DNA of 43,479 nt from Acidobacteriaceae bacterium. GTDB taxonomy: Bacteria > Acidobacteriota > Terriglobia > Terriglobales > Acidobacteriaceae. The translations under genes were made by a program, and so were the position numbers. The notes beneath the pieces are model-generated. The model saw only the letters and a list, made by a program, of their open reading frames with translations. It was not told the DNA's origin and searched no databases. How positions within the stretch are numbered: position 1 is the stretch's first letter; each line of letters starts with the position of its first letter. Where the stretch lies: assembly GCA_003140235.1 (NCBI GenBank), contig PLJN01000051.1:1-43479 (forward strand), written 5' to 3'. Below, one piece after another: positions 1 to 43,479 of this stretch.

Positions 1-701
1 AGGATGTCGTTCTGCAGCGTGCCCGCGGCCTTTTTCCAGTCTCCGCCCTGCTTCTCGACCGTCACCAAATACATGGCCCAGATCACATTCGCCGGCGAGT
101 TGATGGTCATCGAGACGCTGGTCTTTTCCAGCTCGATTCCGGAAAAAAGAGCTTCCATATCTTCCAGCGAATCGATCGCCACGCCGCATTTGCCCACTTC
201 CCCTTCGCTCTCCGGGGCGTCGGAGTCGTAGCCCATCAGGGTGGGGAGATCGAAGGCGACGGACAGTCCGCCGCCGCCATTAGCCAGCAGGTAGCGGTAG
301 CGGGCGTTGGTCTCCTCCGGCGTGGCAAAACCGGAGAACTGGCGCATGGTCCAGAGTCGGCCGCGGTATCCGCTGGAGTGAATGCCGCGAGTGTATGGCG
401 GCTGGCCGGGATATCCGAGATACTGGTCGTAATTCCAATCTTCCGGCAGATCGGCTTGAGTATAAAGACGCCGAATGGGATCGCCGCTAATAGTGGTAAA
501 CCGGGCGTTGCCGTGTTCATCGACGTTGATGCCGGTAGCCGTGCCGACGGGTTTTTCCGGGGCCTTCTCCAGCGTGGGCGCCAGGATTTTTTCCGCCCAG
601 CGCTTTTCGGATTCTGACGGGTGGCGTCCTTCAAAAACGTCCGCGATGGGGCTTTCGGCAACCGAGCTCTGGTCTTTATGGGGCTTGACGTGATCTGCCA
701 T
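1..701 (-). CDS. methylmalonyl-CoA mutase large subunit, N-terminal part (cut by window edge)
   Basis: The minus strand reads open from an ATG at 699-701 to the left edge, giving 233 codons and no stop. The translation matches the N-terminal TIM-barrel part of the large subunit of B12-dependent acyl-CoA mutases: [19 protein letters not shown] near residue 120, then [43 protein letters not shown] and MTINSP. The enzyme interconverts methylmalonyl-CoA and succinyl-CoA in the cytoplasm. The Tyr of SSGYRGR aligns with the Tyr that marks methylmalonyl-CoA over isobutyryl-CoA mutases. The second specificity residue, an Arg, lies beyond the edge, so substrate remains an inference. The Met-to-Gly change just before this Tyr is unusual. 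The ribosome binding site is weak. It lies 67 bases downstream of the DUF3857 array, on the same strand. Confidence 0.9.
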
Positions 702-768
702 AAGGAAATCTTAGCCTATCATCAAGGAAATTTATGCAGAAAAGCGGAGCACGGAAGCGACCACAGAT

Positions 769-2715
769 TCAGTTCGGCTTTACCGCGGCCTTGGAATCCG
801 TCCGCTGCAGTACGGTTTGCGCCTCGTCACCGGCCTGGACGGTCGCGAAAAACGCCCGGAGTTGATCGTAGATTTTCACGTCGAACAAGGCTCCCGACAG
901 CAGCAGCATGCGTTTCATGTTGATCTGGTTCCCAGTGACTTCGCTGACCCTTCTGTAGTTGCCAACATCTGTCGCTATCTGCTGGCGTTCCGGCGAACTC
1001 TCGAGGACATATCCGGGCGGCAGAGTGATTGTGATTTCATCCCATTCCACAAACGCGTAAGGAAAGTAAACTGGATATTTTCTGACAGAATGCTTGAAAG
1101 CTTCCTTCTGCCGGGTCTGGAAGAGGTAGTCAGTCACCAGTATCCGTTTACCAGCGATGGAAGCGTATGCCGGAACTTCAATATCAAAATTCGCTATGAG
1201 CGGAGCATCCTGCTGGTCCCAGCCTTGCGAACTGATGGCCTTTACCGTTGCGTTGGGCGGCAGCCAGCGCTTCATTTCTTCTTCCATATCGTGGTTGCGG
1301 CCTGCTTCGTCGGTGCTCACTGTCGCCAGACGATGTTCCAGTGCCTCGCCGCCTTCGAACTTTACGATCACGTTTCCTTTCACGCTGCCGTCTTCAGCCA
1401 GCGTGAGATGAGCGGTCCTCCAGGTCATCGCCTTGTCGGCGCCGGAGCCCGGCACAACAATGAAGCTGCCACCGCCCTTGTACAGTTTCGCTGCCGTGGT
1501 ACCGGCAATCGTCCAGCGGAGCGTGCCATAGGGACAGAACCTTGTTCCCGGATCGAGGTAAAGGTCCTTGTGGTCAACCTGCACCACGGTCAGTACGGAA
1601 TCAAGCTGGCTGCCGTCCAGCAAGCCCTTCTGAAAGAAACGCTCTTTCCGGCTTGCGGCGACCACGATGTCCGCCTGAAATCCTTGTGCGCGCGCCATGG
1701 CTACGAAAAAAGCCGAAATGCCGTTATGGAAACCGTAGCCATGCTTGAGAACGTCAACCACATCTTTTGACGGTTTGAGATCTTCTTTCTTTCTCTCGGA
1801 CTCAGTGCGCTCCCGTTCGTACCCCAGATTCCTGATCTGTTGCGCACGTGCGTAAAGCTTCCGCAGTTTCTCCTGGGAATCGGTAACGCCGCGGGTGGTT
1901 TCTTCCGCTGCGGCGCGAATCTCTTTATGGTCGCCAATGAACTCCTCAAAGTCCGTCGCCATTACGCGCATCTTTGTTGCCCAGAAAAAGTCCGGCAGGC
2001 CCATGTATCCGGTAAAAAAGTAGACCACCTGTTTGTAGATTTCCTCCGGCGGCATTTGCTCTTCCGCCTCAAACGCCGGGACGTTTTCCAGTTCCAAGTC
2101 AAAATTGTTCTTGTCCTTGGACGGCTGTTTGGGAATGGACTTGGAAACTACATACGTAACTGGAACAAATGTCGACGGACTGAGGTAACGGAAATGCTCG
2201 CGCACTGTAAACAGATTGTGCTGCACGTCCCAATGATTGCTGCGGAAGGCCCAGGCCTTGAGTTTGTATTTGTATTCAATGATGCTGCCAACTCCGGCTT
2301 CCGGCAGCGTGAGCGTCTGGGCCAATAACTTGAACCCTCTTCCCTTGATCAGGGTCTTCTCAAAGGGAGAGCCGGTAAAGGTGACAATGCTGCCATCCGG
2401 ACGAATCGTGCGGGCCTGCAAGTCGGTGAGCTTAACGCCTGGGAAGACAGGGATTTCAACGTCAGCATATTGCCGGCCGGCATCCGTCAGTAATTTGATG
2501 CGGCAATAAAAAAATTGCGCCTCCTCGTTTTGATCAACGTAAATATAGTGCGCGTAATAAAGCTGGATGGCCGGAGCATTGGGCGTCCCCGGCACTTCTT
2601 TGATCTGCAAATCCTGGGTCGTGACAGGCAGCCAATCCTCGCTGGGCGTGGCACCGTACGTGAAGAAACCGAGCCCCAGGATGACGACCAACAGTCTTAG
2701 ATATACGCTCTTCAT
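769..2715 (-). CDS. exported DUF3857/transglutaminase-fold protein, degenerate active site (array member A, nucleophile position His)
   Basis: 648 residues with a signal peptide (residues 1-22, hydrophobic LRLLVVILGLGFF). The order is a DUF3857-type beta domain (about 30-220), a helical stretch containing KLRKLYARAQQIRN (about 283-296), a transglutaminase-like core (about 315-400) and a C-terminal beta domain ending FFATVQAGDEAQ. Aligned to the intact neighbour at 2757-4715, the catalytic GDCKDKA becomes GFHNGIS, so His330 replaces Cys. The catalytic His aligns with Ser373. Asp388 in LDPG is kept. Cys394 in RFCPYG is shared with the other degenerate paralogs. Function is unknown; a non-catalytic envelope role is an inference. 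It lies 41 bases after the intact paralog, probably in the same transcript. Confidence 0.85.
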   Translation of the reverse strand: MKSVYLRLLVVILGLGFFTYGATPSEDWLPVTTQDLQIKEVPGTPNAPAIQLYYAHYIYVDQNEEAQFFYCRIKLLTDAGRQYADVEIPVFPGVKLTDLQARTIRPDGSIVTFTGSPFEKTLIKGRGFKLLAQTLTLPEAGVGSIIEYKYKLKAWAFRSNHWDVQHNLFTVREHFRYLSPSTFVPVTYVVSKSIPKQPSKDKNNFDLELENVPAFEAEEQMPPEEIYKQVVYFFTGYMGLPDFFWATKMRVMATDFEEFIGDHKEIRAAAEETTRGVTDSQEKLRKLYARAQQIRNLGYERERTESERKKEDLKPSKDVVDVLKHGYGFHNGISAFFVAMARAQGFQADIVVAASRKERFFQKGLLDGSQLDSVLTVVQVDHKDLYLDPGTRFCPYGTLRWTIAGTTAAKLYKGGGSFIVVPGSGADKAMTWRTAHLTLAEDGSVKGNVIVKFEGGEALEHRLATVSTDEAGRNHDMEEEMKRWLPPNATVKAISSQGWDQQDAPLIANFDIEVPAYASIAGKRILVTDYLFQTRQKEAFKHSVRKYPVYFPYAFVEWDEITITLPPGYVLESSPERQQIATDVGNYRRVSEVTGNQINMKRMLLLSGALFDVKIYDQLRAFFATVQAGDEAQTVLQRTDSKAAVKPN

Positions 2716-2756
2716 GGCCGAGGAAAATTTGGTCCAGCGAGCCGGCCGAACGCCGG

Positions 2757-4715
2757 CTAGTTGGCCCGTTTCAACACCGCAATGCTTTTTTCGTCCATGT
2801 TGATTTCACGGAAGAACCTGTTGAGCTCGCCAATTCTTTCCGCCGGAATGAGCGGCGAAGTGATTTTGTATTCCCGCGTATATTTCAGCACGTTCCCGGC
2901 ATTGGTGATCTTGCTGTTGTATTCACCAAAGGACAGGCTGGTCTTGGCGGGATCGGGCAACTCGTCTACCTTGTATCCTTCCGGCAGGCTGATTTCGAAA
3001 GAGTCGGTTTCCAGGGCAGGCGAGTCGAACTGGTACGCATAGCGACGGGGCTTGGTGGAGTCCAGCGCACCCATCTTCTCTCCCGTCACGCGCGGCCGCA
3101 CCAGCAGCAGAGGGCCTGCATTCTTCGCGTAGTGCTCCGCTGTGAACTGGTAATGAAGCACCAAGTCGCCCTCGATGTTGTCCACGTTCTGGGCGTCCAT
3201 GCTGTCGAGATGCAAGGCAGTCATCGAACCACCCAGGCTCTGTTCCAGGGCCTTCTTGCGATCACTCTCCGTCTGGTGGCTGTAGCGTGACCGGGCCTTG
3301 TAGGCTTCAGTGCCGGTCCGCACTTCTTCTACATCGCCCTTGAGGGTCCCGTCAGGAAGCAGGGTCAGTTTCGCGGTGCGGGTGACCCGGTTGGATTCCG
3401 GTTTGCTGATGGGCAGGTGAATCATTTCGCCGCCTTGTTCGGTGATCAGCAGCCCATAATTGTCCTGTTCGTAGAATGGCATCTGGCCAAACGGCACAAG
3501 ATCATTCGTGGGGTCAAAAATCAGGAGCCGGCCCAGTTTCGGGTGCTCGTAGACACCAGGCATCGGCTGGGACGAACTGGCTTCCGGCAATTGGATGGCA
3601 ATGATCATGTGATTAAACTGCGAAGAAGGCGGAGTATTTTCCGTGTAAACTCCGCGATCCGTGCGGACTAGCACCGAGTAGGACTTGACTCCGATCTGTG
3701 ACAGCATGGCACCCAGCATAGTGGCCTTGTCTTTGCAATCACCATAGCGATGACTAAACGTGTCTCCTGCCGAATGCGGACGGTACCCGCCGATCCCAAT
3801 CTGGATTTCGGCGTAACGAATATCGCGCTGGGCAAAGCGCGCCAGCGTCTTGATCCGCTCTAAAGGAGACATGCTGGCAGGCGCCAGCTCAACGACCTTC
3901 TGCTGCAGCGCGGCCGTAGGTTCACGAGTGCCTGCAGCCAACTGGTTGTACCAGAAACCGAAATCCTTCCACGATTTGTAAGTCTGGTTCTTGATTTTCT
4001 CAGAGAAAAAAGTCACGACCATGGAACCAGCCAGTGCATCTTCCGTCTGGCGATGGTATTCCGTTTCGATGCGCGGTATGTCGGACAGCTCCCAGGTATA
4101 AGCGCCATTCCGTTCAACCGGTTCATTGGCAGAATGGTGGATCCAATCCGCCCGATATTCCCAGCCCGGAGGCAGCCTTAATTCGTACCGTGTGTGCTCG
4201 ATCGGATACTCCCGCTGAAACGACCACTGGTCCTGAAAAATGTAAGGCCGCCCCTTATGCTCGTACTCAAAGCCGACGACCGTTCCCACATCAGCTCCGG
4301 GCACAATCAGGATCCGCTCTTTTACGTCGGAATACACTTCATACGTGGTGGCGCTGCGTTCGAAGGCGTCTTTGTCCTTCGCCTCGTACTCCTGGCCTTT
4401 CACCGTGATGCTCCAGCCCCGGAGATAGTTGATCTTCGTCTCGGCGTCAAAACCCAGGCCAAAGCCGGCAACGGTTTTGCCTTCAGGGCGCAGAATCCTG
4501 TAAGCAATCCGCCTCAGGGTGACAATCTCGCCGGTGTCCCTGATCGTGGTTTCCTGATCATCGAGAAGGACGACGGCATTTACATCGTCCGCATAGTGCT
4601 TTGCGGGCTGCTGGGCGGCGGCATGTAACCAGTCAGGAACGCCGGCCCTTGCGCCGGGGGACACCAGGACGATTGCCACCAGTAGAAAAATTGCGCTAAT
4701 TCCCTTTTTGAGCAT
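2757..4715 (-). CDS. exported DUF3857/transglutaminase-like protein with intact Cys-His-Asp triad (array member B)
   Basis: The only array member with a complete transglutaminase/papain-like triad: Cys327 in RYGDCKDKATML, His369 in FNHMIIAI and Asp401 in FDPTNDLVPFG. A signal peptide covers residues 1-24 (FLLVAIVLVSPGARAG), so it should work in the periplasm or outside. DUF3857 occupies the N-terminal half and a DUF3858-like beta domain the C-terminus. I start it at the ATG at 4713-4715 because GGAGG lies 8 bases upstream and the signal peptide begins there (652 residues). The frame stays open upstream to an ATG at 4823, which would add 36 non-signal residues and deepen the overlap with the preceding gene. 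Expected chemistry is amide cleavage or transfer; substrate unknown. It lacks the WLPVTxQD N-terminus of its four paralogs. Confidence 0.88.
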   Translation of the reverse strand: MLKKGISAIFLLVAIVLVSPGARAGVPDWLHAAAQQPAKHYADDVNAVVLLDDQETTIRDTGEIVTLRRIAYRILRPEGKTVAGFGLGFDAETKINYLRGWSITVKGQEYEAKDKDAFERSATTYEVYSDVKERILIVPGADVGTVVGFEYEHKGRPYIFQDQWSFQREYPIEHTRYELRLPPGWEYRADWIHHSANEPVERNGAYTWELSDIPRIETEYHRQTEDALAGSMVVTFFSEKIKNQTYKSWKDFGFWYNQLAAGTREPTAALQQKVVELAPASMSPLERIKTLARFAQRDIRYAEIQIGIGGYRPHSAGDTFSHRYGDCKDKATMLGAMLSQIGVKSYSVLVRTDRGVYTENTPPSSQFNHMIIAIQLPEASSSQPMPGVYEHPKLGRLLIFDPTNDLVPFGQMPFYEQDNYGLLITEQGGEMIHLPISKPESNRVTRTAKLTLLPDGTLKGDVEEVRTGTEAYKARSRYSHQTESDRKKALEQSLGGSMTALHLDSMDAQNVDNIEGDLVLHYQFTAEHYAKNAGPLLLVRPRVTGEKMGALDSTKPRRYAYQFDSPALETDSFEISLPEGYKVDELPDPAKTSLSFGEYNSKITNAGNVLKYTREYKITSPLIPAERIGELNRFFREINMDEKSIAVLKRAN

Positions 4716-6669
4716 TGACATTTCCTCCGACCCGCAAGACTGCCTGTTGTTCGTCTCCGGCCTGAACTTTGTTGAAAAAATCTTTAACTTCACTGTACTG
4801 ATTGGGATAAAACAGAATTCCATTGACCCGCAGGACCCGTTCCGTGACCAGTTCGGACCCGGTAAATTGCGCTGCGCTGCGATAGAGAGCGTAAGGCAGG
4901 GCGACAGACTGGGGTTGGGGTAGGTTTTCCATGGAGTAGCCTGCCGGGAGCTTGACGCTTATCCGGTCAATTTCCGCAAAAGCATACGGGAAATAAACTG
5001 GATACTTGCGCTGCGCGATCTTGAACGCGTCCTTTTGCTTCGCCTGAAAGAGAGCGGACGGCAGGAGCAGCCGTTTCCCGGCCACTGAGCCATAGTTAGT
5101 AACCGACAGGGTGAAGTGAGCAACCAGCGGATCGTCCGTGGATTCCCAACCCTGCGCATCCGTAATTTTGACGATGATGCCGTTCGGCAGCCAGCTCTTT
5201 AATTCGTCTTCAAGCTGCTTCTTGCGTCCCGCATCGTCGGTCTTGATTGCGTCCAACCGGTGCTCCAGGGCTTCACCGCCCTGATACTGCACGGTGCCGT
5301 CGCCAGTGATGGAGCCATCCTCAGACAGAACCGCTTTTACCGTCCGGGAGATAACTGCTTTGTCGTTCGCGGCCGGTGGCAGTTGGATGAAGGTTCCCCC
5401 CTTTTTGTCCAGCTTCAGAGCCGCCGTTGAGGTACGCATCCATCGGACCAGCCCAAAAGGGCAGAACCTGGTTCCGGGATCGAGATACAGGTCCTTACCG
5501 CCCACTTGCACGTCTGCAACCATGTAACTAAGCTGCCTTGCGGAAAGGAAGTTCTTCTCGAAAAACTGCTCCTGGCGGCTGGATACCAGCACGACGGCGG
5601 TATCGAACCCGGCCGCCCGGGCCATCGCCACGAAGAGAAGCGTGATGTCGTTTGCACTGCCAAATCCGCGATCCAGAACATCACCTGTATTCTGATTGGG
5701 CTTGAGCTGTTCCTTCTTTTGCTCCTGCTCATCGCGCTCGCGTTCGTAGGAAAGATTTCTGATCTGCTGGGCCCGGGCATAGAGCTTGCGGAGTTTCCGC
5801 TCCGGATCGGTTTCACCACCAATGGCGGCGGTCGCGGCATCGCGCACCGGCCCGCGATTGCCGATGAAACGCTCCACCAAATCATTGCGCGCGGTACCCA
5901 TGTCCTGCCAGAATCGCTCCGGCGACGCCAGTTCACCGCCACCGTAAAAGAACCGGACATGAGGTTTGTAGTTCTCCTCCGGCGGCATGGTTGCCTCGGA
6001 CTCGAAGGCGGGGACGTTCTCCATTTCCAGTTCGATCTGATTTCCCTTTTGCGTGGGCCTTTTCGTCAAATTTGAGCCTGCATAAGATACCTGAGTGCCG
6101 CCGCGCGTACCCTGCAGGCCGCCTTCGTAACCCCGGAATGTGAAATTTTCCTTCACCGTAAACAGTTCATGCTGAATGGTCCATTCGCCGTCGTAGATAG
6201 ACCCTTCAGGAGGTTCGATCCGATACTTGTACTCGACAATGCTGCCGACGGTGACTTCGGGCATGCTGAAAGTCTTGGCGAGAAACTTGAAACCCTTCCC
6301 TTTGATGATCGTCTTTTCAAAGGGCTTTCCGGTGAATTCAACAATGGTCCCGTCCGGATGAATGGTGCGCGCTTTCAGGTTATTCACCGAGAAGAATGGC
6401 AGTACAGGAATCTCCACATCCGCATACCCTCGAACGTCTTTGCCCGCTTCGGTGAGTATCTTAATGCGATTATAAAAAAACTGGGAGTGGTTGTTGTCGT
6501 CGATATAGTGCGCATAGTAGAGCTGGATTGCTTTTGCCCCAGGGACCCCAGGAACTTCCTTCACCTGCTGGTCTTGCTGGGTGACGGGCAGCCAGTCTTC
6601 TTTCTGTGCCAATGAAACGGAGGCAGACGCTAAACAGGCAAACCAAACCAAGTGACGAAGCTTCCGCAT
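4696..6669 (-). CDS. exported DUF3857/transglutaminase-fold protein, degenerate active site (array member C, nucleophile position Ala)
   Basis: 657 residues with a signal peptide ending near residue 21 (ACLASASVSLAQ). The mature N-terminus EDWLPVTQQDQQVKEVPG is shared with members A, D and E. The core shows RGFGSANDITLLF where the intact enzyme has RYGDCKDKATML, so Ala339 replaces the catalytic Cys. Tyr382 sits at the catalytic His position. Asp397 (LDPG) is retained and Cys403 (RFCPFG) is the alternative conserved Cys. GGGAG lies 6 bases before the ATG. Its 3' end overlaps the start of member B by 20 bases, which suggests coupled translation of a degenerate and an intact paralog. A 162-base gap precedes it, so a second promoter there is possible. 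Confidence 0.85.
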   Translation of the reverse strand: MRKLRHLVWFACLASASVSLAQKEDWLPVTQQDQQVKEVPGVPGAKAIQLYYAHYIDDNNHSQFFYNRIKILTEAGKDVRGYADVEIPVLPFFSVNNLKARTIHPDGTIVEFTGKPFEKTIIKGKGFKFLAKTFSMPEVTVGSIVEYKYRIEPPEGSIYDGEWTIQHELFTVKENFTFRGYEGGLQGTRGGTQVSYAGSNLTKRPTQKGNQIELEMENVPAFESEATMPPEENYKPHVRFFYGGGELASPERFWQDMGTARNDLVERFIGNRGPVRDAATAAIGGETDPERKLRKLYARAQQIRNLSYERERDEQEQKKEQLKPNQNTGDVLDRGFGSANDITLLFVAMARAAGFDTAVVLVSSRQEQFFEKNFLSARQLSYMVADVQVGGKDLYLDPGTRFCPFGLVRWMRTSTAALKLDKKGGTFIQLPPAANDKAVISRTVKAVLSEDGSITGDGTVQYQGGEALEHRLDAIKTDDAGRKKQLEDELKSWLPNGIIVKITDAQGWESTDDPLVAHFTLSVTNYGSVAGKRLLLPSALFQAKQKDAFKIAQRKYPVYFPYAFAEIDRISVKLPAGYSMENLPQPQSVALPYALYRSAAQFTGSELVTERVLRVNGILFYPNQYSEVKDFFNKVQAGDEQQAVLRVGGNVNAQKGN

Positions 6670-6831
6670 AAGGCGCTCCCGAGAGAAAATATGTGTTGCA
6701 GAGTGTGGTTACTATATACACCAAAGCGCCTGTATTAGCCAGTGTATTGGGCTGAATGGGCTCTGGACGAGGGCAGAAGGCGGTTCCCGCTATTGAGATG
6801 CGGCCTGGCCACGCGCCCTGACTCGATACTC

Positions 6832-8805
6832 CTACTCGTCTTTCGGTGGCATTTTGCTCTGCTCGAGGACAATCTGCTCCTCGTCCGCAATGCGAAGCTG
6901 ATCGAAGAAACTCTTCAGTTCCTTGTAGTCTTCGGCCCGAAAGTATATGGAATTCACGACCAAGGCGCGGGTCAACGTGGTCCGATTCTCTTGCAGCGTT
7001 CTTTGAGTCACGAAGCGTGAAGACGCCAGCTTCATATCCTGACCGTGAGGCAGTGTCTCCAAAGAGAAGCCTTGCTGAACTTGCAGGTCAAATCGATCAA
7101 TCTCTTCAAAGGTGTAAGGAAAATAAACCGGATACTTCCGCTCCGTGTACTCAAACGCCGCTCGTTGTCTGGTTTGGAAGAGTGCGGCCGGCACGAGCAT
7201 GCGTTTACCTATCTTTTTTGCGTAACCAGATATCTCAAACGTGAACTCGGCCCGGAGGGGAGCATCCGCCAACTCCCATCCTTCTGCTTCCTTCAATTTC
7301 AGGCTGGATGGCCGGACCTGCCACGGCCCCAGCTCTTCCTCCAAGGCCCGCAGTTTGCCTGCCTCATCCGTCTCAAGAACAGCAAGACGGAGCTGCAGAG
7401 CTGCCGCGCCGCTGAGTTCAAGGGCCACTTCACCGGTCAGCGAACCATCGTCCTGAAGAGTCGCCATGACCGACCGCCGGCTGACTGCCTTGTCCGCGGC
7501 GGGGGTTGGGACGACCACAAAGCTGCCGCCGTTCCTGGCCAGTTTAAGCGCTGGAGCGGACGTATGTATCCAATACACCAGCCCGAAAGGGCAGAATCTG
7601 GTCCCCGGATCAAGGAACATTTCCGCGCCATTCAGCTTTACCAGGACAAGCTCCATTCCGAGCTGGTCCTCAGAAAGGAACTTGTTGTCGAAGACGTAGT
7701 CTTTGCGGCTGGAAGCCCGCACGATCTCGCTCTCAAACCCAGCGGCGCGGGCCAGCGCGGCAAATAATCTGGCAATGTCGTTACCGGACCCGTAGCGATG
7801 CTCCAGCACTTCCACCACGGTCTTGTTCGGCTTGATGTCTTCAGCCTTCTCTTCCTCCGGCGTGCGCGCGCGCTCGAAACTCAGGTTCCTGATCTGCTGC
7901 GCGAACGCGTAGAGTTTCCGCAGCTTCTTTTCCGCATCCGTCTCACCCCCAATGGCCTTGATCATGGCCGCCTTGATCTGCGGATGACTGCCAATGGACC
8001 GCTCCACTTCGTCAAACCAGTCCTTGCCATGATCTTGCCAGAACGCATCGGGAGAGCTGACTTCGCGGCCTCCGTAAAAAAACCGAACTCGCATCCGAAA
8101 ATTGTCCGGCGGAGGCATGGATTCTTCAGCCTCGAACGCTGGGATTCCTTCGGCTTTCAGCTCCACCACCGAGCCATTGTCCGTTGGTTTTACGTCACTG
8201 GGCAGGTTGGAATAGACGTAAGAGAGTTGCGCCTCATCTTCAAAATGCTTCATGCCATTGAGCGTGCCGGTAAATGGCCTGATCCAGAATTCTTCACGGA
8301 CGGTGTACAAGTCGTGCTGCAGGTCCCAGGTCTTACCGACGATGTACGTGTCCCAGGTGTAGCGATACTTGTATTCAACAATGCTGCCGACAGTCACCTC
8401 CGGCAGCGCGAAGCTCTCGGTAAGGGACCTGGCGTCCCTCGTCTTGACAGCGATTTTTTCGAAGGGTTTGCCCGTGAACTCGATGATGCGCCCGTCAGGA
8501 TGAATCGTTCGGGCCTTCAGGTCAACAAAATGCGCGAAAGGCGGCAATGGGATCTCCACGTCGGCATAGCGCTGGCCTTTGCTGCTCAGGACTTTGATGC
8601 GGCGATAAACGAACTGGTACTGGCGGCTATCGTCCCGGAAATCGGCGTAGTAAAGCTGGATCGCTGGCGCACCCGGGTCTCCGGGCGCTTCCTTCACCTG
8701 CCAGTCCTGCGGGCTGATGGGGAGCCAGTCTTCTTTCTGGGCAAGACAGCAGGAACCGAAGGCGCACGCGAACAGAATCAATGAGCAGAGCCGTAGCTGG
8801 CGCAA
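6832..8805 (-). CDS. exported DUF3857/transglutaminase-fold protein, degenerate active site (array member D, nucleophile position Gly)
   Basis: 657 residues; signal peptide at residues 1-22 (LFACAFGSCCLAQ), then EDWLPISPQDWQVKEAPG. Domain order is as in the other long paralogs. The core motif is HRYGSGNDIARLF, so Gly341 occupies the catalytic Cys position. Met384 aligns with the catalytic His. Asp399 is kept in LDPG and Cys405 lies in RFCPFG. The conserved helix KLRKLYAFAQQIRNLSFERART spans about 295-314. It starts 5 bases after the stop of member E, so the two are almost certainly co-transcribed. The 162 bases to member C contain no gene. Enzymatic activity of the transglutaminase type is not expected. 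Confidence 0.85.
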   Translation of the reverse strand: MRQLRLCSLILFACAFGSCCLAQKEDWLPISPQDWQVKEAPGDPGAPAIQLYYADFRDDSRQYQFVYRRIKVLSSKGQRYADVEIPLPPFAHFVDLKARTIHPDGRIIEFTGKPFEKIAVKTRDARSLTESFALPEVTVGSIVEYKYRYTWDTYIVGKTWDLQHDLYTVREEFWIRPFTGTLNGMKHFEDEAQLSYVYSNLPSDVKPTDNGSVVELKAEGIPAFEAEESMPPPDNFRMRVRFFYGGREVSSPDAFWQDHGKDWFDEVERSIGSHPQIKAAMIKAIGGETDAEKKLRKLYAFAQQIRNLSFERARTPEEEKAEDIKPNKTVVEVLEHRYGSGNDIARLFAALARAAGFESEIVRASSRKDYVFDNKFLSEDQLGMELVLVKLNGAEMFLDPGTRFCPFGLVYWIHTSAPALKLARNGGSFVVVPTPAADKAVSRRSVMATLQDDGSLTGEVALELSGAAALQLRLAVLETDEAGKLRALEEELGPWQVRPSSLKLKEAEGWELADAPLRAEFTFEISGYAKKIGKRMLVPAALFQTRQRAAFEYTERKYPVYFPYTFEEIDRFDLQVQQGFSLETLPHGQDMKLASSRFVTQRTLQENRTTLTRALVVNSIYFRAEDYKELKSFFDQLRIADEEQIVLEQSKMPPKDE

Positions 8806-8810
8806 GGAGA

Positions 8811-10814
8811 CTACTGCTCCTTTTGCGCCGCGGCGGCCGCCGCGGACTGGAGCACCGCATGTTCTCCGTCGCCCGCCTGAACAATGGCAAAAAAATCCTT
8901 CAATTGCTGATACTCGCCCGTTTCAAATCGCATTCGATCCAAATGGAGAACGCGCTTGACTGTCAGCTCGTTGCCTTGCTGGGAACTCGCAATCTCATAG
9001 CCCGCGTAGGACAACCCCGCTTTGCGACGATAGGGGGCGACTTCCACGCTGTACCCTTCGGGCAGCGTAAGGGTGAACTCGTCTTGCTCAACAAAGGGAT
9101 AGGGCAGGACAATCGGATAGCGGCGCGATAGGGGCGTGAATGCACCCTGCTGGAACGGGGAGAAAAAGTAAGCCGGCGACAAGATACGCTTGCCCGTGAC
9201 AGCGGCAAAACCGGGGACCTCCACCGTGAAGCGGGCGATCAGGGGCTTTTCGGTTTCTTGCCAGCCCTCGGAGCTTTGCAACTTTGCCGTGCCGCCATGG
9301 GGAAGCCACGCCACTAGCTCGTCCTCCAGACTCTTACGACGCCCGGCCTCGTCTGTATCCAGGGCCTCGATGCGGCGCTCGAGCGATTCTTCCCCCGCCC
9401 ATTCCATAGTGATTTCACCTTTGGCTGAGCCATCGGGAGCCAGGGACATACGTGCCGTGCGGCGAACGGTGGGACTCGGAGGCGCCGGCGTTTTGACAAA
9501 GGCGGCTCCGGACTTGCTCAGGCGAAACGCGGTCGCCGACGTGTTCTTCCAGCGCAGCAGACCGTAAGGACAGTATTTGGTCCCGGGATCCAGCACCGTG
9601 TCCTTGCCGCCGGCATTCACCAGGACAGCTTCGTCGTCCACCTGTCCCAGCCACAGCAGCAATTCGCTGAAAGAACGCTGACTGCGCTCGGAAACGTGCA
9701 GGATAGATGCATCAAACCCGGCCCCGCGGGCCAGGGCCACGAACAGCCGGTCTATGTCATTGGAGGTACCATAGCCATGCTCGAGCACTTCGCGAACATT
9801 GGTGTTGTGCTTTAAGCCCTCCTTTTTCAGTTCCTCGGCGGTCCGGGCACGCTCAAAGGACAGATTTCTGATCTGCTGGGCGCGGACATAGAGCTTGCGT
9901 AATTTCTTTTCTGAATCACTCTCGTTCCGTGTGAGGTCGGCCGCCAGGCTCCGAATTTCGCCGTAGTCACCGACAAACTTGTCCAGGTATTCCGCAAACA
10001 GCCTCCGCCACTCCTGCCAGAAAAGTTCGGGGGAAGCCGTTTCCCGGCCTCCGTAATAGAAAACAATTACCGGCTTATAGTCGGCCTCCGGAGGCATAAG
10101 CGCCTCCCCATCGAAAGCGGGAACGTTTTCCAGTTCCAATTCCATCAGATTGCCCGCCTTCTTCTGCGGGACCCTGGGGTCCGATTGGTGAAGGTATGAG
10201 TAGGCAACCCGCGACCTGGGCGCCTCGGTACCCCACTCCGTGGGAACAATGACCAAGCCCTGGTAGGGCCTGAAGCGCAGGTTCTCCTTCACCGTGAACA
10301 GCTCGCTCTGGACCGGCCACTCAGAGATGGGGTCCACAAGCCGCCTAGGCAGTTCGACGGTATACATGTACTCGACGATGCTTCCCACGGTTACGTCCGG
10401 CATCGTAAACGTCTTGGCCAGATACTTGATTCCCCGGCCTTTGATGATGGTCTTCTCGAAAGGCTTGCCTTGAAAATCGACGATGCTCCCATCCGGATGA
10501 AGGGTGCGCGCCATCAACTGCTTCAACGATTGGCCGGGTTCGATTTCAATCGCAATATCTGCGTATTTTTTTCCGGCGTCGCGCAGGACCTTGATCCGCT
10601 TGTACACGGAAATAAAGTTGTCGTTGTCATCCTTATAGTAGCGCAGGTAGAGCTGGATGGCCGGGGCCCCGGGATTGTAAGGGACTTCCTTGATGGCCCA
10701 ATCCTGCTGCGTTACAGGAAGCCAGCCCTGCGCTTGCTTTTGGTCAGGGACAGCCAGACAGACGGAAGGCAAGTAGAAGCACAAAAAGACTAAAAGACGG
10801 CGGCGCATCTTCAC
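8811..10814 (-). CDS. exported DUF3857/transglutaminase-fold protein, degenerate active site (array member E, nucleophile position Ser)
   Basis: 667 residues and the first gene of the array in transcription order. The signal peptide is residues 1-21 (LLVFLCFYLPSVCLA), followed by GWLPVTQQDWAIKEVP. The core HGYGTSNDIDRLF places Ser351 at the Cys position. Asp394 aligns with the catalytic His. Asp409 is retained and Cys415 sits in KYCPYG. Ser could in principle act as a nucleophile, but without the His this is unlikely. The C-terminus ends in an Ala-rich tail (AAAAAAQKEQ) absent from the paralogs. GAGGTGAAG stands just before the ATG as the ribosome binding site. The 113-base gap upstream is AT-rich and is the most likely place for the array promoter, although I could not define one. 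Confidence 0.85.
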   Translation of the reverse strand: MKMRRRLLVFLCFYLPSVCLAVPDQKQAQGWLPVTQQDWAIKEVPYNPGAPAIQLYLRYYKDDNDNFISVYKRIKVLRDAGKKYADIAIEIEPGQSLKQLMARTLHPDGSIVDFQGKPFEKTIIKGRGIKYLAKTFTMPDVTVGSIVEYMYTVELPRRLVDPISEWPVQSELFTVKENLRFRPYQGLVIVPTEWGTEAPRSRVAYSYLHQSDPRVPQKKAGNLMELELENVPAFDGEALMPPEADYKPVIVFYYGGRETASPELFWQEWRRLFAEYLDKFVGDYGEIRSLAADLTRNESDSEKKLRKLYVRAQQIRNLSFERARTAEELKKEGLKHNTNVREVLEHGYGTSNDIDRLFVALARGAGFDASILHVSERSQRSFSELLLWLGQVDDEAVLVNAGGKDTVLDPGTKYCPYGLLRWKNTSATAFRLSKSGAAFVKTPAPPSPTVRRTARMSLAPDGSAKGEITMEWAGEESLERRIEALDTDEAGRRKSLEDELVAWLPHGGTAKLQSSEGWQETEKPLIARFTVEVPGFAAVTGKRILSPAYFFSPFQQGAFTPLSRRYPIVLPYPFVEQDEFTLTLPEGYSVEVAPYRRKAGLSYAGYEIASSQQGNELTVKRVLHLDRMRFETGEYQQLKDFFAIVQAGDGEHAVLQSAAAAAAQKEQ

Positions 10815-10927
10815 CTCGTGACAACCAGCAGGACTTGGTCTTGAAAGAACACCGCATATATAACATAAAAATCGCGTTCATCTGCGCCGCCGCTGATTCT
10901 TTTACACAACCTACATACCTGGTAAAC

Positions 10928-11686
10928 TCAGCGGTCTTTTGACAGCTCCCACGCCTTGGCATACTTCCAACTCACATAGGAGGCATGTGTCAGATGCACC
11001 AGCAGGCCTTCCCGTCCATCCAGAAATCCCAGTCGGAAGAAGTATCCGTAAACGAACCGGACCAGCGGACGCAGAACAATATCGATGACGCTGAAACGCG
11101 CTTTGCGCTCGTCGGCCACCATTTGCGCCCCCAGGGACGAGTACCGGTTGGCGTGTTCGACAAAGCCTTCCAGCGTGGGATAAGCGTGGTGGATGAGGTC
11201 TCCATCGAGAAGGCCGGTGGCGGCTGTCATCTTCATATCTTCATGGACCGCGCGGTTTTCGAACTCCGCGGCCCCGCGCTTCACCAGCCGGAGCTTGCGG
11301 TCCGGATAATATCCACTGCGCCGAATCCAGCGATTGAGGTAGAGATTTCTCCGGGCCATCCGGTAGCCATCAAATTGCGGGGCGGCCTGTCCGGACAACA
11401 GCTTCTGAATGCTGGCGGCAAGTTCCGGGCTGACTTCTTCATCGGCGTCGAGAGACAGTATCCAGTCATGACTCGCTTTGGCGAGGGCCGAATTTTTTTG
11501 CGGCGCAAAGCCTTTCCACGGCTCCACGAATACTTTTGCCTGGTAAGACTCCGCCAGGGCCACAGTGCGGTCTGTGCTGCCGGAATCCACCACGACGATC
11601 TCGTCAGCCAGGGATTTCACACTCTCGAGGGTCCGGACAATATTGGTCTCTTCGTTCAAGGTGATGATGCAAACGGAAAGAGTCAT
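10928..11686 (-). CDS. family 2 glycosyltransferase, WaaE/KdtX-like
   Basis: 252 residues with a GT-A fold start: SVCIITLNEETNI (residues 4-16), VVVDSGSTDRT (31-41) and a DAD metal/nucleotide-sugar motif at Asp80-Asp82 (ILSLDADEEVS). The segment RRNLYLNRWIRRSGYYPD and the later HHAYPTLEGFVEHANRYS are typical of the WaaE-type lipopolysaccharide-core glucosyltransferases. The expected role is adding a sugar to core oligosaccharide or another surface glycan at the cytoplasmic face of the inner membrane. Donor and acceptor are unknown. It begins 33 bases after the T-tract of the terminator of the upstream TolC gene, so it needs its own promoter or read-through. It is 113 bases from the DUF3857 array, same strand. 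Confidence 0.85.
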   Translation of the reverse strand: MTLSVCIITLNEETNIVRTLESVKSLADEIVVVDSGSTDRTVALAESYQAKVFVEPWKGFAPQKNSALAKASHDWILSLDADEEVSPELAASIQKLLSGQAAPQFDGYRMARRNLYLNRWIRRSGYYPDRKLRLVKRGAAEFENRAVHEDMKMTAATGLLDGDLIHHAYPTLEGFVEHANRYSSLGAQMVADERKARFSVIDIVLRPLVRFVYGYFFRLGFLDGREGLLVHLTHASYVSWKYAKAWELSKDR

Positions 11687-11719
11687 GCACGGAAGGATAC
11701 CCGATCAGGAACAGCTTGC

Positions 11720-11753
11720 AAAAAAAAGCCCGGCTGGTCTGGCCCAGCCGGGC
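11720..11753 (-). terminator. intrinsic terminator of the TolC-family gene
   Basis: On the minus strand a perfect 10-bp stem, GCCCGGCTGG with CCAGCCGGGC, closes a 6-base loop and is followed by eight T residues. It lies 27 bases after the stop of the TolC-family gene and immediately before the glycosyltransferase. Confidence 0.9.
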
Positions 11754-11779
11754 GAATGACTCGCACACTACCGGTCTTA

Positions 11780-13864
11780 CTATTTGGGCTTGGAGGTGTC
11801 ACCAGGCTTCTGATCCAGGAAAGTGTTGCGGCCTAGACCGGGCACGTTCGGCTGCGTGGAGATGTTACCCGAGAGCGCCTCGTCCAGCCTAATGTTGTTG
11901 TGCTCCAGGGTAAGCCCGGTGTCGCGGTCCAGGGTCACGATTTGTTTGGCATAGGCGATTTCTGCCGATACCACGTTTTCCTCGGCCGTAGCCAGCGCTG
12001 CCTGGTCCGACAACACATTGAAGTAGGTCGAAGCACCCAATGCGTACTTTTTCTGCTCCGAATCAAGAGTCTTGGCGGCCAGTTGCTGGGCTTCACGCGC
12101 AGCCAGTACGCGCGCCCGGTCTTGCTCCAGCGCGAACTGGTCATTGCGGACAACGATGGCCACCGCATTTTCAAATTGCTTGATGCCCAGTTCAGCCTGT
12201 CGATATTCCAACTGCGAACGTATCTGCGTGGCCTGTGCGGCACGGTTGCGAATCGGAATATCAATCTGAAAAGCCACTCCCTTGTCCGGGGCGGAAGAGT
12301 TAAACAAATTGGTGAATGTAGTGCCGTAACCGGTGGGGGGTATGAGGACACCATTGTTGCATCCGGGAGGCAAGCCGGCGACGCAAAGCGGCAACCGCGT
12401 ATCACCAGCGAGACTGGCTGCCCCATAGAAACCAACGATATCCACTGTGGGCAGCAGGGCGTTGTTCGCGCCTTTGATGCTGATCCGGCGGTTGTCCATC
12501 TGGATCTTCTGTTGGATATAGTCAGGGCGGCTGGCCAGTGCTGTCTTGATCAGGTCTTCAATCTTGACGGGCGCTTCCTGGTCCGGAACCACGACGGTGT
12601 CCGTGGGAATCACCTGGGCGTCCATTAGCGGCGAACCGGGCTTCATGTCGCGGGTGATCGCATTCTTCATGAAAAGCTGCTGGAGTTCCAGCGTCGTCTG
12701 CGCAGTCAGCAGGCTCTGCTGGTCCTGGGCCACCTGGCTCTGGGCGCGTACAATCTCAATCGGCGCCAGCGTGCCGATCTCCACCTGCTTTTTGTTGTCG
12801 GAGAGCGTTTTCTGTGAAAGTGCCAAGGACTGCTCTTTTACCTTGAGATCTTCAAACGCGGCAACCAAGTCCCAGTAAATATCCTGGACTTGGGCCACCG
12901 TAGAAATGATCTGCGAGCGAAACCCTTCTTCCGTAATTTTCTTGTCGTTTTTTGCGATCAGGATGAAGCGGTTGTTTACAGCGAACCCGAAACCTTGCAG
13001 CAGATGTTGCCGTATCTGCATGCGGAAACTCGACGAAAGCTGAGGGTTTAAGTTCAGGAAGTTATTGCCCAGGCGCGTATTGTCGTACACAACACTCAGC
13101 AACGTGCCGGGCGCAAACCCCTGGGTGTAAGTAAAGTTCCCAACCGTTGTATTTTGCACGGTGTTTGCGGCGCCACCCGTTAGGAACGGATTGGTCGAGG
13201 GGAGAATTGCGTGTTCAAATCGCAACGTCCCTTGCAGGTCAGGATCACGGGAATCAAGCACCGGGCCAGCACCCAGAGTGGTCTGGACCACGCCGCTGGC
13301 ACCCGCGCCCACACCGGCTGAACCCGCAGTGCCGCCACCCACGGCAGATGCGGCAATGCCGCCGCCGCCTTGAGTGCCTGTAGAAAGACCGCTGGGCGCA
13401 CCGAAGGTGGATGATCCCGCTTTTGTGCGCAGGAGGTCGGTATCCGCAATCGGCAGGTTGTAGCGCGCAATGGCAATATCCAGATTGTCGGCCAAAGCCA
13501 TGGCGATCGCATCGTTCATCGAAAGCATGATCTTCCCGTCCTGGATCATTCCTTCGAGCTTGGTCCCATTAACGAGACTGACCGCAGGAGCATACCGGGG
13601 ACGATATTGAGCAAGCGGATTGGGAAAGGGTTCTACTCCCTTCGAGTAGTCCGGCTGATTGGAAGTTTTCGGCTTCGGCGCATCTGGCAAGGGCGCGGTT
13701 GATTGTGTTCCGCTCTGCGCAGCGGTGGTGTTCGCCGTATCGGAGGAAGGAGCAACGGGCTGGCTTTGCGTGCCACCCTGCTGCGCCATCACCGGCAGTG
13801 CCAGCAAGCAAGCCGTGAAAATGGTTGTGCGAGTTAAACCTCTGAAAAAAAGAGCTGCAGACAT
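11780..13864 (-). CDS. TolC-family outer-membrane efflux protein
   Basis: 694 residues, longer than a usual TolC (about 430-500). A signal peptide (1-27, TACLLALPVMAQ) is followed by a Ser/Thr/Pro-rich linker to about residue 70. The outer-membrane-efflux repeats are recognisable from LSMNDAIAMALADNLDIAIARYN (about 114-136) and again in the C-terminal half (AELGIKQFENAVAIVVRND, LDSEQKKYALGASTYFNVL, AEIAYAKQIVTLDRDTG). Between residues 150 and 200 lies a Gly/Ala/Ser-rich low-complexity insertion not usual in the family. The protein should form the trimeric channel of a tripartite pump or type I secretion system. No inner-membrane pump or adaptor lies in this window. GGGAG stands 7 bases before the ATG. 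Confidence 0.88.
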   Translation of the reverse strand: MSAALFFRGLTRTTIFTACLLALPVMAQQGGTQSQPVAPSSDTANTTAAQSGTQSTAPLPDAPKPKTSNQPDYSKGVEPFPNPLAQYRPRYAPAVSLVNGTKLEGMIQDGKIMLSMNDAIAMALADNLDIAIARYNLPIADTDLLRTKAGSSTFGAPSGLSTGTQGGGGIAASAVGGGTAGSAGVGAGASGVVQTTLGAGPVLDSRDPDLQGTLRFEHAILPSTNPFLTGGAANTVQNTTVGNFTYTQGFAPGTLLSVVYDNTRLGNNFLNLNPQLSSSFRMQIRQHLLQGFGFAVNNRFILIAKNDKKITEEGFRSQIISTVAQVQDIYWDLVAAFEDLKVKEQSLALSQKTLSDNKKQVEIGTLAPIEIVRAQSQVAQDQQSLLTAQTTLELQQLFMKNAITRDMKPGSPLMDAQVIPTDTVVVPDQEAPVKIEDLIKTALASRPDYIQQKIQMDNRRISIKGANNALLPTVDIVGFYGAASLAGDTRLPLCVAGLPPGCNNGVLIPPTGYGTTFTNLFNSSAPDKGVAFQIDIPIRNRAAQATQIRSQLEYRQAELGIKQFENAVAIVVRNDQFALEQDRARVLAAREAQQLAAKTLDSEQKKYALGASTYFNVLSDQAALATAEENVVSAEIAYAKQIVTLDRDTGLTLEHNNIRLDEALSGNISTQPNVPGLGRNTFLDQKPGDTSKPK

Positions 13865-14050
13865 TCTTCATCTCCCAAACTAATGGACTGTTGTTCTGAC
13901 TCGAAAACCCACTTTCCGTCACCTTTCAATACGCGAAAACCGCATGAATGGTTCCGAAAAGACAAACAATTGATGTGCGCAGGTGGAAACCAAATTAGTA
14001 TATCGGCTTCAGACGAGTTTCGCCTGTTAAAAATCTTTAGGTGACCCAAT

Positions 14051-14824
14051 TTGCCCCGTAATCTCAAGCTCACGCTCGCTTATGACGGCCATGATTTCGC
14101 TGGCTGGCAGATTCAGCCGGACCGAAACACCATTCAGGGCACTCTGATGTCCGTTATCGAACAGTTGACCGGCGAAAACACGCTCCCTCAGGGTTCCGGA
14201 CGCACCGATGCCGGCGTTCACGCTTTAGCGCAGGTTGCCAGCGTGTCGCTAACCTCGCCCATTCCCACGTCGAATTTGCGCAAGGCGCTCAACGACCTGC
14301 TGCCTCCCTCCATCCGTATCTTAACGGTTGAGGATGCTCCACCGGACTTTCACGCACGTAAGTCGGCCATTGCGAAGACCTACGAATACCGTATTTATCG
14401 TGGCGAAGTCTGCCCTCCGTTTCTGGCGCGCTACGTCTGCCACCATCCGTTCCCCCTGGACGAAGATAGGATGGCCGAAAGTGCGGAAATTGTTGTCGGG
14501 CAGCATGACTTTACTTCCTTTGCCGCCGTGGACCCGGAAAGCAGGAAAGAAGGTGTTGCTGTCAGCAACGTGCGCACGATCCATTCCTCGACATGGCAGC
14601 GAAACGGCGAAGAGCTGATTTACCGCGTTCGCGGAAATGGCTTTCTCCACCACATGGTCAGAAACCTGGTGGGAACATTTCTTATGATCGGCAAGGGCAA
14701 CCTCTCCGGCGACGACCTTAAACGCATCCTGGAACTGCGCGATCGGTCGGCCGCAGCGGCCACGGCGCCGGCCAGCGGCCTGTTTCTGGTGAGCGTAGAA
14801 TACGAACTGGAAAAACCATCATGA
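14051..14824 (+). CDS. truA: tRNA pseudouridine(38-40) synthase TruA
   Basis: 257 residues, full length for the family. It converts uridines 38-40 of the tRNA anticodon arm to pseudouridine. Visible motifs are LTLAYDGHDFAGWQ (residues 8-20), the catalytic-Asp motif GSGRTDAGVHA with Asp53, FHARKSAIAKTYEYRI and the C-terminal GNGFLHHMVRNLVGTFL. The start is TTG at 14051, with AGGTGA about 5 bases upstream. No ATG in this frame precedes the conserved N-terminus. It heads a plus-strand operon, and its last four bases (ATGA) contain the start of the aldehyde dehydrogenase. Confidence 0.96.
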   Translation: MPRNLKLTLAYDGHDFAGWQIQPDRNTIQGTLMSVIEQLTGENTLPQGSGRTDAGVHALAQVASVSLTSPIPTSNLRKALNDLLPPSIRILTVEDAPPDFHARKSAIAKTYEYRIYRGEVCPPFLARYVCHHPFPLDEDRMAESAEIVVGQHDFTSFAAVDPESRKEGVAVSNVRTIHSSTWQRNGEELIYRVRGNGFLHHMVRNLVGTFLMIGKGNLSGDDLKRILELRDRSAAAATAPASGLFLVSVEYELEKPS

Positions 14825-16398
14825 ACGCGCTCCAGACAATCGTGCCTTCCGGCGAAATTGTGGTGCGTAATCCAGCCACTCTGCAGACGATCGGATCAGT
14901 CCCGGTTTGCACGGAAACGGAAATCAGTCGGGCGGTGACGACCGCACGCGCTGCCCAACAGCGATGGACGGCCACTGACATCCGCGAACGCATGCAGGTC
15001 ATCCGGCGTTTTCAGCAGATTCTGGAACAACAAAAAGCCGGAGTTGCAGCAGCCATTACGCGCGAAGCAGGCAAGCCTGAAGCAGAAGCGTTGTCTACGG
15101 AAGTGCTGGTTGTTCTGGAAGCGACCCGGTTCCTGGTGAACAGCGCGCCGGCCTTCTTGCGGCCGGAGCGTGTCCCGCACGCCAGCCCGGCCATGAAGCT
15201 CAAACGCGGATGGTTGCTACGCGAGCCTTGGGGCGTGATCGGAGTTATCAGCCCGTGGAACTATCCATTCAGTGTTCCTGCGGTGGAGACACTTACTGCT
15301 TTGATCGGCGGAAACGCTGTCGTCCTTAAGCCGTCAGAATTCACGCCGTTCTCCTCGCTGGAGTTGCAAAAGCTTTTGCGCGAAGCAGGACTCGACCCGG
15401 GCTTGCTTCAGATCGTGACCGGCGATGGCTCTACCGGCGCTGCGCTTCTGCAAGTTGACATCAACAAGCTGATCTTCACCGGTAGTGTCGCTACCGGCAA
15501 GAGAGTGGCCCAGGCCGCGGCGGCCCGGCTGTTGCCCGTGGTACTCGAACTAGGCGGCAAGGACCCCATGATTGTGCTGGAAGACGCGAATGTCGAAGTT
15601 GCGTCCAGCGCCGCTGTCTGGGGAGCATTCATGAATGCCGGACAAACGTGCTTGTCCGTGGAGCGCTGCTATGTTCATGAATCTATTTACCAGAAGTTCC
15701 TGGATCGCTGCGTAGAGAAGACAGCGAAGCTTCGCATCGGCAACGGTTCGGACCACGCCACCGATGTCGGCCCGATGATTCATGAACGGCAACTGAAGAT
15801 CGTTCGCGAGCAGGTGGACGATGCCATCACCCGAGGAGCGCAGCTGCTGGCGGGTGGCAAGCCCATGCCCCAACTTGGTCCCAACTTTTTTGCGCCTACG
15901 ATTCTAGTCGGCGTGGACTCTTCCATGCGCGTTATGCAGGAAGAAACATTCGGTCCGGTGCTGCCGGTTTGCAGCTTCAAGACGGAAGACGAAGCCGTGG
16001 CCCTGGCCAATGGAACTGAGTTCGGACTGGCAGCCAGCATCTGGACCAATGATCGCAAGCGGGGCGAGAATCTGGCGCGCCGCATTGACGCAGGCACGGT
16101 CATGGTCAACGACGTGATTTCCTGTTTTGGCATCAGCGAAGCGCCGCATGGCGGAGTGAAAGCCAGCGGTATCGGCCGCACACACGGCAGGCTCGGATTG
16201 GAAGAGATGGTCTGGCCCAAATATGTTGATTCCGACCGCTTGCCGGGAATGAAAAAACTCTGGTGGTACGGTTATGGGGCGGGCTTCGCGCAGCAGATGT
16301 CTGGGTTTGTTGAACTCCAATTCGCAAAAAAACTAACGAATCGCATCAAGGGCGGGATCAAAAGCGCACAATCCTATCTGCGCCGGAAACCTCTTTGA
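14821..16398 (+). CDS. NAD(P)-dependent aldehyde dehydrogenase
   Basis: 525 residues of the aldehyde dehydrogenase superfamily, which oxidises aldehydes to carboxylates. Seen: the oxyanion Asn147 in SPWNYPF, cofactor-site KPSEFTP (170-176), the FTGSVATGK turn (219-227), the general base Glu243 in LELGGKDP and the nucleophile Cys277 in NAGQTCLS. The C-terminal about 45 residues after the conserved GGVKASGIGRTHG are longer than usual and are basic and aromatic (KKLWWYGYG, KKLTNRIKGGIKSAQSYLRRK). They could associate with membrane, as in long-chain fatty aldehyde dehydrogenases, but this is inference. The substrate cannot be read. Starts in the ATGA overlap with truA, and its TGA overlaps a TTG of the next gene. 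Confidence 0.93.
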   Translation: MNALQTIVPSGEIVVRNPATLQTIGSVPVCTETEISRAVTTARAAQQRWTATDIRERMQVIRRFQQILEQQKAGVAAAITREAGKPEAEALSTEVLVVLEATRFLVNSAPAFLRPERVPHASPAMKLKRGWLLREPWGVIGVISPWNYPFSVPAVETLTALIGGNAVVLKPSEFTPFSSLELQKLLREAGLDPGLLQIVTGDGSTGAALLQVDINKLIFTGSVATGKRVAQAAAARLLPVVLELGGKDPMIVLEDANVEVASSAAVWGAFMNAGQTCLSVERCYVHESIYQKFLDRCVEKTAKLRIGNGSDHATDVGPMIHERQLKIVREQVDDAITRGAQLLAGGKPMPQLGPNFFAPTILVGVDSSMRVMQEETFGPVLPVCSFKTEDEAVALANGTEFGLAASIWTNDRKRGENLARRIDAGTVMVNDVISCFGISEAPHGGVKASGIGRTHGRLGLEEMVWPKYVDSDRLPGMKKLWWYGYGAGFAQQMSGFVELQFAKKLTNRIKGGIKSAQSYLRRKPL

Positions 16399-16439
16399 GA
16401 GTAAAATCCCCTCATGCTGGTGATGGGAACCTAGACGCT

Positions 16440-17693
16440 GTGACCCTTAAACACTCCAACCTGATCTACGACTGGAACTCGGTGCCCGGTGCTGAATTCA
16501 AGCCCGCCGGCCCGGTATTGCTGGACGATGAGACTCTGCGCGATGGCTTGCAGTCTCCTTCCGTCAAAGATCCGAGTATTGACGACAAAATCAGAATCCT
16601 TCATTTGATGGAAGGCCTGGGCATCAACATGGTAGACATCGGCCTGCCGGGCGCCGGCCCGCGTGCTGTGGCCGATGTAGTACGATTGGCGCGGGAGATT
16701 GCCACCTGCAAACTCAAGATCAAACCTAACTGCGCGGCCCGCACGCTTGAGAGCGATATTCGTCCTGTGGCAGAAATCTCTCAGCGCGTCGGTATACCCA
16801 TTGAGGTCGCCACGTTCCTGGGCTCCAGCCCGATTCGCCGCTATACCGAAGACTGGACTCCCGACTTTCTCCTTCAAACCACAGACAAAGCCGTGACCCT
16901 GGCGCGTTCGCTAGGCCTGGAAGTCATGTACGTCACCGAGGACACTTCGCGCTGCGATCCGGAAACCGTGAAACTCCTCTACACCGCTGCCATCAATTGC
17001 GGCGCCACGGCGATCGTGGTTTGTGACACTGTGGGACACGCCACACCGAGCGGCGTCCACGCGCTCATTCGGTTTGTGATGGAGGAAGTCATCAAGCCAT
17101 CTGGCCAAAAGATTCGGCTCGATTGGCACGGACACTCCGACCGCGGTCTTGGAGTGGCCAACTCTCTCGCTGCGCTCGCCGCAGGAGCCGACTGCGTCCA
17201 CGGAACAGCCTTGGGGATCGGAGAACGTGTAGGCAATACGCAGATGGACCAGATGCTGGTGAATTTGAAACTGATGGGCGTTTCCCCCTGGGCGGAACAG
17301 GACCTCACGCGTCTCAAGGAATATTGCGCGACCGTGTCCGAAGCAACCGGCGTGCCCATTCCGCGGAATTATCCTGTACTGGGAGACGATGCTTTCCGCA
17401 CCGCCACCGGCGTCCACGCTGCGGCGGTGATTAAGGCCTTCAGAAAAGGCGATGTTGACCTCGCCAATACCGTGTACTCGGGTGTGCCGTCGCATTATTT
17501 CGGCCTGGAACAGATTATCGAGATCGGACCGATGAGCGGTAAATCTAATGTAATCTTTTGGTTAGAGCGGAGGGGTATGATCGCTTCTCCGGAAGTCGTA
17601 GACCGTATTTTCCAGCGCGCCAAGACCTCAGACCACTGCCTTTCGGATGAGGAAATTCTTGGCTGTTGCCAAGGCATCTCTGCTACTATTTAG
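16440..17693 (+). CDS. 2-isopropylmalate / homocitrate / citramalate synthase-family enzyme (DRE-TIM)
   Basis: The protein has a single HMGL-like TIM barrel. Visible are LLDDETLRDG (the R-D pair of the metal/acyl site), DIGLPGAGP, VTEDTSRCDPE, the metal-binding HGHSDRGLGVANSLAA and GIGERVGNTQMDQ. These enzymes condense acetyl-CoA with a 2-oxoacid. The barrel is followed by a short helical tail only; the C-terminal regulatory domain of LeuA, about 100 residues or more, is missing, so leucine feedback is unlikely. I place the start at GTG 16440 (417 residues), just before the conserved part. A TTG at 16395 overlapping the previous stop (432 residues) is the alternative, and translational coupling favours it. 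Product identity among the three synthases cannot be settled here. Confidence 0.85.
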   Translation: MTLKHSNLIYDWNSVPGAEFKPAGPVLLDDETLRDGLQSPSVKDPSIDDKIRILHLMEGLGINMVDIGLPGAGPRAVADVVRLAREIATCKLKIKPNCAARTLESDIRPVAEISQRVGIPIEVATFLGSSPIRRYTEDWTPDFLLQTTDKAVTLARSLGLEVMYVTEDTSRCDPETVKLLYTAAINCGATAIVVCDTVGHATPSGVHALIRFVMEEVIKPSGQKIRLDWHGHSDRGLGVANSLAALAAGADCVHGTALGIGERVGNTQMDQMLVNLKLMGVSPWAEQDLTRLKEYCATVSEATGVPIPRNYPVLGDDAFRTATGVHAAAVIKAFRKGDVDLANTVYSGVPSHYFGLEQIIEIGPMSGKSNVIFWLERRGMIASPEVVDRIFQRAKTSDHCLSDEEILGCCQGISATI

Positions 17694-17767
17694 CGCGCCA
17701 AGACGAATCTTATTCGCCCTGAGCTGTCGTAAGACTGATCCAATACCTTCCACAATGAGGAGAATTC

Positions 17768-17815
17768 ATGAAGAAGTTGTTTGTGCTAGCGTTCGCTTTG
17801 CAGCCTCCGAAATAA
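17768..17815 (+). CDS. possible 15-residue leader peptide or gene relic
   Basis: GAGGAG stands 5 bases before ATG, followed by 14 sense codons and TAA. The product MKKLFVLAFALQPPK looks like the start of a signal peptide. An intrinsic terminator begins 22 bases after the stop. Either a leader peptide with an attenuator-like terminator or the remnant of an exported protein truncated early. No regulatory codon run is evident. Confidence 0.4.
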   Translation: MKKLFVLAFALQPPK

Positions 17816-17837
17816 CTTATTGGAAATTGTTTCCAGG

Positions 17838-17862
17838 AGCGGCCTCTTTAGGCCGCTTTTCT
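17838..17862 (+). terminator. intrinsic terminator
   Basis: Perfect 8-bp stem AGCGGCCT / AGGCCGCT with a CTTT loop, followed by TTTTCT. It ends transcription from the truA operon and the small ORF before the M20 peptidase operon. Confidence 0.85.
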
Positions 17863-17871
17863 ATTGGCCAT

Positions 17872-17900
17872 TTCACACTCTCCGGCAAGGGTTGTAGTAT
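17872..17900 (+). promoter_or_regulatory. candidate sigma-70 type promoter for the M20 peptidase operon
   Basis: TTCACA (17872-17877) and TAGTAT (17895-17900) are separated by 17 bases, just after the terminator. Expected transcription start is about 17906-17908, only 5-7 bases before the ATG at 17913. That would explain the lack of a Shine-Dalgarno sequence. Inferred from pattern only. Confidence 0.4.
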
Positions 17901-17912
17901 TGCTTCAGCCCA

Positions 17913-19175
17913 ATGCCCCGTAGAATCCCATCCATTGACGCCGTTCTCGCGATACCGCTGCAAGAAATCAGCCGCATCGCGGCGATGCGCGCCGTCCACG
18001 CGGCATTTCTCTTCTTGCACAATCAGGAAATGGAATTTCGCCGCTGGCAGCGTGAACTGGCGGAGATTCCTGCGCCTCCGTTCGGCGAAGCCGCGCGTAG
18101 CGAATGGTTACTCCGGCGTTTCACCGAGATGGGACTGAAGAGTGTCCATGCCGATGAGCTGGGCAACGTATTCGGATTGCTGCGTGACCGGCGGCCCGAC
18201 GAGGATCAGCCGCTGATTGGCATGAGTGCGCATCTGGATACAGTTTTTCCGCCGGACACCAACCTGGAGTCCCGCGAAGAAGGAAACACGCTTTTTGGTC
18301 CCGGCATTAGTGACAACGCCGCGGGAGTTGTGGCGGTGCTGGCCATTGCCGCGGCTCTGAAACAGTCAGATATCCAGCCCACCACCAATGTTGTTTTTGT
18401 AGGCAATGTCGGCGAAGAAGGCGAAGGCAACCTGCGTGGCATGCGCCATATCTTTTCCAGTGCGCCCTGGAAGAGTGCCATCGGTTCCTTGCTGGTAATT
18501 GACGGAGCCGGCGCAGATTCCTACGTGACCCACGGGCTGGGAAGCCGGCGGTTTGAAATAACGTTTCGCGGTCCCGGCGGCCATTCCTGGAGTGATTTTG
18601 GAATTCCCAATCCCATTGTGTTGCTGGCGCGAGCACTGGCCCGCCTGGATGACGTCCTCGTTCCCGAATTGCCGCGTACCACTTTCAATGTAGGAGTCAT
18701 CCGGGGCGGAACATCGGTGAATTCCATTCCTGAATCGGCAACCGCCAGTGTGGACCTGCGTTCCACCTCGATGGACGAACTGCGGCGACTCGAAGGCTTT
18801 CTTCGCAGCGTCGTGACCGAAGCCTGGAATGAAGTCCCACTTCCCTACCGCACCGGCAAGGCCAACGGAAGCAAAGTAACTTTCACTATCGAATGCATTG
18901 GCGACCGGCCTGCTTCGGAACTGCCGGACGATGCGCGCATTCTGCAAGTGATACGCGCCGTAGATGCTCATCTCGGAATCAAGTCGGTGCCCCGCGTGGC
19001 TTCCACGGACGCCAATATTCCGCTTTCTCTGGGAATTGAAGCCACCACCATCGGCACCGGCGGTGACGGTGGCGCCGCGCATACTTTGCGCGAGTGGTTC
19101 GACTGCGCAAATCGCGATCTGGGGCTGAAGCGGATTCTGCTGGCCCTGCTGGCGCTTACTGGGGTGAATGAATGA
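17913..19175 (+). CDS. M20-family metallopeptidase (peptidase T / acetylornithine deacetylase-like)
   Basis: 420 residues. Two-zinc ligands typical of M20 are visible: His107 and Asp109 in SAHLDT, Asp134 in GISDNAAG, Glu168-Glu169 in NVGEEGEGN, Asp197 in VIDGAG and His390 in GGAAHTLREW. The dimerisation domain includes His224 in GPGGHSWSDFG. The enzyme hydrolyses small peptides or N-acyl amino acids. It has no signal peptide, so it is cytoplasmic. Compared with peptidase T, it carries an N-terminal extension of about 40 residues. The start at 17913 lacks a good ribosome binding site, and a promoter candidate lies directly upstream. Its stop overlaps the next start (ATGA). Confidence 0.9.
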   Translation: MPRRIPSIDAVLAIPLQEISRIAAMRAVHAAFLFLHNQEMEFRRWQRELAEIPAPPFGEAARSEWLLRRFTEMGLKSVHADELGNVFGLLRDRRPDEDQPLIGMSAHLDTVFPPDTNLESREEGNTLFGPGISDNAAGVVAVLAIAAALKQSDIQPTTNVVFVGNVGEEGEGNLRGMRHIFSSAPWKSAIGSLLVIDGAGADSYVTHGLGSRRFEITFRGPGGHSWSDFGIPNPIVLLARALARLDDVLVPELPRTTFNVGVIRGGTSVNSIPESATASVDLRSTSMDELRRLEGFLRSVVTEAWNEVPLPYRTGKANGSKVTFTIECIGDRPASELPDDARILQVIRAVDAHLGIKSVPRVASTDANIPLSLGIEATTIGTGGDGGAAHTLREWFDCANRDLGLKRILLALLALTGVNE

Positions 19176-20878
19176 AATTTTTGCTTGCATTGTGTATGGT
19201 GTTGGCGATGGCCACCGTTTTTTCCGCACAACAACAGACACCAGCCGAAACTATTTTTATCAACGGCGACATCTACACTGGCGCCCATGCGCTTGTGTCG
19301 GTGTCTCTCACCGGCGGTCCAGCCAGTAGGAGCGCCATAGAGGGCAAGCGCGCCCAGGCCGTCGCAGTATCCGGCGGAAAGATCGTGGCCGTTGGGACCA
19401 ACGAAGAAATCCAAAAACTCAAGGGGCCGAACACCAAGGTGATTGATCTAGGCGGACACTTCGCCATGCCCGGTTTCAACGACGCTCACACACATCTGGC
19501 GAGCGCCGGCTTTGAAAAATTGAACGTTGACCTGGTGGGAATAAAGTCTCTTCACGAAATGGTGCAACGCGTTGCTGATCATGCGAAGACTGCGGTGCCC
19601 GGCGAGTGGCTGCAAGGCGGAGGCTGGGACAATACACTCTGGGCCGACCAGACCTTGCCCACACGCAAAGAGATGGACGCTGTGACCGGCGACCATCCGG
19701 CTATCTTTTCCCGCGTTGACGGCCACATCTCCGTTGCCAATACCGCCGCGCTGAAGGCCGCAGGAATTACCGCTCAGACGCCCGACCCGCATGGCGGCAA
19801 GATTGATCATGACGCTCAGGGCAATCTCACTGGCATCCTGCGTGAGACCGCGAGGGAAAGCGTGTCCGCCAAAATTCCTCCACCCACGCCGGCGAAACGG
19901 CGCCGTGCCGCTGAACTCGCCCTGCAAGATGCTGCGCAATGGGGAATCACTTCCGCCCAAGACAACTCCCAATGGGAAGACTTTCTCACCTACGAACAGC
20001 TTGAGAAAGAAGGCAAGCTGACCCTGCGGATTGCCGAATGGCTGCCCTTTGACGCGCCGATCGAGCGGCTTAAAGAAATGCGAGACCACCATGAGGACAA
20101 CGATCCCATGCTGCGTACCACCATGCTCAAGGGTTTCATGGACGGCTCACTCGGCTCCGGTACGGCAGCCATGCTGGCGCCTTATAGTGACGATCCAAAA
20201 GATGTCGGCCTCCCGCGCTATGAACAAGCTGCTCTCGACAAAAAGACTGCGGAGCGCATGCAAGCCGGCTTTCAGATTGGGTTGCACGCCATCGGCGACC
20301 ACGGCGTCCGTATGGCCCTGAACGCGTTTGCATTTGGCGAAAAGCAAAGCGGCAAGAAGGAGCTTCGCCTGCGCATTGAACACGCCCAGGTCGTCGCGCC
20401 TGAAGATTTCAAAAAATTCGACTCCCTGCACGTGATCGCGTCCATGCAGCCCAACCATCTGCTGACGGACATGAACTGGGCGGAGAAACGCATTGGCCGG
20501 GACCGCGCGAAATACTCCTACGCGTGGAAGGAGTTTCTGGATAATGACGTGGTGCTCGCGTTTGGGACGGATTATCCCGTGGAACCAATCACTCCGTTCC
20601 GCGGGCTTTATGTAGCGGTGACGCGTAAGAACGAAGCCGGGACAAAAGAATATTTCCCCGAACAGAGAATCTCGATTCACCAGGCCATCTTCGCGTACAC
20701 CGTTGGCTCCGCACACGCTGAATTCCAGGAGTATGAAAAAGGCTTGCTGGCCAAAAACATGCTTGCCGATTTCGTTGTGCTGGACCGCGACATCACCAAG
20801 GTCGCTCCAGCAGAGATTTTGAATACCAAAGTATTACGGACAGTTGTCGGCGGACAAACTGTCTATGAAGCCAGATAA
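19172..20878 (+). CDS. exported amidohydrolase, YtcJ-like (amidohydrolase family 3)
   Basis: 568 residues. A signal peptide (1-19, LLALCMVLAMATVFSAQ) is followed by the N-terminal beta sandwich (ETIFINGDIYTG). The metal-binding DAHTHL (His106, His108) opens the TIM barrel. Later motifs are QGGGWDNTLW, FSRVDGHISVANTAAL, LKGFMDGSLGSGTAAML, IGLHAIGDHGVRMAL, RIEHAQVV and the Asp in FGTDYPVEP. These are hallmarks of YtcJ-type enzymes, which are mostly orphan hydrolases of amide or formyl-like bonds. Exported members are common in soil bacteria. Substrate unknown. Overlaps the M20 gene by 4 bases and precedes the CapA gene by 15, so it is the middle gene of an operon. Confidence 0.9.
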   Translation: MKFLLALCMVLAMATVFSAQQQTPAETIFINGDIYTGAHALVSVSLTGGPASRSAIEGKRAQAVAVSGGKIVAVGTNEEIQKLKGPNTKVIDLGGHFAMPGFNDAHTHLASAGFEKLNVDLVGIKSLHEMVQRVADHAKTAVPGEWLQGGGWDNTLWADQTLPTRKEMDAVTGDHPAIFSRVDGHISVANTAALKAAGITAQTPDPHGGKIDHDAQGNLTGILRETARESVSAKIPPPTPAKRRRAAELALQDAAQWGITSAQDNSQWEDFLTYEQLEKEGKLTLRIAEWLPFDAPIERLKEMRDHHEDNDPMLRTTMLKGFMDGSLGSGTAAMLAPYSDDPKDVGLPRYEQAALDKKTAERMQAGFQIGLHAIGDHGVRMALNAFAFGEKQSGKKELRLRIEHAQVVAPEDFKKFDSLHVIASMQPNHLLTDMNWAEKRIGRDRAKYSYAWKEFLDNDVVLAFGTDYPVEPITPFRGLYVAVTRKNEAGTKEYFPEQRISIHQAIFAYTVGSAHAEFQEYEKGLLAKNMLADFVVLDRDITKVAPAEILNTKVLRTVVGGQTVYEAR

Positions 20879-20893
20879 AAACAACAGGCGTTT

Positions 20894-22321
20894 ATGACCA
20901 CCCAAAATCCGCTACACCGTCTTCCCGCAAAGAAGCAGGCCATCGTACTTGCGGCCGTTGCTCTTCTGCTGGTCCTCTGCGTGTTTGCTCTTCTGCGCTG
21001 GGGACGAGGCACCAGCCATGCTTCCGCCAGCTCGTACCCCCACGAAATCGGCCGGATTACATTTGCCGCTGCCGGTGACGTGATACCGCATCAAGCTGTG
21101 GCCCAATCCGCTTCCATTTTGCAAAACCAGGCTGCTGAAGCGGCAAAAGCTCCGGCACCTGAAACAAAAGATGCAGCGGCAACTCAGCCTGCGCCCGTTG
21201 CGAATCCCCACGCAGGATGGGACGCTCTTCTAGCGCCGGTCTCCGACGTTTTCCGTCAGGTGGATTTTGCCTTCGTCAATCTCGAAACTCCGGTAGCGCC
21301 CGCCCACTCGCGGGGAACAAAAGCATTCCAGTTCGACGCTCCCGTCCTCCTGCTGCAATCTTTGAAATTCAGTGGCGTCAAGATCGTGTCCTTTGCCAAC
21401 AACCACGTCTTCGACCAAAACCAGGCTGGTTTTGATGAAACGCTGGGCCACCTACGCGAACAAGGACTCTTATTCGCCGGCTCAGGCCCAACCGCAGAGG
21501 CGTCCTGGAAACCGGTCATCCTCGAGAAGAACGGCATCAGAGTCGGCTGGCTGGGGATGACCCGCTGGCTCAACGGTCATCACAATCCGCAGAAGCTCGA
21601 CGAACCTCACGTGGCCTTCGTGCCTTATCCCGGAGGTCCAGACGGTCCGGGATCAAGCGAAGCTGAAGTGCTTGACGCCATTCGCAGTGCGCGCACGCAA
21701 TGCGATTTGCTGCTGATTTCCATTCACTGGGGCACGGAATATGCTCCCGCTCCGCAACCCCGGGACGTGGAATTCGCCCACGGCATGCTCGAAGCCGGCG
21801 CCGGCGCCATCATCGGACATCATCCGCATGTGCTGCAGCCGATTGAAACCTATCTCACCAAAGACCAGAGGAATACGGTAATCATTTACTCGCTCGGCAA
21901 TTTTCTTTCCAACCAGGCGCGCAACTATGTGGGCGGACTCATGCCGGACAAAAGCGGCGACCCGCGCGATTCGCTGGTGGTCAAGTTCTCCGTGGTCAAG
22001 CGGGACTACGGCCCAGCCGGGACGCGCGTGGAACTTGCGGACATGGGCATCCTGCCGGTTTGGGGTGAAAACAATTATCTGTCTTTCAGAAGCGGACATA
22101 CCAAAACGCTGGAGATCGGCCCGGCGTTCATCGACCGTGAAATTCCGCCGCTCCAGACGAGATTGGACGAACTCGAGAAGCTGGGGCAACTTACCAGTGA
22201 GCAGAAGCAGGAAGTCATCAAGGTCTCAAGAAAACTTGAGTTGTTGAACCATCGGCGGGAACTGCTGCTGAACCGAACAGGCGACGAGTACCTGATCGCT
22301 CCTCCGAAACTTCAGCAGTAA
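20894..22321 (+). CDS. CapA-like metallophosphatase-fold protein (poly-gamma-glutamate synthesis family)
   Basis: 475 residues. One N-terminal membrane anchor (about residues 15-35) is followed by an Ala/Pro-rich linker and the PGA_cap domain. The domain shows TFAAAGDVIPH (57-66), DFAFVNLETPV, VSFANNHVFDQNQAGFDETL (166-185), ISIHWGTEY and AIIGHHPHVLQPIE. CapA proteins belong to the calcineurin-like superfamily and take part in poly-gamma-glutamate or other surface polymer assembly. The usual capB and capC partners are not here, so a capsule is not implied. About 40 C-terminal residues form a charged coiled-coil-like helix (LDELEKLGQLTSEQKQEVIK). It is last in the operon with the peptidase and amidohydrolase, and convergent with the next gene (6-base gap). 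Confidence 0.88.
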   Translation: MTTQNPLHRLPAKKQAIVLAAVALLLVLCVFALLRWGRGTSHASASSYPHEIGRITFAAAGDVIPHQAVAQSASILQNQAAEAAKAPAPETKDAAATQPAPVANPHAGWDALLAPVSDVFRQVDFAFVNLETPVAPAHSRGTKAFQFDAPVLLLQSLKFSGVKIVSFANNHVFDQNQAGFDETLGHLREQGLLFAGSGPTAEASWKPVILEKNGIRVGWLGMTRWLNGHHNPQKLDEPHVAFVPYPGGPDGPGSSEAEVLDAIRSARTQCDLLLISIHWGTEYAPAPQPRDVEFAHGMLEAGAGAIIGHHPHVLQPIETYLTKDQRNTVIIYSLGNFLSNQARNYVGGLMPDKSGDPRDSLVVKFSVVKRDYGPAGTRVELADMGILPVWGENNYLSFRSGHTKTLEIGPAFIDREIPPLQTRLDELEKLGQLTSEQKQEVIKVSRKLELLNHRRELLLNRTGDEYLIAPPKLQQ

Positions 22322-22327
22322 GCGCAA

Positions 22328-22861
22328 TCAGATTGCGGCTTGCTGCTGCTTCTTCTTTCGTTTGTGCGAATCCAGAAGCAGCCAGCCCATGTATAGGACG
22401 ATAAGAATGTTGACCAGGAAAATCCCCCATTTGAGCGCAGTCGCGTGACGGGAAATGGCATAGAGTTCCCACGGTAAATACAGGCATCCGGACAGCAGAG
22501 CAAACCACTCCGCCCATTCTTTCTCCAACCAGAGCCCCACCGCTTCAACCCAGCGCACTGTCACGTAGACCAGGATCCCGGCAAAAATGATCCAGATAGC
22601 GTGCGCGTTCAATTTCTCTGCCGCGCCTACCACCCGCTCGGAAAAATGCCGGTGCGGAGCGATATGCAGCAAGCCAAGCAGGCGCTCGGCAATGTGACCC
22701 ATGTCCTTGTGCCGGAGGGTAAGCAGCCATATCCCCGCCACCAGCGCAATGATTCCCTTGCCGGCCTCAAAGATGGCCACGCCCCGCAGCCCGAAATGTT
22801 TGATCAGTAAATTCTTGCGCTCATCCATCGGCGAACAGGCCAGCCCTGCCTCAAAAACCAC
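22328..22861 (-). CDS. DUF2127 membrane protein
   Basis: 177 residues with several membrane helices: around AIFEAGKGIIALVAGIWLL, AIWIIFAGILVYVTVRWVEAVG, WFALLSGCLYLPWELYAI and GIFLVNILIVLYMGWLLLDS. The pattern (L)RGVAIFEAGKGI, then RWVEAVGLW, EWFALLSGCLYLPWE and NILIVLYM is that of DUF2127 proteins, whose function is unknown. The basic Gln-rich tail HKRKKKQQQ faces the cytoplasm by the positive-inside rule. I give the GTG start at 22861; an ATG at 22828 (MDERKN) is equally possible, since neither has a good ribosome binding site. It is transcribed towards the CapA gene. Confidence 0.8.
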   Translation of the reverse strand: MVFEAGLACSPMDERKNLLIKHFGLRGVAIFEAGKGIIALVAGIWLLTLRHKDMGHIAERLLGLLHIAPHRHFSERVVGAAEKLNAHAIWIIFAGILVYVTVRWVEAVGLWLEKEWAEWFALLSGCLYLPWELYAISRHATALKWGIFLVNILIVLYMGWLLLDSHKRKKKQQQAAI

Positions 22862-22963
22862 AAAGCGTCCGCAATTCCAGATGACACTCTACTATCAATT
22901 GTAAAGAATCGCTAAGACAAAAGTTTGTTAATTTTGGTGCCGGGAGACGCAAGCAAAAATCTC

Positions 22964-23062
22964 AACACAGAGGAACAGAGGAAACTAGGGACAAGTCAAA
23001 ACCAAAACTCTTTGGTTTCAATTACCCAATCCCCTCTCTGTGCCTCTGTGACCTCTGTGGTT
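22964..23062. repeat. foldback of CTCTGTG-type units
   Basis: Left arm has ACAGAGG units (22967-22982 region) and the right arm has the complementary CCTCTGTG units in three tandem-like copies (23034-23060). Nested inside is a perfect 8-bp hairpin AAACCAAA / TTTGGTTT with loop ACTC (22999-23018). The surrounding 22862-23101 has no gene. Such CTCTGTG foldbacks are scattered in many environmental bacterial genomes. Confidence 0.7.
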
Positions 23063-23101
23063 AATTCTTCCGGGCTCCAGATCACGGCGATGTCGGCGAT
23101 C

Positions 23102-23363
23102 CTAAGCTTTCCGGAACCCCTTTACCGCCTTGATGCCGACCACAATGAAAATCACCATGATGATCACCTGCGCAATCCTCCACTGGAAAACCGAACCCAG
23201 TCGCGCTTGTTGCGATGGTGGTGAGCAAGAAAAGGGCGGTCAAGCCGTTGAGCCGCTTCCCGGCCATCATTCCAAAAACAACGATCAGTCCTGAACCGAT
23301 CCCCACCAGACTTAGCACTACGTGAGCCAGAGTGAATGTATGCACTGTCATACTGAAAATCAT
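23102..23363 (-). pseudogene. small multi-helix membrane protein, internally deleted and frameshifted
   Basis: The ORF begins MIFSMTVHTFTLAHVVLSL with AAGGA upstream and continues GIGSGLIVVFGMMAGKRLNGLTALFLLTTIATSATGFGFP, a pattern I associate with a family of four-helix membrane proteins of about 150 residues. After GFGFP the open frame loses all hydrophobic character. In the next frame the sequence reads WRIAQVIIMVIFIVVGIKAVKGFRKA and stops at 23102-23104, which matches the last helix of such a protein. The two middle helices, about 50-60 codons, are missing and the junction near 23185-23195 is out of frame. So the gene appears to have suffered an internal deletion. Function of the family is unknown. 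Confidence 0.7.
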
Positions 23364-23491
23364 GATGTACGTCCTTTCAGGGCAGTATAGTACGACGCTG
23401 AGAAGGAACTTGTCATGGGGCTCGTTCGATCAACAATTCAATGGAGAGTAGTCTGCTCGGCGAGAACGGCCCAGTGAGGCGGAAACTGAAA

Positions 23492-23529
23492 CGCCTACTC
23501 CTTCGCCAGGAAACGCGAAAGGGTAGGCG
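23492..23529 (-). terminator. likely intrinsic terminator of the beta-propeller lipoprotein gene
   Basis: Two 15-base arms (23492-23506 and 23515-23529) pair at 13 positions around an 8-base loop. On the minus strand the stem is followed by TTTCAGTTT, and it lies 39 bases after the stop of the gene at 23569-24501. Stem imperfect, T-tract interrupted. Confidence 0.5.
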
Positions 23530-23568
23530 CCCGTTGTTGCGGATTGTACAGGTACCTGCGAAACTCCG

Positions 23569-24501
23569 CTATTTCCCGATCGCTATTCCGAAGATGGCGA
23601 AAGGGGCAGGGGTTGCGGTAAGCGTCACGCTCGGGACCTGGGCGGCGGAAAAGGGTGGCGTAAAGACCCGAATCGTAGCGTCGGAAAGATTGCCCACGTA
23701 CAGGTTCCCACTGCTATCGAGCGCGATCCCTTCGGGCGTGTTCACGTTGGTCATGGAAAAGGCCAGCACACTGGCATTCGTGAGCGGCAGGTTGTAGACG
23801 TCAACCCGTCCAGTTCCACCGGCGACGTTGCAGACAAACAGCTGTGTGCTGTTGAACGTGAGTTTGCGGTACGCCGCGCCGACCACAGTTGGGGTCACCA
23901 CGGTGGGAGCCCCCGTGTAAGGCGAGGCAAAGACTGCCAGATTGCTACCTGCTCCGCCTGCGTTGGCGACGACCAGGTTCGCGGCAACGTCGAGCCCCGC
24001 GCCAATCGCGCTTGTAGTACCGCCACCGGTAATCGATTGCGACGGTGTGCTCGCATTCGTTAGCGGATGGGTAAAGAGATTTACGTTCGCACCGACGGTG
24101 GGCGCGAACAAGTCCCCGGCAACGTTGTATACCAGTTGGCCGTTGTTGGTGCCGCCACCGTTATTGAATGTGGCCGCAGCGGTCGTGGACGCCGTGATCG
24201 GCGCGTTGAATACAGCCAGATGACCGGCATTGTCGCCGGTAGCGAGGTTGCCGTTAGCGTCCACCGCAACGGCCACCAGATTGGTCGTGGCAGCGTTGGT
24301 CACGGTCACCGTCGCCGTTGAGGTGTTGGTGATCGGCAGAGTGTATTGCAGAATCTGGCCGGGCGTGTTGTCGTTCACGACATAAAGATGCTGGGATGTG
24401 GGAGGAGTAACGGGAATTCCCGATCCGCCACATGCCACCAGGCACACCATGGCCAGAACCACAACCAAACGGACTACGAGCAAACGGAAAAAGTGCTGCA
24501 T
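23569..24501 (-). CDS. beta-propeller-like secreted lipoprotein
   Basis: 310 residues. A type II signal peptide ends in the lipobox LVAC with Cys24, so the protein should be lipid-anchored. The mature part is rich in Thr, Asn, Ala and Gly. It is built of repeats in which a blade such as LVAVAVDANGNLATGDN, GAGLDVAANLVVANAG or GIALDSSGNLYVGNLS alternates with a phrase like LFTHPLTNAST, VYNLPLTNAS or VFTPPFSAA. This resembles NHL/SMP-30-type beta-propellers with about six blades. No catalytic residues stand out; a binding role at the cell surface is an inference. GGAGG sits 6 bases before the ATG. A probable terminator follows it. Confidence 0.75.
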   Translation of the reverse strand: MQHFFRLLVVRLVVVLAMVCLVACGGSGIPVTPPTSQHLYVVNDNTPGQILQYTLPITNTSTATVTVTNAATTNLVAVAVDANGNLATGDNAGHLAVFNAPITASTTAAATFNNGGGTNNGQLVYNVAGDLFAPTVGANVNLFTHPLTNASTPSQSITGGGTTSAIGAGLDVAANLVVANAGGAGSNLAVFASPYTGAPTVVTPTVVGAAYRKLTFNSTQLFVCNVAGGTGRVDVYNLPLTNASVLAFSMTNVNTPEGIALDSSGNLYVGNLSDATIRVFTPPFSAAQVPSVTLTATPAPFAIFGIAIGK

Positions 24502-24704
24502 TGAAAACCTCCACCGACACGAGAAATATTTTGACGACGGCCAAATTCGCCCCTAACTGTCAAGTAGATCACGGCAGTGAACGGTTTGTCTATTCGGCTT
24601 GTAACACTTTGACGCAAAGAATGTCGCAAAGCAAGGCAGAACGGGTGAAGCTTGGGAAAAGAATCGGTAACGCCGCAAGCGATTCAGTTCAAACGACTTG
24701 CAGT

Positions 24705-27092
24705 CTAGTACCAGAACGGCGTCTCCTTAGCCCATTTGGAATTGGGATAGCGGCTGTGCAGCAAGTCATATGCCTGCCGGCTTAATCGCGACGTTTCACG
24801 ATTGCCGCAGCCGTATCGTGTGGTACGAACAGCCAGGTGCAGGGCCTCGGGAATTCTTGGGTTTCGCGACGACTCTTTGGCCCATTTCAATGTCTGCCCA
24901 ACAAGGTAATTGGGCCCCGTCCCGGAAGTTGCTAGTTCCTTCCACTGAGAACGGGCTGCCTCCAATTGTTCCGGCGTCAAGAATGACGGATAAGCGGGCG
25001 CATCCGGGCGCTCTTTGAACTTTAGATTTTCGTTTCGGTCGGATGAAGTTCCATTCTTCCCGTAATTGACCACCTCAGGATAGGAGCCGATATCAACACA
25101 CCACCAGTTATCGCGATAGCTGTCAATCTTCTGCATGGCTGTTCCTCTCCCAGAAAGGGCGTTTACGTAGGGTCGCGCGCCGGGAGAATGCAGGACGGTG
25201 AACAACGCGGCATGCCATTTATCTGAAGCTGGGCCGTCCACTGCGTAACTGTCCAGGTCTTTTTTCATCACCGGATAAGCCCTCTCCGCGGCGGGAACAA
25301 GCGTGGCGGCAATATCATGCCGGCCCAGCATCACGGCCCGAGTCCACGTGGCGAGCGCCAGTTCGCCTCGCAGTTTTTCGGGCAATTCCGATCTTAGCGC
25401 CGACTGACTGAGCAATTCCAGCGGCATACGAATATTGAAAATCAGCGCTGCATCACGATCAAACCTGCGTTCCGCCGTCTGGTTGCGCTTGGCTCCAGAC
25501 AACAACTCATCGCAGCCTTTCTTACCCCAAGCACAATTCAGCCAATCGTCACCAACGTCGCCTTCCCAAGAGTCATCGCCGACGGAAGGACGAGAAGCAT
25601 AGATCAGAAAATCTTCCAGGCTGGTCACAACCTTTGCGCGCTGGCCGAGAAACAAGTTAAACGAAGATGCTGATATCTTCTTCTCAAGAACGGGCAAAAG
25701 ATCATTGAGCAGGGCGCGCGCCTTGCCGGGCTCCCCCGCTTGTAGCAGCAGCCGGACTCGGTGATAGGCAATCGTGGGATAAGCCGCCGAGCTGGCCGGC
25801 ACCTGTTCGGCGGCTTGTGTTATCTCGGCTGCGGCGCTGTCGGTTGCATCGATTTTCGAAATCGCGGTCACCAGCCAGGGCAGGGTCCGCTGTTTGTTCC
25901 AGCGAGAAACGGCATGCGTCCGACCCTCTGCACCAGATTCCTGAAATGTAAGGACCCAGTCTGTCATCTCATCCGCCAGGGCAAATGATCTCAGTGCTCG
26001 ATACCGTGATTGTCGCCACTTCCTCACAGCGGAGCCCTCCTCTTTCGACGTGTCTGCGTCCCATCGGCTCGGTCCTTCACCTAATGCGCGATCAAGGCCG
26101 AAGGTGTAATCGATCATGTCCTGCTCGAAATCCGGACTTACCCGGCGCACAGATAACAGGCGTCCGAGTTCATGGGTACGCTTCTCAGGCGCTCGACGGA
26201 AGGCTATATAGCCCAGCAGCCGGCGCGCTGCTCGATGCAAATCCTTTTGGTTATTGTCGCTAACAATTGCGCGCAGACGGACTTCAGCCTCGTCGAAGGA
26301 CGGGCCGTCACCTGGTGATCCGTTGCGCGCGACGGCCCTGGCGGCCAGGTAAGGCGCGACGGTACGCCATGGGGAGTGTTTGTCCCGCGCAATCTGATCG
26401 AACTCCTGAACAGCCACGGCGAAGTGGCCACCATAAAAATGGGCGGCCGCAATCTGATAACGCCGGTCTGCCTTCAGGAGTGCCGGGCTATTGTCGGCGA
26501 CCATGGCTGGTACACTGGCTTGGCTTTCGCAGTTCGAAAAAACCGTGTCCTGTCCCCGGAGCCACTCGCGCACCTCTGCGCTCTTCGCGCCGAACCGATG
26601 AACGCGGTCGTTCAGGGTAAGAACGGCGGTCTGGTACGAATCAGCCTGGCAGTTTTGAAATTCTCCGTAAGCCACATAATTTCCGGTTGAAGAAAGCTGC
26701 TTTCTTCCCGAACCTTGCGGCGCCGCAGAAACCATCTTGCCGAAAATTCGTTCGCGTGCCGCAAGCCATGCCTCATGGGGGTCCTTCAATTCCTCGCCCG
26801 AGCCACCCTTAAGTTTCCAGCGCCAGTAGTCCAGGACTCCCTTGGTTTCACCTGGGGCCAGCGGCCGGTCTGATAAATGTCGCCAAGCCAGCACCAGGTA
26901 CGAACGGGCAAACGAGGGCAGAATGACTCCTAGATTGCCGGCTGCATATTGCTTCAGCGGCGCGTCCGGATGGTTCTGGAATGTGAAAACCGCCTGTGGA
27001 AAGAATGGGCCGCAGGAGCTTCCATTTTGTGGAACGAAAAAGAAAAGTAACAAGATCAGCATGCAGTAGAGTCTGGGAGTCAGGCGTTTCAT
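24705..27092 (-). CDS. large secreted helical-repeat protein of unknown function
   Basis: 795 residues, not a family I can name. A strong signal peptide (residues 8-25, CMLILLLFFFVPQ) is followed by SCGPFFPQAVF, a Cys-Gly-Pro start seen in similar Acidobacteria proteins. The middle (about 200-600) looks like an alpha-solenoid of TPR-like helix pairs, for example YQIAAAHFYGGHFAVAVQEFDQIARD, RRLLGYIAFR and AYPTIAYHRVRLLLQAGEPGKARALLNDLL. Several Cys suggest disulfides. No catalytic signature seen. Its ATG overlaps the stop of the upstream DUF3142 gene by 4 bases, so the two are translated together and likely act together in the envelope. Confidence 0.75.
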   Translation of the reverse strand: MKRLTPRLYCMLILLLFFFVPQNGSSCGPFFPQAVFTFQNHPDAPLKQYAAGNLGVILPSFARSYLVLAWRHLSDRPLAPGETKGVLDYWRWKLKGGSGEELKDPHEAWLAARERIFGKMVSAAPQGSGRKQLSSTGNYVAYGEFQNCQADSYQTAVLTLNDRVHRFGAKSAEVREWLRGQDTVFSNCESQASVPAMVADNSPALLKADRRYQIAAAHFYGGHFAVAVQEFDQIARDKHSPWRTVAPYLAARAVARNGSPGDGPSFDEAEVRLRAIVSDNNQKDLHRAARRLLGYIAFRRAPEKRTHELGRLLSVRRVSPDFEQDMIDYTFGLDRALGEGPSRWDADTSKEEGSAVRKWRQSRYRALRSFALADEMTDWVLTFQESGAEGRTHAVSRWNKQRTLPWLVTAISKIDATDSAAAEITQAAEQVPASSAAYPTIAYHRVRLLLQAGEPGKARALLNDLLPVLEKKISASSFNLFLGQRAKVVTSLEDFLIYASRPSVGDDSWEGDVGDDWLNCAWGKKGCDELLSGAKRNQTAERRFDRDAALIFNIRMPLELLSQSALRSELPEKLRGELALATWTRAVMLGRHDIAATLVPAAERAYPVMKKDLDSYAVDGPASDKWHAALFTVLHSPGARPYVNALSGRGTAMQKIDSYRDNWWCVDIGSYPEVVNYGKNGTSSDRNENLKFKERPDAPAYPSFLTPEQLEAARSQWKELATSGTGPNYLVGQTLKWAKESSRNPRIPEALHLAVRTTRYGCGNRETSRLSRQAYDLLHSRYPNSKWAKETPFWY

Positions 27093-27841
27093 TGGTTCAC
27101 TCGCGTAAAAACGTTGGTCAAAGTTTGTTCAGTCCATGATCTGCCGTGAAATACATACAGGCGCTTTCCCTTGGTCTCCGCCGGCCAGGGCTCATCGGTA
27201 GAAAGGCCCAGGCTGCTGGAACATAGCGGCTCGCGGATAACTGCCGCCGGTCCCCGGCGATCAAACAAGCCACGTTCACGCCCCATGCGAAACAGCATAG
27301 GCACGGCCTCATCCACGGGCAGGTCTGCGATCCAGTTGTCGTAAGCACACCAGGAGGCGAGCGCGGTGATCGAAAGCGGCATCCGCGGCGGCATTTGCTG
27401 CCGCAGATGCACGAGTACGTCACGGTAGAACGCCCGCTGGGACTTTACGGCGTCAAAATCCACCTGCAAGGCGGAAACTCCGCCACGGCGCGCGGACAGC
27501 AGCAGCGCCGCCACGATCTTTGCTTTGTTTTCTTCGGACGCGGAGCTATAACCCGCCGGCATCTCGATCCTGACAACCGCAATCACCCGCGTGCCGAAGG
27601 GCACACGAAGAGGCTGCACACGCGGCTCGGCCTTCACATAGTCGCGGACATAGAGGGTTTGATCCAGGTACGCAACGCCGACTTGATTCGGATCAAGAAA
27701 CTCGAGAAGCTCCGGCCGTTGCCACGCCCATACAGTCAGTCGCGGGAAACGAGAAAAACTGGCTGGGCTGGCTGCCCGATCGGCAGGAGTGTTGAGCAGT
27801 ACCGGCAAAAGGAGGCAGAACACCCGCAGAAGGGATTTCAT
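27089..27841 (-). CDS. exported DUF3142-like protein
   Basis: 250 residues. A signal peptide (1-23) is followed by LTVWAWQRPELLEFL, VAYLDQTLYVRD, VIAVVRIEM, ALQVDFDAVKSQRAFYRDVLVHLRQ, MPLSITALASWC and DEAVPMLFRMGRE. This succession of strands ending in acidic or aromatic residues matches DUF3142, thought to have a TIM-barrel related to glycoside hydrolases. The Asp of LQVDFD is the position where barrel hydrolases carry an acidic residue, but activity is not established for the family. It is coupled to the 795-residue secreted protein (ATGA overlap), which suggests a two-protein unit. Confidence 0.75.
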   Translation of the reverse strand: MKSLLRVFCLLLPVLLNTPADRAASPASFSRFPRLTVWAWQRPELLEFLDPNQVGVAYLDQTLYVRDYVKAEPRVQPLRVPFGTRVIAVVRIEMPAGYSSASEENKAKIVAALLLSARRGGVSALQVDFDAVKSQRAFYRDVLVHLRQQMPPRMPLSITALASWCAYDNWIADLPVDEAVPMLFRMGRERGLFDRRGPAAVIREPLCSSSLGLSTDEPWPAETKGKRLYVFHGRSWTEQTLTNVFTRVNQ

Positions 27842-27923
27842 AGACCAAATTTTCCGCCGGTATCAAGCTGAGTGTACGCCTGAATTGTGAATAGTCAAGA
27901 GGCAAGACGACGAAAGCGAACCA

Positions 27924-28703
27924 CTACTTTCTCGCCGACTTGAAAATCGCGAACACCGCGCCTTGTGGATCAGCCAAAATTGAAATCGTCCCCACATTTT
28001 CCATCGCCCGAGGCGGCATGTAGATGGTCGCGCCTAACTCTTTGGCTTTGGTTGCGGTGCCTTCAACATCAGAAACATAGAAGTAAACCAGCCAGTGCGG
28101 AGGAACACCCGGCTTGCGATGCGCGGCGGGCGGAATGCCTCCGATGAAATCTTCGCCGTTCTTGATGTGGAGATAATCGTCTTTCTCGCCTTTCATCATC
28201 GTCCAGCCAAACAAGCCGGAATAGAACTTGGCGGCCACCTCCGGGTCGGGTGTGCTGAGGTCGGCCCAGCAGAATGTACCATCGACGCCGGTGATCTTAA
28301 TACCTGTGCTCTTGTTCGCTTGCCAAACCATGAAAACCGCTCCGGTGGGCTCTTGCACAACCGCCATACGACCGGCATCCATCACGTCAAAGGCCGGCTG
28401 CAGGACCTTGCCCCCAAGCTCCGCAGCTTTGCTCGCGGCATGGTCAGCGTTGTCCACCGTGACATAGAGGTTCCAATGCGACGGTATGCCCTGCGCGCGC
28501 TCTTCTGGACGCATCGTATAGCCTGCCGCAGCGTCGCGGTCCTGCAGGCGGAATATCGTGTAAACATCTTGTGGCCCCATGGGAAACTCGGTGACTGACC
28601 AGCCAAATAACGACGTATAGAAACTCTTGGCGCCGCTCTGGTCGGTCGTCGCCAGCTCAACCCAGGAAAAAGCCCCGGCAGGATGTTTATCAATGTTTGT
28701 CAT
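27924..28703 (-). CDS. two-domain VOC-family protein (glyoxalase/bleomycin-resistance fold)
   Basis: 259 residues with two tandem VOC modules. Module 1 (about 8-125): FSWVELATTDQSGAKSFY, LFGWSVTEF, WNLYVTVDNADHAASKAAELGGKV and VQEPTGAVFMVWQ. Module 2 (about 140-256): FCWADLSTPDPEVAAKFY, LFGWTMMKG, WLVYFYVSDVEGTATKAKELGA and LADPQGAVFAIFK. The repeated FCWxELxTxDxxxAxxFYxxLFGW is characteristic of the so-called 27 kDa antigen/CFP30-like VOC proteins in bacteria. The metal-site pattern is incomplete, so enzymatic activity is uncertain. Cytoplasmic, transcribed divergently from the thioredoxin-like gene. Confidence 0.88.
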   Translation of the reverse strand: MTNIDKHPAGAFSWVELATTDQSGAKSFYTSLFGWSVTEFPMGPQDVYTIFRLQDRDAAAGYTMRPEERAQGIPSHWNLYVTVDNADHAASKAAELGGKVLQPAFDVMDAGRMAVVQEPTGAVFMVWQANKSTGIKITGVDGTFCWADLSTPDPEVAAKFYSGLFGWTMMKGEKDDYLHIKNGEDFIGGIPPAAHRKPGVPPHWLVYFYVSDVEGTATKAKELGATIYMPPRAMENVGTISILADPQGAVFAIFKSARK

Positions 28704-28762
28704 AGCGAAGAAATTATACGCCGTCCGCCCGGTATTTTCTGGAACTATGGCGCTCCAGTAGA

Positions 28763-29290
28763 ATGATGGACATGCACTTCAAAAACAAACTCTGCTTTCT
28801 GGTTTGCTTGCTGGCCCTCGCGGGCAGCGCGCAATATGTAAAGACTCCGCTGAAAACTCCGGCGGCCAGGCGTAATCTTTACCCCGCAGGTGTAAACGCC
28901 CGTGAAGAGATTAAGGAAGCGCTCGCGGCGGCAGCGCCTGGCAACAAACGTTTGATCCTGGTGTTCGGGGCGAACTGGTGCGGCGATTGCTTTGCCCTGG
29001 ATTATGCTTTTCATCAGCCCAGAATTGCGCCGCTGTTGAACGCCAACTTCAAGGTCGTCCACATTAATGTTGGCGGTTCCGACGGCAACGGGTTCGACAC
29101 GAACCTGGATCTGGCCGAAAAATACCACCTGCCGATCAAGAAAGGCATCCCGTCAGTCGCGGTGATTGATAGTCACGACCGGCTGCTCTTTGCCACACCA
29201 GAGTTTGAAAAGGCCCGACTCATGACGGAAGAGGACGTAATCCAGTTCATCAACGCGTGGAAACCGCCGGCGCCTAAAGCCAGTAAGTAA
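28763..29290 (+). CDS. exported thioredoxin-like protein
   Basis: 175 residues. A signal peptide (about 1-23, LCFLVCLLALAGSAQ) precedes a thioredoxin fold with ILVFGANWCGDCFALD; the redox pair is Cys73 and Cys76 (CGDC rather than the classical CGPC). The cis-Pro loop is KKGIPSVAVID, and the C-terminal helix VIQFINAWK closes the fold. CGDC is common in periplasmic thioredoxin-like proteins of the thioredoxin_7 type. It probably reduces or oxidises disulfides of exported proteins; partner unknown. There are three in-frame ATGs (28763, 28766, 28772) and none has a clear ribosome binding site. It is convergent with the broken gene at 29308-29920. Confidence 0.85.
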   Translation: MMDMHFKNKLCFLVCLLALAGSAQYVKTPLKTPAARRNLYPAGVNAREEIKEALAAAAPGNKRLILVFGANWCGDCFALDYAFHQPRIAPLLNANFKVVHINVGGSDGNGFDTNLDLAEKYHLPIKKGIPSVAVIDSHDRLLFATPEFEKARLMTEEDVIQFINAWKPPAPKASK

Positions 29291-29307
29291 TTCGGCCGAG
29301 GGCCAAC

Positions 29308-29920
29308 TTATCGTCTGCCGCACGGGACAGCCGTGATAGTTGGCTTTTGGGCATTACTGCCGTCTTCCTGCAGTTCGTAAATTCTGTCCCAGCACTGCGC
29401 AGCCTTGTATCGTTTGCCGTTGAATTTGTACAAAGTCAATTCTGAAAACGTGGCCGAGCCATGCGCAGAGGTCTGGATATCGCGGTATCCGTTGGTGCGC
29501 GTATTCCTCACCGAGAACCACTGCACCATGAAAGTCTTGAGCAGCAATTCAAGTCTTGTGCCTTTTTGCCGCACAGCCCAGAATTCGCAGTTGCCAGTTG
29601 CGCTGCATTGGCAGTCGTCGGACGCCTGAACAAGAAGATTGACCTCCGTCCCTGGCCCCAACTTCATTTTTGCAACTCGAATATCGTTGATTGCTTGTTG
29701 AGGCGAATCGCCCCGTGACGACACAGTCATCCGGATCGACTTGAAAAGCCAGCTTGGTGACAGCGTCCTTCTCTGTCTGAGTGAGATGAGATTTTCCCAG
29801 GTATTCAGGCTTCGTTTCGCTTGTATCAACAAATCTGAGTGCCTTACGATGAGCGACCTGGGAGAAGGCAGACACGACCGCACATAGCAACAACGCTGCA
29901 GCAAGCTTGCGATGGTCCAT
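29308..29920 (-). pseudogene. small secreted protein of unknown function, single frameshift
   Basis: The first part has a signal peptide (MDHRKLAAALLLCAVVSAFS) and reads to FQVDPDDCVVT. Near a run of four G residues (29711-29714, minus strand) the sensible reading passes to another frame, which continues GDSPQQAINDIRVAKMKLG and LLVQASDDCQCSATGNCEFW, and ends PCGRR at 29308. Both halves are well-formed and together make about 203 residues; removing one G restores a single frame. The C-terminal half has paired Cys (DDCQCSATGNC, AAQCWDRIY) and no known signature. A true mutation, a sequence error or (less likely) programmed frameshifting are possible. Confidence 0.7.
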
Positions 29921-29953
29921 AACGGCGATTATGACACGGCCCAGCCGATCACT

Positions 29954-30700
29954 TCACTTCTTCGATGGCGGCGAAATCGGGACTGCCAGCGTATCGTGAT
30001 GGTAAGCCAGCACTGAGCGGAAATACGGCCCGATCTGATCAGGACTCGTATAGCCTGCTGCGTGCGCGGCGGCCAGTTGTTTGTCGGCCGGAATGTCGGC
30101 ACTCTCGGCGTAGTGCTTGATGTCACGATAAAAGTCGATGGAGAAAACGTCCCAGGCTGCGCCCTGATCGCGCACAAAGATAAAAAGCTCGGGACGGCCC
30201 AGAAATTTCCCATACGCGCTTTCCATTTCGCGTTCTTTAATAAGTTCGGATTGCTTGCCAGGAAGCGCGTGAATCATTTCAATGTGAAAAAAGCCGGCGC
30301 CGGCAAAGGCATCTCTCACCCCATCCAACGGCGGGCCGAAGACAAAAACATCTTCCTGCCAGGCAATATCCTGCTGAATCCGCGCGTTCAGTTCGGCGTT
30401 GGCAAGTTCCGCGCGCTTGCGGTTCGCGATGCGCTCCGGACGGTAATACTCGGCATAACTTCCAATGGGATAGATCAACATCAGGTCCCAATGATCGCCC
30501 TGGCTGTGGCGCATGATAAAAGGCGCAGCATCTCCGCCGGAAGCAATGACCGCTGATTCCCTTCCCAGCAGGTCCACCAATTCAACAAACTTTCCCGGCG
30601 TGGCCTGCACCAGTTGGGCGCGATACAAATAGTTTCCTTCGGCCGCATGGGCCAGCGGTGCAAGAGCCAAAAGAAGTAAGATTCGTACCAACGTCCGCAT
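29954..30700 (-). CDS. secreted protein with two dimeric alpha/beta-barrel-like repeats
   Basis: 248 residues with a signal peptide (1-20, ILLLLALAPLAHAA). Two similar segments follow: residues 24-85 (YLYRAQLVQATPGKF to HWDLMLIYPIGSYAEYY) and 137-198 (FFHIEMIHALPGKQ to AWDVFSIDFYRDIKHYAE). Each has a strand, the ATPGK/ALPGK turn, an amphipathic helix and a WDL/WDV strand. This is the architecture of ferredoxin-like monooxygenase/ABM barrels, so the protein is probably a fused dimer. I see no cofactor-binding signature and assign no reaction. It lies 51 bases after the S9 peptidase stop, same strand, and could be co-transcribed. Confidence 0.7.
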   Translation of the reverse strand: MRTLVRILLLLALAPLAHAAEGNYLYRAQLVQATPGKFVELVDLLGRESAVIASGGDAAPFIMRHSQGDHWDLMLIYPIGSYAEYYRPERIANRKRAELANAELNARIQQDIAWQEDVFVFGPPLDGVRDAFAGAGFFHIEMIHALPGKQSELIKEREMESAYGKFLGRPELFIFVRDQGAAWDVFSIDFYRDIKHYAESADIPADKQLAAAHAAGYTSPDQIGPYFRSVLAYHHDTLAVPISPPSKK

Positions 30701-30751
30701 TTTGCAATTTCTCTCTTTCTTGAATTGCGCCCCAACCGCGCTGCATGTTCG

Positions 30752-32758
30752 CTACTTCAACCGCTGATTAAACCACGCTGCCACTCGCTCAATCCTGTCC
30801 TTTTGGTGAGCAGGGCTGGCGAACTGATGGCCTTCGTGCTCGTAGACCACGAGTTCGGTCTCCACGCCCAAGGTCTTGAGCGCGTGCCAGAATTCATACG
30901 ACTGCGGCGTCGGACACTCGCCATCACTATCGCCCACCAGCACCAGCGTGGGTGTGCGGGCTTTCTTGATGAACGTAATCGGCGAGCTCTTCGCGTATAC
31001 CTGAGGATCGTCGTACACCGTCGCGCCGAAGAACGGGACCATCCATTTATCAATCTGGTTTTCGCCGTAGTAGCTCTGGAAGTTTGCCAGACCGGCGCCG
31101 GCCACCGCGGCTTTAAAACGGTTGGTCTGCGTGACGGCCCACATGGTCATGTAGCCGCCGTAGCTCCATCCGGTGATGCCCAGGCGGTGCTCGTCGATCG
31201 GGGCTTCTTTCAACGCCTGGTCCACACCGGTCATGATGTCGCGGAAATCGCCGTAACCAAAGTCTTTCACGTTGGCGCGCGTGAATGCCTCGCCTGCGCC
31301 GTAGCCGCCACGCGGGTTGGGCATGAAGACGAAGAATCCCTTACTCGCCAGCGCTACGCCAAAACTCTGTATGCCCGGCCACGACGAACGCGCAATCGCG
31401 CTTGGCCCGCCATGCACCTGTACCACCATGGGATAACTTTTTGCCGGATCAAAACCGCGCGGGTAGAGCAACCAGCCTTGCAAGTTGAACCCTTCATTTG
31501 TCCAGTGAATGCTCCTGGCTTCTCCCCAGGCCGGTGTCAGGCCGGCATTGCGAGACGTGAGTGGCTTCCAGTCTCCGACAGGTCCAACCCAAACTTCCGG
31601 AGGATGGGCCAAAGATTCTCGCATACCGGCGGACATATTTCCGTCAGCCGAGAGTGACGCTGAGGTAACGTGGCCCGTGGCCGTAATGTGATCTCCCGTT
31701 TGATACAGCGTTGTAATCTTTCCGCCGGTCACGTCCACCGTTGCCAGTCCGCTGCCGCCGTCAATTTCCTCACCAAAGAAAATTTTCTGTCCGCTAGCAG
31801 GCCACGACAGTGAGCTTGCTGACGCCTTCATACCCGGCGTGATGTTCCGGGCGCGTCCGTCTTCAGCGGAGACCACAAAAATATCACCGCCTGTCGAGCC
31901 TTCATCGCTCATCAGGCCGCCGATGAACGCCACCCGCTTCCCGTCCGGCGACCACACAGGGTTCGCCATCTGCGTATCGATGGGCGGAGTGTAAATGGAT
32001 TTCATCTCTCCGCCAACGGCCGCAATCGTATATATCTGCGCGATGTACCAGTTGTCGTCGCCATTGCCCTGCGCCGCCGTGGTGACAAAGCGTTTGCTGT
32101 CAGGCGACCAGTCATATTCGTAGACGTACATGTCCGCTGGAGAAATAATCCGTAGCTTGCCGCTGGCTGCATCCACCAGAGCGAGCCGCTGTTCGGTGAC
32201 CACCTCCTGGATCACGCCGGTCTGCGCCGTCTCCGCTACCAGAGGTCCGGCGGCACGGGTGGCGTTTTCGGTCAATAAGACAGCAATTGTTTTGCCATCG
32301 GGAGACCATCCGGGCGTTGAGAGAAATCCTTTCACGTTGGTAAGTTTTCTCGGACTACCCGCTCCATTCATCAGGTAGAGCTGCATCTGGCCTTTTTTGG
32401 CCATGTCAGAAAGGAACACAAGCGACTTGCTGTCTTGAGACCACGACAACGAAGCGTCGGAATTGCCGGGACCAATCGCGCGCGTCACTGCGCCGGGCCT
32501 GGCGGCGGACACGTAAATCGTCCGTCCTGCGCCGGGGACCTTCTCTACCCACGCCAACTGTTTGCCATCCGGAGAAATTGCCACCTGATCGAAAGTCTTG
32601 CCGCGAGAGAGCGTTTGGGCAATGTCATCCACTGGCGCCTTGACGCTGTGGACATCTGCCTTGATGTGGTGACGGGCAGCAGTTTGCGAAGCGGTCACCG
32701 CCGTGAACATCACGCAGATAAATAAGGTCGCGACAATCTGTCTCACTGCTTTAGGCAT
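30752..32758 (-). CDS. secreted S9-family prolyl oligopeptidase / dipeptidyl peptidase
   Basis: 668 residues. A signal peptide (about 1-23) precedes a beta-propeller of PD40 blades (VAISPDGKQLAWVE, LSWSQDSKSLVFLSD, PGWSPDGKTIAVL, YDWSPDSKRFVT, PVWSPDGKRVAFIGG). The C-terminal alpha/beta hydrolase has Ser532 in GWSYGGYM, Asp612 in VGDSDGE and His644 in EHEGHQF. The enzyme cleaves short peptides, often after Pro or Ala. I chose the ATG at 32756-32758: AGGAG lies 9 bases upstream and the signal peptide starts there. The frame is open to 32920, but that would overlap the divergent neighbour. In soil Acidobacteria many such enzymes are exported for peptide scavenging. Confidence 0.93.
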   Translation of the reverse strand: MPKAVRQIVATLFICVMFTAVTASQTAARHHIKADVHSVKAPVDDIAQTLSRGKTFDQVAISPDGKQLAWVEKVPGAGRTIYVSAARPGAVTRAIGPGNSDASLSWSQDSKSLVFLSDMAKKGQMQLYLMNGAGSPRKLTNVKGFLSTPGWSPDGKTIAVLLTENATRAAGPLVAETAQTGVIQEVVTEQRLALVDAASGKLRIISPADMYVYEYDWSPDSKRFVTTAAQGNGDDNWYIAQIYTIAAVGGEMKSIYTPPIDTQMANPVWSPDGKRVAFIGGLMSDEGSTGGDIFVVSAEDGRARNITPGMKASASSLSWPASGQKIFFGEEIDGGSGLATVDVTGGKITTLYQTGDHITATGHVTSASLSADGNMSAGMRESLAHPPEVWVGPVGDWKPLTSRNAGLTPAWGEARSIHWTNEGFNLQGWLLYPRGFDPAKSYPMVVQVHGGPSAIARSSWPGIQSFGVALASKGFFVFMPNPRGGYGAGEAFTRANVKDFGYGDFRDIMTGVDQALKEAPIDEHRLGITGWSYGGYMTMWAVTQTNRFKAAVAGAGLANFQSYYGENQIDKWMVPFFGATVYDDPQVYAKSSPITFIKKARTPTLVLVGDSDGECPTPQSYEFWHALKTLGVETELVVYEHEGHQFASPAHQKDRIERVAAWFNQRLK

Positions 32759-32864
32759 GCCCAGTCTCTCCTGTGGATTCGGTTCCTCAATATACAGACC
32801 GCGCATTGGACGGAGCAAGCGCACGCCGGCTGGATTGCGTAACGATGTGTTATTCTCCGTGATT

Positions 32865-33680
32865 ATGCGAAATATTTTCATCTTCATAACAATGCTCGGT
32901 GTGTGCTGCGCCCAGGACAAGCCGGCGCCGTCACCGACTGTACAACCTCAGCAGTCCACGCAAGCAATACCGCTCTCCGACGAAGAGATCCAGACCCAAC
33001 TCAAAAAGATCGCCATGGCCACCATCCAATGGGAGAGCGCAAGCACCCCCGGAATGAAGGCGGAAGTGGAGTTGATCAAGAAAGACCAAGTCAACGGCAG
33101 GCTTACAGTGCAATACCGTTTTAAGATCAGCGGCGCGCCCCATAACCAGTTTTACACTCTCACGGCCTGGCCGGTGACGTTTCCTAATCCCGCAACCATG
33201 ATGGAGGGTCTGGTTATCGCCGCCGACGGGACTGTCGGTTGTCCCTCGGACTCGACCCGGACTTGTGCCCAACGCCTCAAGGTTGGTGAACTCCGGCTTA
33301 CATATACTCCCGGCATCGGTGAGATCTTTCGCCATGCACTTGTCTCGGACGACGGAAAATCCCGCATATTCTTTTCCTTTGTTCCCGAACCGATCGTCGC
33401 GACCGATAAGTCCTGCAGCCTGGAGGTCGTGGAGTTACAGCCGGAGTTCGCATTCGTCATCATCCGCGGGAAGGGATTTCAGCCCGGAGAGAATGTTTTG
33501 CTGCACATGCAGTCCTATCAGGAAGCCCATGATCCAACAGCAAAGGCCGACGCGCAGGGCCAGTTTCAGGCGGAGTACACGCCATTCGTCCGCGCCAGAA
33601 CCACGGGCGTGAGTGACGTCTCGGCCAAGGGCGCGAGCTGCGCTCCCAAAGTTTCTTTCAACTGGGGTACGGGACAGTAG
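32865..33680 (+). CDS. secreted protein of unknown function
   Basis: 271 residues; not a family I recognise. A short signal peptide (MRNIFIFITMLGVCCAQ) precedes a Pro/Gln-rich linker (residues 18-36). The first domain has IQWESASTPGMKAEVELIKKD, VQYRFKISG and FYTLTAWPVTFPNP; a second one, VVELQPEFAFVIIRGKGFQPGENVLLHMQS, resembles an IPT/Ig-like beta sandwich; and the C-terminus is PKVSFNWGTG. Four Cys in the mature part (GCPSDSTRTC, KSCSLEV, GASC) may form disulfides. The ATG at 32865 is chosen because the signal peptide begins there; the frame is open for 54 codons upstream, inside the divergent S9 peptidase region. It is convergent with the M28 peptidase. Confidence 0.7.
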   Translation: MRNIFIFITMLGVCCAQDKPAPSPTVQPQQSTQAIPLSDEEIQTQLKKIAMATIQWESASTPGMKAEVELIKKDQVNGRLTVQYRFKISGAPHNQFYTLTAWPVTFPNPATMMEGLVIAADGTVGCPSDSTRTCAQRLKVGELRLTYTPGIGEIFRHALVSDDGKSRIFFSFVPEPIVATDKSCSLEVVELQPEFAFVIIRGKGFQPGENVLLHMQSYQEAHDPTAKADAQGQFQAEYTPFVRARTTGVSDVSAKGASCAPKVSFNWGTGQ

Positions 33681-33688
33681 CCAGTCGT

Positions 33689-35959
33689 TTACCGGGCCAG
33701 CTTCTCCAACTCCGCCGTCGCTGCATCAATGGCTGCTGAGTAGTCCTGCAGCGCTTTGGCTACGCGCGTGATCTGCTGCTCGGCTTCCTGATAACGTTTC
33801 TCTTCAATGCCTTCGCGCACGCCGGGAAGAGTTTTTGATCCATAGCCGGTGTAGAAACCGGGAGCATAAATAAGGTGCTGATACCACGGACGCCTCGGCA
33901 AACCTTCCGGATTCGTAAGACGACGTTCCGTTTGCGCCAGCATTCCGTTCAATCCTTGCAATCCCTGGGCCGGCCCGGTGGCTCTGCTGGTAAACGATTT
34001 CACAGCTTTGGAATACCGCTCAGCGCTGCGGTCGAGCATAGCTTGCGCGTTGTCGAGCGGAGTAAAGTTGAGAAATGGCGGAACATCTTCCTTCGCCGGC
34101 GCAACAGTAGGCCGGCGCGGATCAGAAGTGGCGTTGAACGCGCCGTCATCCAGCGCCTGGTTGCGGTCGCGGGTTTCATCTTGCCGGGTCTTCAGCAATG
34201 CCTTGAGTTCATCCGAATATTTTCGGACAGTGTCGGCAAAGTCGCTGAAGTCGTACGGCAACACGTCAGCATCGGCAAAGCGCAGCACCATGGTGCCCAC
34301 GGTCTGTGACAACGCGCGGCCATAAACAAAATCCGTGTCGGCGAAGTGAGTGAACCAGTAGAAGTCGTCGTAGATGGAGTGGTAAATCCCGCCGTCATCT
34401 TCGCCGCCGTACCCGACATTCAACGAAGCAACGCCAAGATGGTCAAGAAACGCCGTGTAGTCGCTGCCTGAGCCCAGCGCTCCGATGCGCAGATCAGCGC
34501 GGGTGCGCGCTTCTTTTCGGTCTTCCGGTCGGCCCCGCAGCGAACGTTGCGCCTGACCGCGCTTCCATACGGAAATGTTCTTTTCCGGATCAGTGATATC
34601 GCGGGCCACGGTGTTCACAAATTTTTCCAGCGAGTGTGAGCCTTCCACTTCAAGATAGCCGCGGCCGTTGCCATCTGTGTTGATGTAAATGGCGGCGTGC
34701 TGCTTCAATTCATCGGCGTGATACTCCGCCCACTCGGTGGACCCCAGCAGCATGGGTTCTTCGCCGTCCCACGCGCAATAAATAATGGTGCGTTTGGGCT
34801 TCCATCCCTGCTTGAGCAACTCGCCCATCGCGCGCGCTTCTTCGAGCAGCGCGATCTGTCCGGAGATGGGATCCTCCGCGCCGTTTACCCACCCGTCATG
34901 ATGATTGCCGCGGACCACCCACTGGTCCGGCGCTTCCGACCCGGGGATTTTCGCGATCACGTCGTACACCGGCTTGATGTCCCAGTTCGATATCACTCTA
35001 AGATGAACTTTCGCCGGTCCCGGGCCAACATGATACGGAATCGGCAGAGCGCCACGAAAACTTTCAGGACCCATGGGACCTTTGAGTGCGGCCAGCAAAG
35101 GCTTGGCGTCGCCATAAGAAATGGGCAGCACCGGAATCTTGGTGATGGTGGGCGCGTCTTTGATCGCCAGCCGCTTCACGTCACCCTTGGCGCCAACTCC
35201 GGGAGTGAGTGGATCACCCGGATAAATAGGCATGTCGAGCACGCTGCCGCGCTGCACGCCGTTCTCATTGCGCATGGGGCCGTCAGGAAAAACATCGCCG
35301 TGGTAGTAGCCATCGTCGCGCGGATCAGAATAGATGATGCAGCCAATCGCGCCATGTTCCGCCGCAACCTTCGGCTTGATGCCGCGCCAGGAAGCGCCAT
35401 ACCGCGCGATCACGATCTTGCCTTGCACGGAAACGCCCAGACGGTCGAGTTCTTCGTAGTCCCGGGGCAATCCGTAATTCACGTAAACCAACTGTCCGGT
35501 CACGTCGCCGTCAATGGAATATGCGTTGTAGCTCGGCAGTTGCTCGCTCTGCTGGTTCGACGTGGGGTCCTGCGCCACGGGCGGCTCCTGCAGCTTGGCC
35601 ACGAAGCGCGTTGGTTCAAGCAGCTCGACGACGCGTTCTTTGGGCGTAGGAAAGAGCACGTCAAAAGTTTCGATCTGGGCGTCGAAGCCCCAGGACTTGA
35701 ACTGAGCGAGAATCCACTCGGCATTCTGCTTGTCATAAGGCGAGCCCACGTGGTGCGGGCGGGCACTCAACCGCTGCATGCTATCGCGCATGATCTGCGG
35801 ACTGGGGATGGCGCGGAACTTCGTCTCCCAATCACGCTCCGCCAGTGAACTGGCGGCGGTGAAACCAAAGAGCGGTTCGTCATCATGGCTGGCAGCGGAA
35901 AGTGGCAGTAACGTAAGGAACGTAAGCAGAATGGCAAGAAAAACTCGTCTCATCGACAA
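33689..35959 (-). CDS. secreted M28 peptidase, glutamate carboxypeptidase II (PSMA)-like
   Basis: 756 residues with a signal peptide (1-24). A protease-associated (PA) domain lies within the catalytic region (about 145-290, GQLVYVNYG, GVSVQGKIVIARYG). The M28 metal site is complete: His353 in GNHHDGW, Asp363 in GAEDPISG, Glu400 (base) and Glu401 in WDGEEPMLLGS, Asp429 in INTDGNG and His527 in GGIYHSIYDD. A C-terminal helical dimerisation domain follows (about 600-756). The enzyme removes C-terminal Glu/Asp-type residues from peptides in the envelope or medium. The Gly-Gly of human PSMA's first motif is GN here. Two starts are possible (35959 or 35953). Confidence 0.92.
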   Translation of the reverse strand: MSMRRVFLAILLTFLTLLPLSAASHDDEPLFGFTAASSLAERDWETKFRAIPSPQIMRDSMQRLSARPHHVGSPYDKQNAEWILAQFKSWGFDAQIETFDVLFPTPKERVVELLEPTRFVAKLQEPPVAQDPTSNQQSEQLPSYNAYSIDGDVTGQLVYVNYGLPRDYEELDRLGVSVQGKIVIARYGASWRGIKPKVAAEHGAIGCIIYSDPRDDGYYHGDVFPDGPMRNENGVQRGSVLDMPIYPGDPLTPGVGAKGDVKRLAIKDAPTITKIPVLPISYGDAKPLLAALKGPMGPESFRGALPIPYHVGPGPAKVHLRVISNWDIKPVYDVIAKIPGSEAPDQWVVRGNHHDGWVNGAEDPISGQIALLEEARAMGELLKQGWKPKRTIIYCAWDGEEPMLLGSTEWAEYHADELKQHAAIYINTDGNGRGYLEVEGSHSLEKFVNTVARDITDPEKNISVWKRGQAQRSLRGRPEDRKEARTRADLRIGALGSGSDYTAFLDHLGVASLNVGYGGEDDGGIYHSIYDDFYWFTHFADTDFVYGRALSQTVGTMVLRFADADVLPYDFSDFADTVRKYSDELKALLKTRQDETRDRNQALDDGAFNATSDPRRPTVAPAKEDVPPFLNFTPLDNAQAMLDRSAERYSKAVKSFTSRATGPAQGLQGLNGMLAQTERRLTNPEGLPRRPWYQHLIYAPGFYTGYGSKTLPGVREGIEEKRYQEAEQQITRVAKALQDYSAAIDAATAELEKLAR

Positions 35960-36018
35960 ACTCCTGTGCGGAGAATCGCAGCAGCAGATTGTATATGAGA
36001 CGAGTTCTGAAACGGGTC

Positions 36019-36474
36019 TTAAATCCGATAATTGTCCGGCCGCCAGTTCACAATCGCTTGCTTGATGTCCTTGCGGCTCAGTTTTTCGTCCAGTGCGCGC
36101 TTCACCAGGGCCGGCAGTTCAGCATCCGGCGCAAAGCGCAGACCGAGCAACTGGGTTTCCGCGATTTCGCCAATGCGCGAACGCAACGGCTCCTGAAGTA
36201 CGGAGGCCAGCCGCAGTCGTTCTTCCAGACGGATCACGCGGTCCTGCACGCGCAGCGGGTAAATGCGGCTTTTAAGAACGGCCAGCATGAGCGCGATCGC
36301 CACGATCAGAAGCCATGCGTTGTGAACGATAAGCCACGGATGCTCAAAGTCGAGGTGGCGTAAAAAATGTACTGCCACCGCAATCACCGAAATCAGCAGT
36401 ACTGGCAGGATAAAGAAATGAAACGGAGGGTCCCAGCGCGCGTGGTTGGCAAAGTTCTGTTGCTTGGTGTCCAT
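36019..36474 (-). CDS. DUF6526 family membrane protein
   Basis: 151 residues. The N-terminal QNFANHARWDPPFHFFILPVL is the hallmark of DUF6526. Two membrane helices follow (about 20-38, FFILPVLLISVIAVAVHFL; and 50-66, IVHNAWLLIVAIALMLAVLKS). The cytoplasmic C-terminal half is helical and charged (VQDRVIRLEERLRLA, LPALVKRALDEKLSRKDIKQAI) and ends WRPDNYRI. Function unknown; common in Acidobacteria and Bacteroidota. A 59-base gap separates it from the M28 gene; 112 bases separate it from the divergent glpK, so promoters for both probably lie there. Confidence 0.85.
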   Translation of the reverse strand: MDTKQQNFANHARWDPPFHFFILPVLLISVIAVAVHFLRHLDFEHPWLIVHNAWLLIVAIALMLAVLKSRIYPLRVQDRVIRLEERLRLASVLQEPLRSRIGEIAETQLLGLRFAPDAELPALVKRALDEKLSRKDIKQAIVNWRPDNYRI

Positions 36475-36586
36475 GGCTCTCCTTGGAAATGGTTTCAGAC
36501 ACTAGATGCCGTATCGGACGAACGGATTCTACAAATTGTCGACCACCCTGGTTCGGCAAGCACAAACCGTCTGAGCAGGAGTTAGT

Positions 36587-38095
36587 ATGTACGCCATGTC
36601 TCGCTATATCGGCGCCATTGACCAGGGCACGAGCAGCACGCGCTTCATGGTGTTTGACCGTTCGGGAAAGATCGTGGCCAGCGCTCAGAAAGAACACGCG
36701 CAGTTTTTTTCCAAGCCGGGCTGGGTGGAACATGACGCCGCGGAAATCTGGCAGCGGACACAGCAGGTCATGTCCGAAGCCATGCAACAATCCGCGCTTC
36801 GGGCTGCGGACATGGCCGCAATCGGCATCACCAACCAGCGTGAGACTACGGTCCTATGGAACCGCAAGACCGGGAAACCCGTAGCCAACGCAATTGTCTG
36901 GCAGGACATGCGCGTAGCCGATGACGTTGCCCTGTTTTCGCGCGTACGGGGTCAGGACTTTTCCCGCGACAGGACTGGCCTGCCGCTTTCAACTTACTTC
37001 AGCGCTCTCAAGATTCGCTGGATGCTGGCGAACATTCCCGAAATCCGCAGGCAGGCCGAAGCCGGTGAAGTCCTCTTCGGAAACATCGACTCATGGTTGC
37101 TTTGGAACCTGACCGGTGGTCCCGACAAAGGTCTTCACGTTACAGACGTCACCAACGCCAGTCGAACGCAGTTGATGAACCTGCAAACGCTCTCATGGGA
37201 TACCGACCTTCTTAAGGCATTTGATGTCCCGCCGCAGATGTTGCCGCGAATCTGCTCCAGCAGCGAAGTCTACGGACACGTTGCTCAAGGCGCGCTCCAG
37301 GGCGTCGCGATTGCCGGCATTCTCGGAGACCAGCAAGCAGCGCTGGTCGGACAGACATGCTTCGAGCGCGGTGAAGCCAAGAACACCTATGGCACCGGAT
37401 GCTTTCTGCTGATGAATACCGGCGACCGGCCGGTACATTCGCGCCACGGGTTGCTCACGACCGTCGCGTACAAATTCGGAACACAACCGGCCTGTTACGC
37501 GCTCGAAGGCAGTGTGGCTATCTCCGGCGCATTGGTGCAGTGGCTTCGGGACAATCTGGGAGTGATCACATCCAGTGCCGACATCGAAGCGCTGGCGCAG
37601 TCGGTGGATGATAACGGCGGCGTCTACTTTGTTCCCGCATTTTCCGGGCTCTACGCTCCCTATTGGAATGAAAGCGCGCGCGGCGTAATCGCCGGCCTCA
37701 CACGCTACGCGAATAAAGGACACATCGCCCGCGCGGTCCTCGAAGCAACAGCGTTTCAAACACGCGACGTGGTCGACGCCATGGACCAGGATTTCGGAAT
37801 TCGCCTGACCATCGTTCGTGCCGATGGCGGCATGGTGAAAAACAATCTGCTCATGCAGTTCCAGTCGGACATCCTCGACCGCACGGTGGTGCGCCCGTTG
37901 ATTCAGGAAACTACAGCCCTCGGCGCCGCTTACGCTGCGGGTCTAGCCGTTGGCTTTTTCAAAGACGTGAGCGAACTCCGCGGGCACTGGTCTGCCGCTC
38001 ACACATGGAACCCGGGCATGGAGGCTCCGCGCCGCGATCACTTGTATCAATCCTGGAAGAAGGCGGTGTCTCGCTCGCTCGATTGGCTGGACTAA
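36587..38095 (+). CDS. glpK: glycerol kinase
   Basis: 502 residues, full length for the FGGY kinase family. It phosphorylates glycerol to sn-glycerol 3-phosphate with ATP. Visible: the phosphate-binding [12 protein letters not shown] (9-20), [20 protein letters not shown] with the glycerol-binding Arg-Glu, [64 protein letters not shown] and [20 protein letters not shown] use the ATG at 36587 because AGGAG lies 5 bases upstream. A second ATG at 36596 fits the family start equally well. No glpF or glpD lies next to it. A palindromic repeat follows 72 bases after the stop. Confidence 0.97.
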
Positions 38096-38147
38096 AAGCG
38101 TTTTTGATAAACAGCCGCTACGAACATTCAAGTCGCTCTGCGACGAT

Positions 38148-38169
38148 AAAGAGACTTGAAAGAGACTTG
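38148..38169. repeat. 11-bp tandem duplication
   Basis: AAAGAGACTTG occurs twice head to tail (38148-38158 and 38159-38169), abutting and overlapping by 3 bases the palindrome at 38167. Confidence 0.85.
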
Positions 38170-38207
38170 TATCAGGGCATCGGCTTCAAGCCGATGCCCT
38201 GATACAA
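38167..38207. repeat. 41-base perfect palindrome, REP-like
   Basis: Two 20-base arms, perfectly complementary, flank a single central C at 38187. The inner part reads GGGCATCGGCTT / AAGCCGATGCCC. In RNA this would form a hairpin with a stem of about 18-19 bp. No T-tract follows on either strand, so it is not a standard terminator. It lies between the 3' ends of the convergent glpK and the HELLH protein gene. GGGCA-C/T-CGGCTT..CGTGCC-type palindromes are, from my recollection, common between genes in Acidobacteria. Confidence 0.85.
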
Positions 38208-38254
38208 ACCTGGAGCGGGCCCGGGTTTTTGAAACACGGACTAGAGCCGGTTTA

Positions 38255-39094
38255 CTAGAAGTTGGAGCAGCCGTTATCGAGCAAAAACTTCCTGACTTCC
38301 GGCTTAGGGCCGGAGACCAGGTAAAACATCCGATTGAACCGTGCCTGACGGTCCTCCATGCTCTTATTCCGGCTGACTGCCAGCTTGCGATAAAAAGCAT
38401 AGACACTGCGGCTGTTCTCGATATACAGGGTCTCTTCAACCTGCGTCTCGGCCGCGGTACATTGCTTGGGTCCGGTGATTTTTCCACTGCGCAGGTTCTG
38501 TTCCAGCCTTGGGGCTTCGTCCTTCATGTTCTTCATGATGCGGTCGTATTCTTCGGTCTCGCCAATTTCCCGCGTCGCTTCCGCCATGCTCGACGAGAAC
38601 AAAACATGGGCATCAGGCAGCGCGCCCAGGGGAATTTGATACTCGTGGAGAAGTTCGTGAACATCATAAGGACCGATCTTCGATTTGGGATGGCCTTGCA
38701 GCGAATACTTGGCCAGGTAATCGACCGCGCAGTTCAGCGCCAGCCCACCCTCACCTTTGGGATGCGGCCAGTTACTGTCTTCGTAAATGGTGAACTTGAT
38801 GGATTTGCAGGTGTCCTCCAGATTGATGCCGGTAATCTTGCGGTAGGCCGGAAAAACTTTGCAAGCCTGATTGCTGATGAACGGCTTGCACAGTTGCTTG
38901 GTCGCGGCGTCTGTCACGTGCGAGCAATCAATCTGAAAGGTGACGGGGAGCGCAGCTTGTCCCGGGCAACTGGACACCGTGACCTGGTCCTGGGCCGCGG
39001 CGGAGTGGAGCAGGCTCGCCCACGCCATGGCCAGCAGGACCGCGGCGAAATATGTGGTTGGCAGTTTGCGGCGGACATCATCAACATGCTTCAT
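38255..39094 (-). CDS. exported Cys-rich protein with HELLH motif, unknown function
   Basis: 279 residues. I start at the ATG at 39092-39094, where AAGGAG lies 6 bases upstream and a signal peptide follows (residues 14-34, TYFAAVLLAMAWASLLHSAAA). The open frame reaches back to 39232 without a signal sequence. The mature protein has eight Cys (43, 57, 69, 78, 96, 122, 212, 276), which suggests disulfides outside the cytoplasm. At 146-150 it reads HELLH within GPYDVHELLHEYQIP, the zinc-binding HExxH signature; Glu172 or Glu176 (AEATRE) could be the third ligand. HExxH occurs by chance, so peptidase activity is only a hypothesis. No family recognised. Confidence 0.7.
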   Translation of the reverse strand: MKHVDDVRRKLPTTYFAAVLLAMAWASLLHSAAAQDQVTVSSCPGQAALPVTFQIDCSHVTDAATKQLCKPFISNQACKVFPAYRKITGINLEDTCKSIKFTIYEDSNWPHPKGEGGLALNCAVDYLAKYSLQGHPKSKIGPYDVHELLHEYQIPLGALPDAHVLFSSSMAEATREIGETEEYDRIMKNMKDEAPRLEQNLRSGKITGPKQCTAAETQVEETLYIENSRSVYAFYRKLAVSRNKSMEDRQARFNRMFYLVSGPKPEVRKFLLDNGCSNF

Positions 39095-39214
39095 TGGCAG
39101 CTCCTTCGCGCGGGCACGCCGCGCATTTCTGGAACTATACCGCATCCCCGATGACATTTTCGCGCGCGGCACAAAATCGTTTAGACTTTTCAGCGTTTGC
39201 ACAGGAGCCACAAC

Positions 39215-40636
39215 ATGCGTCTTCTTATTCAAGCCTTAAAGAAATTCTTGCCGCTCGTTTTTGTTCTGTCGTGCGCATCCGTTCTCGTCGCTCAGGTACA
39301 GCCCCTCTTCCTTACACCGGACCAGACCTCCAGCATCGACGAGCTGGCAAAGCAAGTACTGACCAGGAGCGGCACGCCGAGCGCGTCGGTCGCGGTGGTC
39401 ATGGGCGGCACGCTTGTTTATGCCCAGGCCTACGGTGACGCGCGTCTGGACCCTCGCACCGCCGCAAGGCCGGAGATGCGTTACTCCATCGGCTCGATCA
39501 GCAAACAGTTCACGGCGGCGGCAATCCTGCTGCTGGCGGAAGAAGGCAAACTTTCGCTCGATGATAAAGTTGCAAAGTTCGTCCCCGGACTCACGCGCGC
39601 CAATGAAGTCACCATCCGCCAGTTGCTCTCACACACTTCCGGATATCAGGACTACTGGCCGCAAGACTACGTTTTTTCGCTCATGCTGAAGGAGACCAAC
39701 CCCACGGCCATCCTTGATATGTGGGCGCGCAAGCCGCTGGATTTTGATCCCGGCACAAAATGGCAATACAGCAACACGAATTATGTAATCGCGGGCTTGA
39801 TCGTGGAAAAAGTCAGCGGCAAAACGCTGTTTCAATTCCTGCAGCAACGCGTGTTCAAGCCTTTGGGCATGGAGACAGTCACGGACATCGACCAGGCAAA
39901 GCTACCCGCGGCGGACCCTGAAGGCTATTTCCGCTATGCTCTTGGCCCTCTGCGCCCGTCGCCCAAAGAAGGAAAGAACTGGCTGTTCGCCGCCGGCGAA
40001 CTGGCCATGACGGCGGCAGACCTGCAAAAGTGGAACATCTCGGTCATCAAGGAAACCCTGCTCAAGCCCGCGTCCTACCACGCGCTGGAGACGGAAGTCC
40101 TGCTGAACAACGGCGCCGGTACCAATTACGCGCTGGGCCTGTCCGTCAGAAATCCGGGAGGCCGCCGCGAACTAAGCCACACCGGAGAAGTTTCCGGATA
40201 CACGGCTTCCAGCGTCATTCTTCCCGAAAACGGAATCGCCGTTGTAGTGCTCACAAACCAAATGGCGGTAGGCACAGCCAGCCAGATATCACAAAGCATC
40301 GTCGCACAGCTTCTGAAAACCCAGCAAACGGTTGATCAGAAAGCCGACAACATCGTGACGAAGATACTCATCGACATGGCCACCGGTAAGATTGACCGCT
40401 CGCTGTTCACTGACAATGCAAACGCCTTCTTCACCGACGAGGCGCTCAAGGATTACCAGGCCACCATCGCCCCGCTCGGCGATCTTCAGGACGTGCGCCC
40501 GCTGGGCGCTTCGGGCCGCGGTGGAATGATGGCCCGTGGCTACTCCGCGAGGTTCGCTAAGAAGGGTTTGAGGATTTCTGTCTTTGAGATGCCGGATGGG
40601 AAGATCGAGCAATATCTGATTACCGGTTCGGAATAG
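39215..40636 (+). CDS. secreted serine hydrolase of the beta-lactamase / penicillin-binding fold
   Basis: 473 residues. A signal peptide (about 1-26) is followed by a class C beta-lactamase-like domain (about 35-365) with SISK (Ser94-Lys97), YSN (Tyr185-Asn187) and HTG (His322-Gly324), the three catalytic elements. HTG replaces the KTG of true class C lactamases, as in many esterases and D-aminopeptidases of the family, so antibiotic hydrolysis is not implied. A C-terminal domain of about 100 residues (ILIDMATGKIDRSLFT onward, FEMPDGKIEQYLITG) is typical of exported family members. The ATG at 39215 has AGGAG 7 bases upstream; an in-frame TTG just upstream is less likely. Confidence 0.9.
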   Translation: MRLLIQALKKFLPLVFVLSCASVLVAQVQPLFLTPDQTSSIDELAKQVLTRSGTPSASVAVVMGGTLVYAQAYGDARLDPRTAARPEMRYSIGSISKQFTAAAILLLAEEGKLSLDDKVAKFVPGLTRANEVTIRQLLSHTSGYQDYWPQDYVFSLMLKETNPTAILDMWARKPLDFDPGTKWQYSNTNYVIAGLIVEKVSGKTLFQFLQQRVFKPLGMETVTDIDQAKLPAADPEGYFRYALGPLRPSPKEGKNWLFAAGELAMTAADLQKWNISVIKETLLKPASYHALETEVLLNNGAGTNYALGLSVRNPGGRRELSHTGEVSGYTASSVILPENGIAVVVLTNQMAVGTASQISQSIVAQLLKTQQTVDQKADNIVTKILIDMATGKIDRSLFTDNANAFFTDEALKDYQATIAPLGDLQDVRPLGASGRGGMMARGYSARFAKKGLRISVFEMPDGKIEQYLITGSE

Positions 40637-40726
40637 AAGTGGCGAAGTTCGTTTTCGGAACGAGAATCACTGGGAGAATCGAGGCTCTGCTAATCGCTTT
40701 TCACTGTTGCTTCGTGTGTTGCATCT

Positions 40727-41760
40727 TTACTCGGTCTCGCCTTTCGTGAGTTCGGCTTTGGCTTTTTTTGCCAAGTCACGGATCCTTTGTTCCACTCCCT
40801 GTTGGTCTCCATAACGCACACCACCACCGGTGTCGAGGTATTTCTGAAAATCGGCGACAGCAGCTTCATAGCTACCCTTGCCGAAAAATACGACCGCGCG
40901 GTTGTAGAAGGCATTCGTATAGTCTGGCTTGATACGGATGGCCTCGCTGTAATCCGCTAGCGCCCCCTCCAGATCGCCCTTGGCTTTGCGCACCACCTCG
41001 GTTATTGAAGGCTGCGGCATAGTCGGACTTGAGCCTGATCGCCTCGGTGTAATCCTCCAGCGCGCCCTCCAAATCACCCTTGTCCTTACGGGCAATGCCC
41101 CGGTTGTAGAAAGCGGTAGCATAATCGGGTTTGAGGCTAATGCCCTGGCTGTAAAAGCGTATCTTTTCGTCCAGATCAGCAACCTCGAATCCTCTCTCAA
41201 ACCACTGCTGTGCCGTCAGTTCTTGTTCTTGAACCGTCGGAGCCGTGCCAGCCGCAGCCTGCTGGCTTTTTGTGGCTTGGCGCACAGATGCGGAGGCCGG
41301 ATGTAGCACGGCATCCAATGCCACATTCAGGAACTTCTGGCGCAGGCGCTCCATGGCTTCCGTGAAATATTCCACTGGAACTCTATGTGCGTTGTAGCTC
41401 TTGAGTGCGGCAAGCTTACCCGTAAGTTGATTGGCGATTGTCGGGCTGCCAAAGTCGAAGCCTTCCAGCATGAGTGGCACAATGTTGCGCTTGATCTCCA
41501 GAGCTGTCTCAATCTCGCGGCGCAACCAATCCCCCGGTTCGCCACATCTCTCCAGCGCGGACGGCGTGAGCAGCACAAGGAAATGGGCCCGCGCCCTGAT
41601 GTTTTCAAGGATGACGCTTTCGAAGTCGCCACTAGCTATGCCGTTAAAATCGAAGAACACGTCATAGCCATCATGAGTCAGGTTCTGGGAGATCGCCAGC
41701 GCCCAGGGAGCGTTGGTGCGGCGATAACTGGATGAAGACTGTTTTCTCGATGCGTGCCAT
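40727..41760 (-). pseudogene. TIR-domain / TPR-repeat protein, two frameshifts
   Basis: The start ATG at 41760 gives MARIEKTVFI. One extra C near 41730-41731 then throws the frame to an early stop. In the restored frame the text continues SYRRTNAPWALAISQNLTHDG, YDVFFDFNGIASGDFESVIL, ARAHFLVLLTPSALERCGEP and GDWLRREIETALEIKRNIVPLML, a TIR domain of about 130 residues. A linker and TPR units follow (YSQGISLKPDYATAFYNRG, KGDLEGALEDYTEAIRLK). A second break at about 40991-41000 looks like loss of two bases in CGAGGTGGTGCGC; the next frame carries KGDLEGALADYSEAIRIKPD and a last TPR, ending at 40727. TIR-TPR proteins act in NAD-cleaving defence or signalling. Any function is probably lost. Confidence 0.85.
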
Positions 41761-41929
41761 TTCGAGCCAACGCTTTCAATGTTTACCTATATCGAAAGGA
41801 TACACCACGGGGCGGTGGCTACGGGTTGCCCAAGGTCTTTCCTTTGCCATCTTCTATCTTGAAGATGATAAAGAGTGCAAACCTATCCCTTTGGGGGAAA
41901 GCCGATCTCTGTAAACAATACTCGAACCA

Positions 41930-41947
41930 GTCCCGCCATAGCGGGAC
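41930..41947. repeat. GTCCCGC hairpin, copy 1
   Basis: GTCCCGC (41930-41936), loop CATA, GCGGGAC (41941-41947). It sits in CCAGTCCCGC...AGCGGGACGG, shared with copy 2 at 42473. AGGC...GCCTTTTT follows at 41950-41968, so on the plus strand it could also help termination. Confidence 0.75.
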
Positions 41948-42045
41948 GGAGGCATTGAACGCCTTTTTCTGAAACCTCGAACCCGCGCTTTTAGCTGGTG
42001 AGAGATCACTAGGCAAGAAGCAGCCGGTTCGGGATTTCAGAAAAG

Positions 42046-42391
42046 CTAGGGACGCCCGGTAGTAGTTAATCGCACTCGAGCCCCACATCCGGCGCATCTG
42101 GTTTTATCCGGACGAAAGCGGCTTAAGTACTTATCACATACTGGGCAACGGTAAATTGCCAGCGTCATGGCAAAGGCGGCGGTGAAGATACCGGCGCCTA
42201 CGAGAGAGATCATTGCCCAAATCAGTCCGATGTCGGCTTTCGGCGCACGGGTGACTAACCCTCCAATATATCCTATGATCCACCACATCGCTCCAAGGGA
42301 TGAAGAGGTAATTGCAGATGCGATAGCGCCACCGCACCTCTTTGAGGACAGCTTCGTCGGTTGTTGGGGGTTGAGCCTGTGTTGGCATCAT
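42046..42391 (-). pseudogene. zinc-ribbon membrane protein, single frameshift
   Basis: CAGGAG stands 7 bases before an ATG at 42389-42391. The first frame reads MMPTQAQPPTTDEAVLKEV and RWRYRICNYLFIPW, then loses sense. At about 42286-42295 the next frame takes over: AMWWIIGYIGGLVTRAPKAD, IGLIWAMISLVGAGIFTAAF, AMTLAIYRCPVCDKYLSRF and CAGCGARV. Joined, this is a protein of about 115 residues with two membrane helices and a CPVC...CAGC zinc ribbon at the C-terminus. Removing one base restores the frame. Function unknown. Two GTCCCGC hairpins flank it. Confidence 0.75.
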
Positions 42392-42828
42392 GCAAGAGCT
42401 CCTGTTATCCGGACCTGTCGGACGATCCATCTTACCTAGTTTCGCAGAATTCCCCAGGCAGCACTCGTCCCAGTCCCGCGTTTAGCGGGACGGCTGAAAG
42501 TTGCCCAGCACGTCCCGCTACGGCGCACGTGACGCGCGACGGAGGGTAAGTGCTGGGAACGCGGAAGAAGATTTACTTTCCTCCCTGCCGGAGGCCGGCG
42601 CGGAGCCGAAGGCGGAGCGCCCTTAACAAATGCTTTTTCTTTCTTCAGATGCGCAATGTACGACCCTTCGAAAGCCTTGTGGTGATAGGAATCCCTCACG
42701 GGCAGTAGCGGCCCGTTCGGAATTTTAGAAAAAGAAAAACGGCCGAGTGTTATCATCGCTAGCAAATTTTTCGCGTCCAGGCGGAGGATGTAAGAATTAG
42801 ACCGGGCAGGGACAGGAAAGGGGCTTTC
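42392..42828. other. intergenic region with hairpins, no credible gene
   Basis: 437 bases between the zinc-ribbon pseudogene and the right-edge gene. It holds hairpin copy 2 (42473-42491), a third GTCCCGC unit at 42512 and GC-rich short inverted repeats near 42590-42620 and 42700. A 132-codon minus-strand frame crosses all of these and lacks protein-like character. A promoter for the right-edge gene should lie near 42740-42800 but none is clear. Confidence 0.6.
42473..42491. repeat. GTCCCGC hairpin, copy 2
   Basis: GTCCCGC (42473-42479), loop GTTTA, GCGGGAC (42485-42491), in the same CCAGTCCCGC...AGCGGGACGG frame as copy 1, 540 bases away. A third GTCCCGC at 42512-42518 could pair with the same GCGGGAC, giving an alternative fold. 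Confidence 0.75.
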
Positions 42829-43479
42829 GTGCAAGGAAGTGACCTACACCGCATTTTGAAACAGGCCGGAGCGACGCATCTTCACCACGCTAATTCGGTG
42901 ATCACCAGTTGCACTTTTCTTCAGCAGGGCGGGTTGCTGTCTCGCGGTTCCATCGAGGACCGCGGGTTCAAACAGTCGCCACAGCCCTCGGACCAGCTCG
43001 ACAGGAAGTATGGGCTTTGGCCCCGCATCTTTCTCCCTCATGTTGACATCCACGACCGAAGCGGGCAGGAAAAAGGGCCGAACCCCTATGGGCCTGCTCT
43101 GTTCGCGTTGGACCTCGACGTTCTTCTCCAATTGCCCGCAGGCACGGAAATTCGTGTGACCAGAAAAAGCCCCGCTTACTGGTACGACAACGAGCCCGAT
43201 AGCGGACGATGGTTTCAAAGTGCTGAAGAACTGGCGAAAAGCATCGCGCCCGGCGATCTCGACAAAATGCTCGCTATTCAGACGCCGTCGGGAAAACTCA
43301 GTTTCCCCGGCGGGCGCGCGCGCATCATTCTGGATGATCCGCAAAGGCAGGTGCCCTCCGGTGAAGATGCCTACTCCCACGCCGCGAGCCGGCTACGATC
43401 GGCAGCGACGGCTGGCCATGTTGACGTATCCATCGAACGGCGCAAGTGCCGGAGCGGTTGCATTTGCGGCGAAAAATAC
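42829..43479 (+). CDS. unrecognised protein, N-terminal 217 codons (cut by window edge)
   Basis: Open frame from GTG at 42829, preceded by AGGAAAGG about 6 bases upstream, to the right edge without a stop. No ATG is available back to a TAG at 42760. The text begins VQGSDLHRILKQAGATHLHHANSV and continues TSCTFLQQGGLLSRG, KYGLWPRIFLPHVDIHDR and NPYGPALFALDLDVL. It looks like a soluble globular protein with no signal peptide. HHANSV..SCTFLQQGGLLSRG faintly recalls the start of DarT-like ADP-ribosyltransferases (a His-containing strand, a helix and a G-LLS turn), but I would not name it. CRSGCIC near the edge suggests metal binding or a Cys-rich tail. Confidence 0.65.
   Translation, partial: MQGSDLHRILKQAGATHLHHANSVITSCTFLQQGGLLSRGSIEDRGFKQSPQPSDQLDRKYGLWPRIFLPHVDIHDRSGQEKGPNPYGPALFALDLDVLLQLPAGTEIRVTRKSPAYWYDNEPDSGRWFQSAEELAKSIAPGDLDKMLAIQTPSGKLSFPGGRARIILDDPQRQVPSGEDAYSHAASRLRSAATAGHVDVSIERRKCRSGCICGEKY

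Follow-up and report, generated by a model that had tools for sequence, protein, structure and literature searches.

Why would a bacterium keep, side by side, one gene for an apparently functional transglutaminase-like enzyme and four genes for relatives that lack its catalytic residues? The question is raised by five tandem DUF3857/transglutaminase-fold genes on the minus strand at positions 769-10814 of the window, the 43,479-nt stretch of Acidobacteriaceae contig PLJN01000051.1 (assembly GCA_003140235.1) that was analysed here (Table 1). The initial annotation had described five paralogous exported proteins, only one of which bears a Cys-His-Asp triad, with the nucleophile replaced by a different residue in each of the other four, the catalytic His also replaced, and the third-position Asp kept. 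Codon checks and a 224-row alignment bear out every one of these residue assignments, including the codon coordinates, and no internal stop codon interrupts any of the five frames. Hereafter, the triad-bearing type is designated ACT and the Cys-less type PSE. Signal-like N-termini, judged by eye, suggest that both types are exported. P3 lies directly upstream of P2 and overlaps it by 20 nt, and the P2 frame is open beyond its ATG, upstream to 4823. An ORF artefact was ruled out by the frames, domains and codons together with conservation in relatives, and the array is not a chance occurrence, because relatives conserve its features. A scan for promoters or terminators indicative of separate transcription yielded less than shuffled sequence does, with 2 promoter candidates compared to a mean of 4.3 and 11 terminator candidates compared to 13.4, and is therefore uninformative on this point. 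None of the five proteins matched any PADLOC anti-phage defence model, and a defence reading was accordingly dropped.

Table 1. Genes of the array, in order of transcription, and codons at the triad sites
Feature	Coordinates	Strand	Details
P5, Cys-less (PSE), first transcribed	8811-10814	-	GTG start, 667 aa; Ser351/Asp394/Asp409 at triad sites
Ser351 codon TCC, P5 nucleophile site	9762-9764	-	alignment and codon check
P4, Cys-less (PSE)	6832-8805	-	TTG start, 657 aa; Gly341/Met384/Asp399 at triad sites
Gly341 codon GGT, P4 nucleophile site	7783-7785	-	alignment and codon check
P3, Cys-less (PSE)	4696-6669	-	ATG start, 657 aa; Ala339/Tyr382/Asp397 at triad sites
Ala339 codon GCA, P3 nucleophile site	5653-5655	-	alignment and codon check
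P2, triad-bearing (ACT)	2757-4715	-	ATG start, 652 aa; Cys327/His369/Asp401
Cys327 codon TGC, P2	3735-3737	-	Cys in 87/87 ACT rows covering site
His369 codon CAC, P2	3609-3611	-	His in 88/88 ACT rows covering site
Asp401 codon GAC, P2	3513-3515	-	Asp in 89/89 ACT rows covering site
P1, Cys-less (PSE), last transcribed	769-2715	-	ATG start, 648 aa; His330/Ser373/Asp388 at triad sites
His330 codon CAT, P1 nucleophile site	1726-1728	-	alignment and codon check

The description of the five as tandem and intact holds, but they are not equal paralogues: the four Cys-less proteins belong to an old subfamily distinct from ACT. P3, P4 and P5 are 43-51% identical to P1, in contrast with 21-24% identity between the Cys-less four and P2. 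The tree contains two large groups, and the members of the array fall into groups that run between species. The P1 clade includes rows from three genomes (G001, G004 and G008), each encoded downstream of ACT; the nearest relative of P4 comes from G001; and Ser-type relatives of P5 occur in G004, G005 and G008, as well as in G002 (L059, outside the tree). In a 37-row tree, the acidobacterial Cys-less proteins group with two Persicobacter members (97), a placement that, as for all Bacteroidota rows, is unsure owing to long branches, and the trees neither reject (p-AU 0.27) nor establish that the PSE rows form one clade.

Domain searches and structural models indicate that both subfamilies share one fold. 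For DUF3857 (PF12969; cut-off 24.6 bits), P2 scored 74.2, P3 34.2, P4 37.2 and P5 33.9, with P1 just below the cut-off in one search (23.3) and above it in another (26.1). For Transglut_core (PF01841; cut-off 23), P1 (30.3), P3 (23.7) and P4 (26.4) scored above the threshold and P5 (22.8) below it, as did P2 (16.3) despite its triad. Automatic annotation is thus inverted here, with Pfam Transglut_core accepting three dead proteins out of four and overlooking the live-looking P2. AlphaFold2 models of P3 and P2 had mean pLDDT values of 90.9 and 89.2, respectively. In both models an equivalent helix begins at the nucleophile site (Cys327 in helix 327-340 of P2, Ala339 in helix 339-352 of P3), and the His and Asp sites lie on corresponding strands. 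The top Foldseek match of both was 3KD4 (E 4.4e-27 for P3, 1.1e-30 for P2), with moderate TM-scores of 0.49-0.77.

The split between the two subfamilies at the triad is strict. In the 224-row alignment, with L073, a member of another family, set aside before counting, Cys occupies the nucleophile site in 87/87 ACT and 0/129 PSE rows covering it, His the second site in 88/88 ACT and 9/128 PSE rows, and Asp the third in 89/89 ACT and 113/130 PSE rows; the ACT and PSE labels were assigned by profile score, to which these same columns contribute, although the two scores usually differ far beyond what the columns could contribute. A margin of 3 bits placed one 5'-truncated protein (L181, 2-1501) in ACT, yet it carries Asn-His-Asp like the Asn-type PSE, and it was excluded from the tally. 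Cys is a rare residue, and its absence from 129 PSE rows does not by itself amount to selection against it. Other columns are also re-patterned: Trp410 is present in 124/133 PSE rows in a column that is variable in ACT, and PSE has Asn305 and Arg101 where ACT has Tyr and Trp, respectively. Arg365 is a further residue fixed specifically in PSE.

Could the Cys-less proteins nevertheless be active, with other residues serving as nucleophile or base? The widely retained Asp would fit such a reading, as would the seven PSE rows with Asn-His-Asp, the one with Ser-His-Asp (L070) and a Cys six residues past the kept Asp (Cys403 in P3) in 63/133 PSE rows. However, none of the columns that are fixed or almost fixed in 4-row and 24-row PSE alignments is a His, the His column seldom holds His, and the relatives of the L070 protein carry Ala, Ser, Gly or Asp there. 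Relocation of the nucleophile to the post-Asp Cys was rejected, as roughly half of the PSE rows lack this Cys and it has no conserved His alongside. We therefore consider residual activity of this kind very improbable. Both Cys and His are replaced in each of P1, P3, P4 and P5, and across PSE, with sites equated by alignment and secondary structure, the fold is kept, the catalytic residues are lost and no alternative triad is conserved, as is characteristic of pseudoenzymes; an alternative triad was one of two outcomes named beforehand as refuting the initial annotation.

The same cysteines bear on a different possibility, in which PSE would act as an inhibitor or redox clamp that holds ACT until a signal arrives, possibly via Cys403 of P3 and Cys327 of ACT. 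The distribution within the array is suggestive, in that Cys327 is the sole Cys of P2, and P3, P4 and P5 have one Cys apiece outside their signal-like N-termini, at 403, 405 and 415. Against this, P1 has a second Cys, the PSE rows without the post-Asp Cys include groups still paired with ACT, and no candidate release-factor family is common to more than 10 loci, leaving a clamp a distinctly improbable explanation.

The other refuting outcome named beforehand was random decay of the inactive copies in relatives, which was encountered only as an exception. A simple Nei-Gojobori count gave, among the closest pairs listed, dN/dS of 0.11-0.16 for five PSE pairs and 0.05-0.15 for seven ACT pairs, all with dS <0.75, and values of up to 0.62 in more distant PSE pairs (closest 14 of 66 pairs listed). 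The close PSE pairs, together with the intact frames, display the purifying selection expected of a retained pseudoenzyme. Frame-broken PSE genes were found in 3/104 loci (L039, L042 and L045) and a PSE fragment stands alone at L173, a locus outside that set; no broken ACT gene was found away from contig ends in the 104 loci, and the difference implies that some PSE copies are dispensable. Degenerate copies might thus be decaying duplicates on their way to loss, an explanation that may apply to individual copies. At the level of the whole family it is refuted by Cys-less frames that are intact throughout the phylum, by the grouping with Persicobacter and by dN/dS well below 1 in the closest pairs, and we give it virtually no credence. 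The intact frames across the phylum, the dN/dS values of the closest pairs, and linkage to ACT in three gene orders lend good support to the suggestion in the initial annotation that selection maintains the PSE proteins in a non-catalytic role.

This linkage was examined in 115 acidobacterial loci, of which 11 were dropped as duplicates; 16 loci chosen for a missing, partial or diverged partner were kept apart from the counts. PSE adjoins ACT in 88 of the 104 non-redundant loci, with the nearest gap no larger than 120 nt in 87 of them and 966 nt in the remaining one (L143). Among the 88, PSE comes first in 65 and ACT first in 12, one type is flanked on both sides by the other in 6, and the genes are divergent in 5. 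Scripted gene starts are the most upstream ones, making gene overlaps upper limits, and frames of 1237-1282 aa at L123, L152 and L155, the three loci covered by a check for natural PSE-ACT fusions, overlap their neighbours and were read as upstream-start artefacts. The two types also co-occur: by tables read by eye, a 61-genome sample contained both in 29 genomes, PSE alone in 1, ACT alone in 1 and neither in 30, and a 297-genome sample both in 63, PSE alone in 9, ACT alone in 4 and neither in 221, with Fisher values that are descriptive since the genomes are related. The PSE profile weakly matches ACT as well, up to ~4e-61, and the two genomes whose best PSE-profile match was no better than this (G301 and G313) were read individually; a 1117-aa frame in G131 of the larger sample belongs, judging by its length, to another DUF3857 family. 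When the nine PSE-only genomes were re-read, four had a diverged ACT adjoining and three were cut by contig ends. In G194, PSE is present with no ACT within the 12 kb read.

Linkage could be explained by co-transcription without physical contact, and the PSE proteins might be stand-alone binders of a substrate class (a peptide, cell-wall fragment or glycan) that serve the same pathway without touching ACT. The conserved domains and fold would suit this reading, and several diverged PSE per array are what binders with different ligands would show. Solitary PSE genes also exist: contig 111 of the same genome encodes a sixth Cys-less relative with Arg at the nucleophile site, a type represented by four genes in genus g1 (among them L067, whose contig spans 4.5 kb), and the L113/L144 type adds two more genes. 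However, the old cleft is not visibly constrained, given free variation at the nucleophile and His positions, and pairing with ACT is more frequent than a shared pathway would require. We regard stand-alone binding as unlikely. A conserved neighbourhood that would name a substrate was discarded: in a comparison of 103 loci, extended to 7 kb wherever the contig allowed, no flanking family was common to more than 10. Pfam was run on three neighbours in the window. By our own reading, genes for methylmalonyl-CoA mutase and a TolC-like protein recur beside the loci inside the genus only.

The composition of one active and several inactive members described in the initial annotation does recur, but as a local elaboration, with a single PSE and a single ACT at most of the loci read. 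Multiplication preferentially affects PSE: 16 loci have at least two long PSE per ACT and a single locus has two ACT (sign test, p 0.0003 by locus and 0.07 by lineage). Together, these observations, the scarcity of shared flanking families among them, lead us to favor, with somewhat better than even confidence, a reading in which PSE serves ACT specifically, as a partner without catalytic activity of its own, and in which the set of such partners has expanded in this genus. ACT would belong to the transglutaminase-like superfamily and act as a cysteine hydrolase or acyl-transferase, P2 being presumably active judging from its three residues, and would work as a hetero-oligomer with PSE, which would have retained fold and surfaces while its chemistry was lost and would stabilise, gate or aim ACT within the complex. 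In this genus, duplication of PSE may have given a lone ACT as many as four diverged partners, such that one catalytic subunit might be combined with different recognition subunits. More tentatively, and with considerable doubt, the pair may represent an exported enzyme whose action depends wholly or largely on forming a heteromer with a dead sister predating diversification of the phylum, and whose operon, in several lineages, would have expanded that sister into a cassette of alternative specificity subunits serving one catalytic subunit, a reading whose scope is Acidobacteriota and at least three Bacteroidota strains.

Outside Acidobacteriota, an ACT/PSE pair was present in 3/4 Bacteroidota records read, and in Aureibacter a PSE-like stretch lies ~16 kb away from ACT. 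No PSE was found beside the ACT-like genes of two proteobacterial plasmid records, and no plasmid copies of PSE were retrieved with P3. The pair is kept over much of the acidobacterial phylum despite changes in gene order, and its conservation is far wider than one window could reveal. For DUF3857/DUF3858 this offers a route to function in which the pair, not the single protein, is the unit to express, and the repeated multiplication of PSE provides a testable case of how pseudoenzymes might give one catalyst a range of specificities.

Among known systems, the closest is 3KD4 (BDI_1141 of Parabacteroides distasonis ATCC 8503), which we take to be the structure behind DUF3857/DUF3858. Like PSE, with whose pattern it aligns, it has lost the nucleophile (Pro at that site), yet it is filed under the title 'putative protease'; in another P. 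distasonis strain, a full-length match lies directly downstream of a triad-bearing ACT gene. It differs in coming from Bacteroidota, in that PSE follows ACT, and in being 16% identical to P2. Transglut_core (PF01841) enzymes share their catalytic-domain superfamily with P2, which keeps Cys-His-Asp. The architectures of TgpA of Pseudomonas and of the BTLCP/LapG peptidases differ from those of DUF3857 proteins, and ClpP/ClpR is an intracellular ATP-dependent ring of ClpP-type serine protease with an unrelated fold. Our literature search found no description of an ACT/PSE-type pair, and the enzyme/pseudoenzyme pairs to which we can point are eukaryotic or organellar, whereas ACT/PSE is bacterial. 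Protein 4.2 (EPB42), menin, Rad4/XPC and FBXO21 have a transglutaminase- or papain-like fold without the catalytic residues, but are eukaryotic, and excerpts of the source describe no conserved gene pairing or array that includes a live sister (PMC10318531). In the chloroplast ClpP/ClpR core, according to an abridged account, catalytic P and non-catalytic R1-4 subunits occur together (PMC6508832). Prozymes offer the nearest functional parallel: in trypanosomatids, AdoMetDC and deoxyhypusine synthase are activated by a dead paralogue through hetero-oligomer formation (PMC5201418, PMC6221367 and PMC3663545, each in excerpt). Prozymes are eukaryotic, belong to unrelated families, and have a demonstrated complex and activation, which for ACT/PSE are proposed. 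As would be anticipated for a prozyme-type system, PSE is both linked to and co-occurs with its triad-bearing paralogue, and by analogy we propose that ACT and PSE may work together in a similar manner.

Five intact open reading frames encoding DUF3857/transglutaminase-fold proteins (P1 to P5) form an array in the window, with spacings along the direction of transcription of 5 nt (P5-P4), 162 nt (P4-P3), a 20-nt overlap (P3-P2) and 41 nt (P2-P1). All five have a signal-like hydrophobic N-terminus, as judged by eye, and Pfam searches at an E-value of 0.1, in which several matches fall below the curated cut-off, place DUF3857 and Transglut_core in every protein and DUF3858 in all except P2. The catalytic triad (Cys327, His369 and Asp401) is found in P2 alone. 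In P1, P3, P4 and P5, the nucleophile site is His, Ala, Gly and Ser and the His site is Ser, Tyr, Met and Asp, respectively, with the Asp site unchanged in all four; the codon coordinates in the initial annotation were exact on re-reading of the sequence. Its description of five paralogues in tandem holds for their number, but these are not equal copies: P3, P4 and P5 are 51%, 43% and 46% identical to P1, whereas identity of these four proteins to P2 is 21-24%. We refer to the triad-bearing subfamily (P2) as ACT and to the Cys-less subfamily as PSE.

Features of the array and side loci
Feature	Position	Strand	Description
P5	8811-10814	-	first in transcription order
P4	6832-8805	-	second
P3	4696-6669	-	third
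P2	2757-4715	-	fourth; triad-bearing
P1	769-2715	-	last
Methylmalonyl-CoA mutase gene	3-701		downstream of array
Contig 111 of the window's genome	46-2049 (L003); 2125-4128 (L072)		solitary Cys-less DUF3857 protein, Arg at nucleophile site
Aureibacter NZ_AP025306.1 (L163 region)	358629-359168		related to Persicobacter PSE, ~16 kb from ACT gene

Three of the four Cys-less proteins pass the Transglut_core cut-off of 23 bits (30.3, 23.7 and 26.4 bits) and triad-bearing P2, at only 16.3 bits, is missed, so automatic annotation is inverted at 769-10814. A Cys lies six residues past the retained Asp in P1, P3, P4 and P5 (Cys394, Cys403, Cys405 and Cys415), the sole Cys of the latter three once the signal-like N-termini are set aside, and is present in 63 of the 133 PSE rows of the alignment described below. 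By our own reading, the flanking family taken to include methylmalonyl-CoA mutase occurs at eight loci of the window's genus.

In a single alignment of 224 proteins (91 ACT and 133 PSE, fragments included, with counts taken where a site was covered), the split in catalytic residues is strict. Cys, His and Asp occupy 87/87, 88/88 and 89/89 ACT rows, compared with 0/129, 9/128 and 113/130 PSE rows, and the PSE nucleophile site holds 17 other residues, most commonly Gly (31), Ser (23) and Arg (22). Sixteen further loci gave Cys in 12/13 ACT-labelled and 0/16 PSE-labelled rows, the sole Cys-less ACT-labelled row (L181) being truncated and Asn-type. The motif YGDCKDK is nearly fixed in ACT and variable in PSE, while Trp254, Glu225, Lys70, Arg554 and Arg101 (Trp in ACT) are nearly fixed in PSE; PSE Trp410 is found in 124 rows in a column that is variable in ACT, and Asn305 in 114 rows in a column that is Tyr in 88 ACT rows. 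Asn-His-Asp occurs in seven PSE rows of divergent gene arrangement, a group that may represent a degeneration intermediate or have a special function.

AlphaFold2 models of P3 (mean pLDDT 90.9, pTM 0.86) and P2 (89.2, 0.85) place the corresponding sites alike, with a helix predicted to begin at Ala339 or Cys327, a strand at Tyr382 or His369, and the Asp (397 or 401) after the next strand. It seems very unlikely that catalysis in PSE has been displaced to other residues. The best PDB match of both models is 3KD4, a Cys-less DUF3857-type protein of Parabacteroides distasonis (E 4.4e-27 for P3 and 1.1e-30 for P2; TM by query/target 0.49/0.60 and 0.61/0.77). Foldseek also matched both models, with low TM-scores, to the ribophorin I/OST1 subunit of oligosaccharyltransferase (E 1e-7 to 1e-9) and, more weakly, to M1 aminopeptidases.

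When a 116-row tree is rooted on ACT proteins from Proteobacteria, a single branch (support 64) has the 40 acidobacterial ACT rows all on the same side. For the 66 PSE rows two changes are needed, since two PSE rows from Bacteroidota are placed among them. A 37-row tree groups two Persicobacter PSE rows with 17 acidobacterial ones (97, starred) and does not reject a single clade of all 20 PSE rows, including the 3KD4 relative (p-AU 0.27); the positions of the Bacteroidota rows are uncertain owing to long branches. Within the window's genus, array members cluster between species as P5-, P4-, P3- and P1-type groups, the P5 type (Ser at the site) comprising the window, G004, G005, G008 and, outside the tree, L059 of G002.

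Six of 25 plasmid records matching P2 were read, namely all four from Bacteroidota among the 20 matches listed and two from Proteobacteria; three of the four Bacteroidota records have the pair. In the P. distasonis record, an ACT gene (RCGVCKD, FNH, LDPT) is followed directly by a gene for a DUF3858 protein of 527 aa, which aligns with 3KD4 along its whole length and carries Pro at the nucleophile site. On two Persicobacter plasmids, the ACT gene is followed by a gene for another DUF3857 protein, in which Asn or Ser stands at the nucleophile position and the His site holds Asp or Asn; the ACT of one of these plasmids (L165) carries Glu at the Asp site. The Aureibacter record has a Cys-His-Asp protein with no adjacent PSE, and no PSE was found alongside the ACT-like genes of the two proteobacterial records.

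Among relatives and a phylum sample, 115 loci had a scoring protein (104 after removal of duplicates), and PSE and ACT are both present in 88/104, with a nearest gap of at most 120 nt in 87/88 (966 nt in L143). By our own reading, contig ends truncate nine of the other 16 (L055, L056, L059, L060, L065, L069, L145, L154, L158), one (L073) belongs to a different family, and the remaining six are solitary PSE genes (L113, L144 and, of the contig-111 type, L064, L067, L071, L072). PSE comes first in 65 of the 88, ACT first in 12 (L129-L134, L136-L140, L161; related genomes of the window's family), both junction kinds occur in six, and five are divergent (L127, L128, L151, L153, L156). Flanking gene families are common to at most 10/103 loci. 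Because pairing is retained while order and orientation vary, the linkage has outlived such changes.

The contig-111 protein adjoins a Ycf48/BNR-type propeller-like gene (by eye), and its relatives, which occur in three further genomes of this genus, have no ACT alongside in the stretches read. L001 and L073, on contig 149 of the window's genome, encode a 1391-aa triad-bearing DUF3857 protein with a TPR-like tail (by eye); similar matches in 1000-1400-aa frames recur in relatives and seem to be a separate family. A contig titled Gammaproteobacteria (L120) carries a typical acidobacterial PSE-ACT pair, reflecting mis-binning or transfer.

Co-occurrence was scored by genome from tables. With PSE taken as present above roughly 275 bits and ACT above roughly 370, 61 genomes divided into 29 with both, 30 with neither, one PSE only (G032, with a partial ACT match) and one ACT only (G028, at a contig end). 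Across 297 phylum genomes, profiles matched PSE in 72 (threshold 1e-50) and ACT in 67 (1e-75), with 63 in common. Among the nine genomes with a PSE match alone, a diverged ACT adjoins in four (G072, G074, G201, G283), three are cut by contig ends (G075, G229, G301), G313 has a PSE fragment alone, and G194 has PSE with no ACT within the 12 kb read. Of the four ACT-only genomes, G249 and G140 in fact have PSE adjoining ACT, the ACT of G221 sits at the end of a contig of 5.5 kb, and the G131 match is a different protein, judged by length. That PSE proteins are independent binders, as the solitary copies might suggest, is rather unlikely.

Pairwise Nei-Gojobori dN/dS for close pairs (dS under 0.75) is 0.11-0.16 in five PSE pairs (four from the g46 set and one P3-type pair of the window's genus) and 0.05-0.15 in seven ACT pairs; more distant pairs, among the closest ones listed, reach at least 0.62 for PSE and at least 0.26 for ACT. 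As counter-evidence to selection, the PSE frame is broken in 3/104 loci (L039, L042, L045), with no broken ACT frame away from contig ends among the 104. For the family as a whole, decay of the PSE copies can practically be dismissed, though it may apply to single copies such as those with broken frames. Two or more long PSE accompany one ACT at 16 loci (window, L057, L062, L063, L068, L070, L074, L094, L096, L116, L124-L129), with an additional two-PSE case, L175, from the further loci, and two ACT accompany one PSE at one, L066, where one ACT is cut by a contig end. The 16 loci represent seven lineages by tree, with L125 and L129, outside the tree, assigned by genome group (sign test for PSE versus ACT multiplication, p 0.0003 when loci are counted and 0.07 when lineages are).

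The pair remains linked through rearrangement and co-occurs across genomes, PSE is under purifying selection, and its conservation is re-patterned. The interpretation with most support is that PSE serves ACT as a dedicated partner. PSE and ACT may form a hetero-oligomer in which PSE would stabilise, gate or aim the enzyme; that PSE instead acts as an inhibitor or redox clamp appears improbable. PSE multiplication against a single ACT suits interchangeable adaptors.

In the portions of the literature available to us, DUF3857 appears only as the name of a Xanthomonas gene that lies upstream of lolA, and 3KD4 is given as a fold match for vasohibins. Neither DUF3858 nor bacterial transglutaminase-like pseudoenzymes were found in the literature searched, most subscription journals being outside its scope, and such an enzyme/dead-sister pair is absent from the titles and abstract beginnings of the wider transglutaminase matches listed. 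A 2023 survey of papain-like families (PMC10318531) names inactive transglutaminase-like proteins, and its main text contains neither DUF3857 nor the corresponding Pfam numbers. Prozymes and Clp R subunits are the systems to which the proposed PSE-ACT complex may be likened.
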